DNA from: an uncultured Acidobacteriia bacterium | GTDB taxonomy: Bacteria > Acidobacteriota > Terriglobia > Bryobacterales > Bryobacteraceae | DNA: 51,598 nt | Direction of reading: 5' to 3' | Assembly (NCBI GenBank): GCA_903900705.1 | Contig: CAIUOG010000081.1 | Coordinates: 1-51,598, forward strand | Shown: piece after piece, positions 1 to 51,598 of the stretch | Layout of the letters: each line of letters opens with the position of its first letter | How positions within the stretch are numbered: position 1 is the stretch's first letter | Position numbers and translations under genes: made by a program | The notes under the pieces: model-generated | Databases searched by the model: none | What the model was told of the DNA's origin: nothing | Seen by the model: the letters and a program-made list of their open reading frames with translations, nothing else

Positions 1-53
1 AAAAGGACCCTAAGTCGCCCGCCCGAGCGGTGGTCGAGTCACTTTTCGCGAAC

Positions 54-92
54 GCAAAATAAGAGAAGGGGCCCCGGAAACGCGGCCCCTTC
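54..92 (-). terminator. Probable intrinsic terminator of the PEP-CTERM gene
   Basis: A 9-bp perfect stem (65-73 pairs with 84-92, GAAGGGGCC with GGCCCCTTC) encloses a 10-nt loop. It lies 22 bases after the stop codon of the minus-strand gene that ends at 115. Read on the minus strand the stem is followed by TCTTATTTTG, a moderate U-rich tail. On the plus strand it is followed by CCCTATTTTATT, so it may act in both directions. Nothing else is recognisable in bases 1-114. Confidence 0.65.
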
Positions 93-114
93 CCCTATTT
101 TATTGAGAATAAGA

Positions 115-969
115 CTAAGCAGCGCGACGGCGGCGAATTGCCGCCATCAGAGCAAATCCACCGCCCAGAAGAACAAAAGTACCGGGCTCCGGAGCATCCG
201 CGTTAATCGTCACTTCAGGCGTGTACGGACTCCAGTTGGTATCCTGGCGGAAAACACCAACACCGCTTGCACCCCCGTCGGTGTACCAGGCAGCCGTCGA
301 AGTATTCCAGTAAACACTCCCGGGATAGATGTCCGAGCCAACCGTGGGAGACCCACCGCTTTCAACGCCAATATTCAGAGAGTCATACGGACCCGGCTGC
401 AACAGATATGGGTTGGGAGCATAGCCGTAATCAGTGGTCCCAAACGCAAGTCCGAAAATCAGCGAGTTGGGTAACACCACGTTGGCGCTGGTGAAATCGA
501 AAGTGACCGTCGAGGCGATCCCGTGATAACAATCAGCTCCACCCGTTCCGTAGCCATCGTTTGACGCGCACGCGGCAGTGGTTTCGGGACGCCACGGAAC
601 AAAAGCGTTAATCGTGTCAGAAGCAACGATGGAGCCCACCGCGCCACCGGGCCCCACGTTATACAGATTAAGGGTTAGGATGTGAAAATAGCCTGCGGAT
701 GTCCCGACGCTTGGCCAGTCTGACTTCTTAGCCCAGTCGCTCATCACAACATCGATTGTTGTTAACTGACGCGCGCCACCATCGAGATTTACCGCGTTAC
801 CGAATTCACTGGTCTGAGTCGCTTCAAAGGCCTGACTGACTACGTTAGGGGGAAGTGAAGCACTGGGGATGGAGTTATAAACGACCTCCCCATAAGCTCC
901 AGTGACAGAAAGGGCAATACTGGCGATCGGCACCAGCATGCGTGAGATACAGCGCGGGCTTCTTTTCAC
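115..969 (-). CDS. PEP-CTERM sorting domain-containing protein
   Basis: Secreted surface protein of 284 residues. It has an N-terminal signal peptide (basic MKRSPR, then a hydrophobic stretch to about residue 27) and a C-terminal PEP-CTERM sorting signal: PEPG near residue 261, a hydrophobic segment, then RRRR near the end. By family knowledge such proteins are handled by an exosortase and often belong to exopolysaccharide or biofilm matrix systems. No exosortase gene lies in this window. The central 200 residues match no family I recognise; choice-of-anchor type domains are typical in this position. The start is GTG (967-969), chosen because GGAGGA sits 7 nt upstream. A hairpin terminator follows the gene. 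No sigma-54 site was found upstream, unlike the polysaccharide genes further right. Confidence 0.85.
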   Translation of the reverse strand: MKRSPRCISRMLVPIASIALSVTGAYGEVVYNSIPSASLPPNVVSQAFEATQTSEFGNAVNLDGGARQLTTIDVVMSDWAKKSDWPSVGTSAGYFHILTLNLYNVGPGGAVGSIVASDTINAFVPWRPETTAACASNDGYGTGGADCYHGIASTVTFDFTSANVVLPNSLIFGLAFGTTDYGYAPNPYLLQPGPYDSLNIGVESGGSPTVGSDIYPGSVYWNTSTAAWYTDGGASGVGVFRQDTNWSPYTPEVTINADAPEPGTFVLLGGGFALMAAIRRRRAA

Positions 970-1000
970 AGATAAGTCCTCCGAGGGATGTTAACGAAAG

Positions 1001-1031
1001 ATAATAGTAACCTGTGTTTTCGGCACGTCAA
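1001..1031 (-). promoter_or_regulatory. Possible sigma-70 type promoter for the PEP-CTERM gene
   Basis: On the minus strand TTGACG (1031-1026) is followed after 19 bases by TATTAT (1006-1001). That would place the transcription start some 25-30 bases before the GTG. The 19-base spacer is longer than ideal, so this is tentative. The rest of the 237-base gap up to 1206 shows no other convincing site. Confidence 0.35.
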
Positions 1032-1206
1032 CAGACAAACGGAAAATTGAAACTACTGGTACCACGCTTTGGGTGATATGAAAAGTACAATTCGGGCACT
1101 CCGCCAAGTCGTTCAAGGGAGTAACTCCGGAATGCAACAAAACTTTCTACTTATGTAGGAATATCGAACTGAATTCCGCGGCCGAAGCAGAGACCGGGCC
1201 AGGAGA

Positions 1207-2175
1207 CTACTTCACGGCGGCGGTTCGTTCCATTCGGGCTGCGTGGAGCGGAAGAGAAGCCGCCCCGATAATCCCGCTGTTTTCACCCACGGACGCAGTG
1301 ACAATAGGGACGGTGCGCCCCAGCAGAGAATGCGTGCGCCGCTCCACGTCGCGGCGAAGCGGATCGAGCAGCGCCGGCCCCGCCTGAATGATCTGCCCGC
1401 CCAGAATCACGACTTCCGAATCGAGTGTATGCAGAAGCCCGGCAATCACACCACCCAGGTAGCGCATGCCGCGCTCGATGATCGACCGGGCTATCGGGTC
1501 ACCTTCGCCGGCGCAATCGAAAACATCCAGGCAGGTGATGGAAAGAGGATCGGCGCCGAACCTTTGCCGCAGCAGTGAGTCGCAGCCCCGTTGTATCGCG
1601 GCAAGCGCCTCCACTTCGAACGCTCTCGCCGAAAAGTACGTTTCCAGACAACCGCGATTGCCGCACAGACAGTAGGAGCCCTGCGGGTTCACGGTCATAT
1701 GCCCGATGTGACCGGCAACCCCGGAAAAACCGCGCACCAGAATGCCATTCAGCGCGATGGCGCCACCGACTCCCGAGCCCAATGTCAGCATCAGGGCATT
1801 GGATTTCCCGCGGGCAGAGCCGAACATGAGTTCACCGGCAAGCGCGGCACGTGCATCGTTATCGGCAAGAATCAGTGCGTCCGGCGGCACGATCCCTTCC
1901 ATCAGATCGCGCAGAATAAAGCCCTGCAGGTAATTCATGCGCCCCGGAAGGTTCTCGACCCTTGTGCTCGAAGAATGAATGATTCCAGGACAGCCGATCC
2001 CGGCCGCCACAATCTGCGTACCGGACGCGACGCGGGAGATCAACGAATCCGCCAGCCGGCGAAAATCGATCAAAGAGGTGGGCGTGGCAACGGACTCCCG
2101 ACGCACGAGTTTTCCGTTGAGGTCCACCAGCCCCGCTTTCAGGCTGGAGCCACCAATGTCGAGTCCAAGAAGCAT
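1207..2175 (-). CDS. ROK family sugar kinase
   Basis: A 322-residue cytosolic sugar kinase of the ROK (repressor/ORF/kinase) family, which phosphorylates glucose or related hexoses and amino sugars with ATP. The N-terminal phosphate loop is GLDIGGSSLKAG (residues 4-15). The catalytic Asp is D107 in ADNDARAAL. The glycine-rich segment LGSGVGGAI is near 132-140, and the zinc site is H159 plus CxCGxxGC (C169, C171, C176). There is no N-terminal helix-turn-helix, so it is an enzyme and not a repressor. The usual Glu of the GExGH sugar-binding motif is His here (GHIGH, 155-159). I recall this variant from N-acetylmannosamine kinases, so the substrate may not be glucose. No clear Shine-Dalgarno sequence precedes the ATG. 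It stands alone, 95 bases from the oxidoreductase gene upstream. Confidence 0.85.
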   Translation of the reverse strand: MLLGLDIGGSSLKAGLVDLNGKLVRRESVATPTSLIDFRRLADSLISRVASGTQIVAAGIGCPGIIHSSSTRVENLPGRMNYLQGFILRDLMEGIVPPDALILADNDARAALAGELMFGSARGKSNALMLTLGSGVGGAIALNGILVRGFSGVAGHIGHMTVNPQGSYCLCGNRGCLETYFSARAFEVEALAAIQRGCDSLLRQRFGADPLSITCLDVFDCAGEGDPIARSIIERGMRYLGGVIAGLLHTLDSEVVILGGQIIQAGPALLDPLRRDVERRTHSLLGRTVPIVTASVGENSGIIGAASLPLHAARMERTAAVK

Positions 2176-2270
2176 TGATCGATTGTTTTTACGGGTATGC
2201 CGCCTGGTTGCTCATCATACCGTACGGGAAAATCTGAAGACCGGGTATCCGGTGGATCATGCCGGCAGTC

Positions 2271-3599
2271 TCAGAGCGAGTGCAGAAAATCCAACAGGTC
2301 CTGTCTCGCCTGGGGCACCAACTGGTTGAAATTATTCACCACGGTACTGGCCTCGGAACTCGCGCTCTGGTGAGCCTGAATGGCCTGCGCCATATCCGAT
2401 GTTCGGCCGTCATGCAGCAGGAACAAACGACTGCCAACGCCCCAGAGTGGCGCGGTCCTCCATTCATTGCCCTGCGCAAGCCCCTGAGAAACCCCATCGG
2501 CCAGACCTTGACCCATGTTGTGCAGAGCGAGATCGGAGTACAACGCGACCGGTTGATGGCTGAGCGCCTCCGAGGACGAAGGACCGGTCCGCAGTACCGG
2601 CGTATGGCAGAGTGCGCAGCCGATCTGACCAAAAACCTGACTGCCGCGCTGCGAGGCTGTTGCGGGGAACGCGGGCTGCGGGGGCGCAAGAAACCGCATG
2701 AATTGTGTGAAGCCCAGAGTGTCACTCATGGCTGCCGCGGGTGTGGTGGCCGTATAGTTAGTGTGATCTTCCGGTGAAGGGTTGGGGTTGCAGCCCGGCG
2801 TCTCATCCCGTTCGTTGGCAAAGAGCTCGTTGGTCACCCCCACTTCCACGTTGTAGGCCTCACCGGAGAACAGGAGCAGCGACTTGTTCTGGGCCTTCCA
2901 GCCGAAGCGGGTGATTGTGCCGTCATTGCCATTGCGGTTCGGGCGGCCCTGAATCCCCCACTGCTGTTTCTGCGGAGCGTCGGCAGCCAGATTATTGAGA
3001 ATGGCCGACTCCGGGATCGCCTCGATCAGACCCGCGCCGAAGACCGGAGTGGGAATCCGGAAGCTCGCGTTCTTCTGCTGCACGGCGCCGTCAAAGTCCG
3101 GCTGTGAAATATTACAGCCACCGGCATCGGACCGCCCTGTCACAACGAATAGATCGTGCACTCCGCCATCGGGGGTACCATCCGCCTTTCGGACGAATCG
3201 CACCACCCGAACCGGCCCGTTCTGCTGCAGGAAGGCGGGGACTCTATTCTGAGCCCCATACGCGGTGGCGACCGCAATTTGGGGATTCACCTGAGGACTG
3301 GCGCCACCCACCGCGGGATACGCGTGGCACTGAGCACAACTGTTTCCGTTGAAACGAGGTCCCAGACCCACCCCCGGCGCGCCGGGTTGTGTTCCGGTAA
3401 CGGAATCGACCTCATTGAAGCGCGCGGCGCCTTCCTGAAAATATGCAAGCTCCGCGGCGGTCAGCCCCGGCAGAGGAGAGCCCGGCGCCGGGACTGCGCC
3501 CTGGGGTGCGGGCCGCGGGCCCGGTTTCGGCTGGGCATGCAGAGACATTGCCGTGATGAGCCCGAGAAAAAGAGAAAGAGTAATTTTGGATCTCGTCAT
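2271..3599 (-). CDS. Secreted di-haem oxidoreductase (thiol oxidoreductase-like)
   Basis: A 442-residue periplasmic c-type cytochrome of the di-haem oxidoreductase family (DHOR, related to proteins annotated as thiol oxidoreductases). A signal peptide (MTRSKITLSLFLGLITAMSLHAQ) is followed by a Pro-rich linker. The two haem-binding CxxCH motifs are CAQCH (88-92) and CALCH (328-332), the usual spacing between the two haem domains. The frame stays open 156 bases further upstream, but that extension would run into the divergent response-regulator gene and place the signal peptide internally. The start at 3599 is therefore preferred, although its Shine-Dalgarno sequence is weak. Its physiological substrate is unknown. 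It may hand electrons to, or take them from, other periplasmic cytochromes. Confidence 0.85.
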   Translation of the reverse strand: MTRSKITLSLFLGLITAMSLHAQPKPGPRPAPQGAVPAPGSPLPGLTAAELAYFQEGAARFNEVDSVTGTQPGAPGVGLGPRFNGNSCAQCHAYPAVGGASPQVNPQIAVATAYGAQNRVPAFLQQNGPVRVVRFVRKADGTPDGGVHDLFVVTGRSDAGGCNISQPDFDGAVQQKNASFRIPTPVFGAGLIEAIPESAILNNLAADAPQKQQWGIQGRPNRNGNDGTITRFGWKAQNKSLLLFSGEAYNVEVGVTNELFANERDETPGCNPNPSPEDHTNYTATTPAAAMSDTLGFTQFMRFLAPPQPAFPATASQRGSQVFGQIGCALCHTPVLRTGPSSSEALSHQPVALYSDLALHNMGQGLADGVSQGLAQGNEWRTAPLWGVGSRLFLLHDGRTSDMAQAIQAHQSASSEASTVVNNFNQLVPQARQDLLDFLHSL

Positions 3600-3735
3600 A
3601 AGCCGAGTACAACAGCCCAATGTAAAGTGTTTGTGCAACTCCGGGGCGGAACTGTAAAGCTTCGGTAAAAGCTCGCGGAAGGCGGAAAAAATGGGGTATT
3701 CAGTTATATGTGGATGACAGGATGAAACCCAACTC

Positions 3736-4461
3736 ATGACGGGCGCACTGAGCACGAAACTTCTTCTTGTCGACGACGACCTGAAGCTTTGCCGCCTCGT
3801 GCGGTCCTACCTGGAACCCATGGGCTACGCCGTTACCACCGCGCACAATGGCCCGGACGGACTCGCCCAGGCACTCGGCGGCGAGTTTGACGCGCTCATT
3901 CTGGATGTCATGCTGCCCGGCATGGACGGCTTCGAGGTTCTGAAAAAGCTGCGGGCAACTTCAAATGTTCCGGTGCTGATGCTAACGGGCCTCGGCGAGG
4001 AATCCGACCGCATTGTGGGCCTTGAAATCGGTGCGGACGATTATCTGCCGAAGACGTTTTCCACCCGCGAACTGCTGGCCCGGTTGCGGGCCGTGATACG
4101 GCGATCCCGCATGACCGCCGTGCGAATGCGGGAAGAGCGAAGCAGCGCTGTCGTGGTGGGTGAGATCCGGATCGATCCGGAATCGCGCGAGGTTTCGGTC
4201 CGGGGAAGCAACATCACATTGACTGCCGTGGAGTTCGACCTCCTGTTGTCACTGGCGAAGGCGGCAGGCCGCGTCAAGACCCGCGAACGTCTGCTGCTGG
4301 AGGTGGCCGAGCGGGACTTTGAGGCCTTTGATCGTTCGATCGACGTCCATATCTCCTCCATCCGGAAAAAGCTCGGCGACGATCCGAAAACGCCCTTGTT
4401 CATCCAGACTATCCGGGGCGTTGGATATATGATGCTGAAACCCGGTGTGGCGGCCGAATGA
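3736..4461 (+). CDS. OmpR/CpxR-family response regulator
   Basis: A 241-residue DNA-binding response regulator. The receiver domain spans residues 7-120, with the acidic pocket D13-D14, phospho-acceptor D57 (LILDVMLPGMDGF), T84 and K106. The OmpR-type winged helix follows at about 140-235 and ends in the typical TIRGVGYMM. It overlaps the downstream histidine kinase gene by 4 bases (ATGA), so the two are translationally coupled and form a cognate pair. One oddity is that the invariant Lys-Pro of the receiver (usually LPKPF) is LPKTF here. The loss of that cis-proline may alter the activation switch. The gene diverges from the di-haem oxidoreductase gene (136-base gap). Confidence 0.9.
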   Translation: MTGALSTKLLLVDDDLKLCRLVRSYLEPMGYAVTTAHNGPDGLAQALGGEFDALILDVMLPGMDGFEVLKKLRATSNVPVLMLTGLGEESDRIVGLEIGADDYLPKTFSTRELLARLRAVIRRSRMTAVRMREERSSAVVVGEIRIDPESREVSVRGSNITLTAVEFDLLLSLAKAAGRVKTRERLLLEVAERDFEAFDRSIDVHISSIRKKLGDDPKTPLFIQTIRGVGYMMLKPGVAAE

Positions 4462-5945
4462 TGAAGCCGGCGTGGCCCCTTTCCAGACAGATCTTCGCTC
4501 TGGCGTTCGTGAACCTTGCGCTGCTGCTGGCGGTCTTCGTAGCCTTTGCCCAGTACCAGTTCCATCTGGAATTGGGTTCGTTTTTGTTTGCGCCCGCGCG
4601 AGACAGGCTGGAGGACGTGGCAATGGACGTTTCTCTCGAACTGCAGGAAACGCCCCTTGCCATGCGCACTGAACTGCTGGGACGTTATGCAGCCAATAAC
4701 GGCGTCGATTTCTTTTTGTTCGACAATCGGGGAACACAACTGGCGGGACGTCCGGTGGAGTTACCAGCGAAATTACAACGAATCCTGCTGGGCCCGCGCC
4801 GCGAGGAAGACGGCAAACTGGCGGATGAGGGCAGGGCGTTCCCGCCACCGCCACCGCCCGAGCGGGGCGGGCCGCCGCCGCGACGCCGGGGTCCGTTCGG
4901 GCGACCTGGTCGGGGTGGACACGAGGTCTTCCAGCTTTCCTCCCGGGAAATGTTCTGGGCCGGCGTACGAATTCCGATCGACGCGCCGGGCGAGAGTGCT
5001 CCGGTGCGAGGTACGCTCATCCTGGCTGCAAGGTCATTCTTCAACACGCCGCTTTTCTTCGACTTCAAGCCATGGCTTGCCGCGCTGTTGGCGGCCACCG
5101 CGATATTTCTGATCTGCTGGCTGCCGTTCATCCGCGGTATCACGAAAACGGTTTCCCGAATCACCCGCGCCGCCGAACAGATCGGGCAGGGAGATTTCGG
5201 CCGGCATCTCCCCGAAGAACGCGGAGATGAGCTCGGGCAACTGTCGATGGCAATCAATCGCATGGCGGACCAGCTGGCTGGCTTCGTCAAAGGCCAGAAA
5301 CGCTTCCTCGGCGATATAGCCCACGAACTCTGCGCCCCGATTGCGCGAATGCAGTTCGGCCTCGGCATTCTCGATCAACAGGCCACCGAGGCCCAGAAAC
5401 CGGCCGTTGCGGACGTCCAGGAGGAGATGGGACAAATGTCCGCACTTGTCGGGGAACTACTTTCTTTTTCGAAAGTCGGAATGGAGAGCAGGGAGCGAGT
5501 TCTCTCCGCAGTGGACGTGCGGGCAGTCGCGATGCGGGCAGCGGAGCGCGAAGCGACAACGAATGTCCGGATCGGGGTGGAGATTCCCGCTCCACTGCAG
5601 GCGCTGGCGGAACCCGAGTATCTGCTGCGATCTCTCGGAAATCTGGTCAGAAATGCGGTTCGGTACGCGGGTGATGCGGGCCCCATTACGATTTCGGCCA
5701 GAAAGGAACGGGGCCAGATCGTCATTCTGGTTTCCGACTGTGGGCCCGGCCTCCCGGCAGAGGAGTTGGAGAAGGTATTCACGCCGTTTTACCGCCTCGA
5801 GGCTGCGCGCGACCGGGAGCACGGCGGCGTGGGTCTGGGTCTTGCCATCGTGAGGAGTTGCGTGGAAGTCTGTCGTGGTCAGGTAAAGTGCCGGAACCGG
5901 CAACCCTCAGGCCTCGAAGTGGAGATCCGCCTCTCCGCGGCCTGA
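4458..5945 (+). CDS. CpxA-like sensor histidine kinase
   Basis: A 495-residue membrane sensor kinase. Transmembrane helices lie at about 12-32 and 206-226 and flank a periplasmic sensor. HAMP is at about 227-280, then the H-box with H289 (AHELCAPIARMQ), the N-box near N397 (LVRNAVRYA), the G1 box DCGPGLP and the G2 box GVGLGLAIV. The HELCAPIAR form resembles CpxA-type kinases. The periplasmic part carries an unusual low-complexity insert at about residues 128-154: six prolines in a row, then Gly/Arg/Pro repeats. The gene starts inside the stop codon of the regulator gene. The signal is unknown; envelope stress is the family precedent. Confidence 0.9.
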   Translation: MMKPAWPLSRQIFALAFVNLALLLAVFVAFAQYQFHLELGSFLFAPARDRLEDVAMDVSLELQETPLAMRTELLGRYAANNGVDFFLFDNRGTQLAGRPVELPAKLQRILLGPRREEDGKLADEGRAFPPPPPPERGGPPPRRRGPFGRPGRGGHEVFQLSSREMFWAGVRIPIDAPGESAPVRGTLILAARSFFNTPLFFDFKPWLAALLAATAIFLICWLPFIRGITKTVSRITRAAEQIGQGDFGRHLPEERGDELGQLSMAINRMADQLAGFVKGQKRFLGDIAHELCAPIARMQFGLGILDQQATEAQKPAVADVQEEMGQMSALVGELLSFSKVGMESRERVLSAVDVRAVAMRAAEREATTNVRIGVEIPAPLQALAEPEYLLRSLGNLVRNAVRYAGDAGPITISARKERGQIVILVSDCGPGLPAEELEKVFTPFYRLEAARDREHGGVGLGLAIVRSCVEVCRGQVKCRNRQPSGLEVEIRLSAA

Positions 5946-6028
5946 GGTGCTTCACCTGCATTTCCCGCTCAAGCAATACCCCCAATTGCCGATAAGTTCA
6001 TCAGCGGACAAAAGGGCGCACCAAAAGC

Positions 6029-7054
6029 ATGATTACACTCTCGCCATTTCTGAAGGCGCGTGGCAGGGATGACCACGATGACAAGGAAATCTCCCGGGCT
6101 GAAAAACAGGCAGAGGCGCTGAACAGGATTGTCTCAATTCTGTTGCAGGGAATCTCACTGCACGGTTTCAACTACGACCCTTTGGCAGCGGTGAGCTTTG
6201 AGAACTCCGTACGCAAACTACGGATGGAGTTTGAAGAGGCTTCCGACGAGGCCGCCGCGATGCTCATCGCGGGGAATGCCATCCGGCTGATGGAGGATTA
6301 CAACCGGACCGCCGAGAGACACCTGGCGGCCCGCCAGAATGAAATGGAAGCGGTTCTGGCCATGCTCTCCGAGGCACTCCTCGAAGCCTCCCGGGCGACG
6401 CCCGAGTTCCTGATCAGACTGAAAGAGATCGAGAGGGACATCTCGCTTTCCACCCGCCCTGATAGTGTGGCTGCCGCAAGGTCTCGGCTTGCGCAATGTC
6501 TGTCGGATCTGCGGGTGGCTTCGGCCGCCGACGGACCGTTCCAGCATTCAGGTCAAACCTTCGGTGAGACAGACACAGACCCCGTGACCGGCCTTCCCAA
6601 TGTGGCGTTCGCCACCGCTGCAATCGGAAAGATCTGGAACCGGCGCATGGACTACTATGCGGTTACCTTCGCGGTGGAGAGACTGGAGACCGTGAACCTG
6701 CGCTTCGGCTTTCAGGCCGGTGACCAGATGTTGCGGCGACTGAGCGAGCACATTGCCCGGCAACTCATATCCTCCGACCAGTTGTTCCGCTGGCGAGGCC
6801 CCTGCCTGATGATGCTGGTGGAGCGGCGCCTTCCGGAAACGCTGGTTGCGGCTGAAATCAGCCGCATCACGCCCGTCCGTCTCGAATCTGCGATTGCGGT
6901 CCGTGACCGGGAAGTGATGGTTCCCATCTCGGCGGCCTGGCACCTGGTCCCTTTGAGTGGCGTCAACAGCCTGGATGAGTTGGCGCGAAAGCTGAATGAG
7001 TTCGCCGGCAGCCGCTCCCGGCAGGGGAGAAAAGTTACCGCGGCCGGTATGTAA
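6029..7054 (+). CDS. Protein with degenerate GGDEF domain
   Basis: A 341-residue cytosolic protein with no membrane helix. Residues 1-165 are mostly helical and charged, with likely coiled coil around 20-150. Residues 183-330 show the start of a GGDEF domain (DPVTGLPN, then the NLRFGFQAGDQMLRRL segment). The signature loop that should read RxGGDEF is RWRGPCLMMLVE instead, so the active site for diguanylate cyclase activity is gone. By analogy with other degenerate GGDEF proteins it may act as a c-di-GMP or nucleotide sensor or as a protein-interaction module; this is inference. It follows the two-component pair by 83 bases and precedes the DUF3179 gene by 11 bases, so it is probably co-transcribed with the latter. 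Confidence 0.75.
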   Translation: MITLSPFLKARGRDDHDDKEISRAEKQAEALNRIVSILLQGISLHGFNYDPLAAVSFENSVRKLRMEFEEASDEAAAMLIAGNAIRLMEDYNRTAERHLAARQNEMEAVLAMLSEALLEASRATPEFLIRLKEIERDISLSTRPDSVAAARSRLAQCLSDLRVASAADGPFQHSGQTFGETDTDPVTGLPNVAFATAAIGKIWNRRMDYYAVTFAVERLETVNLRFGFQAGDQMLRRLSEHIARQLISSDQLFRWRGPCLMMLVERRLPETLVAAEISRITPVRLESAIAVRDREVMVPISAAWHLVPLSGVNSLDELARKLNEFAGSRSRQGRKVTAAGM

Positions 7055-7065
7055 GACTCTGTTGT

Positions 7066-8256
7066 ATGAGCCGTTCTCAATTCCGGATTGTTGTGTCGCT
7101 GTGCTTTCTGATCGCAGCGTTTGATCTGCTGTATCCGGTCTATGTAATCCGTCCCTTCCGCCATCAGGGGCAGGTGGAATTGCAGGTCGCACTTTGGGTC
7201 TTGCGATATCGAATGGTTCCGGAACTCCTCATGTCTCTGGTCGCTATGGCGGCTTTGTGGATGTCGTGGCCCGCGCGGAAGTCCAAAGTGGCGCGGGTCG
7301 CCGGGGTCACGGGCACTTTGGCGGTGGTAGCCTGCGCGCTGCTCTCGCGCGTGAACGTCTATGAGCAGATGTTTCATCCATTAGGAACGCCGGCCTTTGA
7401 GAGTGCCGGACAAACCCGGCTTGACGGGTCCGAGAAGGTCCTCTCGGTCCGCCTCGGAGAGGAGTCCCGCGCGTACCCCATTCGAAGCATTTCCTACCAC
7501 CATATTGTGAACGATTTCGTTGCTGGCGTACCGATCGCGGCCACGTATTGAACGCTCTGTCACACCGGTCTGGTGTGGGGGCGTGAGGTGAATGGCCTGG
7601 TTCTGACCTTTCATCTTGCGGGTATAAATAATCAGAACTTCCTGATGCGGGACGAAGAGACTGGCACATGGTGGCAGCAGATCAGCGGGAAGGCCGTATC
7701 CGGTCCTCTCGCCAGGCAGTCGCTGCGACTGATTCCTTCCGATGAACTCACCTTCTCCCTGTGGAAATCCGAACAGCCGGGCGGCACGGTATTGAAAGAC
7801 GTCGCCGCGTACGCCGACCAGTATTCCCCCAAAGATTGGGACGTGGCGATGAAGAAGCGACCCACGGTGATCAGCTATGCGGGCGACGGCCTGGGTGACC
7901 GGGATCTGATGCTCGGCATGCACGCGTTTGGCGAATCCCGGGCATTTCCGAGGGAACTGGTACTACGCGAGAAGCTCGTCAAAGACCGAATCGGATCGGA
8001 ATCCGTCATCCTGGTGGTAGGGCCCGACGGCGAGTCAGTCCGGGCATTTCGCCCCGGGACGAACGACTTCTACCAGACTTCGGAAGGTATGATCGACAGC
8101 ACAACGGGAAGCCAGTGGAATTTTCAGGGTTGTGCCGTCTCGGGCGATTCCAAAGGCAAGTGTCTGGAGCGCATCGGGATCATCGCGGACTACTGGTTTG
8201 ACTGGCGTCAGTACAATCCCCAAACCACTGTTTACCGCGGCGCAACGCGGCGCTGA
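7066..8256 (+). CDS. Putative selenoprotein: membrane DUF3179 protein with in-frame TGA (Sec162)
   Basis: Read through one TGA (7549-7551), this frame encodes 396 residues. Three N-terminal membrane helices lie at about 8-30, 46-64 and 74-94, followed by a DUF3179 domain that would sit at the outer face of the inner membrane. The family normally has TYCxLC after a (I/V)VND-x-(V)-GGVP segment. Here the sequence is HHIVNDFVAGVPIAATY, then TGA, then TLCHTG. The stop therefore replaces exactly the first Cys and gives U162-T-L-C165, a UxxC redox motif. Downstream of the TGA the same frame continues for 234 residues with intact family motifs (RDEETGTWWQQ, SGPLA, TTGSQWNF) to a normal stop. A SECIS-like hairpin starts right after the TGA. 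A chance nonsense mutation or a read error is the alternative. DUF3179 has no settled biochemical function; a thiol/selenol redox role is inferred. Confidence 0.75.
7549..7584 (+). promoter_or_regulatory. Candidate bacterial SECIS element and Sec codon
   Basis: The UGA codon (7549-7551) is followed at once by a two-tier hairpin. The lower stem is 7552-7558 with 7578-7584 (ACGCUCU/GGGGCGU, 7 bp including two G-U pairs). A 2-nt bulge (GU, 7559-7560) lies on the 5' side. The upper stem is 7561-7566 with 7572-7577 (CACACC/GGUGUG, 6 bp). The apical loop is GGUCU (7567-7571). The E. coli fdhF SECIS also has GGUCU in its apical loop and a bulged U on the 5' side. The loop begins 15 nt after the UGA here, against 18 nt in fdhF. 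The role in recruiting SelB with Sec-tRNA is inferred from that resemblance. Confidence 0.65.
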
Positions 8257-9055
8257 GTCCGAGCCCGAACAGAAACAGCCCCCAGCTTCCTGGTTCCGGC
8301 ACAGCGGACTGCGCACTGCTGGCCGAAACTCCAACCGCACTAAACGAACCCACAGCGACACCACCGTCAATAATCTGCGCATTCAAACGGGAGACCCGGG
8401 CAAAGTTCGTCGTTCCCAACGCGGCGGAATAGATGTAGTTTTTGTCGTCCTGCCCATATTGAAAGAGTTCCAGACTTCCATTCACAATCGCCGATCCCGC
8501 AACGCCGGTGACACCGGTGCTGCCGAGATCGGTCGCCTTGCCCGTCGTCATGTCAATGGTGTAGAGTTCATCACGGGAACCGGACCGCCCCTCCGTGTAA
8601 TAGAGCAGATTCCCACTCGCGGAAAGACTGGTGTCGTCCTGCCCGTTGTTGGCGGAAATCCCGGTCGCGCCCACCAGTTTTGCGCCGCCCGTCTGCGCGT
8701 TGATGGAATACAGATTCGACGCATAGTCCAGTTCGAAAAGCCCGTTGCTGTCTCCGCCGAACGCCGCCAGACTCAGATTGGCGCCGGTGTTCCCCAGCAA
8801 ACTGGCGGAGCCGGTCACCGAATCCACAGAATACAGATTATTACCGAAGTCTTCGAGATACAGCATTCCATTCAGTCCGGCCAGCCCGCCCGCCTTGCTG
8901 ATGGGTAGCGTACTCACAGCCGAATACGCGCCGGTCGTGTCATTCACGGTGCCGAAGCGATTGTCATAGAAGATTACATTGACGCTGCTGGCAAAGGACG
9001 GCAGCGCCTCAAAGGCAAGAACAAGACGAAGAAGAAGGAAAGCAAACAGTCTCAC
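8180..9055 (-). CDS. PEP-CTERM protein with DUF-type beta-propeller body and extended tail
   Basis: A 291-residue secreted protein with a signal peptide (residues 1-23). The body is made of repeats of the kind LYSVDSVTGSASLLGNTG / LYSINAQTGGAKLVGATG / LYTIDMTTGKATDLGSTG, at roughly 45-residue spacing, which suggests a beta-propeller. A PEP-CTERM signal follows (VPEPGSWGLFLFGLGLSAALRRG). Normally the protein ends just after the arginines. Here about 17 more residues follow, encoded by a stretch that overlaps the convergent DUF3179 gene by 77 bases. Either the tail is real or the ancestral stop has been lost. The start is GTG at 9053-9055 with only a weak ribosome site. Confidence 0.8.
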   Translation of the reverse strand: MRLFAFLLLRLVLAFEALPSFASSVNVIFYDNRFGTVNDTTGAYSAVSTLPISKAGGLAGLNGMLYLEDFGNNLYSVDSVTGSASLLGNTGANLSLAAFGGDSNGLFELDYASNLYSINAQTGGAKLVGATGISANNGQDDTSLSASGNLLYYTEGRSGSRDELYTIDMTTGKATDLGSTGVTGVAGSAIVNGSLELFQYGQDDKNYIYSAALGTTNFARVSRLNAQIIDGGVAVGSFSAVGVSASSAQSAVPEPGSWGLFLFGLGLSAALRRGKQWFGDCTDASQTSSPR

Positions 9056-9104
9056 GAACAGCTATCGGCCCGCAGGACCGAAAGCTTTACCCCGGACGGC
9101 AAGC

Positions 9105-9830
9105 TTAGCCGAGATTAAATGATTCGCCCAGATAAACGCGCTTCACTTCCGCGTCCTGAGCCAGCTTATCCGGACTGCCGCTTCGGAAGATCTTACCCGC
9201 ATTGATGATGTACGCCCGGTCGGTCACGCTCAGCGTTTCGCGCACGTTGTGGTCCGTCACCAGAATGCCGAGCCCCGCCCGCTTCAAATCGAGAATAATT
9301 TTCTGCAGTTCAATTACCTGAATCGGATCGATGCCGGAAAACGGCTCATCCAGCAGCAGGAAGCTCGGGTCTATCGCCAGCGACCGGGCAATTTCCACGC
9401 GCCGCCGTTCTCCGCCGGAAAGCACGTAACCCTTGCTGCGCCGAACGGTCTCAAGCCCCATCTGCTCGATGAGCTGATTCATCTTTTCCCGGCGCTCACG
9501 GCCACTCATCCGGCGGGTCTGCAGAATCGCCATCAGGTTTTCTTCCACCGTCAGCTTGCGAAAGACCGACGCTTCCTGCGGCAGGTAGCTGATCCCGTGG
9601 CGGGCTCGCTGGAACATGGGCATGTTGGTCAGGTCCGCGCCGTCCAGCAAAACCTTGCCGGAATCCGGGCTGATCAGGCCGACCACCATATAGAAGGACG
9701 TCGTCTTCCCTGCCCCGTTCGGGCCCAGCAGACCGACGATTTCGCCGCGCTCCACCTTCACCGACACGTCGTCAACCACACGCCGACCGCGGTATGACTT
9801 TGAAATCTCAACAGTTTCGAGGATCTGCAT
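9105..9830 (-). CDS. lptB: LPS export ABC transporter ATP-binding protein LptB
   Basis: The 241-residue ATPase of the LptB2FG complex, which powers transport of lipopolysaccharide from the inner to the outer membrane. Walker A is GPNGAGKT (36-43), the Q-loop is [18 protein letters not shown] (82-99; the SVFRKLT sequence is typical of LptB), the signature is LSGGE (137-141), Walker B is FLLLDE (157-162), and the H-loop is TDHNVRE. The ATG overlaps the stop of the upstream lptC/lptA-type gene by one base (TGATG), so translation is coupled. The gene pair confirms a diderm envelope with an LPS-type outer membrane. Length is normal for the family. Confidence 0.95.
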
Positions 9831-12160
9831 CAGCGCTTTTTCTTGTGCAATTCCGTTCTGACTGGCTTTTTGGGAGCGCCTTCCATAATCAGCTTGTCCG
9901 TTTCCGTAAAGTAAGTCAGCTTGTCACCCTGCGTATTGCCCTTCAGAGAGTCCTTCAGCAGCGGTTCACCGCCGGTCAGGATGATTTTGCCTTCCTGCGC
10001 GTAATATTCGGCATGTTCGCTGGTACCGATGCGCTGGCGGCCCTTCGTCGCCTGCACAATCTCCACTCCGCCTTCGGCAAAAGCGTGATGGATGCGGGAG
10101 TCCTCGTCGGACTTGTTGTCGTTCAGGAAGGCCTGAAGCGACACGCTCTTCACCGTCAGACCAGGGCGGAAAAAGTTCGTTCCCCCGGTGTAGACAGCCT
10201 GACGGTCCGCGTCCGTGTAAACCATGTGGCGGGCTCTCACTATTGTGAAGATGGGCGCGGCGGATTCCGGTTTCGCCTTTTTGGGGCCCACCGGCTTTTT
10301 GTCATCCGCTTTCGTCTTGTCTTCTTTCTTCTTATCTTCTTTTTTCTTATCTTCGAACTGGCTGATCACCTGGCCATCCGCCACCAGATTCTTCTTCTCG
10401 CGGTCGATGTCGATGCGGTCCGCCTGGATCCGGTTCGACGCCTGCCACAGCACCGCGTTGCCCACGTAGTGGATCAGATGGTTGTGATTCGCGGACGTCA
10501 CGCGATCCGCCAGTCCCTGCGTCGGCTCCTCGGAATCCAGCATGTCCGAACTCGTCTTCTTTTCGTCCGGCAGGCGGGTGGTGGAGACGTGCCCCTTGGC
10601 ATCGAAATCACCCGTTGTTTGTTGAAGTTCGATGGTGTCGCCGGCGGTGGAACCAGATTCGTCGGCAACCCGCGCGTGGTTTTCCAGGTTCATCACATTA
10701 CGATCCTGCTCCAGCGTCGCGTTATCCGCCTGCGCCTTGCGTGCGCCTTCCACGTAGCGGAAATCACCCAACTGCTTCATCAGCTTCAACTGGGCCTTTT
10801 CGTCAAACGTGGCGTCCAGAACCTTGCTGGTGGTGTAGGCCACGGCCAGATTGGCTTTCTTCTTTTTCTTCTCTTCTTCCGAGGGATAGGTTTCCGTGGC
10901 GGCGTTGGTGGCGTGGAAAGACTGAATCTCGCTCTTCGCGCCGTAGCGGATATCCATATCCGACGACTTCAGAACGCGGCGGTGGCGGGCGATCTGATTG
11001 GGGACAAATTCGAGAGTACCGGGCGAATGCGTCACCACGCGTTCCAGATCCCGGCCGCCTGGCTTCATGAACAGATCCAGGTTGTCGGACTTCAGGAGCT
11101 TCGTATCCGAGGTATTGCCTTTCGGATCGGGCGTCGGCTTCGATTCGATAAAGCCGTTGCCCTTCGCCAAAGCACTGGCGAGTTCGCTCTCGCCGGAATC
11201 GGTATTAAAAAACAGATCGACCGAGTTGCCGGTCATGGTCGTCACCGAGCCATTGCCATGGGACACCAGCTTCGCGCTGTTGGTGCCGTTCAGCTTCTCC
11301 ATTTCGCCATCTTCGTTGTACTGAACGTGAAGCTGACCGGCCGCGTACTCCAGTTCCTTACCTGGGCGCTTGTCCGTGCCGGCGGCGTTCGGGGCATCCA
11401 CCGTATCCAGGCGTTTCTGTTTCTGGTCATTGGCCTTGAGCCGGACCACGGCGGGACCAGCGTTAATCAGGGTCTGATCGCGCGTCAGGCGGGACCAGCC
11501 GCCGAGGTAAATGACGCCATCCTTCTCGCTGTAGCGAAGGTCGCCGGCTTCCACCTTCATGGGCTTGGCCTTCGGGTTGCGGCTGTGCAGATTCAGAACC
11601 ACCCCATTCTGCAACTGCAGTTCATGGGTTTCCGGATCATAAGCCGCGCCGGTGCAGGTGCCGCTGCCGCCATCGAACGTGAAAGCCACCGGCTTATCGG
11701 TAACCGCCTTCCCGCTCCGACTGTCGAAGTTGATGCCCGCGGCCTTGATGGCGGTCAGTGCTTTGGCCGGTTCGCCTTCCACCGGGACGGTGAGAGTGAT
11801 CTCGGCCTCGCCGGGCGCGTAGAGCTTCGCCTCGGTGGTGGAGAACTGCGCGAGCGGGCTGCGAACGCGATCATAATGCTGGCCGTCCTTCATGTAGATC
11901 TTCAGTTCCACTTCCTGAAGTTCCATCATGTTGTTGTCACCCAGTCGTGAGTTTTTGGCCGAGACGTGGACTGCGGGCTTTCCGTTCTCGCTCTGGCCCC
12001 ATTCGTACTCCTGCGCGGTACCGAGCGTTCCCAGCGGAATAGTCGGCGGCATCGGGCGGGCGTGCTTCGTCGCCTGGTCCCGCTGTTTCCGATAAATCCC
12101 GAATACGGCGGCTACGAGGGCGAGAATTGCCACCAGCAACAGCCAACGCAGACTTCGCAT
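9830..12160 (-). CDS. LptC/LptA fusion protein (multi-domain OstA-like)
   Basis: A 776-residue envelope protein. A single N-terminal membrane helix (about residues 5-23) and an LptC-like beta-jellyroll region are followed by several LptA/OstA-like repeats, recognisable as segments such as [50 protein letters not shown] and [18 protein letters not shown]. In proteobacteria LptC (about 190 aa) and LptA (about 185 aa) are separate. Here one chain appears to supply the inner-membrane anchor and much of the periplasmic bridge. A Lys/Asp/Glu-rich linker ([13 protein letters not shown] and flanks) interrupts the C-terminal third at about residues 604-630. It sits directly upstream of lptB with a 1-base overlap, which supports the role. 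Confidence 0.85.
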
Positions 12161-12264
12161 GGAGTGAACTTACAGTTTAGCGTTCCAGGATTACCAGACA
12201 GAGAGCGGGACAAATAAGGGGGACAAAACGGAGAAGAACGGCCGGCCGGGGGGAACGACTTCGT

Positions 12265-12363
12265 CTAGCGGTGCGCGCCGACCATCGCAAACCACGCCAG
12301 TGTGGTGAGCGTCAGGCCAAGGACAAGTTTCGCGACGTAGGTGAGGACGGGCCACGTTTTCAT
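12265..12363 (-). CDS. Small single-pass membrane peptide (32 aa)
   Basis: An ATG at 12363-12361 opens a 32-residue frame that ends in TAG at 12265. A strong Shine-Dalgarno sequence (AAGGAGA, about 6 nt upstream) decides the start; the open frame further upstream lacks one. The product is MKTWPVLTYVAKLVLGLTLT followed by TLAWFAMVGAHR, one hydrophobic helix with a basic N-terminus. I do not recognise a family. It lies upstream of, and on the same strand as, the lpt genes (104-base gap) and diverges from the acyltransferase-like gene at 12508. Confidence 0.55.
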   Translation of the reverse strand: MKTWPVLTYVAKLVLGLTLTTLAWFAMVGAHR

Positions 12364-12507
12364 TGCAGGTCTCCTTCGACTTGCGGCCGGCTCGCATACA
12401 AGGCGAACCGCAGGGCTTACACCCCATTCCAGATTGAGTTTAAGCGGTTCGCCCATTTCCTGTCAATACCGGGAATCTACAGGGGGGACTGCGGTAGACT
12501 CTGTGGG

Positions 12508-13668
12508 ATGTCCCCGCCCCCGCAAAGTTCCCGCGTGCAGGCAATTGACCTGCTTCGCGGCCTGGTCATGGTCGTGATGGCGCTCGACCATGTGCGCGAC
12601 TACCTGATGCCGCTCGGCGACCCGGTCGATCTCGCCACCACCTTCCCGGCGCTGTTCTTCACCCGATTCATCACGCACTACTGCGCTCCGACTTTCTACT
12701 TTCTGGCCGGAGTCAGCGCCTTTCTTTCCAGCCGGAAACGCAGCGTGCCGGAAGTGGCCCACATTCTCTGGACGCGCGGACTCTGGCTCGTCTTCCTCGA
12801 ACTGGTGGTGGTCCGCTTCGGGTGGTACTTCACGTCCAACCTGACGTATTTTGAGGGGCTGACCATCTGGGCGCTCGGCTGGTCGATGATCGCGCTTTCA
12901 TTCCTGATCCGGCTGCCGCGGACGGCGATTCTGGCGGTCGGCGCGGCCATGGTACTGGGGCATAACGCGCTCGATTGGGTGAAACCGGAGAGCTTTGGTC
13001 CGGCGGCCTGGATCTGGACAATGTTGCATGTGCCGGGCGGCATCAGCATCGGTCCCACAACAATCTGGATCGCTTACCCGCTGGTCCCCTGGATCGGAGT
13101 GATGGCTTTGGGCTATGTGTTCGCACAGGGCGGCATTCCCCGTGCATTGCAAATCGGTCCGGCTCTGATCGCGGGCTTCCTGATCCTCCGCGGCTTCAAC
13201 ATCTATGGTGACCCGCATGCCTGGACGCCGCAGAAGAATCTGATGTTCTCCATCATGTCCTTCCTGAACTGCCAGAAGTACCCGCCGTCGCTGCTTTATC
13301 TGCTGGTCACGCTGGGGCCGTCGATCACGATCATCGGACTGGTGAACCGGTTCGGAAAAGGCGAACTTCCCGCCCTGACCCGACCGCTGGTGCTTTTTGG
13401 CAAGGTGCCCATGTTCTACTACCTGATCCACATCTACGTCGCCCATGCGTTGGGCGTACTGGTTGCATGGTTCCGGTTTGGTGATGCGCACACGCTGTTT
13501 GAGATGCCGGTCGTCGGCAGCAATGGTAATCAGAAACTGCCTTCGAATGCACCGCTGTGGGCGGTGTACGCGGTCTGGCTGGTGGTCCTGCTGGTGCTCT
13601 ATCCGTTGTGTCGGTGGTACTCGGGCGTAAAAGCACGCCACAAGAGCCCTCTTTTCAGTTATCTGTAG
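12508..13668 (+). CDS. DUF1624 / heparan-alpha-glucosaminide N-acetyltransferase-like membrane protein
   Basis: A 386-residue polytopic inner-membrane protein with about 9-10 hydrophobic helices. The N-terminus (RVQAIDLLRGLVMVVMALDH, then VRDY) is the hallmark of the DUF1624/HGSNAT-type acyltransferase fold, where the His sits at the end of helix 1 (H28). By family analogy it may transfer acyl groups from acyl-CoA across the membrane to a glycan, but no substrate can be named. The frame is open 237 bases further upstream; ATG 12508 is chosen because it starts right at the family's N-terminus and avoids an implausible polar extension. Its end overlaps the convergent lipoprotein gene by 14 bases. 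Confidence 0.8.
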   Translation: MSPPPQSSRVQAIDLLRGLVMVVMALDHVRDYLMPLGDPVDLATTFPALFFTRFITHYCAPTFYFLAGVSAFLSSRKRSVPEVAHILWTRGLWLVFLELVVVRFGWYFTSNLTYFEGLTIWALGWSMIALSFLIRLPRTAILAVGAAMVLGHNALDWVKPESFGPAAWIWTMLHVPGGISIGPTTIWIAYPLVPWIGVMALGYVFAQGGIPRALQIGPALIAGFLILRGFNIYGDPHAWTPQKNLMFSIMSFLNCQKYPPSLLYLLVTLGPSITIIGLVNRFGKGELPALTRPLVLFGKVPMFYYLIHIYVAHALGVLVAWFRFGDAHTLFEMPVVGSNGNQKLPSNAPLWAVYAVWLVVLLVLYPLCRWYSGVKARHKSPLFSYL

Positions 13669-14140
13669 TGTTGGAGTTCCAGGTGTCGACGATGCACTTC
13701 CACGTCTTATCCGGCTGTTTTTTCCAGATTTCGACGTTCTTGCCGTACTCGATGACCTGATTCCCTTTGGGGTCTGTGGTTTTTAGTTCGTACTGTCCCC
13801 AGGCATAGGCAAGATCGCCGGAGCGGGAAACCTCGACTTTCGCCGGCGCCCAGTGCAGATCCAGTCCGGGCAGAGCGAACATCGACGCAATCGACTGACG
13901 AATATCATCGCTGGTTCGGGCGAGTTTCTCGTTGGGCGGCAGCACCACGGCGTCCGGGGCGTAGAAGGCCAGCCACGCATCCACGCTCCTGGTCTGCGCG
14001 GCGGCCACCCAGTCGGCATCCGCACGGCGGACCGCGGCTTCATCAGCGACGCGGGTATCGGGAAGTTCAGCGGGCTTCTGGTTGCACCCGCAGAGTGCGA
14101 CAAAGCAGGAGGCGACCAGGAGATTCGTGATTTTCGCCAT
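13655..14140 (-). CDS. Lipoprotein with SnoaL/DUF4440-like domain
   Basis: A 161-residue predicted lipoprotein. A signal peptide with lipobox ALCGC (lipidated Cys near residue 19) precedes a nuclear-transport-factor-2 fold of the SnoaL/DUF4440 (YybH) kind. The signature is ADADWVAAAQTRSVDAWLAF followed by YAPDAVVLPPNE, with a C-terminal WKCIVDTWNSN strand. Such domains bind small hydrophobic ligands or act as isomerases; no catalytic assignment is possible. Another lipid-free secreted gene lies 24 bases upstream on the same strand, so the two may share a transcript. Confidence 0.75.
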   Translation of the reverse strand: MAKITNLLVASCFVALCGCNQKPAELPDTRVADEAAVRRADADWVAAAQTRSVDAWLAFYAPDAVVLPPNEKLARTSDDIRQSIASMFALPGLDLHWAPAKVEVSRSGDLAYAWGQYELKTTDPKGNQVIEYGKNVEIWKKQPDKTWKCIVDTWNSNTTDN

Positions 14141-14164
14141 AGAGGCGAATATAGCAGGGTTGCG

Positions 14165-14905
14165 CTACCTCTGGTTGTGGCGAAAACTCTTCAGCAGGTC
14201 CGCGATCTGATCGGGGGGAATCGTGAGGGTACCTTCCGTTTGCAGCATCAGGCGGGAATCAGCGTCACCCGCGAAACGGACCGCGCGCAGGTTGACGAAG
14301 GGCTGAGCCGTAGCCGGGATCGCGCCTTCGAGACTGGAGGACCGCTCGACCGCCCGAACGAGCGAGCGCCGGACCTGATCCCGAAGCAGTTCGCCGACGG
14401 AACCGGAACGAAGCAATTCGCCGAGAGAGCCATCCGCTTCGATTCGGGCAACTGTAGCACCCAGGTGAACGGACGAACCGGCGCGGATCTCCGGCGTCAG
14501 ATCAACCACTACGATGGCGTTTCCGCCCAGCAGGCGGCGGGCATTCTCTTTGCCAAAGGCCTTCACGCACGCCCATTTCTCCACATGTAACCGGACTTCG
14601 AGCCGGGCCGCTGGTGCAGCCGGAAGCAGGGTAGCGCCGACAACCGAAATACGCTCGCCGCAGTGTTTGTCCTGATTCAGTTCGGACTGCAGCAGCGGCG
14701 TAATGTGGTCCTGGAGACTGGCGAGATCTCCCTGCAGCGAGAAGGCGAAGTCCTGATCGGCTTGCGTGACGGTTCCGGAGATGCGAAGTTCCACAGGCTG
14801 ACCGGCAAGCAGGACAGTGGCGCGCACCGGAGGAAGGGGGAACGTCAGGTCCGCGGCAAGAACGAGAAGGGCTGCAAGCGGGAGGAGCACACAGGATGGA
14901 CGCAC
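14165..14905 (-). CDS. Hypothetical secreted protein
   Basis: A 246-residue protein with an N-terminal signal peptide or anchor (RPSCVLLPLAALLVLAADL) and no family I recognise. The mature part looks like an alternating beta-rich region (residues 30-110) followed by a helical region rich in Leu and Arg (EADGSLGELLRSGSVGELLR). Two Cys (KHCGER and KWACVK) could form a disulfide. The start is GTG at 14903-14905. The divergent alanyl-tRNA editing gene starts 48 bases away. Function unknown. Confidence 0.6.
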   Translation of the reverse strand: MRPSCVLLPLAALLVLAADLTFPLPPVRATVLLAGQPVELRISGTVTQADQDFAFSLQGDLASLQDHITPLLQSELNQDKHCGERISVVGATLLPAAPAARLEVRLHVEKWACVKAFGKENARRLLGGNAIVVVDLTPEIRAGSSVHLGATVARIEADGSLGELLRSGSVGELLRDQVRRSLVRAVERSSSLEGAIPATAQPFVNLRAVRFAGDADSRLMLQTEGTLTIPPDQIADLLKSFRHNQR

Positions 14906-14953
14906 TCAGCGCCGGGCGGTTTCAGTCTACTCCGCTATCCTGTGAACTTCAGC

Positions 14954-15715
14954 ATGGCGACAAGACGGCTCTATCTGGATGACGATAACTGCTGTGAGAC
15001 GGCGGCCCGGCTGGTGGCGGTGAGGTTGGTCGCGGTGGGGGAACGGGCACTGGCATTCGACCAGACCTGTTTCTACCCCGGCGGCGGCGGACAACCTGCG
15101 GACCAAGGCTCGATTACTTTCGCCGACGGCCGCATCGAACCCGTCCACACGGTCGAGGCCGATGCGGAAGGGGTGATCTGGCATCTGGTGTCCGGTGCGC
15201 CAGGTGAAGAGTCCCCGGGCGATGCGGTGACACTCGCGGTTGACCGGGAGCGCCGCCTCGCGTACACCCGCTATCACACGGTATTGCATGTGCTGAACAC
15301 CATTGCGCTCCGCGATTACGGAGCCTGGATCACAGGGGCGCAGATTGCCGAAGACTATTCCCGAATCGACTTCAAATGGGATGGGTTCAGTCCTGCCCTG
15401 CCGGCCGAGCTCACAGCGAAGGTGCAGGCGGTCTTAGAGGAAAAGCGGCGCATCCGGTCGTACTATCTGACGGAGACGGAGTTCGAGGCGCGGCCCGAGT
15501 TGCGGCGGACGCTCGAAGTGCGTCCGCCAGTAGTGGACGGCCGGGTGCGCGTGGTCGAAATCGACGGGTTCGACGCGCAGGCCTGCGGTGGCACACATGC
15601 CCATTCCACCGCGGATGTGGGCCTTTTTTCAATCTGGAAGACGGAGAACAAGGGGAAGATCAATAAGCGACTCTATGTTCGCCTGGAAGCCGCTCACGAG
15701 ACGCCACATAAGTGA
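14954..15715 (+). CDS. Alanyl-tRNA editing protein AlaX-type
   Basis: A 253-residue cytosolic hydrolase that clears mischarged Ser- (or Gly-) tRNA(Ala) in trans. An N-terminal domain (TCFYPGGGGQPADQG, residues 38-52) is followed by the editing domain with its zinc ligands H108 and H112 (RYHTVLH) and C211 and H215 (ACGGTHAHSTADVG). These match the editing and C-terminal parts of AlaRS without the synthetase core. ATG 14954 is chosen because the protein aligns from MATRRLYLDD; the open frame before it is antisense to the neighbouring gene. The 3' end overlaps the convergent aminotransferase gene by 22 bases. Confidence 0.88.
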   Translation: MATRRLYLDDDNCCETAARLVAVRLVAVGERALAFDQTCFYPGGGGQPADQGSITFADGRIEPVHTVEADAEGVIWHLVSGAPGEESPGDAVTLAVDRERRLAYTRYHTVLHVLNTIALRDYGAWITGAQIAEDYSRIDFKWDGFSPALPAELTAKVQAVLEEKRRIRSYYLTETEFEARPELRRTLEVRPPVVDGRVRVVEIDGFDAQACGGTHAHSTADVGLFSIWKTENKGKINKRLYVRLEAAHETPHK

Positions 15716-16794
15716 AGTCCTTCCGTAAGCGCGGCCAGATCCGCCTCGTTGTTGTAGAAATGCGGCGAGACACGAAGATTACCATGCCGGGCGGCCACAA
15801 TGATGTCCATTTCACCCAGTTGACGGGCAATTTGGGAGGCGTCGCGGCCAGGCCAGTGCGCTGCCACGATATTCGTGTTCTCATTTTGGATGGTCGCGCC
15901 GGATTCCCGCAGTAACGCCGCGGTTTGGGCCGCCAGATCCAGGACACGGGTTTCGATCCGTTCGGGCCCCAGTTCAAGGAAGGTGCGGATCGATTCGGCC
16001 ATGCCGTAGAGCGAAGGGAAGTTGACCATACCGCCTTCGTAACGCTCCGCGGCTTCCGGGAAGCGGGGGACACCGTGGTTGAGGTCCGTCACCGAACGCC
16101 AGCCTTTGTCACTGCGCCAGCCGATGACGTTGGGATCGAGAGTCCGGCGCAACTGCGGCGAGACGCAGAAGAATGTCGCGCCATTGGGACATAGCAGCCA
16201 TTTGTAGCCATCGACCGCGTAGAAGTCGGGCTGCACATCGGCAATGCTGAACCGCAGTGCGCCCAGACTCTGCGTGCCGTCGATGAAGGTCAGAGCGCCC
16301 GCTTCCCGGGCGAGGCGGCAGATGTTGGCGAGATCCGGGCGCGCGCCATTCATATAACTGACGGAGCTGATGGCGATGGCTTTGGTGCGTTCCGGAAGGG
16401 TGGTGATTTCGGGGAGTTCCAGAAGCTCCACGCCCCGCGATCCGAGCCAGTTCGCATAGTAGAACTGGTTCGGGAATTCGTTGGTCAGCGTAACGATGCG
16501 ATCACCGGGCTGCCAGTTGATCCCGCCGAGAAAGAGCGACAGCGCGGAAGCGGCGTTCATTGTAAAGGCCACGTCATCCGGCTGGCAGTGGACGAGTTGA
16601 GCGATCAGGGCGCGCAATTCGTCCATATCCTGAAACCAGTCGAGAAAATCTTTGCACGCCCGTTCATTGCGGCGTTCGAAGTGCCCGGCGACCGCGGCCT
16701 GGGTGCGCAGCGAAAGCTGGCCGTAGGTTGCGGTATTGAGGTAAGTCCGGCCCTTCAGTGAAGGGTATCCGTCACGAATAGCGTCCCAGTTCAC
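15694..16794 (-). CDS. Aminotransferase class V-fold PLP-dependent enzyme
   Basis: A 366-residue PLP enzyme of the class V (NifS/CsdA-like) fold. The pyridine-binding Asp is D172 ([12 protein letters not shown]) and the Schiff-base Lys is K198 ([12 protein letters not shown]). It lacks the conserved active Cys loop of true cysteine desulfurases near the C-terminus, so an aminotransferase, lyase or epimerase-like activity is more likely than sulfur transfer. The substrate is unknown. Its ATG overlaps the stop of proS by 4 bases, so the two are co-transcribed, although no functional link is apparent. Confidence 0.82.
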
Positions 16795-18491
16795 AGAAGT
16801 TTTCTGAGCTCCCTGACGGCTTCGGCGACGGGGATCTCACGGGTTTCCCGCGTCCTGCGGTTGTAGAGTTCCACCAGTCCCAGGGCCAGCTTTTTACCGC
16901 CGATGGTGATGCGGAACGGAACGCCGATCAGGTCGGCATCTTTGAACTTCACGCCGGGGCGTTCATCCCTGTCGTCATAAAGCACGTCAATGCCGGCGCC
17001 TTTGCATTCGGCATAGATATTGCCGGCCGCTTCTTTGAGCGCGGCATCCGTATTGTTGATGGGCGTTACGATCACGGTGAACGGGGCTATGGCGGGCGGA
17101 AGGCACATGCCGTTCTCGTCATGCCGCTGCTCAATCGCGGAACAGAGAATGCGCTCGATACCGATGCCGTAAGAACCCATAATCGGCGTCACTTCCGCGC
17201 CGGTGGGGCCATCGACCTTGAGGCCCATCGATTCCGAGTATTTGTAGCCGAGCTTGAAGATATGGCCGGCTTCAATCGTCTTGTACAGCTTCACCTCTGA
17301 AGAGCACATGGCGCAGGCGTCGCCATGATTCACCTGACGGAGGTCGAAATATTCGGGCTTGAAGTGACGTCCTGGGGTGACGTTGCGCAGGTGATAGTCA
17401 TTCTTGTTGGCCCCGGCGATCATGTTGCGGCGACCGGAGAGCGCGGAATCGGCGATGACGCGCATGTTGGTAACGCCAAGGGGACCGAGCGAACCGGGTT
17501 CAGCGCCAAACCAGTCGATGATTTCAGCGGCGAAGGCCTGGCGGATCTCCGTCGCGTTCATGGCTGCGGCAAATTTGGTTTCGCTCAGCTGGTGGTCACC
17601 ACGCAGCAGCGCGAGCACGGGCTTGCCGTCGGCGACCATGACAAGGCTCTTCATCTGCGAGGTGGCGGGGAGTCCGGTGAAGTCGGCCACTTCGGCGATG
17701 GTCTTGCGGCCGGGTGTGTGGAACTCTTCGGGGTCCGAGTCGTGATCAGGATCGGCGGCGAGAGGCGGCACGGCCCAGGCGACAGCCTTTTCCAGATTCG
17801 CGGCATAATTGCACTGTTCGCAGACCACAACAAAGTCCTCACCGGCTTCGGAAGGGACCATGAATTCCATGGACTGGCTGCCGCCCATGGCGCCGGAATC
17901 GGCCTCGACAGGAATGACGTGGATGCCACAACGGGCGAAGATTTTGAGATAGGCCTCGTAGTGTTTCCGGAAGGACACGTCGAGACTTTCGGCGTCAATA
18001 TCGAAGGAATACGAGTCCTTCATGAGGAACTGGCGAACGCGCAGCAGGCCGGATTTGGGTCGCGGTTCGTCACGAAACTTGGTCTGGATCTGATACCAGA
18101 TCTGGGGTAACTGCTTGTAGCTGCGAAGTTCTCCGCGTGCGACGGCGGTCATGACTTCTTCGTGCGTCATGCCGAGGCACAGATCACGGCCAAAGCGGTC
18201 TTTGAGGCGAAACATATTGTCGCCCATGCCCTGCCAGCGGCCGGATTCCTGCCAGACTTCCGCCGGATTGAGCGCGGGCAGATGAAACTCCTGCGCTCCC
18301 ATGGCATCCATTTCCTCCCGCACGATGGCGGTGATTTTGTTCATGGAGCGCTGCGCCAGAAACAGGTAGTTATAGATGCCCGCCGCAAGCTGGCGAACAT
18401 AGCCTGCGCGCAGCAGCAGCTTGTGGCTGGGGACCTCGGCTTCGGCGGGGTCATCGCGTAACGTGGGGATGAAGAGTTTGCTCCAGAGCAT
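16791..18491 (-). CDS. proS: Prolyl-tRNA synthetase (bacterial type)
   Basis: A 566-residue class II aminoacyl-tRNA synthetase that charges tRNA(Pro), close to the length of E. coli ProS (572). Motifs are visible: motif 2 around [25 protein letters not shown] (shown here only to locate it, residues 136-160) and motif 3 in [13 protein letters not shown]. An insertion editing domain (INS) lies between them at about 220-400. ATG 18491 ([15 protein letters not shown]) is preferred to an upstream start that would add 32 atypical residues and overlap ilvD. It diverges from ilvD with a 58-base gap. Confidence 0.95.
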
Positions 18492-18549
18492 ATGCGGCGG
18501 CTTTCGGTGTAACCTCCAGCATATACTCGTACAAAAGCCACTTATCCAA

Positions 18550-20244
18550 ATGTCACGGCAATTGAATCGATTCAGCTCGCGCATCACTCAGCCTCCGGCG
18601 CAGGGGGCATCTCAGGCCATGCTTTACGCCACCGGTCTGGTGGAAAGCGATATGCAGAAGGCGGAGGTTGGCATTGCCAGCGTCTGGTATGAGGGCAACC
18701 CGTGCAATATGCACCTGCTCGACCTTTCCGCAAAGGTGAAGGAAGGCGTGCAGGCCGCTGGTCTGGTAGGCATGCGGTTCAATACGGTGGGCGTCAGCGA
18801 CGGTATTTCGATGGGCACCGAGGGCATGAGCTTCTCCCTGCAGTCGCGCGACCTGATTGCGGACTCCATCGAAACTGTCATGGGCGGCCAGTGGTATGAC
18901 GGCGTGATCACCATCCCGGGCTGCGATAAGAACATGCCGGGCTGCATGATCGGCATGGGACGTCTGAACCGGCCGGCCCTGATGGTGTACGGCGGGTCCA
19001 TCCGCGCGGGCCATCATGACGCGGTGCCCGGCGGCGACAAACTCGACATCGTTTCGGCCTTCCAGAGCTACGGCGAGTTCATTTCCGGCCGCATTGACGA
19101 GCCCACACGGCAGTGCATCGTGCGGCACTCCTGCCCCGGCGCCGGCGCCTGCGGCGGCATGTACACGGCGAACACGATGGCGGCGGCCATCGAGACGATG
19201 GGCATGAGCCTGCCATACAGTTCTTCGACCCCGGCGGTCGATCCGCAAAAGGCGGAAGAGTGCATTGAGGCGGGCGCGGCGATGCGCCGTTTGCTGGAAA
19301 TGGACCTGAAGCCGCGCGACATCATGACGCGGGCCGCGTTTGAGAACGCGATGGTGGTGGTCACTGTGCTGGGCGGGTCCACCAATGCGGTGCTGCACCT
19401 GCTGGCGATTGCGCGCAGCGTGGGTGTGCCGCTGGAACTGGCGGACTTCCAGGCGGTGAGCGACCGGACTCCGCTGCTGGCGGATTTCAAGCCCAGCGGC
19501 AAGTACGTGATGGAAGACCTGCATGCCATTGGCGGCGTGCCGGCCGTGATGAAGATGCTGCTGGCCGAGGGCATGATCGACGGCTCCTGCATGACCGTCA
19601 CAGGCAAGACCATTGCGGAAAATCTCGCGGACCTGCCGGGGCTGCCGGAAGGGCAGAAACTCCTTCATCCGCTGAGCGACCCGATCAAGAAGAGCGGGCA
19701 CATTCAGATTCTGAAGGGTAACCTGGCGCCGGAAGGCGCGGTGGCGAAGATCACGGGCAAAGAAGGCCTGCGGTTTTCCGGTCCCGCGCGCGTGTTCGAT
19801 TGCGAAGAAGAGATTCTGCATGCGCTGGAGCGCCAGGAAATCGGCAAGGGTGATGTGGTGGTCATCCGGTACGAAGGGCCGAAAGGCGGCCCCGGCATGC
19901 CGGAAATGCTGACTCCCACCTCGGCGATTATGGGCGCCGGACTGGGCAAGGACGTGGCATTGATCACCGACGGCCGGTTTTCCGGCGGGTCACACGGCTT
20001 CATCGTGGGGCACGTGACGCCGGAAGCGCAGGATGGCGGGCCGATTGCCCTCGTGAAACCGGGCGACATCGTGACCATTGACGCCGAAAAGAACGAGCTT
20101 TCGGTGGCGGTTTCCGATGAGGAAATGGCGGCTCGCAAGGCCGCCTGGAGCATGCCGCCCTACAAGGCAACCCGCGGTACGCTGGCCAAGTACATTCGCC
20201 TGGTGAAGAGCGCCAGCCAGGGCTGCGTTACCGACGAGGAATAA
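18550..20244 (+). CDS. ilvD: Dihydroxy-acid dehydratase
   Basis: A 565-residue iron-sulfur enzyme that converts 2,3-dihydroxy-3-methylbutanoate and its ethyl homologue into the 2-oxo acids for valine, isoleucine and leucine. Cluster cysteines are C52 ([10 protein letters not shown]), C125 ([11 protein letters not shown]) and C201 ([12 protein letters not shown]), and the C-terminal [14 protein letters not shown] loop is present. ATG 18550 aligns with the family N-terminus ([13 protein letters not shown]). A good -10 box, TATACT at 18522-18527, lies in the 58-base gap shared with proS and would give a leader of about 16 bases; the matching -35 is poor. No other branched-chain genes are nearby. 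Confidence 0.95.
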
Positions 20245-20298
20245 ACTGTTTTTCCGTTAAATTCCCGCATCACGCGGCGGAACCACTTTAAATATGTC

Positions 20299-20327
20299 TT
20301 GACTACCCGGGGGAACTGATTTATATT
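20299..20327 (+). promoter_or_regulatory. Sigma-70 type promoter of the S53 peptidase gene
   Basis: TTGACT (20299-20304) and TATATT (20322-20327) are separated by exactly 17 bases, close to the vegetative consensus. The predicted start is near 20334, giving a very short leader. A 10-bp palindrome CTCCCGGGAG (20329-20338) overlaps the start region and contains the GGGAG that may serve as the ribosome site 12 bases before the ATG. It could also be an operator. Confidence 0.65.
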
Positions 20328-20350
20328 CCTCCCGGGAGTCTTTACATTAT

Positions 20351-21973
20351 ATGGCCGAAAAAACGCATGTGGTTCTGTCGGGCAGCAACCGGGCGAAGGA
20401 TGCCGATGCCCGAAAAGTGGGCGAGGCCGATCCGAAACAGGTATTTTCCGTCACAATCGGGCTCTGCGGCCCGAAGCTGCCAGGACCGGATGAGTTTGTC
20501 GGCCAGACCCTGACCGATGCGGAGTTCGCGGAGAAATTCGCGGCGAGTAAGGCGGACGCCGATAAAGTCGCGAAATCGCTCCGCAAGTTCGGTCTGAAAG
20601 TGGAGTCGGTTTCCCTGGTTGGCCGCAGCATGAATGTCAGCGGTACCGTCGCCGCCATGGAAAAAGCTTTCAAACCGGGGATGGTACTGATGGAAGCTCC
20701 GGGTCAGGGCCGTTTTCGGGGCCGCCAGGGCAGTTTGCATATTCCGGCTGAGCTGAAGGGAATCATCACCGGCGTATTTGGACTGGACGAGCGGCGCATG
20801 GCCACCCGCAAGGTCTCCCGCAAAGCTCCCGTCAAAGCCACCACGCCCGCCCCGCTCACACCCGCCGACCTGGAGCAACGCTACAACTTCCCCCCGGGCG
20901 ACTGCGCCGGACAAACCATCGCGATCGCGGAATTTGGCGGCGGGTATTTTGCCGACGATGTGGCTGCGTACTGCAAGGGTTTCGGGCGACCGGCGCCAAA
21001 GATTGAGGCTGTGGGAATCGACGCCCCGGCCTACACGATGCAGCAGATTCTGGCGCTGCCCGCGGCGCAGCGCAAAGAACAACTGGACGCGAGCGTCGAA
21101 GTCATGATGGACGTCGAGATCATCGCCGGCCTGTGCCCGAAAGCGGATATCGTGGTGTATTTTTCGACGTTCGACCAGGGCGGCTGGGTTGATCTGCTGA
21201 ACGCCGCCATCCAGAAAAAACCCACCACGCTTTCCGTCAGCTGGGGCCTCGCGGAAGATGACCCCGAATGGTCTGCCAACGCGATCGCGGCAATTCAGGA
21301 TCGGCTCAACGCGGCGCGTCTTTTGGGCATTACGGTCTGTGTTTCAGCCGGAGACGACGGTTCGGGCGATCAGATTGACGATGGGAAGGGTCATGTGGAT
21401 TTCCCCGCGTCCAGCCCGTTTGCCCTGGCCGTGGGCGGCACGATGCTGACAGGATCGGGCGCCGCCGTGAAAGAAGTGGTCTGGTTCGAAGCGCCGGGCA
21501 CGCGCAGTGGAGGCGGTGGAGCTACGGGCGGTGGCGTGAGCGTCAAATTCGCGCGGCCGGCGTGGCAGGCGGTCAAGATCACCTCGATTAACGCGGGCAG
21601 TTCGGACGGCAGAGTCATACCCGACATTTCAGCCCTCGCGGGCCAGCCGTTTTATGCTCTGACGTTCGCGGGAAAGTCCTCTCCGAATGGCGGTACGAGC
21701 GCCTCCGCCCCGCTGTGGGCAGCGTTGCTGGCGCGGATCAACGGCAATCTTCCGGCAGGCAAGCAGCAAAGGTTTGTCACGCCGTTGCTTTACCAGAAAG
21801 GTTCGAACGGAAAGACGGTGGGGGCTGCGGCGATGCGCGACATCACGACGGGAACCAATGCTTCGAGCCCCCAACCGGGTAAGGGGTATAAGGCTGGCGC
21901 CGGCTTCGACGCAGCGACCGGCTGGGGCGTCCCGGACGGGGTCAAGCTGCAGGCCGCGCTGGCTGCGGTCTAA
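20351..21973 (+). CDS. Peptidase S53 (sedolisin/kumamolisin-like)
   Basis: A 540-residue serine-carboxyl peptidase. An N-terminal pro-domain (about 29-165, Pro-kumamolisin type) is followed by the catalytic domain. The catalytic residues are E250 and D254 (EVMMD), the oxyanion Asp D335 (SAGDDG), and S450 in GGTSASAP. The C-terminal calcium site region is present (RDITTGTN and FDAATGWGVPDG). Family members are usually secreted acid proteases activated by self-cleavage of the pro-domain. This one has no signal peptide: the N-terminus is MAEKTHVVLSGSNRAKD. The upstream region has its own strong promoter. The gene stands alone between ilvD and tRNA-Asp. Confidence 0.9.
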   Translation: MAEKTHVVLSGSNRAKDADARKVGEADPKQVFSVTIGLCGPKLPGPDEFVGQTLTDAEFAEKFAASKADADKVAKSLRKFGLKVESVSLVGRSMNVSGTVAAMEKAFKPGMVLMEAPGQGRFRGRQGSLHIPAELKGIITGVFGLDERRMATRKVSRKAPVKATTPAPLTPADLEQRYNFPPGDCAGQTIAIAEFGGGYFADDVAAYCKGFGRPAPKIEAVGIDAPAYTMQQILALPAAQRKEQLDASVEVMMDVEIIAGLCPKADIVVYFSTFDQGGWVDLLNAAIQKKPTTLSVSWGLAEDDPEWSANAIAAIQDRLNAARLLGITVCVSAGDDGSGDQIDDGKGHVDFPASSPFALAVGGTMLTGSGAAVKEVVWFEAPGTRSGGGGATGGGVSVKFARPAWQAVKITSINAGSSDGRVIPDISALAGQPFYALTFAGKSSPNGGTSASAPLWAALLARINGNLPAGKQQRFVTPLLYQKGSNGKTVGAAAMRDITTGTNASSPQPGKGYKAGAGFDAATGWGVPDGVKLQAALAAV

Positions 21974-22079
21974 GATCGAATGCGCCGAATGGGGGAGGGA
22001 GCCATGTTTCAAATTCCGCACGAAGCCCTTGGGTTTTGTCCCGGGGGCGTGGTAACCTAAAAGAGTTCCGACACATAGC

Positions 22080-22156
<77 letters not shown>

Positions 22157-22231
22157 TATTCCTTCCTTCGTTCTCCCCCTGACGCCCTAATCTAAATCGC
22201 CCATTACGAGGTGGGTATATACTGCTCGTCT

Positions 22232-23488
22232 ATGAAGACCAGTATCCTTTTGTGCCCCGTTGCCCTCGTATCTTTTGCACTTATTCTCCAGGGCCAGCCC
22301 CCGTCTCCGGCCAGGAGCGTGGAAGCCGCGCGAAAAGGGCCGGGCAGCGCCGAGATGAAGCTGCGGGTCTCCGGCATGACGGCGGCGACGCAGGTTGTGG
22401 TCTGGGGCCAGGATTACCTCTTTCTCGCAACGTCTCCCGCCGCGGCAACCATTTCGATTGACTCGCAACCGCAGAAGCCACTCACACAGGTGGATGCAAC
22501 GCACTGGATGCTGCTGACCAAGATGCGAACCGGCGTACTGCATCAGTATCAGTTCTATTCAGCCGGCAAGACCCTGGGCGCGCGCGGGGACGCTGTCGGA
22601 TATAACCCGGACTCCTATCCGGTGGCCGGCACGCCACACGGCAAACTGAGCGAGAAGTACACGCGCGTCAGCAGGATCTACGAAGGCATGAAGTACGACT
22701 TCTGGGTGTACGCCTCGCCGGGCGTGGATCCGAACGTACCCGCGCCGCTCATGGTCTGGCAGGACGGCCAGGGGCTCATTGGAGAATTCAGCGGACTGCG
22801 ACTGATCACCGTGACCGAGAATCTGGTGGCCCAGGGGCTGATTCCGCCGATGGTGCACGTGATGATCGCGCCCGGCACTTCGGCGGAAGGCAAGCCGATG
22901 CGGTCCGTGGAGTACGACACGGTGAGTGACCATTACCCGCGCTTTCTCATGCAGGAAGTGCTGCCCGAAGTGGAGAAGACTTACAAGCTGCGCCAGGATG
23001 GCTACAGCCGCGCGATCGCCGGTGAATCGTCCGGCGGAATCTGCGCGTGGAACGCGGCCTGGTTTATGCCGGACAAGTTTTCGCGGGTGCATTCCGCGGT
23101 GGGAAGCTTCACGTCCATCCAGTGGCGCTCGAAAGAGAATGCGGACGGCGGCAACGTATACCCGTTCATGGTTCGCAAAGACCCGAAGCGCAACATCCGC
23201 ATCTGGATGAGCGATGGTTTTGACGATCTCGAAAACACGCATGGCTCCTGGCCGATGCAGAATATTCAGATGGCGAATTCCCTGAAATCGCGGGAGTACG
23301 ACTTCCATTTCCGGTTTGGAACGGCGGCGCACGGCGGCGCGCAGGCGGCGCTGGATCTGCCGGAATCCCTGACCTGGCTTTGGCGCGATTACGATCCGAA
23401 GAAGGATTCGCAGGACTTCACCATGGATCCGGCTGAAAAAGACAAGCCGTTCTTCCGGGTAACGATCTCGAATCGCGACGCCTGGTAA
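22232..23488 (+). CDS. Secreted esterase-family alpha/beta hydrolase
   Basis: A 418-residue secreted hydrolase with a signal peptide (MKTSILLCPVALVSFALILQ). An N-terminal beta-sandwich (about 40-125; an E-set or carbohydrate-esterase-associated fold, with RVSGMTAATQVVVWG) precedes an esterase-D/CE1-like domain (about 145-400). The nucleophile is S266 in GESSGG, the acid probably lies in DGFDDLENTHGSW, and the His is in TAAHGGAQAAL. Relatives include enterochelin esterase-like and feruloyl or acetyl-xylan esterase proteins, so a plant polymer ester is a reasonable substrate guess. ATG 22232 is preferred to a GTG 21 bases upstream because the signal peptide begins there; neither has a good ribosome site. 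Confidence 0.82.
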   Translation: MKTSILLCPVALVSFALILQGQPPSPARSVEAARKGPGSAEMKLRVSGMTAATQVVVWGQDYLFLATSPAAATISIDSQPQKPLTQVDATHWMLLTKMRTGVLHQYQFYSAGKTLGARGDAVGYNPDSYPVAGTPHGKLSEKYTRVSRIYEGMKYDFWVYASPGVDPNVPAPLMVWQDGQGLIGEFSGLRLITVTENLVAQGLIPPMVHVMIAPGTSAEGKPMRSVEYDTVSDHYPRFLMQEVLPEVEKTYKLRQDGYSRAIAGESSGGICAWNAAWFMPDKFSRVHSAVGSFTSIQWRSKENADGGNVYPFMVRKDPKRNIRIWMSDGFDDLENTHGSWPMQNIQMANSLKSREYDFHFRFGTAAHGGAQAALDLPESLTWLWRDYDPKKDSQDFTMDPAEKDKPFFRVTISNRDAW

Positions 23489-23526
23489 CGGGAGAGCGTG
23501 AGTTCCATTGTGGAGCGACCGGTGGC

Positions 23527-23540
23527 TGGGGTCGACCCCA
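23527..23540. repeat. Perfect 14-bp palindrome upstream of the sigma-54 activator gene
   Basis: TGGGGTCGACCCCA is a perfect inverted repeat 61 bases before the ATG of the activator gene, in the 112-base gap after the esterase gene. It could be an operator. It lacks a T-run, which argues against a terminator. Confidence 0.45.
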
Positions 23541-23600
23541 AACGCAACTGTCTCGTACCGCACACTACAGGCTTTCTGAGACAATCACAGTGGAACTCTC

Positions 23601-25031
23601 ATGAATCAGGAACTGCAGAGCCTCGTCTATGTCGTGGACGACGACCAGAATTTGCGGATTCTGGTGACCCGATGGCTGGAACGCGCCGGCTTTGACACGT
23701 GTCCTCTCGCGGACGGGTCGGCCTGTCTGGATGCCCTGACCGAAGAAGTGCCTGCCGCGATCTGCCTCGACATGAACATGCCGAATCTGAGTGGCCTCGA
23801 AACTCTGGAGAGGATCCGGGAACACCATCCGCTGCTGCCGATCATCGTGCTGACGGCGGACGATACCGCGAGCACCGCCGTGAAGGCCATGAAACTGGGG
23901 GCCTACGATTACCTGACCAAGCCGCTCGATCAGACGCGCTTTGTCACGGCGATGAATAACGCTGTGGAACATGGGCGTCTCTCCCTGCGCGTTTCCCAAC
24001 TGGAACGCGAGGCGGAGGGCCGCGGATACCCAGGGATTGTCGGCACGTCGGCCGCCATGAAAAGCGTCTTTCGTCAGATTGACCGGCTGAGCGTCAGTGA
24101 CGTCACCGTTCTGATTCACGGCGAGAGCGGAACCGGCAAAGAGCTGGTGGCAAGGGCGATTCATGATTCCAGCAGCCGGAAGCGAAAGCCGTTTGTGGCG
24201 GTGAATCTGACTGCCGTACCGGAAAATCTGCTGGAATCGGAACTGTTCGGGCATGAGAAGGGTTCCTTCACAGGCGCGGTGAACCGGCGTACGGGCAAGT
24301 TCGAGGAAGCCAACGGCGGCACGTTGTTTCTGGATGAGATCGGGGAGCTTTCGGCCACCGTGCAGGCGAAACTCCTGCGCGTCCTGCAGGAGAGGAACTT
24401 TCAACGCGTGGGCGGAACGTTTCAGGTGAAGTCTGATTTCCGGTTGCTCACCGCGACGCACCGGAACCTGGGCGAGGACATGAAGAGCGGGCGCTTCCGT
24501 GAAGATCTGTTCTTTCGCCTCGCAGTATTTGAACTGGAATTGCCGCCTCTCAGGAAACGGAAGGAAGACATCTCCGCGCTGGCGCACTCCTTTATCCGGG
24601 AACACCGGACGGCCATGGGGAGCAAGGCGACGGGACTTTCCGCCGCGGCGCTCGCAGTGATGCAGGCACACACCTGGCCCGGCAATGTGCGTGAACTGCA
24701 GAACGTGATTCAGCGCGCCCTGGTGGTGGCGGAACACGAGGAGATTCGCCCGGAGGACCTGCCGGAGAGAATCCGGCAGGCCGAGGGCATGGTTGCACTG
24801 CGGGACGACGAACCCGCCGGCGCTCCGGAGTCAGCTGAAGCGCTGCCTGCCACCCTGGAAGATGCCTCGAAGCGCCTGCTGGTGGCTGCCATGGTGAAAC
24901 ACGAGGGCAACGCCTCCGCCGTGATGAGGGAGCTCAATGTGGGCCGCACCCGCTTTTACCGGATGCTCAGGAAATTCGGTCTGGAGACCAAGATGGACGA
25001 AATTCGCCAGGCCGGAAAGACGCATCCGTAA
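23601..25031 (+). CDS. Sigma-54 dependent NtrC-family response regulator
   Basis: A 476-residue enhancer-binding activator. The receiver domain is 7-122 (acidic D13-D15, phospho-acceptor D57, K108). The sigma-54 AAA+ domain is about 143-380, with Walker A GESGTGK (174-180), the sigma-54 contact loop GSFTGA (221-226, the common A-to-S variant of GAFTGA), Walker B LFLDEIGE, and the R-finger region. A Fis-type helix-turn-helix lies at the C-terminus (ELNVGRTRFYRMLRKFGL). No partner kinase gene is adjacent. It ends 16 bases from a convergent exopolysaccharide glycosyltransferase gene. Sigma-54 promoters and a shared palindrome sit upstream of that and other polysaccharide genes, so it is the likely local regulator. 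This resembles PrsR-type control of PEP-CTERM/exopolysaccharide loci. Confidence 0.92.
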   Translation: MNQELQSLVYVVDDDQNLRILVTRWLERAGFDTCPLADGSACLDALTEEVPAAICLDMNMPNLSGLETLERIREHHPLLPIIVLTADDTASTAVKAMKLGAYDYLTKPLDQTRFVTAMNNAVEHGRLSLRVSQLEREAEGRGYPGIVGTSAAMKSVFRQIDRLSVSDVTVLIHGESGTGKELVARAIHDSSSRKRKPFVAVNLTAVPENLLESELFGHEKGSFTGAVNRRTGKFEEANGGTLFLDEIGELSATVQAKLLRVLQERNFQRVGGTFQVKSDFRLLTATHRNLGEDMKSGRFREDLFFRLAVFELELPPLRKRKEDISALAHSFIREHRTAMGSKATGLSAAALAVMQAHTWPGNVRELQNVIQRALVVAEHEEIRPEDLPERIRQAEGMVALRDDEPAGAPESAEALPATLEDASKRLLVAAMVKHEGNASAVMRELNVGRTRFYRMLRKFGLETKMDEIRQAGKTHP

Positions 25032-25047
25032 CAGGAATTCACCGCCG

Positions 25048-26292
25048 TCAGGCGGCGTTGCTCTGCTCGCTCAGCAGTGACAGAGTCCACTGAGCCCGCA
25101 TCCGGAACCATTCGGTTCGCGTGTTGCGGACGGCCCTGGTCCGCGCGGAATTCGCGGTCCGGGCAAGCAGAGAGCGGTCACGATCCAGCGTGGCGATGCG
25201 CTCCGCGAGCCCCTGCACATCATCGAGTGGCGCGAGAAAGCCATCGAGCCCGTCATAGACGGTGTCGGCGCTCGCCGGGGTCCGAAAGGCCAGGACGGGA
25301 AGCCCGGCCGCCATGGCATCGAAGAAGGCGCGGCCAAAGTCGGTACTGCGGTGGGGCATCACGAAAAGGTCTGCGCGCCGCAGGGCTGCATCCAGTTCGG
25401 GGCCCGCTGCGAGCGCCCCGGGGGTGTGCACGCGGTCGGCAATCCCCAGACGTTCGGCCAACGCGTTGAGCTGAGCCGTTTGGGGGCCTTTGCCATAAAG
25501 GGTGACTTCGACTTCAATGCCGCGGTCGTGCAACAGGCCTGCCGCCTGGATCAGCAGATCCAGACCTTTGAGGCCGGCATGACGGCAGGCGGAAACCAGA
25601 TGCAGCGGTCGTTTGGTATCGAGCGAAGCGAGTCGCTGTTCAAGAGATTCCGCGGAGATAATCTGTTCGGGATCGTGACCCGGCTGGCGGATGGCGACAG
25701 AGCGCCTGGCCCACAGGCGATACCGTTCCACGGCGGCAGGAGTATGGAGCAAAGTGAGAGACGCGGTGGCGGCGGACTTCCGGGCGCGCTGTTCAATCCG
25801 GTCCAGTTCCCGTTCCCGCATCCAGCGCCGCAGGCCCGCGGATTCGCGGATCCATTCCCAGGAGAGCATGTCGCGGAAATCTTCAGCGATAACGAAGAGG
25901 GTTTTGCGGCCCAGACGAGTGGCGTAATCGTGCGCGTAGGAGAGGCCCAGGTAAGGCGGGAAGAGGTTCGAGGTGTGCACGAGTTGTGCGTTATTCACTT
26001 CCTGGCGCAGCACGCGCCGGATCGAGGGCCAGCGCCACAGATCCTTCTTCCCGTTGATGGGCGCAAAGCCGCGGAAGGAGATTTCGGGCGACGATGACAG
26101 GCTCACCGTATTGGGTCCCCAGCCGGTGAGAGAGGCCAGGGGAAGTTCCGGCGCGACGACGCGAAGTGCGCCGACCGATTTCGCGAGACCGATCAGGTCA
26201 CGGGCCCAGAGGCCGTCCACGACGGGCGCGCCCTCGGCATCACGGGCAAAGGGGATGTGGGTAACAAGCAGGTAGAGGTTGTTCGGTTTCAT
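25048..26292 (-). CDS. Glycosyltransferase family 4-like protein
   Basis: A 414-residue GT-B glycosyltransferase. The C-terminal donor-binding half is clear: HLVSACRHAGLKGLDLLIQA, VTLYGKGPQTAQL, and the GT4 EX7E-like region ADLFVMPHRSTDFGRAFFDA with AMAAGLPVLAFRT. The N-terminal half is a variable acceptor domain. It would add a sugar to a lipid-linked exopolysaccharide precursor at the inner face of the membrane; the sugar is unknown. ATG 26292 is used (AAAGG lies about 13 bases upstream) instead of a further 126 open bases that overlap the promoter. It has its own sigma-54 promoter at 26338-26353 and a leader of about 35 bases. Confidence 0.82.
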   Translation of the reverse strand: MKPNNLYLLVTHIPFARDAEGAPVVDGLWARDLIGLAKSVGALRVVAPELPLASLTGWGPNTVSLSSSPEISFRGFAPINGKKDLWRWPSIRRVLRQEVNNAQLVHTSNLFPPYLGLSYAHDYATRLGRKTLFVIAEDFRDMLSWEWIRESAGLRRWMRERELDRIEQRARKSAATASLTLLHTPAAVERYRLWARRSVAIRQPGHDPEQIISAESLEQRLASLDTKRPLHLVSACRHAGLKGLDLLIQAAGLLHDRGIEVEVTLYGKGPQTAQLNALAERLGIADRVHTPGALAAGPELDAALRRADLFVMPHRSTDFGRAFFDAMAAGLPVLAFRTPASADTVYDGLDGFLAPLDDVQGLAERIATLDRDRSLLARTANSARTRAVRNTRTEWFRMRAQWTLSLLSEQSNAA

Positions 26293-26337
26293 GGCTGGCG
26301 GCCTTTCTGTTTCAGTGCGTTTCCGCATTTCGGTTAG

Positions 26338-26353
26338 TGCAAGGCGGATGCCA
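26338..26353 (-). promoter_or_regulatory. Sigma-54 (-24/-12) promoter of the glycosyltransferase gene
   Basis: On the minus strand the sequence is TGGCATCCGCCTTGCA. GG and GC have the required spacing, and both the TGGCA and the TTGCA blocks match the consensus fully. The predicted start is near 26327, 35 bases before the ATG. Confidence 0.75.
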
Positions 26354-26421
26354 AACTTTTCGTCGCTTTGAGTGGCAAAAACGACCATTTTCAGGCGTTT
26401 TCGAAGCATCACCGACACAAA

Positions 26422-26438
26422 ACGAAACAGTGTTCCGT
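26422..26438. promoter_or_regulatory. Putative activator binding site (UAS), copy 1
   Basis: ACGAAACAGTGTTCCGT, an imperfect 7-3-7 inverted repeat. It differs at only three positions from the perfect palindrome at 29694-29710. It lies about 70 bases upstream of the -24 element of the glycosyltransferase promoter, a usual distance for an enhancer site. Confidence 0.6.
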
Positions 26439-26478
26439 CCCGTTTTCAGCAGTACGCCGAGGCCCTCGCCATCGGCCA

Positions 26479-28542
26479 CTATGCGGCGATCAGGTCTGCG
26501 GCGTCACCGGCATCCCCCACCAGTTGTTTGGCCTTGCTGGTGCGCGCCTTCCGTGATTTGGAAACCACTGGCACAGTGTTCAGAATGGTTCCGAAGGCTT
26601 CGGGCTGCAGGCGGGTGAGGGTGGAGAGTGCCGCGGCGAATTCCTTTTTGGTATCCGCCGCACCCGCTGTGACCAGCAGGACCGCGCCGGAGAGGCGAAC
26701 AAGTTCTTCCGTGACCAGCGAATGGGAGACCGGAGCGGCATCAATCAGAACCATGTCGTAACCGGAAGCCGCTTCGAGAATGGAGAGCAGGTTATCGACG
26801 GGCAGCAGGTCCTGTTCGCTGAGAGCTACGCCCGCCGGGATGCTGTCCGGCGCGCCGTTCATGCCGGGGACGATGCAATCTTCGATCCGGGCCTCGCCGG
26901 CAAGCAGTTCCGCCAAACCCGGGCGATCTTCGCCGGAACCGGGGCGAGCTTCCAGCAGCAGCGGACGCATACCAAGGGAACGCAGTTCCCGGGCGGCGGC
27001 GAACGCCACTTTGGCGGAATCACCTGCTTCCGAAACGCCCGTCAGAACCACGGCTTTGCGAGGCAGGTTCCGCAGATGGCGGCGGAGAATGACCGCCAGC
27101 CTGCGGACTCCAATCTCTCCCGGTCCCGCGCCGCTCACGGCGACAGCGCCGCAGACGGGCAGCCCGGCCAGCATTTCCAGTTCTTTAGCGGTCATGATGC
27201 GGGAATCCAGCATGTCGATTCCGGTCGGCACCACGGCAGCGATCAGCAACGCCGCGAGCAGGACCATGACGAAGAGCTTTTTGCGGCCACCCTGGAAAGG
27301 AAGTTCCGGTGTCAGCGCGGGCGAGAATACGCGGATAAAGCCGGGCGCATTGGTTTCGAGGTTGAGGAAGCTGATGCGGTCTTCGGTGGCGTTGAGGCGA
27401 CGACGAAGGCGGGCGATCTCATCGCTGATCTCCAGCGTGCTCTGGTAGCCGCGGGAGAAGGCTTCCGTCTGGCCGCGCAGGGTATCGACTTCGGACTGGA
27501 TGCGCGCTTCCAGCTGTTTGGCCTGTTCGTAGCGCGAGCGGTTGATATCCTGCATGCCGGACTGCCAGCGGCCCTGCACCTGTGCGGTCAACTGGTCAAT
27601 CTGATTGTCGATTTCCCGGAGTTCTTTCTCGGCGGCGATGCGGCCGGCGTGCTGCGGCGCGAGTCCCTGCATCTGGGTGAGAAGCGTAGCTTTACGCTGA
27701 CTCAGCGCGCCGCGAAGGCTGGCGAGGCCGGAGTCCGACATGGTCTTCTCCATGGCGCTGGCATTGACGCCGGGGGCAGCCTGGCCGGACATGGCGGCCT
27801 CCGCGGCGAAGCGCTGGCGTTTGGCGTCTTCGAGCGAGTCGAGAGCGGAGGCAAGGCGTTTGTCGTAGCTGTTGACAATACTGTCGTTGAACACCGTCGT
27901 CCCCAGCTTGTCGGACATGCCGGACTTCCGTTCCATCAGCCCGGCGATCTCCGCTTCCAGATTGGCTTTCTCTCCATTCAGCTTCGCGAGGCGGCCATCG
28001 GAATCCCACATCAGTTCCTTATGGGCAATGGTGCTGAACTCCTCCATCAGGCCGTTGACGAGTTCGGAAAGGCCCGCGGCTTTGTCACCTTCGAGAGCGA
28101 CAGATATCTGGTAAGTATCCGGCACCGAAGCCAGTTGAACGGCGGCGCGCAGGCGTTCCGCAGCCTGACGCTCGGTTTCGTTCGACCTCTTCCAGAGCTT
28201 CATCATGCCGGGCCGGCGCAGGGCCGCCATGAGAATGTCGAACCGGGTCACCGTGCGAATCTGCTGCTGCATGTATTCGCGGTACTGGGTGTTCGACTGC
28301 AGAAGGTGTTCTTCGCTGGTTTCCAGATTGTTCAGGAAGCGGGGCGACACATAAAGCGCACCCTCCGCCCGGTACATCGACTTTCCCTTGACCCAGGCGT
28401 ACGGCATGCCGAGGCAGGCAATCGCCAGGAACACAAGCGCGGCGGCCAGCTTGTGTCGGCGCAGGCTGCCGAGCGGATCGATGACGCGGCCGGAGCCCTG
28501 GGGCGCTTCTGAATGCGTGGGATTGGAAAGTGGCTGAAGCAT
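26479..28542 (-). CDS. Wzc/GumC-like polysaccharide chain-length protein with degenerate kinase domain
   Basis: A 687-residue polysaccharide co-polymerase. The Wzz-type N-terminus has a membrane helix at about 31-50, a long periplasmic coiled-coil region (about 180-400), and a second helix at about 425-445 (KKLFVMVLLAALLIAAVVP). A C-terminal BY-kinase/ParA-like domain follows (about 498-680). The Walker A site of that domain is lost: the segment VVLTGVSEAGDSAK (498-511) lacks the GK(S/T) that binds phosphate. The Walker A' position reads LLLEARPG instead of the usual hhhDxDxR, while Walker B (YDMVLIDAAP) remains. The usual C-terminal tyrosine cluster is absent. It likely sets chain length without kinase activity. 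It lies 20 bases downstream of the export gene, in one operon. Confidence 0.85.
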   Translation of the reverse strand: MLQPLSNPTHSEAPQGSGRVIDPLGSLRRHKLAAALVFLAIACLGMPYAWVKGKSMYRAEGALYVSPRFLNNLETSEEHLLQSNTQYREYMQQQIRTVTRFDILMAALRRPGMMKLWKRSNETERQAAERLRAAVQLASVPDTYQISVALEGDKAAGLSELVNGLMEEFSTIAHKELMWDSDGRLAKLNGEKANLEAEIAGLMERKSGMSDKLGTTVFNDSIVNSYDKRLASALDSLEDAKRQRFAAEAAMSGQAAPGVNASAMEKTMSDSGLASLRGALSQRKATLLTQMQGLAPQHAGRIAAEKELREIDNQIDQLTAQVQGRWQSGMQDINRSRYEQAKQLEARIQSEVDTLRGQTEAFSRGYQSTLEISDEIARLRRRLNATEDRISFLNLETNAPGFIRVFSPALTPELPFQGGRKKLFVMVLLAALLIAAVVPTGIDMLDSRIMTAKELEMLAGLPVCGAVAVSGAGPGEIGVRRLAVILRRHLRNLPRKAVVLTGVSEAGDSAKVAFAAARELRSLGMRPLLLEARPGSGEDRPGLAELLAGEARIEDCIVPGMNGAPDSIPAGVALSEQDLLPVDNLLSILEAASGYDMVLIDAAPVSHSLVTEELVRLSGAVLLVTAGAADTKKEFAAALSTLTRLQPEAFGTILNTVPVVSKSRKARTSKAKQLVGDAGDAADLIAA

Positions 28543-28562
28543 TTTCGTTTGCCTTTATCTGG

Positions 28563-29570
28563 TTACCGGGTGCCGAGTGTGGTGCCGAAAGTCATCCATC
28601 CGATGGCGGGACTCACCTGCTGCAGCAGATAGCCGAACTTCGCGACGCCGCTGCGGGGTACGTAGATCACATCGCCGTCACGAAGCGCGACGTTGGCGTT
28701 GCCACCCGCACGGGTCAGGTCGCCGAGCGAAATCTCGCGCTCAATGTTGGCCGAGGGGCGGACCAGCCGGATGTGGCTGGCGACGCCATCGCGGTTCGGG
28801 CCACCCGCCTGAGCAAGGGCGTCGAGGAACGTCATGTCCGGCGTCAGACGAACAGCACCGGGGTGCCCGACTTCACCCAGGACATACACGGTCTGGTCGT
28901 CGGAATCCGGCAAATAGAGAACGTCGTTCCGCTGCAGGCGCATGTTCAGCGTCAGGTTGGAGCCGTTGAGCAGGCTCTTCAGATCGACCCACACGAGCTG
29001 GTCGCGACCGCGGAAGATCATGCACTTGGTGAGGGCCGCCTTCTCTGCGCCGATGCCGCCGATCGGCAACCCGCCGGCGCGGGTGACCGCTTCGAGCAGC
29101 GTGGGCTGGTACTCGAATTTGAGGACGCCCGGCGTGCCCACGCGGCCCAGCACATAGATGCGGTTTGATTCATAGCGGATCACGTTCACGGTGGCGTTCA
29201 GGTCTTCATAAAGCGATTTGAGGCTGCTCACCACGGAGGCCGCCGCTTCCGTCCGCGTCAGGCCCGCGAGCCTGACGGGGCCGGCGTACGGCAGAGTGAT
29301 GCGGCCGTCCGGACCAATGGTGTGCTTGCCGCTGAGTTCGGGACGGCCCCAGATGCCGAGGTCAATCTCGTCGCCTTCGCCCAGGTGGTAATCGGTCTCC
29401 GCATCGGGTTCAAACTGGCGGAGCAGCTCGGCGGGTGTGAGTTTCTGCTGGTGCATGGCCGGTTCGAACCGGGCGGCCGGAACGGGATCCGCCGCGCGAA
29501 GAAGGCCGACGGCAAAGAAGGCGGCGGCGAAGACCAGAGAGGAAGCGACGCGTGAGAGTGATTGCTGCAC
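28563..29570 (-). CDS. Polysaccharide export outer-membrane protein (Wza-like, SLBB)
   Basis: A 335-residue periplasmic/outer-membrane export protein. Its signal peptide (about 1-26) ends in LLRAADP and has no lipobox Cys, unlike Wza. A poly-export domain (YHLGEGDEIDLGIWGRPELS, about 60-140) is followed by two SLBB-like domains (VLGRVGTPGVLKFEYQPTLLEA and VLGEVGHPGAVRLTPDMTFLDA, each about 60 residues). With the Wzc-like partner it would form the trans-envelope export channel for an exopolysaccharide. The start is GTG (29568-29570); an in-frame stop lies six bases upstream, so no earlier start exists. The sigma-54 promoter at 29582-29597 would initiate almost on the GTG, which suggests a leaderless or near-leaderless message. 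Confidence 0.88.
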   Translation of the reverse strand: MQQSLSRVASSLVFAAAFFAVGLLRAADPVPAARFEPAMHQQKLTPAELLRQFEPDAETDYHLGEGDEIDLGIWGRPELSGKHTIGPDGRITLPYAGPVRLAGLTRTEAAASVVSSLKSLYEDLNATVNVIRYESNRIYVLGRVGTPGVLKFEYQPTLLEAVTRAGGLPIGGIGAEKAALTKCMIFRGRDQLVWVDLKSLLNGSNLTLNMRLQRNDVLYLPDSDDQTVYVLGEVGHPGAVRLTPDMTFLDALAQAGGPNRDGVASHIRLVRPSANIEREISLGDLTRAGGNANVALRDGDVIYVPRSGVAKFGYLLQQVSPAIGWMTFGTTLGTR

Positions 29571-29581
29571 GCCTTAGCAAA

Positions 29582-29597
29582 TGCACCTGCCGTGCCA
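29582..29597 (-). promoter_or_regulatory. Sigma-54 promoter of the export/chain-length operon
   Basis: On the minus strand the sequence is TGGCACGGCAGGTGCA, with GG and GC at the correct 10-base interval and a complete TGGCACG block. The predicted start near 29571 abuts the GTG start codon. A weaker alternative with the same GG/GC spacing lies at 29619-29634. Confidence 0.65.
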
Positions 29598-29686
29598 TCC
29601 CGCAAGTGCTTGAAAATAAGCAGATGCATCTCCTGGAGGCCGAAAACAGCCGGGTGGGAGCGAAACACTCGGAAGCAGGTGAGCTG

Positions 29687-29715
29687 TCACGAAACGGAAC
29701 ACCGTTCCGTCGTGA
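29687..29715. promoter_or_regulatory. Putative activator binding site (UAS), copy 2, extended palindrome
   Basis: The core ACGGAACACCGTTCCGT (29694-29710) is a perfect 7-3-7 inverted repeat. The symmetry continues outward: TCACGA on the left matches TCGTGA on the right after a two-base insertion. It lies between the two divergent sigma-54 promoters, about 97 bases from the minus-strand one and 50 bases from the plus-strand one. It shares its core with the copy at 26422-26438. Confidence 0.65.
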
Positions 29716-29759
29716 TTGCGGTTTCCGAGTGGAAACCGGCATTTTTGCCCGCCGAGGTT

Positions 29760-29775
29760 TGGCCGTCTACGTGCT
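29760..29775 (+). promoter_or_regulatory. Sigma-54 promoter of the family 2 glycosyltransferase gene
   Basis: TGGCCGTCTACGTGCT carries GG (29761-29762) and GC (29773-29774) with correct spacing and a TGGC block; TGCT replaces the ideal TTGCA/T. The predicted start near 29786 leaves a leader of about 38 bases before GTG 29824. Confidence 0.55.
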
Positions 29776-29823
29776 AAATAGCACTCTGCATCACCAGCAT
29801 TTGAAGAGTTGAGGTACACCATC

Positions 29824-30636
29824 GTGCAAGATCAGAATCTGGTTTCCGTTGTTATTACAACGAGGAATCGCGCCGACCTGCTGCCGCGGGCAATACGGAG
29901 CGTACTCGAACAGACCTGGCCGGATCTTGAGTTGATTGTTGTGGATGACGCGTCCGATATTCCGGTCACTCTCACAACAACCGACCCGAGAGTTCGCCTG
30001 CTCCGTAATGAGACGGCGCGGGGCTGCGCCGACGCCCGGAACGTGGGATTCCAGGCCCCCCGGGGCCGCTTCCTCTGCATGTTGGATGATGACGACTGGT
30101 ATCTTCCGGAAAAGCTGGAAAGCCAGGCGCGGTATCTGCTGGATCATCCCGGAACCGGCATGGTGTTCTCGCGTGTCGTGGTGCGGGATGCCGCCGGGCA
30201 GGACCGGCATTATCTGGGACTCAACCACGTGCACAGCGCGGAAATCAACCTGATGGCGTTCAACGTAATCCATCCGGCCTCAGCGCTGGTTCGCCGGGAA
30301 GTGTACGAACAGATTCGCTTTGAGCCGACCATCCGGAAATACGAAGACACACTATTCTTCAACCGGGTTTGCTTTACCTGCGAAACGGCGTTTCTGCCGA
30401 TGGATGTCGCGGTCTGGATGCAGGACGGACGACCGGACCAACTGACCCGCGTCTTCCACGAGCGCAATTTCATCAACTTCCGGATCGTCTGCGAGGGTCT
30501 GAAAGAGATTCTGCGGTCCCATCCCAAAGCCCGTCGCCGGTATTATGGGCGTCTGGCTTTACAGGCCGCTCGCTGCAAGCGATTCGGCGAAGCCACCCTG
30601 GCGGGAATGCGGGCCCTGGGTGTCGCGCCGGTCTAG
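29824..30636 (+). CDS. Glycosyltransferase family 2 protein
   Basis: A 270-residue GT-A glycosyltransferase. The nucleotide-sugar binding start is SVVITTRNRADLLPRAIRSV (residues 8-27), then LIVVDDASD. The metal-binding acidic run is MLDDDDWYLPEKLE near residue 90. There is no membrane helix, so it acts at the cytosolic face on a lipid-linked sugar. GTG 29824 is chosen because GAGG lies 9 bases upstream and the GT fold begins directly after; a TTG 15 bases upstream would overlap that ribosome site. The gene diverges from the export operon and shares its putative enhancer site, so it should be co-regulated with it. Confidence 0.85.
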   Translation: MQDQNLVSVVITTRNRADLLPRAIRSVLEQTWPDLELIVVDDASDIPVTLTTTDPRVRLLRNETARGCADARNVGFQAPRGRFLCMLDDDDWYLPEKLESQARYLLDHPGTGMVFSRVVVRDAAGQDRHYLGLNHVHSAEINLMAFNVIHPASALVRREVYEQIRFEPTIRKYEDTLFFNRVCFTCETAFLPMDVAVWMQDGRPDQLTRVFHERNFINFRIVCEGLKEILRSHPKARRRYYGRLALQAARCKRFGEATLAGMRALGVAPV

Positions 30637-30645
30637 CCGCGGTTC

Positions 30646-30673
30646 AAAAGGCCGGTCGGACTGGTTGCCTTTC
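30646..30673 (+). terminator. Possible weak terminator after the glycosyltransferase gene
   Basis: AAAAGG-CCGGT, a 3-base loop, then ACTGG, a 3-base bulge and CCTTTC form an imperfect hairpin that starts 9 bases after the stop codon. The T-run is short. The remaining bases to 30742 hold a possible -10 (CATAAT) for the next operon but nothing certain. Confidence 0.3.
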
Positions 30674-30742
30674 GCCCACTGTGATTGACATAATTCATAC
30701 GCCCGCGGCTTTCCGGCGCGGCATTGGATTGTGGAGAATTAC

Positions 30743-31690
30743 ATGGACCTCAACAGACGCGATTTTGGAAGACTGGCACTCGCCTCAACCGCTATTCCGG
30801 CGGCGCTGTTTGGCGCGAAGCCGGATTCAGGAATCGGTGGTGTGCAGATTGGCACGATCACTTACAGCTACCGGGCAGAGCCTGATGGCGCGGCGAATAA
30901 GGCCGACACGCTGCTGAAGATGATTGTCGACAGCGGGATCAGCGCAATAGAACTGATGCCTCCCGCCGCCGAAACGTTCGCCGGCGCACCGCTGCCCACA
31001 GGTGGCGGCAGAGGCCGCGGCCCCATGACCCCGGAACAGGAAGCGGCCGCGGCCAAACTCAAGGAATGGCGGCTCTCTGCCCCCATGGCCAAATTCCGCG
31101 AGTTCCGGAAGCTTTACAACGATGCCGGCGTGCAGATCTATTGCCACAAGCTCACCCCTTCCGCGAACATGTCGGACGCGGAATTCGATTATTTCTTCGA
31201 AGTGGGCAAGGCACTCGGGGCAAAGCAACTCAGCGTGGAACTCCCCGCGCAGGCGAGTCCACTCTCGCAGCGGTTGGGCGACACGGCGCTGAAGCACGGC
31301 ATGGTGGTGGCGTATCACGCGCACGAACAGGCCAATGAAGGCGCGTGGGACGCGGTGCTGGCACAGTCAAAGGGCAACGCGGTGAATCTGGATTGCGGCC
31401 ACTATTACGCGGGTACCGGCAAGAGCCCGGTTCCGGCCATCATCAAATACGCCGACCGGATTGGCAGCCTGCATCTGAAAGACCGCACGCCGACCACGCC
31501 CGGCGGACGGGGAGCGAATCTGCCGTGGGGCCAGGGTTCGACCCCGATTCAGGACATCCTGCAGACCATGAGGAAGAACAAGTACAAGTTCCCGGCAAGC
31601 ATCGAACTGGAATATGAGATTCCCGCCGGTTCGAACTCCGTGCTGGAAGTGAAGAAGTGCCTCGAATACTGCCGGAAGGTCCTCGCGTAG
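30743..31690 (+). CDS. Tat-exported sugar phosphate isomerase/epimerase-like TIM-barrel protein
   Basis: A 315-residue protein of the xylose-isomerase-like TIM-barrel (AP endonuclease 2 superfamily). The N-terminus is a twin-arginine signal (LNRRDFGRLALAS). Conserved metal-site features include the Glu in SAIELMPP, YCHKLTPS, VAYHAHEQ, VNLDCGHYYAG, SLHLKDR and SIELEYE. It probably isomerises or epimerises a free sugar or polyol in the periplasm. An unusual Gly/Arg insert (TGGGRGRGPM) lies at 86-95. ATG 30743 is chosen because GGAG lies 6 bases upstream. It is the first gene of an operon with the cytochrome c and the PQQ dehydrogenase that follow. Confidence 0.85.
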   Translation: MDLNRRDFGRLALASTAIPAALFGAKPDSGIGGVQIGTITYSYRAEPDGAANKADTLLKMIVDSGISAIELMPPAAETFAGAPLPTGGGRGRGPMTPEQEAAAAKLKEWRLSAPMAKFREFRKLYNDAGVQIYCHKLTPSANMSDAEFDYFFEVGKALGAKQLSVELPAQASPLSQRLGDTALKHGMVVAYHAHEQANEGAWDAVLAQSKGNAVNLDCGHYYAGTGKSPVPAIIKYADRIGSLHLKDRTPTTPGGRGANLPWGQGSTPIQDILQTMRKNKYKFPASIELEYEIPAGSNSVLEVKKCLEYCRKVLA

Positions 31691-31700
31691 GAGCATGCCG

Positions 31701-32540
31701 ATGAATATGCGAGAAGCTTTCATGGCCGCCGCAATGGCGGGAACGCTGGCGACCGGGATTGCGGGAAATCTGGCGGCGCAGAGCGAGCGGGGCGGGTTCC
31801 CGCAATACACCCGACCAAAGGCTTCCCAGGATGTTCTGGCGCGGGGGAAGTCGCTCTACGACGTGAATTGCGCCACCTGCCATGCGGCGGATCTGCGCGG
31901 CGTTCCGGCGAAGAACGGCCCCAACCTGCTGCGCGAGGAAGCCACCATGCGCGACCAGCAGGGTGAGCGCGTCGCCTCCAGCCTGGCCGGTCACAAGCCG
32001 CCCATCAATCTGCCGCAGACAGACAGCGTCGCCATCGCTGAATATATTCACAGCGTGCAGGCCACCATGGGTGGCCAGGGCAGCCCGCCCGGCAGGAACC
32101 CGGTGGGCCTCACGTACAACGTTCTGATTGGCGATCCCAAAGCCGGTGAGACGGCCTTCGGCAAGCTGTGCGCCGGGTGTCACTCCGTGACCGGTGATCT
32201 GAAGGGAATCGGCGCAAAATACGCGGAGGATCCCAAGGCGTTGCAGAACACCTGGGTTTCCGGTGGTAGCCGGGGCGGCAGGGGCGGCGGCAGAACGGGC
32301 GCCGGAACCGTAACGCTGGCAAACGGACAGAAGCTGGAAGGCCGGATCACCAGGAAAGACGATTTCATGGTCGTGATCGTGCTGGCCGATGGGACGAGGC
32401 GCTCCATCGCGCTCGACGCGGGCGTGAAAGTGGCGGTCAAAGATCCGCAGGAAGCACACAAGAAAATGATTCTCGTGATGGACGATCCCGAAGACCGCAA
32501 CATGCACAACATCACGGCTTATCTGGCGACGATCAAATAA
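31701..32540 (+). CDS. Secreted di-haem cytochrome c
   Basis: A periplasmic c-type cytochrome of 279 residues with a signal peptide that ends near AAQS. Two CxxCH motifs, CATCH and CAGCH, lie about 100 residues apart (near 57-61 and 157-161 from this start). The CAGCH belongs to a second cytochrome fold that is interrupted by a Gly/Arg-rich insert (SGGSRGGRGGGRTG) and a small beta-rich module (VTLANGQKLEGRI...DGTRRSI) before the C-terminal helix. By position it is the electron acceptor of the PQQ dehydrogenase encoded 9 bases downstream. ATG 31701 is preferred to ATG 31695 because GGAG is correctly spaced only for the former. Confidence 0.88.
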   Translation: MNMREAFMAAAMAGTLATGIAGNLAAQSERGGFPQYTRPKASQDVLARGKSLYDVNCATCHAADLRGVPAKNGPNLLREEATMRDQQGERVASSLAGHKPPINLPQTDSVAIAEYIHSVQATMGGQGSPPGRNPVGLTYNVLIGDPKAGETAFGKLCAGCHSVTGDLKGIGAKYAEDPKALQNTWVSGGSRGGRGGGRTGAGTVTLANGQKLEGRITRKDDFMVVIVLADGTRRSIALDAGVKVAVKDPQEAHKKMILVMDDPEDRNMHNITAYLATIK

Positions 32541-32549
32541 AAGGGCGAG

Positions 32550-34265
32550 ATGAATATGAAAACTCTTCTGATCCGATTTCTTTTCGCTACGCTCCTGACC
32601 GGTGCCTCGACCCTGCCGGCTCAGACCGGTGGACTGGACCCGGCCGATATCCTGAAGCCGCTCTCCAACGAATGGACCAGCTATTCCGGCGACATGAGCG
32701 GCAAGCGTTTCAGCGCGCTGAAGCAGGTGAACGTCAATACCGTGAAGAACCTGAGCCTGCGCTGGGTTAACACGGGCATCACCACGGGCTGCGGACCGAA
32801 TGGCACAGGCATTGGCGGCGGCGCGGGCCGCGGCGGCAATGCCCCGGCTGCAAGCGGTCCCATTGTGGTCGGCGGCCTGGGTACGGGCGAGGTGAACACC
32901 TGCGCCCCTACCCGTTTCGGCGGCGGCATCCTGTATGTGAACGGCGTGCTCTACGGCGCCTCCCAGAACGACGTCTACGCGATTGATGCGCGGGACGGCG
33001 CCGTGCTCTGGCACTACTACTGGAAGTACCGCGGCGGCACCACGACGGGTACGCGCGGGCCCAGCATGTGGCACAACTACATCTTTTTCGAACTGCATGA
33101 CGACTGGATTGTCTGCCTTGATGCGCGCAACGGCCATGAAGTGTGGAAGAAGGAAATCGCACCGTTTGACATGCAATATTTCTCGTCGAACGCGCCTCTC
33201 GTCATCGGCAATCACGTCCTCGTGGGGACCGGTAACGACACCGATGAGCCGGCGTTCCTGCGCGCGCTCGATCCCGAGACCGGCGCGGAACAGTGGACTT
33301 ACTACTCCACGGCGCAGAAGGCCGGCGACCCGGGCGTGGAAACCTGGGCCAGTCTCGACGCGGCGCGACATGGCGGCGGCACTTCGTGGATCCCCGGTTC
33401 CTACGATCCGGAAACGCACCTCTACCTGTTCGGCACCGGCAACCCCACGCCCGCCTACACACAGGGGCGCGGCGATGGCGACAACCTCTACACGGACTGC
33501 CTGATCGCGCTCAACGTCGATACCGGCAAGATGGCCTGGTACTTCCAGACTTCGCCGCACGACACGCATGACTGGGATTCCACCGAGACGCCGATTCTGG
33601 TCGACATGCCTTTCAACGGCAGGATGCGGAAGCTGGTCCTGATGGCAACGCGCAATGGTTACTTCTTCGTGCTGGACCGCGTGACCGGCGAGCACCTGGT
33701 GACCAGCAAACTCGGCCTGGTGAACAACTATGCCTCGGCCATTCAGCCGGATTCGCCCCTGCATCTGAACAAGCGCGGGGAGGTCCAGCGGAATCCGAAT
33801 AAAGACGCCACCATTGCCGGCGCGCTGGTGAATGACGACGTGCTGAATTATCCGCCGCCGACCTTCTCGCCGGACACCGGTCTTTTCTACGAGTACGAGA
33901 TGAACATTCTGCACATCAGCTATCTGCTGGAACCGGATCCGCGCGGGTCGATGGGCCTGGGCGGAATCGGCAGCGGCAGCTCGGTGAACTGGGGAACGTT
34001 CCTCGACGCCATTGACTACAAGACCGGCAAGGTGAAGTGGCGGCACGAAATCAACAACAGCGTGGGCTTCACGTCAACGGCCGGGGGCGTGCTGTTTCTC
34101 TCCGGCAGCGGTGGACTGGAAGCGATGGAAGCCGCCACCGGGAAACCGCTGTGGCATGCGGAAATCGGCGGGCTGACCAGTCCGCCGGAAACATTCCTGA
34201 TCGACGGGAAACAGCACGTGCTGGCCGCCACGTCGACCGGGTTGTTCATGTTCGTTCTGAACTAA
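32550..34265 (+). CDS. PQQ-dependent dehydrogenase, eight-bladed propeller
   Basis: A 571-residue secreted quinoprotein of the methanol/alcohol dehydrogenase-like beta-propeller class. The signal peptide (MNMKTLLIRFLFATLLTGAS) is followed by repeated blade motifs (VYAIDARDGAVLWHYYWKY, VCLDARNGHEVWKKE, IALNVDTGKMAWYFQ, YKTGKVKWRHE) and the typical HDTHDWDSTETP segment. No haem-binding CxxCH is present, so electrons must leave through the cytochrome of the preceding gene. It oxidises an alcohol or sugar in the periplasm; the substrate is unknown. An N-terminal Gly-rich insert (IGGGAGRGGNAP) interrupts the first blades. Confidence 0.87.
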   Translation: MNMKTLLIRFLFATLLTGASTLPAQTGGLDPADILKPLSNEWTSYSGDMSGKRFSALKQVNVNTVKNLSLRWVNTGITTGCGPNGTGIGGGAGRGGNAPAASGPIVVGGLGTGEVNTCAPTRFGGGILYVNGVLYGASQNDVYAIDARDGAVLWHYYWKYRGGTTTGTRGPSMWHNYIFFELHDDWIVCLDARNGHEVWKKEIAPFDMQYFSSNAPLVIGNHVLVGTGNDTDEPAFLRALDPETGAEQWTYYSTAQKAGDPGVETWASLDAARHGGGTSWIPGSYDPETHLYLFGTGNPTPAYTQGRGDGDNLYTDCLIALNVDTGKMAWYFQTSPHDTHDWDSTETPILVDMPFNGRMRKLVLMATRNGYFFVLDRVTGEHLVTSKLGLVNNYASAIQPDSPLHLNKRGEVQRNPNKDATIAGALVNDDVLNYPPPTFSPDTGLFYEYEMNILHISYLLEPDPRGSMGLGGIGSGSSVNWGTFLDAIDYKTGKVKWRHEINNSVGFTSTAGGVLFLSGSGGLEAMEAATGKPLWHAEIGGLTSPPETFLIDGKQHVLAATSTGLFMFVLN

Positions 34266-34274
34266 GAGCCGGGG

Positions 34275-34309
34275 CGGCAGGCCGGGATCGAAGTACTCCC
34301 GGCTTGCCG
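34275..34309. terminator. Strong hairpin between convergent genes
   Basis: A 13-bp stem (34275-34287 with 34297-34309, one G-U pair) with a 9-base loop fills the 52-base gap between the PQQ dehydrogenase gene and the convergent gallate dioxygenase gene. The tail (TATTGTG) is only weakly U-rich. It may stop transcription from both sides or protect 3' ends. Confidence 0.55.
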
Positions 34310-34317
34310 TATTGTGC

Positions 34318-35586
34318 TCAGAACTCCGTCTTTTTCGCCGAAACGGAATACAGCGCACCGGGCGCATTGCGGGTCTTCAGGAACTCGTCGAGAGACTCGC
34401 CCCGCATTGCAGCGTAGATGTGCAGGTTCGATACTCCCACCACCGCGCCGAGCTTTTCCAGCATGAAAAAAATGACTCCGTAGCGGATGAGCGCCTGCCA
34501 GTCGCGCGCACGCACCATTTCGCGCTCTCTCTCCGTCAGGTTGTGTTCGGCAAACAGCGCTTCCGGTTCGGTAAGGAAGCGGGCCCGATAGTCCGGATCA
34601 ATCAGGCCGTGCAGGAACCGGTTCAGACGGTAACCGCGTACGCTCCGCTCCAGCGTGAAGGGGTAAGTCCCGGCGAGCTTCTCCGCCCCCGCCAGTTGAT
34701 GCGCCGCTGCGCGACGGTACTCTTCCTGTTCAGCGGGACGTGGCGCACCAGCCTCATTTTCGTAAATCACGGTGGTGAGACCGGTCATGGTGGGCAGGTA
34801 GTAGGTCTGATGGATCTTCTTCACGGTGGCGGAAAGCGCCCCGCGCGCCACCAGCCACATGATCACTTCCGCGCCCTCCACGCCACCCGCCGTCGCATAT
34901 TCCGCGTGCGTCATCTCGGTCAGGCTGACCGGATCCTTTTCGATCCGTTCGAGGAATTCGAGGTCCCACTCCGTGTTGTTGAAGCCCGCCCGCTCGCCGT
35001 GCACCTGATGGGAGAGACCGCCTGTAGCGACCAGCACCACTTTCAGGTCTTCGGGATAGCTTTCAATGGCGCGACGCAGCGCCTGCCCCAGCCGAAAGCA
35101 GCGGCGTGCCGTGGGAATGGGGAACTGCAGCACGCCCACCTGCAGCGGCACAATCGCGCCGGGCCATGCGGGCTCATGCGGCCAAAGCATCGACAAGGGG
35201 GAGAAACAACCGTGATCCAGTGGTTTGTTCTGGAAATACGCGAGATCGAACTCCTCGGCGGCGAGCCCCGTGGCGATGTGTTGCGCGAGCGCCGGATGGC
35301 CGGGAACGGGAGGCAGATCACGGACGCCGCCACCCTCATCGGCCACTTCCCACCACTCTCCCACTCCGAGCGTGAAACTGGAGTAGTGATCGAAAAAGAA
35401 CGACGTGACGTGGTCGTTATAAACCACCAGCAGCACGTCCGGACGCTTCTCCTCCAGCCAGGCGCGTACCGGGGCATAGGCTTCGAAGATCGGCTTCCAG
35501 ACAGGATCGTCCTGCTTCTGCCGGTCGAGCGCAAAACCAATAGTGGGGGAATGTGAGGTGGCGATCGCGCCAAGAATCACCGCCAT
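34318..35586 (-). CDS. Gallate dioxygenase-like extradiol (LigB/LigA fused) enzyme
   Basis: A 422-residue type II extradiol dioxygenase in which the LigB catalytic part (about 1-280) is fused to a LigA-like part (about 300-410; FLHGLIDPDYRARFL and ALIRYGVIFFMLEKLGA). This fusion and length match gallate dioxygenase (GalA/DesB). The iron ligands are H12 (ATSHSP), H59 (YNDHVTSFF) and Glu near 240 (GGVEGAE), with the catalytic His H193 (GGLSH). It would open the ring of gallate (or protocatechuate) to give 4-oxalomesaconate. The start codon directly abuts the stop of the tannase gene (TGAATG), so release of gallate and ring opening are coupled. The absence of a signal peptide places it in the cytosol. 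Confidence 0.85.
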   Translation of the reverse strand: MAVILGAIATSHSPTIGFALDRQKQDDPVWKPIFEAYAPVRAWLEEKRPDVLLVVYNDHVTSFFFDHYSSFTLGVGEWWEVADEGGGVRDLPPVPGHPALAQHIATGLAAEEFDLAYFQNKPLDHGCFSPLSMLWPHEPAWPGAIVPLQVGVLQFPIPTARRCFRLGQALRRAIESYPEDLKVVLVATGGLSHQVHGERAGFNNTEWDLEFLERIEKDPVSLTEMTHAEYATAGGVEGAEVIMWLVARGALSATVKKIHQTYYLPTMTGLTTVIYENEAGAPRPAEQEEYRRAAAHQLAGAEKLAGTYPFTLERSVRGYRLNRFLHGLIDPDYRARFLTEPEALFAEHNLTEREREMVRARDWQALIRYGVIFFMLEKLGAVVGVSNLHIYAAMRGESLDEFLKTRNAPGALYSVSAKKTEF

Positions 35587-37266
35587 TCAGCGTGCCTTGT
35601 CCGAGCAGGCCATCGCGGAGCCATTCCACTCACACCACTGCTCATAGCCCGGCGTGTAGAACGGCGCGCCACGCCAGTTCAGCGCCGCGGGTGCGAGCGG
35701 TGGCCCCGGTGCGCCGGTGTAGCTGTCGGCCGAATCCGGATCGCCGGTGCCTTTGTAGCGCGCCACCTTCGGGTAGGCGTAAACCGGCCGGGTGACCGGA
35801 CTGTTCGCTTTGCGGGCGATGATGGAATCGGGCGCGGTACCCGATTCCACCCAGTTCATCAGAATATTCGTCAGCTGGAAATCAAACGGGCCCTCGCCTC
35901 CATTGCAGTGGTAGCCGCCCGGGAAAAGAAACAGGCGGGAGAAGCCCGCAACCTTCGTGGCGCCCATGGTCTTCCGCATGGCGTCCATGTAAGCGATGCT
36001 GTTGAGCGGGGAGATATGCGGGTCAGACCAGCCATGCCAGATCAGCAGCTTGCCGCCCGCGGCTTCGAACCGGGAAAGGTTGGGATCGGTGGCATCGTAG
36101 ATACGGTGCCGGGGCTTCACGGCGTCAAAGGTGGCCGCATCGAACTGAAAATCGTTCAGGGTCCAGCTGGTCGCAAGAGGATTCGGATAAGCCATATACC
36201 GCATCGTGCCCAGAGCCATGCCGGCGCTGATGGTCTGCGTGCCGCTGCCGCGGGGCACAAAGACACCCTCCCAGGCGAGTTCCGAACCATATTGCGGACC
36301 ACTGATGACGAACTGTTCGCCTGAGGCGGAGTGCGCGCCGCGATAGATCTCCTTCGCGGCGCTGGCCTGTGCGGGCGTCAGGCAGGTGGCCGCATCCTGG
36401 CCGGGCTTGCAGATGATGGTGGCGGGGTCAAAATGGCAGGCGGGCGGGAACGCCAGAATGCCGTCCTTACGTCCGTCGAGTTCATCGCAGGCCGCGAGAA
36501 CAGCCTGGTGCAGAACGGGCAGTTTATCCGACGTCAGAACCGGCTTACCCTCGGCGGAAGTGTTCACGCGCGCGTTCCAGCCGTGATAGAAGGTGTTCTG
36601 CGTAATGAAGTTCATAGCCGGTGCGCCGGCCGCAATGCCGTCGAAATCCCCGGGGTACCGCTGCGCTTCCATCAGCGCCTCCCGGCCACCGTCTGAGCAG
36701 CCGCTGAAGTAACTGTAGCGCGGCTTGCGCCCGTAATACTTCCGGATCAGTTCCTTCGAAGCGAGCGTGGTGAGGTGAACGCCCCGATAGGCGAAATCCA
36801 TCTGCGCCTGCGGATTTTTCACGGCCCACTCCGGCTCGCCGTTCGCGCCCCCGGTGTTGCTGTGGCCCATGTCCGTGGAGGCGAGCACCACTTCGCCATT
36901 GGTGGCCGGGACACAGCCTTCGGTGCGATTCAGGTTGACGTTGAGATTGCCGCAGAGGCCACCGCAGCCGGTCTGCACAAAGCGCTGGGTCCAGTTGGCC
37001 ACGGGTAACCGCACCTCGAAACGAATCGCGGGCGCGATCACGCCGGTCACTTTGCAATAGGGCTTCGGCCTTCCGTCCTGCACCACGGTGGCGGCTTCTA
37101 TATCCACTTTCGCGCCGACCGCTTCCGACAGTTGCGCGCCCGTCAGCGAAGAGCACTCCACCACAGGCGGCAGCGGCTCCAGCGCAGCCAGCGCGGCGCA
37201 AAGGGGCTGGCCGGCAAGCAGGAACATCATGGAGGGGAACAGGGAAGAAAAACGAAAGCGTGGCAT
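35587..37266 (-). CDS. Tannase / feruloyl esterase family protein
   Basis: A 559-residue secreted esterase with a signal peptide (about 1-25). It carries the family's CS-D-HC signature: nucleophile S191 preceded by C190 (SGCSDGG), D415 (HGWSDPH) and H453 followed by C454 (PGGYHCNGG). The two cysteines form the disulfide that links Ser and His. It releases gallate from tannins or hydroxycinnamates from plant cell walls. Because the next gene encodes a gallate dioxygenase, galloyl esters are the more likely substrate. Further Cys pairs (CGGLC, ACDELDG, PPACHFD) match the calcium-binding lid region. The gene diverges from the enolase-superfamily gene with a 66-base gap. Confidence 0.88.
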   Translation of the reverse strand: MPRFRFSSLFPSMMFLLAGQPLCAALAALEPLPPVVECSSLTGAQLSEAVGAKVDIEAATVVQDGRPKPYCKVTGVIAPAIRFEVRLPVANWTQRFVQTGCGGLCGNLNVNLNRTEGCVPATNGEVVLASTDMGHSNTGGANGEPEWAVKNPQAQMDFAYRGVHLTTLASKELIRKYYGRKPRYSYFSGCSDGGREALMEAQRYPGDFDGIAAGAPAMNFITQNTFYHGWNARVNTSAEGKPVLTSDKLPVLHQAVLAACDELDGRKDGILAFPPACHFDPATIICKPGQDAATCLTPAQASAAKEIYRGAHSASGEQFVISGPQYGSELAWEGVFVPRGSGTQTISAGMALGTMRYMAYPNPLATSWTLNDFQFDAATFDAVKPRHRIYDATDPNLSRFEAAGGKLLIWHGWSDPHISPLNSIAYMDAMRKTMGATKVAGFSRLFLFPGGYHCNGGEGPFDFQLTNILMNWVESGTAPDSIIARKANSPVTRPVYAYPKVARYKGTGDPDSADSYTGAPGPPLAPAALNWRGAPFYTPGYEQWCEWNGSAMACSDKAR

Positions 37267-37332
37267 TCCTGCTTATGATATATCAGTTTCGCGAGACTTT
37301 GGCCGTGCGGAATGATATTGTGGCGCTGAGTC

Positions 37333-38580
37333 ATGAAACCGACACGCAGAGACCTCCTGAGACTGGCCTTTGGCATTCCCGCCGCGCCCTGGCTTGCAAA
37401 TTTTGCGGCCCTGGCCGCGCCCGCGACCGGGATGGTGAAGATTCGATCGATCCGGACGATGGGGCTCGACAACCTGAACGACGGCTGCCTCGTCCGCATC
37501 GATACCGACGCCGGCCTGGTGGGTTATGGAGAGGCGGGTTTGCCCTCCGACGCCGCGCGCGCTCACGTGGAAATGCTGCAGACGGCATTGATCGGGCAGG
37601 ACCCACTTGCCATCGCCCGGCACTTTTACATGATGGCGGCGACGCAGTATTCCTTCATGGCGAACATTCCCACCGTCAGCGGCATTGATATTGCGCTCTG
37701 GGATCTCGCCGGCAAGATCACCGGCTATCCAATCTATAAACTGCTCGGCGGACCGTTCCGCCGGGATATTCCGGTGTATTCGCATGGTGGCCCGGCGAAC
37801 ATGCTCGACAAAGGTGAGTGCAAAGCCTGGGCGGATCAGGTCAAGGCCGCGCCGGAAGCTTTCACCGCCTTCAAGTTCGGGTATGCCGCTGCCGGCGGGG
37901 GCCGGGGCGGCGGCCGACCGAACGGCGCCTATGTCCCCACGCTGGATGGCGCGGACTTCCGCAGGGCAGCGAAGGAATATGCGAATCTGCGCGAGGCGCT
38001 CGGTGACAATATCGACATCGCCATGCACTGCACCGGGCAATTCGATACGCGCAGTTCCATCGGGCTGTGCAAGGCGATTGAACCGGTGGATCCACTGTGG
38101 ATCGAAGACCCTCTCACGGTTCATTATTCCGAGGCCTGGCTCGAACTGAAGCGCTCCACGCGCGTGCCTCTGCTGGCGGGCGAAAAGGTGGAAATGGTGG
38201 AGGGTTTCCGCCCCTATCTGGATCACCAGGTCCTCGACATGATTCATCCGGATGTGGCTTACTCCGGCGGCATCACCGGCTGCCGTCAGATTGCCGACTA
38301 CGCCGCGCTGACGCGCACCCCGGTCGGCCTGCACAGCGGCCCCTGTTCGATGATCCGCTTCTACGCCTCCATGCACCTGGGCGCGGCGACGCAGAACTTC
38401 TTCAAAGTGGAGAATGCGCTGGGCGCGTTCCGGGGCTTCAAGGAAAAGATGGTGCAGGGCAAAGAGCCCGCCGTTCGGAAGAGTGTTTTTCCTGTTCCCG
38501 AAGGCGCGGGGCTGGGCCTCGAACTCAATGAAGACTGGCTGCGCGCACACGTCGCCAAAGACGACAAATGGTGGGCGTGA
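37333..38580 (+). CDS. Tat-exported enolase-superfamily (mandelate racemase/muconate lactonizing) protein with altered metal site
   Basis: A 415-residue member of the mandelate racemase-like branch. A twin-arginine signal (KPTRRDLLRLAFG) is followed by the capping domain (about 35-140, SGIDIALWDLAGKITGYPIYKLLGG) and the barrel. Two of the three usual metal ligands are visible (E258 in WIEDP, E284 in AGEKV). The first position, normally Asp in a DxHGRFD-type segment, is His (H232 in MHCTGQFD), and the second base Lys of a KxK motif is missing (FKFGY). A Gly/Arg-rich loop (GGGRGGGRPNG) interrupts the barrel near 188-198. A sugar-acid dehydratase-like function is possible but the chemistry may differ. 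The stop lies one base from the convergent DUF1501 gene. Confidence 0.82.
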   Translation: MKPTRRDLLRLAFGIPAAPWLANFAALAAPATGMVKIRSIRTMGLDNLNDGCLVRIDTDAGLVGYGEAGLPSDAARAHVEMLQTALIGQDPLAIARHFYMMAATQYSFMANIPTVSGIDIALWDLAGKITGYPIYKLLGGPFRRDIPVYSHGGPANMLDKGECKAWADQVKAAPEAFTAFKFGYAAAGGGRGGGRPNGAYVPTLDGADFRRAAKEYANLREALGDNIDIAMHCTGQFDTRSSIGLCKAIEPVDPLWIEDPLTVHYSEAWLELKRSTRVPLLAGEKVEMVEGFRPYLDHQVLDMIHPDVAYSGGITGCRQIADYAALTRTPVGLHSGPCSMIRFYASMHLGAATQNFFKVENALGAFRGFKEKMVQGKEPAVRKSVFPVPEGAGLGLELNEDWLRAHVAKDDKWWA

Positions 38581-38581
38581 T

Positions 38582-40021
38582 TTAAGCCAGAATCCCTTTG
38601 ACCACGCTGCCCGCCACGTCCGTCAGGCGGAAATTGCGCCCCTGGAATTTGTACGTCAGCCGGGTATGGTCGATGCCCAGAAGGTGCAGCATGGTGGCAT
38701 GCAGATCATGCACGTGAACCGGGTCTTTGACGATGTTATAGCAGTAGTCGTCTGTCTCACCGTACGAGATGCCAGGCCGGATGCCGCCGCCCGCCAGAAG
38801 CATCGTGAAACAGCGGGGGTGGTGGTCCCTCCCGTAGTTATCGGGAGTGAGCTTGCCCTGGCAGTAGACGGTGCGGCCGAATTCCCCGCCCCAGACTACA
38901 AGGGTGTCGTCGAGTAAGCCACGTTCGGAGAGATCCTGAATCAGCGCGGCCGAAGCCTGATCGGTATCCTGGCATTGCCCGGGCAATTGCTTCGGCAGGA
39001 AGTTGTGTTGGTCCCAGCCGCGGTGGAATAGTTGCACGAAGCGCACGCCGCGCTCCGAAAGACGGCGGGCAAGAAGGCAATTGGCCGCGAAGGTGCCGGG
39101 TTTGCGCGCATCCGGACCATAAAGTTCGAAGGTACGTTCCGGCTCCTTTGACAGGTCGGTCAGTTCGGGTACCGACATCTGCATCTTGTAAGCCATTTCG
39201 TACTGCGCGATGCGGGTGGCGATTTCGGGATCGCCATAATCTTCGAGTTGCACCTGGTTGAGGCGGCTCAGGTCGTCGATAAAACGGCGGCGGTCGTCGC
39301 GGCTGAAGCCGGCGGGATCGGAGAGGAAAAGCACGGGATCGCCCTGCCCCCGGAACTTGACGCCCTGGTACTTCGAAGGCAGAAAGCCGCTGCCCCACTG
39401 GCGGTCGGCAAGTGGCTGATCATTGGGATTACCAGTGCCCTGGGAAATCATGACGACGAATGCGGGCAGGTTCTGGTTCTCGCTGCCGAGCCCATAGGAC
39501 AGCCACGCACCGATGGAAGGCCGCCCCGCCAGTTGAAACCCACTCTGAAAGAAGGTGACCGCCGGATCGTGATTAATCTGCTCCGTGAACATAGACTTCA
39601 CGAAACACAGCTTGTCGGATACCTTCGCCAGGTGCGGCATCAGACTGCTCACCCAGGCGCCCGACTGACCGTGCTGCCGGAAATCATAAATCGACGGCGC
39701 AATCGGAAAGCTGTTCTGGGCGGCCGTCATGCCGGTGAGACGCTGACCCATGCGGATGGAATCCGGCAGTTCGGTCTTTTCGAGCTTCTTCAGGGCGGGC
39801 TTGTAGTCGAAGAGATCCATCTGCGACGGACCGCCCGATTGAAACAGGAAGATGACGCGCTTCGCTTTGGCGGCGAAGTGGGGCAGTCCTGGCAGAGCGC
39901 TGTTGGCGGCTGCTTCGGAAGGGGCAGCCAACGCAAGGTCACGGGAGAGCAGACTCGCGAGGCCCGCCATGCACAGGCCCGCGCTTGCTTTCGAGAAGAA
40001 ATACCGCCGGGTCAGATCCAT
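38582..40021 (-). CDS. DUF1501 (sulfatase-fold) Tat-exported protein
   Basis: A 479-residue protein of the DUF1501 family, with an alkaline phosphatase/sulfatase-like fold. The Tat signal is [20 protein letters not shown]. Family features include [49 protein letters not shown], and [18 protein letters not shown], where the metal-binding His/Asp cluster sits. In Planctomycetes and Acidobacteria it almost always follows a DUF1549/DUF1553 cytochrome-like gene, as it does here (2-base gap), so the two probably work together in the periplasm on a shared polysaccharide or sulfated substrate. Biochemical function is unproven. Confidence 0.88.
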
Positions 40022-40023
40022 CG

Positions 40024-43000
40024 CTATTCCTTTGTCACCGCCTCATCCAGATTCAGGATCATGCTGGCCACAGCGGCCCAGGCCGCTGTTTCCGACGGTG
40101 CTTCCGAAAGGGCTCCGGCGGCCCCCACATACCTCGTGGCGGCGGCGGGGTCGCCCTGGTATCGATCCAGGTAATAGCGATACCCGGCCAGCAGAATCCC
40201 GGCCTCCTTCGGCTTCGGCTGCCGCGCAAGAACCAGCTCGAAAGCGCGGGCGATGCGCTCGGCGGGGTCCGGCCCGGCTTCCCGCGCCACGCGGGCCGCA
40301 AGGGCGCGGGCGGCCTCCAGATAAATTGCGTCGTTCATCAGATCAAGCGATTGCAACGGCGTGTTGGTGCGCGGTTCCCGCACCACGCAGGCCTCACGAT
40401 TGGCCGCGTCGAAGTTCGTCATCATGGGGGGCGGCGCGGTGCGTTTCCAGAAGGTATACAGGCTGCGGCGATGGAGGCCGTCACCGGTGTCGGGCTGATA
40501 ATCCTTGCCGCCGGCAAGCTCTTTCCACAGGCCTTCCGGCTGCCACGGCTTGACCGATGGCCCGCCGATCTTCTCCACCAGCAGACCGGACACGGCCAGC
40601 GCCTGATCGCGAATCATGTCGGCCGAAAGACGCACGCGCGATCCCCTCGCCAGAAGGCGGTTCTCCGGATCTTTCGCCAGCAGTTCCGGCGTGACCCTGG
40701 ATGACTGCCGGTACGTCGCGCTGGTCACGATGGTGGTGAGCAGTTTCTTCGTATCCCAACCGCCGCGGATATATTCGGCGGCAAGCCAGTCCAGCAGTTC
40801 CGCGTTGGCGGGCGGGTCGCCCTGGGAGCCGAAATCCTCCACCGTTTTTACCAGGCCGACGCCGAACAACATCTGCCAGAAGCGGTTCACGGCGACGCGC
40901 GCGGTCAACGGATTCGAGGGATCCACCAGCCACTTCGCCAGCCCCAGCCGGTTCGCCGGAACGCCGGGCGGCAAGGGCGGAAGCACGGCGGGTGTACCGG
41001 GCGTGACCTTCTCGCCCGGCCGGTCATAAGACCCTCGGATCAGAACGTGGCTCTCGCGCGGCGTGGTGTCTTCGCGCATCACCATCACCGTGGGGAAGCT
41101 GTCCACCATACGAACACGTTCATCGCGAAGATCCAGCATGCGGGCATACGCGTCACGCAGGTCCCGCGGACCAAACGTTTCGAGCCATGCGCGGCGGGAG
41201 CGCTCCGCCGGGTCCTTGTCCGCCAGCAGCCGGATCTCACTTTGCGGCAGCGAGGCGCCGTAGATATCGATGCGAGAGAGCAGGCCGTTAAAGCGCGAGC
41301 CCAGTCCCCCGCCTATACGCAAAGGCTCTTTGACATCGAAATTCTGATTGAGGTCGTCCAGTTCGGTCTTTACGCTGAGAGGCTCACCATCGAGCCACAA
41401 ACGGATACCGTCCGCCACGCGCGACCCATCGTAGGAAACCGCCACGTGCGACCAGCGATCCAGCGGAATGGTGGCATTGCTGACAACACGCGCGCCGTCA
41501 TCCAGCCACCTCTGGATAAAGCTCACCTGAAGGTGTCCATCCTTCAGCACCACCGCCCAGCCCTGGCCCTGTGGATCGTCAAAGGCTCGCGTCACAATGG
41601 CGCCGTCGGGGCTCTTCGGATTCACCCAGGCGGAAATCGTGAACGAATCGTAGAAACCAAAATTCGCGGCGTCGCCTACCTCCACAAACCGCTTGCCGTC
41701 GAAGCCTGCCGCGCGACTTTCGAAGGCCGCCGGACCGTCCTTCCAGGACGGCTCTTTGCCAATCTGCGTCTTCGCATCGAAGAGCGGATTGTTGACCATC
41801 AGGTCTTCGTACCGAACCGAATGGGCGGGGTTGGCGCGCAGGTCGCCTTTCAGGTCGGCCGCGAGAGGCAAATGAATATTGCGGTAGCGGAGCGGAGACC
41901 AGTCCGCCGTGTTCGCCGGCAACGAAGGCGTAACCCGCAACTTCGCGAAAGCGGACTCGGCCTGTGCGATTTTCTGATCGAGCGCCGCAAGCTTCGCCTG
42001 CTGCTCCGCGGTGGGCGCCGGAATCACCGGTGGCGAATTGCCATACTTGAAGGCCTTCCCGCGCTCCGGCACGTTATTGAAGAAGGCGAACATCTGATAA
42101 AACTCTTTTTGCGTGAAGGGATCGTATTTATGGTTGTGGCAGCGCGCGCAACCGAGGGTCAGGCCCAGGAAGACCGCCGAAGTGGTCTCTACACGATCAA
42201 TCACATATTCCACGGCATATTCTTCCGGAATGATGCCGCCTTCGCCATTGCCCCGGTGATTGCGATTGAAGCCCGTGGCGACAATCTGATCCTGCGTGGC
42301 ATGGGGCAACAGATCACCCGCGATCTGCTCCACCGCGAACTGATCGTAAGGCTTGTTCTGATTGAAGGCGTCGATCACCCAGTCGCGCCACCGCCACATG
42401 AAGCGTTCGCCATCGGTCTGATAGCCGTTGGTATCGGCATAGCGGGCGTTATCCAGCCAGCGCTCGGCCATGCGCTCACCATAACGTGGAGAGGCCAGAA
42501 GACGCGCGACGGCTTTGTCATAAGCCTCCGGCGACGTATCCGCCACGAATGCCGCGAGGTCGGCGGGCGTGGGCGGCAGACCCGTGATGTCCAGTGAGAC
42601 ACGGCGAAGCAGAGTCCGCTGATCCGCTTCGGCCGAAGGTTGCAGCCCCTCGCGTTCAAGGCGCGCCAGAACGAATGCATCCAGCGCGTTGTTGCCCCAT
42701 TTGCCTTGCGTGGCCGGCGGGTCCGGATGCCGCGGAGGAACGAAGGACCAGTGTGTCTGCCACGGCGCGCCTTCGGCTACCCAGCGCGTCACCAGTTCGA
42801 TTTCATGGGGGGTGAGAGCCTGTTTGCCGGCCCACGCGGGGGGCATGCGGGTGTTATCGCTCGCGGTGATGCGCCGCACGATGGCGCTCAGCGCGGGCCG
42901 CGCGCCGGCTTCGGTATCAAGACGCAGACTGGTCTTCCGGGAAGCAACATCGGGGCCATGGCAGGTATAGCAGCGTTCGGAGAGAATGGGCCGGATGTCG

Positions 43001-43095
43001 TGATTGAAGTCGACCGGCGCCGCGAGCCCCCCCGTTGCCGCCGCTGCGAGCAGGGCGAACAGCCTGATGGTATGAGGGGGCGAAACGGCGTTCAC
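40024..43095 (-). CDS. PSD1-type protein: planctomycete cytochrome C, DUF1549, LamG, DUF1553
   Basis: A 1023-residue secreted multidomain protein. The signal peptide (about 1-26) is followed by a planctomycete-type cytochrome domain (about 30-110) with haem motif CYTCH (42-46), DUF1549/PSCyt2 (about 140-350; [20 protein letters not shown] and [20 protein letters not shown]), a concanavalin-like LamG domain (about 465-640; [17 protein letters not shown]), and DUF1553/PSD1 (about 720-980; [20 protein letters not shown] and [20 protein letters not shown]). LamG domains bind carbohydrate, so a glycan-linked redox role is plausible. It pairs with the DUF1501 gene downstream. It diverges from the rhamnonate dehydratase-like gene. 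Confidence 0.9.
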
Positions 43096-43140
43096 GGTTC
43101 CAATAATACTGTAGTCACAACCGGGTATATGATGCGATGC

Positions 43141-44406
43141 ATGGATTGTCCCGGTATGGATCGTCGGTCATTTCTGAAAGCGGGCCCGGTTGCCGCTGCG
43201 GCCCTCACTCCCCTCAGTGCGCAGACGCCGGATTTCGGAAGGAGCAAGCTGAAGATTACGGGCATTCAACTGAAGACCGCCCGCAACCGTCTGGGCGACT
43301 GGAAGTTCAAGCCCGCGCCCGGCGCCTGGAGCACGCAGGATGTGGAGGTCGCCAGCCCCATGTCCATCTATCCCAAATACAAAGCCACGCGCTCGCTCTT
43401 CAACCCCGATGCCGGCAGGCTCGAAGACTTCGAGGTACAAATAGAGACCGATAAGGGAATCACCGGCATCGGTGTCGGCGGACGCGCCGGCGATCTCATC
43501 GTGAAGGAGCATCTGAGCAAACTGCTGATCGGCGAAGACCCGTTCGATGTGGAGAGGCTCTGGGATGTGATGTGGCGTTCCACCATGAGCTACGGCCGCA
43601 AGGGCATCACCAATAACGCCATCAGCGGCGTGGATCTGGCGCTGTGGGACATTATCGGCAAAGCCCTCCAAATGCCTGTCTATAAGCTGCTGGGCGGGCA
43701 GACGAAGGACAGGATTCCCTGCTATTGCACAGGCAACGATATTGAGCAGCACGTGGAATTCGGCTTTAAACGGATCAAAGTCGCAATGCCGCACGGGCCC
43801 GCCGATGGCCTGGCCGGCATGAAGAAGAATGAAGCCCTGGTGATGGCCGCCCGCAAGGCGGCAGGGCCGGAGGGCGACGTGATGTGCGACTGCTGGATGT
43901 CCTGGAACGAGCACTACACGATGGACATGGCGCAGATGCTCGAACCGCATCGTGTCTACTGGCTGGAAGAGGTGCTGCAACCGCATGACTACGCTGGTTT
44001 CGGCAGACTGCGGAAGAGCATCCGGTCCACCCGAATTGCCACCGGCGAACACGAGTATGGCCGGTATGGTTTTCGCGACCTGCTGGAACATGAAGCCGCG
44101 GAAGTCTGGCAGCCGGACGCACGGTGGTGCGGCGGCCTGACGGAACTCAGGAAGATCGGCGCACTGGCGGCGGCTTACGATATTCCGGTGATTCCGCATG
44201 CGGGCGGGCTTTCACCGGAAACAGTGGCCTTCACGGTCTCCACCGTCAATGCGCCGTGGTGTGAGCTGTTTATGCCGCCGCCGGGAGGGCCGAAGGACGT
44301 CTACAAGATGTACGAAGACACCTTCCGGATCACGCGCGGACCCGAGGGAATCTACATGCAGCCGCACGACGCACCCGGACTTGGCTGGGACGTGGCTGCG
44401 CTCTGA
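43141..44406 (+). CDS. L-rhamnonate dehydratase-like enolase-superfamily protein, Tat-exported
   Basis: A protein of about 421 residues with a twin-arginine signal (MDRRSFLKAGPVAAAAL). The body matches the rhamnonate dehydratase branch: FGFKRIKVAMPHGPADGLAG (base Lys region), metal ligands in VMCDCWMSWNE (Asp), YWLEE (Glu) and ATGEHEYGR (Glu), and the catalytic His in IPHAGG. The family dehydrates L-rhamnonate to 2-keto-3-deoxy-rhamnonate, normally in the cytosol; here the signal implies the periplasm. Starts at 43129, 43132, 43141 and 43156 are all in frame and none has a clear ribosome site; 43156 begins right at the Tat motif. Confidence 0.8.
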   Translation: MDCPGMDRRSFLKAGPVAAAALTPLSAQTPDFGRSKLKITGIQLKTARNRLGDWKFKPAPGAWSTQDVEVASPMSIYPKYKATRSLFNPDAGRLEDFEVQIETDKGITGIGVGGRAGDLIVKEHLSKLLIGEDPFDVERLWDVMWRSTMSYGRKGITNNAISGVDLALWDIIGKALQMPVYKLLGGQTKDRIPCYCTGNDIEQHVEFGFKRIKVAMPHGPADGLAGMKKNEALVMAARKAAGPEGDVMCDCWMSWNEHYTMDMAQMLEPHRVYWLEEVLQPHDYAGFGRLRKSIRSTRIATGEHEYGRYGFRDLLEHEAAEVWQPDARWCGGLTELRKIGALAAAYDIPVIPHAGGLSPETVAFTVSTVNAPWCELFMPPPGGPKDVYKMYEDTFRITRGPEGIYMQPHDAPGLGWDVAAL

Positions 44407-44473
44407 GCCGCCGCAATCGCGGCATCCGGAACCGCCTGAGATAGAATCGGGCCTGACTCCCAGGGAGACTTCC

Positions 44474-45514
44474 ATGAAACGAATCCTGATCGCGTGGGCG
44501 ACGCTGTCCACCGTGGCCATCTCGCCCGCTTCGGCCCAAAAGAAGGCCACCATCCAGAATGTTCCGGAGATTCCGTTTACCTCCGTACCGAACTTTCTCA
44601 AGCTGCCGCCCGGTGAATACATGGGTGAATCGGTGGCGGTGGCCACGAACTCAAAAGGCCACACGTTTGTCTTTCATCGCAGCGAGAATAACCGTCTGTT
44701 TGAGTTCGATCAGACGGGCAAATTCGTGAAGGAAATCGGCGGCGGCTTCCTTGGCTTTGAATTCGCCCACTCCGTGAGAGTGGACCGGTACGACAACATC
44801 TGGACCGTGGACGAAGGCTCCAACATGGTGACCAGGTTCAGCCCGGAAGGCAAGGTGACGATGGTGCTGGGCCGGCGTCCTCTGGCCGTCCTGGGCGTAC
44901 AACCTGCGCCGCCGCAGGGTCCCGCCAAACCGGCCGGGAAATATGAATTCTGCCGGCCGACCGATATCGGCTGGGACGCGCAGGACAACATCTTCATCTC
45001 CGATGGCTACTGCAACAACCGCGTGGTGAAATATGACAAAGACGGGCGCTTCCTCGCGCAGGCGGGCAGCGAAAAGCCCGGCAATAAGCTGGGTGAATTC
45101 AATCTGCCCCATGCGCTGCAGGTGGACGCCGCCGGCAACGTCTGGGTGGCGGACCGCACCAACAACCGCTACCAGGTTCTCGACAACAACCTGAAACCGA
45201 TTCGTGAGATCACAGACCTGGGCGTCGGCTGGACCGTCTGCGTCTCCGGCGGACCGCACCAGTACGTGTTCTTCTCGAATTCCAACCCGAACGGCAATCA
45301 GCCGGGCACGTGGGACATCACGGGCGAGATCTACAAAGCGGAACTCGATGGCAAGGTGCTCGGTCGCTTTGGTCGACCCGGCAAGGTCGCGCCAGGCTTT
45401 CAGGTGGTCCACATGATGGACTGCCGCAACCCCAATGAACTGATCGTGGGTGAGATTGAATCCTGGCGAGTACAGAAGCTGCTCCTGAAACCCGTGGCGG
45501 CAGGTGGCAAATGA
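44474..45514 (+). CDS. Secreted NHL-repeat beta-propeller (peptidyl-hydroxyglycine lyase-like), copy 1
   Basis: A 346-residue secreted six-bladed propeller. The signal peptide (MKRILIAWATLSTVAISPASA) is followed by NHL repeats: VAVATNSKGHTFVFHRSENN, VRVDRYDNIWTVDEGSNMVT, DIGWDAQDNIFISDGYCNNR and ALQVDAAGNVWVADRTNNRY. The order and the SDGYCNNRV motif resemble the lyase domain of peptidylglycine alpha-amidating enzymes. In bacteria such proteins are of unknown function, so binding or lyase activity is only a suggestion. ATG 44474 has GGGAG 6 bases upstream. The next gene is a paralogue, 11 bases downstream. Confidence 0.82.
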   Translation: MKRILIAWATLSTVAISPASAQKKATIQNVPEIPFTSVPNFLKLPPGEYMGESVAVATNSKGHTFVFHRSENNRLFEFDQTGKFVKEIGGGFLGFEFAHSVRVDRYDNIWTVDEGSNMVTRFSPEGKVTMVLGRRPLAVLGVQPAPPQGPAKPAGKYEFCRPTDIGWDAQDNIFISDGYCNNRVVKYDKDGRFLAQAGSEKPGNKLGEFNLPHALQVDAAGNVWVADRTNNRYQVLDNNLKPIREITDLGVGWTVCVSGGPHQYVFFSNSNPNGNQPGTWDITGEIYKAELDGKVLGRFGRPGKVAPGFQVVHMMDCRNPNELIVGEIESWRVQKLLLKPVAAGGK

Positions 45515-45525
45515 AGAGGGGTCCC

Positions 45526-46545
45526 ATGAACACAATTCCGATGATTCTGGCCCTGCTGGCCGGTTCCGCGCTGGCGCAGAGTGTGCCTGAAATCCGATTC
45601 GATTCCGCGGCAAATGCCCTGCAACTGCCCGCCGGGCTTTACCTCGGCGAAGTCGCGGGCGTAGCGACGAATTCGAAGGGCGACGTGTTTGTCTACACGC
45701 GCACCGGCCATCCCACCGTCACCATCGGCACCATGCGGCCCTTCGCCCATGGTGGTTCCCGTCTGTTTCAGTTCGACCGCACCGGCAGGTATGTGCGTGA
45801 AATCGGCAAGGGCACTTATGCCTTCATGGCCGCGGCGCAGGTGCGCGTGGACCCTTCGGACAACGTCTGGATCGTCGACGAAATGAGCAACACAGTCATG
45901 GAGTTTGATCCCCAGGGACGCGTTGTGATGCTGCTGGGGCGCAAGGCGGAATCAGAGAACGTACCCGCGCGTCCTTTCGGCACAGGCAATGGCGCGGGCC
46001 AGCCGACCGATCTCTTCAGCCGTCCCACAGACGTAGCGTGGGACGCACAGGGCAACATCTTCGTGGCGGATGGCGCAGGCAACGCGCGTATTGCGAAGTT
46101 CGACAAGGAAGGGAAGTTTATCAAGTCCTGGGGTAAGCGGGGCGCCGGTCCCGGCGAGTTTGCCAACGTTCTGAGCATCGCTGTGGATGCGCAGAGTAAT
46201 GTCTACGCGGGCGATGGCGGCAACAAACGCATTCAGGTTTTCGATAACAACGGGAACTTCAAAGCCGAGATCAAAGCGGTGGCGAATCCCCAGGCCATGT
46301 GTATCGCGAAAGGTGCAAACCCGGCGCTGTACGTCTCGAACTCGAACCCCTGGAATGATCTCGACGTGGCCGGTGAGATTTACAAGCTGAGCCTCGATGG
46401 CACAGTGCTCGGAAAGTTTGGCCGCGCGGGCAAACTGCTGAAGGAATTCAGCGCCGTCAACTCGCTCGATTGCCGCGTCCCGAATACCCTGTACGTGGGG
46501 GAACTCGCCAACCTGCGCGTGCAGAAACTCAGCCTGCATGAGTGA
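45526..46545 (+). CDS. Secreted NHL-repeat beta-propeller, copy 2
   Basis: A 339-residue paralogue of the preceding protein, with signal peptide MNTIPMILALLAGSALAQ. It keeps the same blade order (LPAGLYLGEVAGVATNSKGD, VRVDPSDNVWIVDEMSNTVM, DVAWDAQGNIFVADGAGNAR, SIAVDAQSNVYAGDGGNKRI) and ends with the same LYVGELANLRVQKLSL pattern. The two probably arose by tandem duplication. ATG 45526 is preferred (GAGGGG just upstream) to ATG 45511, which would overlap the previous stop by 4 bases and put charged residues before the signal peptide. Confidence 0.82.
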   Translation: MNTIPMILALLAGSALAQSVPEIRFDSAANALQLPAGLYLGEVAGVATNSKGDVFVYTRTGHPTVTIGTMRPFAHGGSRLFQFDRTGRYVREIGKGTYAFMAAAQVRVDPSDNVWIVDEMSNTVMEFDPQGRVVMLLGRKAESENVPARPFGTGNGAGQPTDLFSRPTDVAWDAQGNIFVADGAGNARIAKFDKEGKFIKSWGKRGAGPGEFANVLSIAVDAQSNVYAGDGGNKRIQVFDNNGNFKAEIKAVANPQAMCIAKGANPALYVSNSNPWNDLDVAGEIYKLSLDGTVLGKFGRAGKLLKEFSAVNSLDCRVPNTLYVGELANLRVQKLSLHE

Positions 46546-46550
46546 GCCCC

Positions 46551-46904
46551 ATGAGTGAGACAGAAGATCATCTGCCACGGGTCCGGCGGATCTGCCTCGC
46601 CATGCCGGATACGTGGGAGAAGCTCTCCCACGGCGCGCCCACGTTTTTCGTGAAGAAGAGCGTGTTTGCAATGTACGTGCAAAACCACCACAGTGACGGA
46701 CATATTGCGGTCTGGCTGCCGGTTCCTCCCGGCGAGCAACCGGCGCTGATTGCGGAAGATCCGGCCACTTACTATCACCCTCCCTATGTGGGCGTGAAGG
46801 GCTGGGTCGGCATCGAACTCAGCCGCGTGGATGATGAGACGCTGGGCGCGCACCTCACAGAGGCGCGCCGACTCATCGCCAATAAGACCAACAAAAAGCG
46901 CTAA
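46551..46904 (+). CDS. MmcQ/YjbR family protein
   Basis: A 117-residue cytosolic protein of the MmcQ/YjbR (CyaY-like fold) family. The pattern is VRRICLAMPDTWEKLSHGAP, then TFFVKKSVFAMY, followed by the conserved YYHPPYVGVKGWVGIEL segment. Members are small double-wing proteins proposed to bind DNA; no target is known. An alternative GTG start at 46542 overlaps the stop of the preceding gene. The 3' end overlaps the convergent PQQ dehydrogenase gene by 4 bases. Confidence 0.82.
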   Translation: MSETEDHLPRVRRICLAMPDTWEKLSHGAPTFFVKKSVFAMYVQNHHSDGHIAVWLPVPPGEQPALIAEDPATYYHPPYVGVKGWVGIELSRVDDETLGAHLTEARRLIANKTNKKR

Positions 46905-48706
46905 GGCAGTGCGAAAGCGACCAGCGAATCGCCTGCCTCATTGCCGGGGACATCGTGGCCGCCCGCCGCGATCACCACAAACTGTCTGCCATCCGCCGCG
47001 GTAAATGTCATGGGCGTTGCACGCGCGGATGTGGGCAGTTTCGCCCGCCACAATTCGCGGCCATTCGAGACGTCATAAGCCTTCAGATACGGGTCGAAAG
47101 TCGCGCCCAGGAACAGCAGGCCACCCGCCGTCACTAACGGTCCGCCCAGCGAGGGCGAACCCCACTCCGGCTGCGCCGGACGCCAGGGCAGACTGCCTGT
47201 CGGAACCTCCCACCGCGTTTGCCCCGTGTTGGCATCGATGGCCGCGAGCATACCGTACGGAGGCGGTGAACAGGGCGCGCCTTTGGGACCAATCAGGAAG
47301 GTCCGCTGCATTCCATAAGGCGTTCCGGCCTGCTCCGCGGTTTCCCAATCCGGGTGCTCTTTACGCGCCTGATCCAGGTCCGCGCGAGGCACCAGACGCA
47401 CCGCCGCCGCCAGCCGGTTATACGGAACAAACAACGTTGCCGATTTCGGTTCGAAGGCCACCCCGCCCCACGCCATGCCGCCGATGTTGCCGGGGAAGAT
47501 CACCGACCCCTGCAAACTGGGCGGCGTGAAGATCCCCTCATTGCGAAACTTCCCGACAGCCTCTTCACACCAGCGTTTTTCTTCGTCCGTCGGGCCCCAG
47601 ATTTCCGCGCGCGAAGGCCCCAGGTGCGCCGGCAGCTTCGGGAACGGCTGTGTGGGCGAGGCATCTTCCCCCGCCACATCGCTCTTCGGGACGGCGCGTT
47701 CTTCCACGCCGAAGAGTGGGTTCCCCGTCAGACGATCCAGCAGAAACAGATTCCCCGTCTTCGACCCCACCGCCACCGCCGGTCTGCCTTTCACCGTGAT
47801 CAGCGCCGGTTGCGAGGCCACATCGTAATCCCACAAATCATGGTGGACAGTCTGGAAAAACCACTTCACCTTACCGGTCTTCGCCTCCAGCGCCACCACT
47901 GAATTGGCATATTGGTTGTTGCCCTTCCGCTCCCCGCCAAAGTAGTCGGGACTCGGGCTGCCCGTCGGCACGAAGACAAGCCCGTGCGCCGGGTCCGGTG
48001 TGATGGCGGACCACGCGTTCCCCGCGCCGGTCTTCGTGCCACTCAGCGGGTCGAACGTCCAAAGCAGCTTGCCGGAGCGGACATCATAGGCCCGCACCTC
48101 ACCGCTCGCCATGTCCGTGCGGCTGTTATCCGCAATGGCTGAACCCACCACAATCACGTTACCGATTACCGCGGGCGCAGACGTTTCCTCGTATTCCGAT
48201 TTCGTCTTCGGTGGGATACGAAGGCCCTGCCGCAGGTCGATACTGCCTTCTTTCGCAAACGAAGGGATCGGCTGACCCGTCGCCGCATCGAGTGCGATGA
48301 GCCGGGCGTCAATCGTCGCCACGAACAGCCGGCGATTCCCGCTCGCGTCCACCCACGTAGCCACGCCGCGATTCGCGAAATCGCCCCAGCCCGCCTGCTG
48401 ATCCACCTTTGGATCAAAGGCCCACCGCTGCTTTCCGGTTTCGGGTTCCAGCGCAATCACCCGCCCGAACGCGGTGGTAATAAACAGGGTGTTATCGGCA
48501 AACAACGGAGTGGTCTCAAAGGCAGACTGCTTCCCCCTGAGCCCGCCTTTCTCGCCACGATAAAGGTCGCCCGCGTGGAATGTCCAGGCCACCGTCAAAC
48601 GCGAAACGTTCGAGCGGTCGATCAGACTCAGCGACGAATATTTTGCCCCGTCATTCACCTGGGCCGAAAGGCTCAGCGCCAGCGGGATCGCGATCAGGTA
48701 TCTCAC
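46901..48706 (-). CDS. PQQ-dependent dehydrogenase (glucose dehydrogenase-like propeller)
   Basis: A secreted quinoprotein propeller of 601 residues. The signal peptide (RYLIAIPLALSLSAQ) is followed by blades such as VIALEPETGKQRWAFDPKV, LIALDAATGQPI, VRAYDVRSGKLLWTFDP and the quinoprotein hallmark VHHDLWDYDVASQP, then LKAYDVSNGRELWRAKLP at the end. It resembles the soluble propeller part of membrane glucose/quinate-type dehydrogenases but lacks their membrane helices. No haem motif is present. The start is GTG 48706, set by the signal peptide; the open frame before it runs into the divergent DUF4149 gene. Substrate unknown. Confidence 0.83.
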   Translation of the reverse strand: MRYLIAIPLALSLSAQVNDGAKYSSLSLIDRSNVSRLTVAWTFHAGDLYRGEKGGLRGKQSAFETTPLFADNTLFITTAFGRVIALEPETGKQRWAFDPKVDQQAGWGDFANRGVATWVDASGNRRLFVATIDARLIALDAATGQPIPSFAKEGSIDLRQGLRIPPKTKSEYEETSAPAVIGNVIVVGSAIADNSRTDMASGEVRAYDVRSGKLLWTFDPLSGTKTGAGNAWSAITPDPAHGLVFVPTGSPSPDYFGGERKGNNQYANSVVALEAKTGKVKWFFQTVHHDLWDYDVASQPALITVKGRPAVAVGSKTGNLFLLDRLTGNPLFGVEERAVPKSDVAGEDASPTQPFPKLPAHLGPSRAEIWGPTDEEKRWCEEAVGKFRNEGIFTPPSLQGSVIFPGNIGGMAWGGVAFEPKSATLFVPYNRLAAAVRLVPRADLDQARKEHPDWETAEQAGTPYGMQRTFLIGPKGAPCSPPPYGMLAAIDANTGQTRWEVPTGSLPWRPAQPEWGSPSLGGPLVTAGGLLFLGATFDPYLKAYDVSNGRELWRAKLPTSARATPMTFTAADGRQFVVIAAGGHDVPGNEAGDSLVAFALP

Positions 48707-48768
48707 TCCGCAATTCTCAGCCTCGCCGGCAACAAAATGCAAGCGCCACCGTTTGAGACAATTCGAAG

Positions 48769-49383
48769 GTGATCCAGTTTCGCCGGATAGCGGCACTTCT
48801 ACTTGGCATGTGGCTTGGAGCAGGGATCTTTGCCGACATCGCAGTGACCCAGAACTTCCAGACCGTTGACCGGTTTCTCTCCGCCCCGGGCAGCGTTGGC
48901 GCAGCCGTGGAGTTGAATAAGATCGGCCGCCCGAGGGAGCGGGAGATTCTGCGGCGCAACGCGGGCGAAGAGAATAATTTTCTTTTCGAAAACTGGGAAC
49001 GCATGGAAATCATCCTCGGCATAGCGCTTCTCGCCACGCTGTTCTTCGGGGAACGCCCGAATAAACCAATGCTGGCCGCCGCGCTCTCCATGTGGCTGAT
49101 CGTGCTGATCCAGCACTTCGCGCTGTCCCCGCAGGTAACCGAAATGGGCCGGAAAATCGCCGACCTGCCTCCGGGTGACCCGCTTAACAAAACCTTCTGG
49201 ATCTTCCATGGTCTGTATTCCGGTTCGGAAATCCTGAAGCTTCTGGTCGGCTTCGGTCTGGCCTTCCGGCTGTCGAAAAAGAGCAAAGCGGACCCCAATC
49301 AGTTCGCGAAGGAATTCGAAGCGCAGCAGACACTCGCCGCAAAAACCGCCGCACGCATCAGGACAGGTTCTTCACTTGGATAA
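48769..49383 (+). CDS. DUF4149 membrane protein
   Basis: A 204-residue inner-membrane protein with about four hydrophobic helices (near 5-25, 80-92, 100-116 and 145-167). The start RRIAALLLGMWLGAGIFADI is characteristic of DUF4149 (related to TMEM205). Function unknown in bacteria. The start is GTG (48769). The 3' end overlaps the rhomboid gene by 8 bases, so the two are probably co-transcribed and translationally coupled. Confidence 0.75.
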   Translation: MIQFRRIAALLLGMWLGAGIFADIAVTQNFQTVDRFLSAPGSVGAAVELNKIGRPREREILRRNAGEENNFLFENWERMEIILGIALLATLFFGERPNKPMLAAALSMWLIVLIQHFALSPQVTEMGRKIADLPPGDPLNKTFWIFHGLYSGSEILKLLVGFGLAFRLSKKSKADPNQFAKEFEAQQTLAAKTAARIRTGSSLG

Positions 49384-50188
49384 CCGCAGAATGTGCCCGC
49401 ACTGCCGGGCGTTTATTACCACCAGCGACCGCGTCTGCCCGTACTGCAATGAAAACGTCGGCCCGCGCTACGTGGAGCGCCTGCCCGATCTCAAGATCGG
49501 CGGACTGATTCCCCAGGCGCAGTTCACCACTGTACTGATCCTGCTGATTAATGCCGGCCTCTTCATCGCCACCCAGCTCTTCGCGCGCAACGGCGTGGGC
49601 GACAACATCGCGCTGTGGGATTTCGGCGGCAAGTATGGCCCCAGCATCTGGCAGGAACATGAGTGGTGGCGCGTCATAACGGCGGGCTTTCTGCACGGCG
49701 GCATGATGCACATCATGATGAACAGCTGGGCGCTATATCAGCTGGGAATGCAGGTGGAAGAGCTCTACGGCACGGCGCGTTATCTGGCGATCTATTTCTG
49801 TGCAACGGCGGGTGGTTTCTATCTGAGCGCGCGTATGAACCCGGGGCTTTCCATCGGTTCCTCGGCGGGGATTGCCGGCCTGATCGGGGCAATGGTCGCG
49901 TTTGGCGTCATTAACCGCTCCACCGTGGGACGCGCGATCCGGAATTTCTACCTCCAATCAGTTGTATTTCTGATTGCGATGGGGCTCATTCCGGGAATTG
50001 ATAACTGGGCTCACATGGGTGGACTTGCCGCCGGTTTCTGCATCGCTTACATTGCGGGAACCCCGATTCATTCTTCCCGTTCGAAAGAAGCGATGTGGAG
50101 AGTGCTCGGCACTGCCTGCGTCCTTATGACAGTTTTTTGCTTCCTGATGGTGTATACACACTTTCAGTCTCCGAATCAGATAAGATAG
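49376..50188 (+). CDS. Rhomboid intramembrane serine protease with N-terminal zinc ribbon
   Basis: A 270-residue intramembrane protease. A zinc ribbon (C7, C10, C21, C24: CPHC and CPYC) precedes six membrane helices of the rhomboid fold. The oxyanion helix is HGGMMHIMMN (H107, H112, N116), the catalytic Ser is S163 (GSSAG) and the catalytic His is H213 (NWAHMGG). It would cut single-pass membrane proteins near the outer face of the inner membrane. A TTG start at 49376 overlaps the previous gene; ATG 49391 is the alternative and still keeps the zinc ribbon. The small basic protein gene follows 7 bases later. Confidence 0.88.
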   Translation: MDNRRMCPHCRAFITTSDRVCPYCNENVGPRYVERLPDLKIGGLIPQAQFTTVLILLINAGLFIATQLFARNGVGDNIALWDFGGKYGPSIWQEHEWWRVITAGFLHGGMMHIMMNSWALYQLGMQVEELYGTARYLAIYFCATAGGFYLSARMNPGLSIGSSAGIAGLIGAMVAFGVINRSTVGRAIRNFYLQSVVFLIAMGLIPGIDNWAHMGGLAAGFCIAYIAGTPIHSSRSKEAMWRVLGTACVLMTVFCFLMVYTHFQSPNQIR

Positions 50189-50195
50189 GAACACT

Positions 50196-50366
50196 ATGAG
50201 ACTTCTTATTCTCGCCCTCGCCCTTTCTTTTGCGATCGCGCCCGTAGAGGCGAAGACGACCACGCGCACGGTCAGCCACGTGAAGAAGCAGAAGGTGAAG
50301 AAGAATAAGAACGCTCCCAGGGCGCGCAAGGCCCGCAAGGCGCCGAAGCACAGCCAGGCGAACTAA
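50196..50366 (+). CDS. Small secreted lysine/arginine-rich protein (56 aa)
   Basis: A 56-residue product with a clear signal peptide (MRLLILALALSFAIAPVEA) and a mature part of about 37 residues that is almost entirely basic (Lys and Arg make up about 16 of them, with no acidic residue). AGGA lies 5 bases before the ATG. A strong terminator follows 25 bases after the stop. It is the last gene of the DUF4149-rhomboid run. I know no family; nucleic acid, LPS or polyanion binding outside the cytosol are guesses. Confidence 0.7.
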   Translation: MRLLILALALSFAIAPVEAKTTTRTVSHVKKQKVKKNKNAPRARKARKAPKHSQAN

Positions 50367-50391
50367 CTTTCCGCACAGATCGATTCATACC

Positions 50392-50420
50392 AGAGGCGAG
50401 CCGGAAGGCTCGCCTCTTTT
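50392..50420 (+). terminator. Strong intrinsic terminator
   Basis: An 11-bp perfect stem (AGAGGCGAGCC with GGCTCGCCTCT), a GGAA tetraloop and a TTTTGCGTTT tail. It ends the plus-strand run of the DUF4149, rhomboid and small basic protein genes. Confidence 0.9.
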
Positions 50421-50460
50421 GCGTTTGTAACACTCCGCTTTTGCTAACATCCGGAAGTAA

Positions 50461-51588
50461 ATGTCTGGAAGAGCGGATGTCGCCGTCATTGGCGGGGGAA
50501 TCCTCGGCCTCTCACACGCGTGGGCAATGGCGAAGCGTGGGAAGAAAGTTGTGCTTTTCGAGCGGGGTCTCCGGGCCTCCGGCGCTTCCATCCGGAATTT
50601 CGGCATGGTGTGGCCCATCGGTCAGCCGGCGGGCATGATGCACCAGACCGCGCTGCGCAGCGCGGCGCTCTGGCGCGAGGTTCTCACGGCTGCGAAACTC
50701 CCCTTCTTCCCCACCGGATCGCTCCATGTCGGCTATCACGAAGACGAAGCGGAAGTCCTGCGCGAATTCGCGGAGAAGGGCCCCGCCGCGGGTTATCCAT
50801 GCGCATGGCAGAATCCGGCGCAGATTCTGGAACGCAGCGACGCCATCCGCCCGGACGGACTCCGCGGCGGCCTCTGGAGCGAAACGGAGATGACGGTGGA
50901 CCCGCGTCGCGTGATCGCTGGTCTGCCCGAATATCTGACCGAACTCGGTGTTGAGATTCATTTCGGCGAGGCCGTTCGCCGCATCCAGCTGCCGGTCATC
51001 GAAACGGCGCGGGGCGCGTGGGAAGTCGATCAGGCAATCGTCTGTTCCGGAGACGACTTTGAAACCCTCTACCCCGAATTGTTTGCGGTAAGCGGCCTGA
51101 TTCGCTGCAAGCTGCAGATGATGCGCACCGCACCGCAGCCGGATCACTGGCAACTCGGCCCCGCGCTCGCCGCCGGCCTGACGCTGCGCTTCTACAAGGC
51201 GTTCCGTTTGTGCGCCTCGCTCGAAAGCCTCAAAGCCCGCGTGGCGCGTGAAAAGGCCCCTTATGACGAGTGGGCCATCCATGTTCTGGTCTCCCAGACA
51301 GCGGATGGCGCCATTACGCTCGGCGACTCCCATGAGTACAGCCAAACCGTCGATATCTTCGACCGCGCCGACGTGGATGACCTGATCCTGCGCGAAGCCG
51401 AAACCTTCCTTCAACTGCCCGACTGGCGTATCGCCCAACGCTGGCATGGGGTCTATAGCCAGCATCCCGAAAAGCCCTTTTTCGAGGCGGAGCCAGAGCC
51501 CGGTGTGCATATTCTGACCGGCGTCGGCGGGTCCGGCATGACGCTTTCCTTTGGCTTGGCGGAGCGAACGGCGGAGAACATCTTATGA
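50461..51588 (+). CDS. FAD-dependent oxidoreductase, TIGR03364-like
   Basis: A 375-residue flavoprotein of the D-amino-acid oxidase (DAO) superfamily. The N-terminal dinucleotide site is VIGGGILGLSHAWAMAKRG with a following VVLFE acidic end (residues 8-35). The SGASIRNFGMVWPIGQPAG segment and the C-terminal GVGGSGMTLSFGLAE are typical of the TIGR03364 subgroup, which is often found beside phosphonate-utilisation genes. It probably oxidises a C-N bond in an amino compound, perhaps an aminophosphonate. It starts 41 bases after the terminator. The next gene overlaps it by 4 bases (ATGA) but is cut off by the window end. Confidence 0.83.
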   Translation: MSGRADVAVIGGGILGLSHAWAMAKRGKKVVLFERGLRASGASIRNFGMVWPIGQPAGMMHQTALRSAALWREVLTAAKLPFFPTGSLHVGYHEDEAEVLREFAEKGPAAGYPCAWQNPAQILERSDAIRPDGLRGGLWSETEMTVDPRRVIAGLPEYLTELGVEIHFGEAVRRIQLPVIETARGAWEVDQAIVCSGDDFETLYPELFAVSGLIRCKLQMMRTAPQPDHWQLGPALAAGLTLRFYKAFRLCASLESLKARVAREKAPYDEWAIHVLVSQTADGAITLGDSHEYSQTVDIFDRADVDDLILREAETFLQLPDWRIAQRWHGVYSQHPEKPFFEAEPEPGVHILTGVGGSGMTLSFGLAERTAENIL

Positions 51589-51598
51589 AGCTGCAGGG
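51585..51598 (+). CDS. Start of an uncharacterised gene, truncated by the window edge
   Basis: An ATG at 51585 overlaps the stop of the oxidoreductase gene in the ATGA fashion usual for coupled genes. Only MKLQ is visible. In phosphonate loci a HAD-type phosphatase/phosphonatase often takes this position, but nothing here proves it. Confidence 0.4.

Follow-up and report, generated by a model that had tools for sequence, protein, structure and literature searches.

A predicted DUF3179 selenoprotein of an uncultured Bryobacteraceae bacterium, with Cys and Ser forms of the protein among its relatives

DUF3179 (pfam11376) is already a recorded selenoprotein family, appearing in reviews of 2022 and 2026. 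Table 1 of PMC9312934 contains an entry for a DUF3179 selenoprotein with the motif UxxC/T (MBW1804167.1, its ref. 63), and a table of PMC13188914 has a PF11376 selenoprotein, likewise UxxC/T (MDJ0986319.1), for which its ref. 60 is the Olavius algarvensis symbiont study of Zhang and Gladyshev (2007). An earlier, sequence-only reading of the DNA described here had not identified DUF3179 as an established selenoprotein family, a question that these table entries settle against novelty. For the phylum, a passage of PMC1794560 counts three selenoprotein families and four selenoproteins in the Acidobacteria as of 2006, and a passage of PMC12013277 credits Occallatibacter riparius with three known selenoprotein genes, which it does not name; passages of PMC4807772 hold nothing on DUF3179. 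A DUF3179 protein is placed among the cytoplasmic membrane proteins in an excerpt from an Idiomarina paper, and a search of the openly licensed literature found no functional study of the family. Judged by table entries, the gene that we describe resembles the reviewed selenoprotein in its Pfam domain and its UxxC motif (here UTLC, which fits UxxC/T), and is set apart from it by the UTLCHTG sequence of its clade, by N-terminal hydrophobic segments and by an extra cysteine pair, Cys356/Cys366. The details found here are an internal tandem duplication whose first copy alone carries Sec, a nested Cys form and Ser/Ser paralogues.

The DUF3179 selenoprotein gene of the window (the whole stretch of 51,598 nucleotides that was analysed) occupies 7066..8256 on the plus strand, from its start ATG at 7066 to its terminal TGA at 8254-8256. 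Another TGA, codon 162 (7549..7551, plus strand), is the sole internal stop among 396 codons, so the continuous frame with a single interruption proposed from the sequence is borne out. Translated through the TGA, the protein matches Pfam DUF3179 (PF11376) with an E-value of 1.3e-57 over residues 108-387, and this match crosses the TGA; its 195.9 bits, against a gathering score of 27, place the protein in the family, and the homology on both sides of the in-frame TGA is that of a bacterial selenoprotein. An NCBIfam search of the protein returned no family, and a MerC match below its cut-off was set aside, as it falls on the hydrophobic part of the protein. The closest protein relatives come from Bryobacterales and other acidobacteria, and the gene is the only DUF3179 match in its genome (6.1 Mb, 99.87% complete). 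The alternation of TGA and Cys codons in relatives, the sel genes of the genome and the codons of a downstream hairpin support the selenoprotein reading, and we consider it very probable that codon 162 encodes selenocysteine, inserted by SelB and tRNA-Sec. Gene callers that stop at the TGA will cut such a protein short or miss it.

DUF3179 was present in 133 of the 396 genomes of a phylum search. In an alignment of 110 relatives, made up of 30 loci from this search and 80 loci kept of the 105 that a genome-contig search found, column 162 was TGA in 88, TGC in 16 and TGT in 6, that is, TGA or Cys throughout; the 80 genome-contig loci comprised 79 with TGA and one with TGC (L086). The 30 nearest genomes supplied another 24 loci, several of which are records already within the set of 110 (identical rows in the tree); the 24 had TGA in 9, TGC in 12 and a Ser codon (TCC/TCA) in 3, so that 21 of the 24 carry Cys or Sec and the other three are Ser paralogues. 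Thus, the TGA/Cys alternation at this exact column that the sequence-only reading had proposed to look for was found, while the scattered stops in close relatives that would have spoken against it were looked for and not seen; among the phylum-search matches listed, internal stops occurred only as one TGA (about 52 rows, by eye). In a tree of 135 rows made by a quick method, the Sec, Cys and Ser states need six changes, and the Cys form L086/L147 (two loci of identical sequence) lies among Sec rows, in starred groups of 8 rows (6 of them Sec) and of 44 rows. Cys-form motifs among DUF3179 proteins are CPLC, CTLC and CPLT. Cys-form proteins share with the window protein the domain, His145, Asp196, Trp203 and the Gly positions, and differ from it in having Cys for Sec and, in the close forms L147 and L146, in lacking the GGTCT loop described below. 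The three Ser paralogues (L154, L158 and L159) have Ser at both 162 and 165, and two of their three genomes also carry a TGA copy; the Ser/Ser protein is perhaps a redox-dead copy.

The window protein has two hydrophobic segments over threshold, residues 8-26 and 75-93 (7087..7344, plus strand), and hydropathy thereby supports the N-terminal membrane anchor claimed earlier. Among 34 close relatives, three such segments were counted in 26, two in 4, four in 3 and one in 1, and a third segment is perhaps present in the window protein between residues 26 and 75. The chance that the DUF3179 domain lies outside the cytoplasm is about even; sidedness is unsure because loops 70-80 and 27-52 each contain four basic residues. 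Comparison of residues 100-232 with residues 255-392 by HHalign gave a probability of 99.6 and an E-value of 3.9e-24, so that DUF3179 consists of two tandem copies of one unit, only the first of which holds Sec: the N-terminal repeat (residues 110-228; 7393..7749, plus strand) carries Sec162, and the equivalent place in the C-terminal repeat (residues 267-375; 7864..8190, plus strand) is without Sec or Cys. A single-protein search of the PDB found no relative, and the best match of a profile search there had an E-value of 0.43, with unrelated names.

Residue conservation was counted in 134 of the 135 tree rows, L147 being omitted as a duplicate of L086. His145 (7498..7500, plus strand) is His in all 134, Ser paralogues included, Gly186, Trp203 and Gly213 are unchanged, and the single change at Asp196 is a Glu, found in one of the Ser paralogues. 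Cys165 (7558..7560, plus strand), paired with Sec162 in UTLC, is found in all 89 of the subfamily's Sec rows and in 3 of 9 distant Sec rows, so that the UxxC motif of the earlier reading stands for the subfamily and fails for most of the distant Sec rows. Six distant Sec forms (L034, L036, L045, L047, L051 and L055) read UPLT, UPLV or UPLA, without a second Cys. His166 is present in 87 of the 89 subfamily Sec rows, and distant members mostly have Gly, Tyr or Asn there. Also typical of the subfamily is the pair Cys356 and Cys366 (8131..8163, plus strand), each present in 88 of 89 Sec rows with one gap, kept in the three Ser paralogues and not among the commonest states of the distant rows; it probably forms a structural disulfide. 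A role for this pair in serving Sec162 is disfavoured, since the Ser paralogues retain both cysteines. The Ser paralogues have lost both 162 and 165 and kept Cys356/Cys366, and these two lost residues therefore seem to work as a pair.

Based on these features, we envisage that SelB and tRNA-Sec, guided by the short hairpin after the TGA, would insert Sec at residue 162 of a product that the N-terminal hydrophobic segments would hold in the membrane. Sec162 and Cys165 would then form a reactive selenol/thiol pair, with the invariant His145 and the nearly invariant Asp196 presumably nearby in the site, and this site may carry out thiol-disulfide or peroxide-type redox chemistry, while the second repeat would contribute its separate cysteine pair as a probable structural disulfide. 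Redox chemistry of some kind is somewhat favoured by the residue pattern, our best guess being a membrane-anchored selenol-thiol oxidoreductase. There is a lesser, still appreciable chance that Sec162 instead acts as the nucleophile in a site of the Cys/Sec-His-Asp type, as in a hydrolase or transferase, which would accord with the constancy of His145 and the single change of Asp196, and with the absence of the second Cys from six of the nine distant Sec forms. Against such non-redox catalysis, a passage of PMC9312934 assigns nearly every selenoprotein whose function is known to antioxidant defence. The joint variation of residue 165 with residue 162 in the subfamily also speaks against it and for the selenol/thiol pair. 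Slightly less probable again is that Sec is inserted and that Sec162, Cys165 and His166 bind a metal, or that UxxCH binds haem: CxxCH is the haem c motif, the Sec of hydrogenases is a metal ligand, and His166 is nearly constant in the subfamily, but the distant members mostly replace this His, some have Ala, Thr or Val for Cys165, and we know of no haem bound through a selenol. The redox reading of the Sec162/Cys165 site is the one that we prefer.

In E. coli fdhF, a short hairpin just after the UGA carries a loop of the GGUCU type that is read by SelB. The window has a SECIS-like hairpin, CACACC-GGTCT-GGTGTG (7561..7577, plus strand, loop 7567-7571), 10-26 bases after the TGA; its loop, GGUCU in RNA, resembles the fdhF loop, and its stem presumably differs from that of fdhF in sequence and length. 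Across the window and 80 loci (81 rows), which are related by descent so that the counts are not independent, the codons were GGT in 80, TGT in 69, CAC in 79, ACC in 75, CTG in 78 and GTG in 79, against same-gene background frequencies of 0.11, 0.20, 0.60, 0.44, 0.41 and 0.44, respectively; in these rows the residues that follow Sec hardly vary, and neither do the third bases. All 74 distinct TGA rows had the loop GGTCT unchanged, and 98.6% of stem cells were paired. One stem pair is swapped from C-G to G-C in L111 and L112, with both sides changed, and the stem is broken at two of its six pairs in each of L115 and L126 and at one in each of L057 and L078. Covariation is thin, as a both-sided change occurs in one of six pairs and this count was reached by 44 of 500 shuffles. 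The fold energy is modest as well: when the window was recoded synonymously 2000 times, 117 versions were equally stable, and the mean z of 80 TGA rows was -0.87 (11 of 80 below -2), whereas ten control places gave values from -0.44 to 0.29. Because of this modest signal, fold energy by itself was rejected as support for a SECIS, and the lower stem of the window's own fold was also rejected, the consensus structure having 7 pairs only. Rfam gave no match to the hairpin, and at a relaxed threshold only two matches appeared, with E-values of 3.3 and 6.4. The case for a SECIS element downstream of the TGA is therefore made by the frozen codons together with the hairpin, the energy test alone being weak.

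Cys forms of the protein provide natural experiments on these codons. The sequence TGT CAC ACC GGT of the Sec forms is TGC CAT ACA GGC in the Cys form L086/L147, and this form and L146, both close Cys relatives, have GGC for GGT, CAT for CAC and TGC for TGT; the fold z of the Cys row L086 was +0.35. The source genome of L086/L147 retains SelA. In G437, the genome of L146 (95% complete, 6% contamination), a search for SelA gave no match and no tRNA-Sec exceeded the cut-off; its DUF3179 gene combines TGC at column 162 with the altered hairpin codons; its placement in the tree is unsure.

The genome of the window encodes the machinery for Sec insertion, as the earlier reading required: selA, selB, selC and selD were all present and over their cut-offs, and the absence of selB or selC that would have counted against a selenoprotein was looked for and not seen. 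SelB scored 349.8 bits (cut-off 242.25), SelA 487.1 (267.9) and SelD 365.8 (125), and two tRNA-Sec genes were above the Rfam cut-off, both of them tRNA-SeC (tca) according to ARAGORN. The SelD gene (G000:C152:8002-8910, L019) has one in-frame TGA, and SelD itself perhaps contains Sec. The two tRNA-Sec genes, at 257-351 of L001 and 1501-1595 of L002 (contigs G000:C100 and C126), each adjoin a tRNA-Gln (ttg) gene, the two blocks being 91.7% identical over 265 bases. The first 105 bases of C100 are found again, without any change, some 1 kb behind the C126 copy, which may mean that the two genes are near neighbours or that this part of the assembly is tangled. Among the matches listed, no other relative had two tRNA-Sec matches over 60 bits.

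The link between Sec machinery and the TGA form in the genus is good but not perfect. The 19 genomes of the genus set, our own included, comprise 10 with the TGA form, 2 with Cys only (G437 and G446), 1 with Ser only (G447) and 6 without a DUF3179 match (G431, G432, G434, G435, G442 and G443). The 10 TGA carriers include 9 with SelA and 8 with tRNA-Sec over the cut-off. One exception is G441 (83% complete, and judged by match positions to be the source genome of L056), a TGA carrier without selA or selC over the cut-off; the other is G433, in which SelA is present and selC is represented by no more than a 46.9-bit fragment at the beginning of a contig (cut-off 47). Conversely, the five members without SelA over the cut-off are three without DUF3179, one with the Cys form and G441, and SelA occurs without DUF3179 in three (G432, G434 and G435). 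In the 35 source genomes of the contig-search loci, SelA was over the cut-off in 31, in split pieces in 2, weak in 1 and missing in 1.

In G439 a TGA form of DUF3179 (L160, match 4101-5012, minus strand) is clustered with the sel genes, which lie on its upstream side in the order tRNA-Sec (5442-5536), SelD (5565-6719), SelA (6699-8132) and SelB (8129-10045). A tRNA-Sec gene is also found about 1.2 kb upstream of the DUF3179 gene in L115. Such adjacency to selC is rare, being seen only in L096 (apparently the same place as that in G439) and L115 among the 80 contig-search loci, whose flank lengths vary. In the window, the DUF3179 gene follows a GGDEF gene, with a response regulator and a histidine kinase ahead, and may be co-transcribed with the GGDEF gene because only 11 bases separate the two. 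Over 81 loci, the largest neighbour family occurred in 18, and none of the 14 largest included the window. A minus-strand open frame with a PEP-CTERM motif (8180-9055) covers the final 77 bases of the DUF3179 gene.

Read-through of the TGA by means other than Sec, whether by near-cognate insertion, a reassigned code or a regulated partial event that yields a short membrane form and a long form, is very improbable. The 161-residue product would keep the hydrophobic segments, making a minor short form conceivable, and G441 has the TGA where selA and selC were not found; nevertheless, TGA terminates the window gene, which argues against reassignment, the sense codons at column 162 are Cys, or Ser in the three paralogues, and never Trp, and the frozen codons are gone in two close Cys forms. 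That the TGA is a true stop in a broken gene, or an error for a Cys codon, can be dismissed (as can code reassignment), for even though TGA is a normal stop that also ends this gene and is one base away from TGC and TGT, it recurs in most of the relatives, from many assemblies, with the frame open on either side and the codons after it frozen.

Insertion of Sec at codon 162 thus stands as our reading of this gene. More speculatively, and with the balance of probability against the proposal as a whole, DUF3179 may represent a redox architecture of its own, unrelated to thioredoxin, in which a duplicated module with the Sec/Cys site in only one copy, exposed on the outer side of the membrane, would provide many acidobacteria with a thiol enzyme dependent on Sec and would in some be important enough to be clustered with the Sec machinery. 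As close relatives possess this protein in Sec, Cys and Ser versions, with the hairpin codons lost from the two close Cys forms, the value of Sec over Cys could be tested directly, and the window gene offers a well-controlled case of Sec use in the Acidobacteriota.
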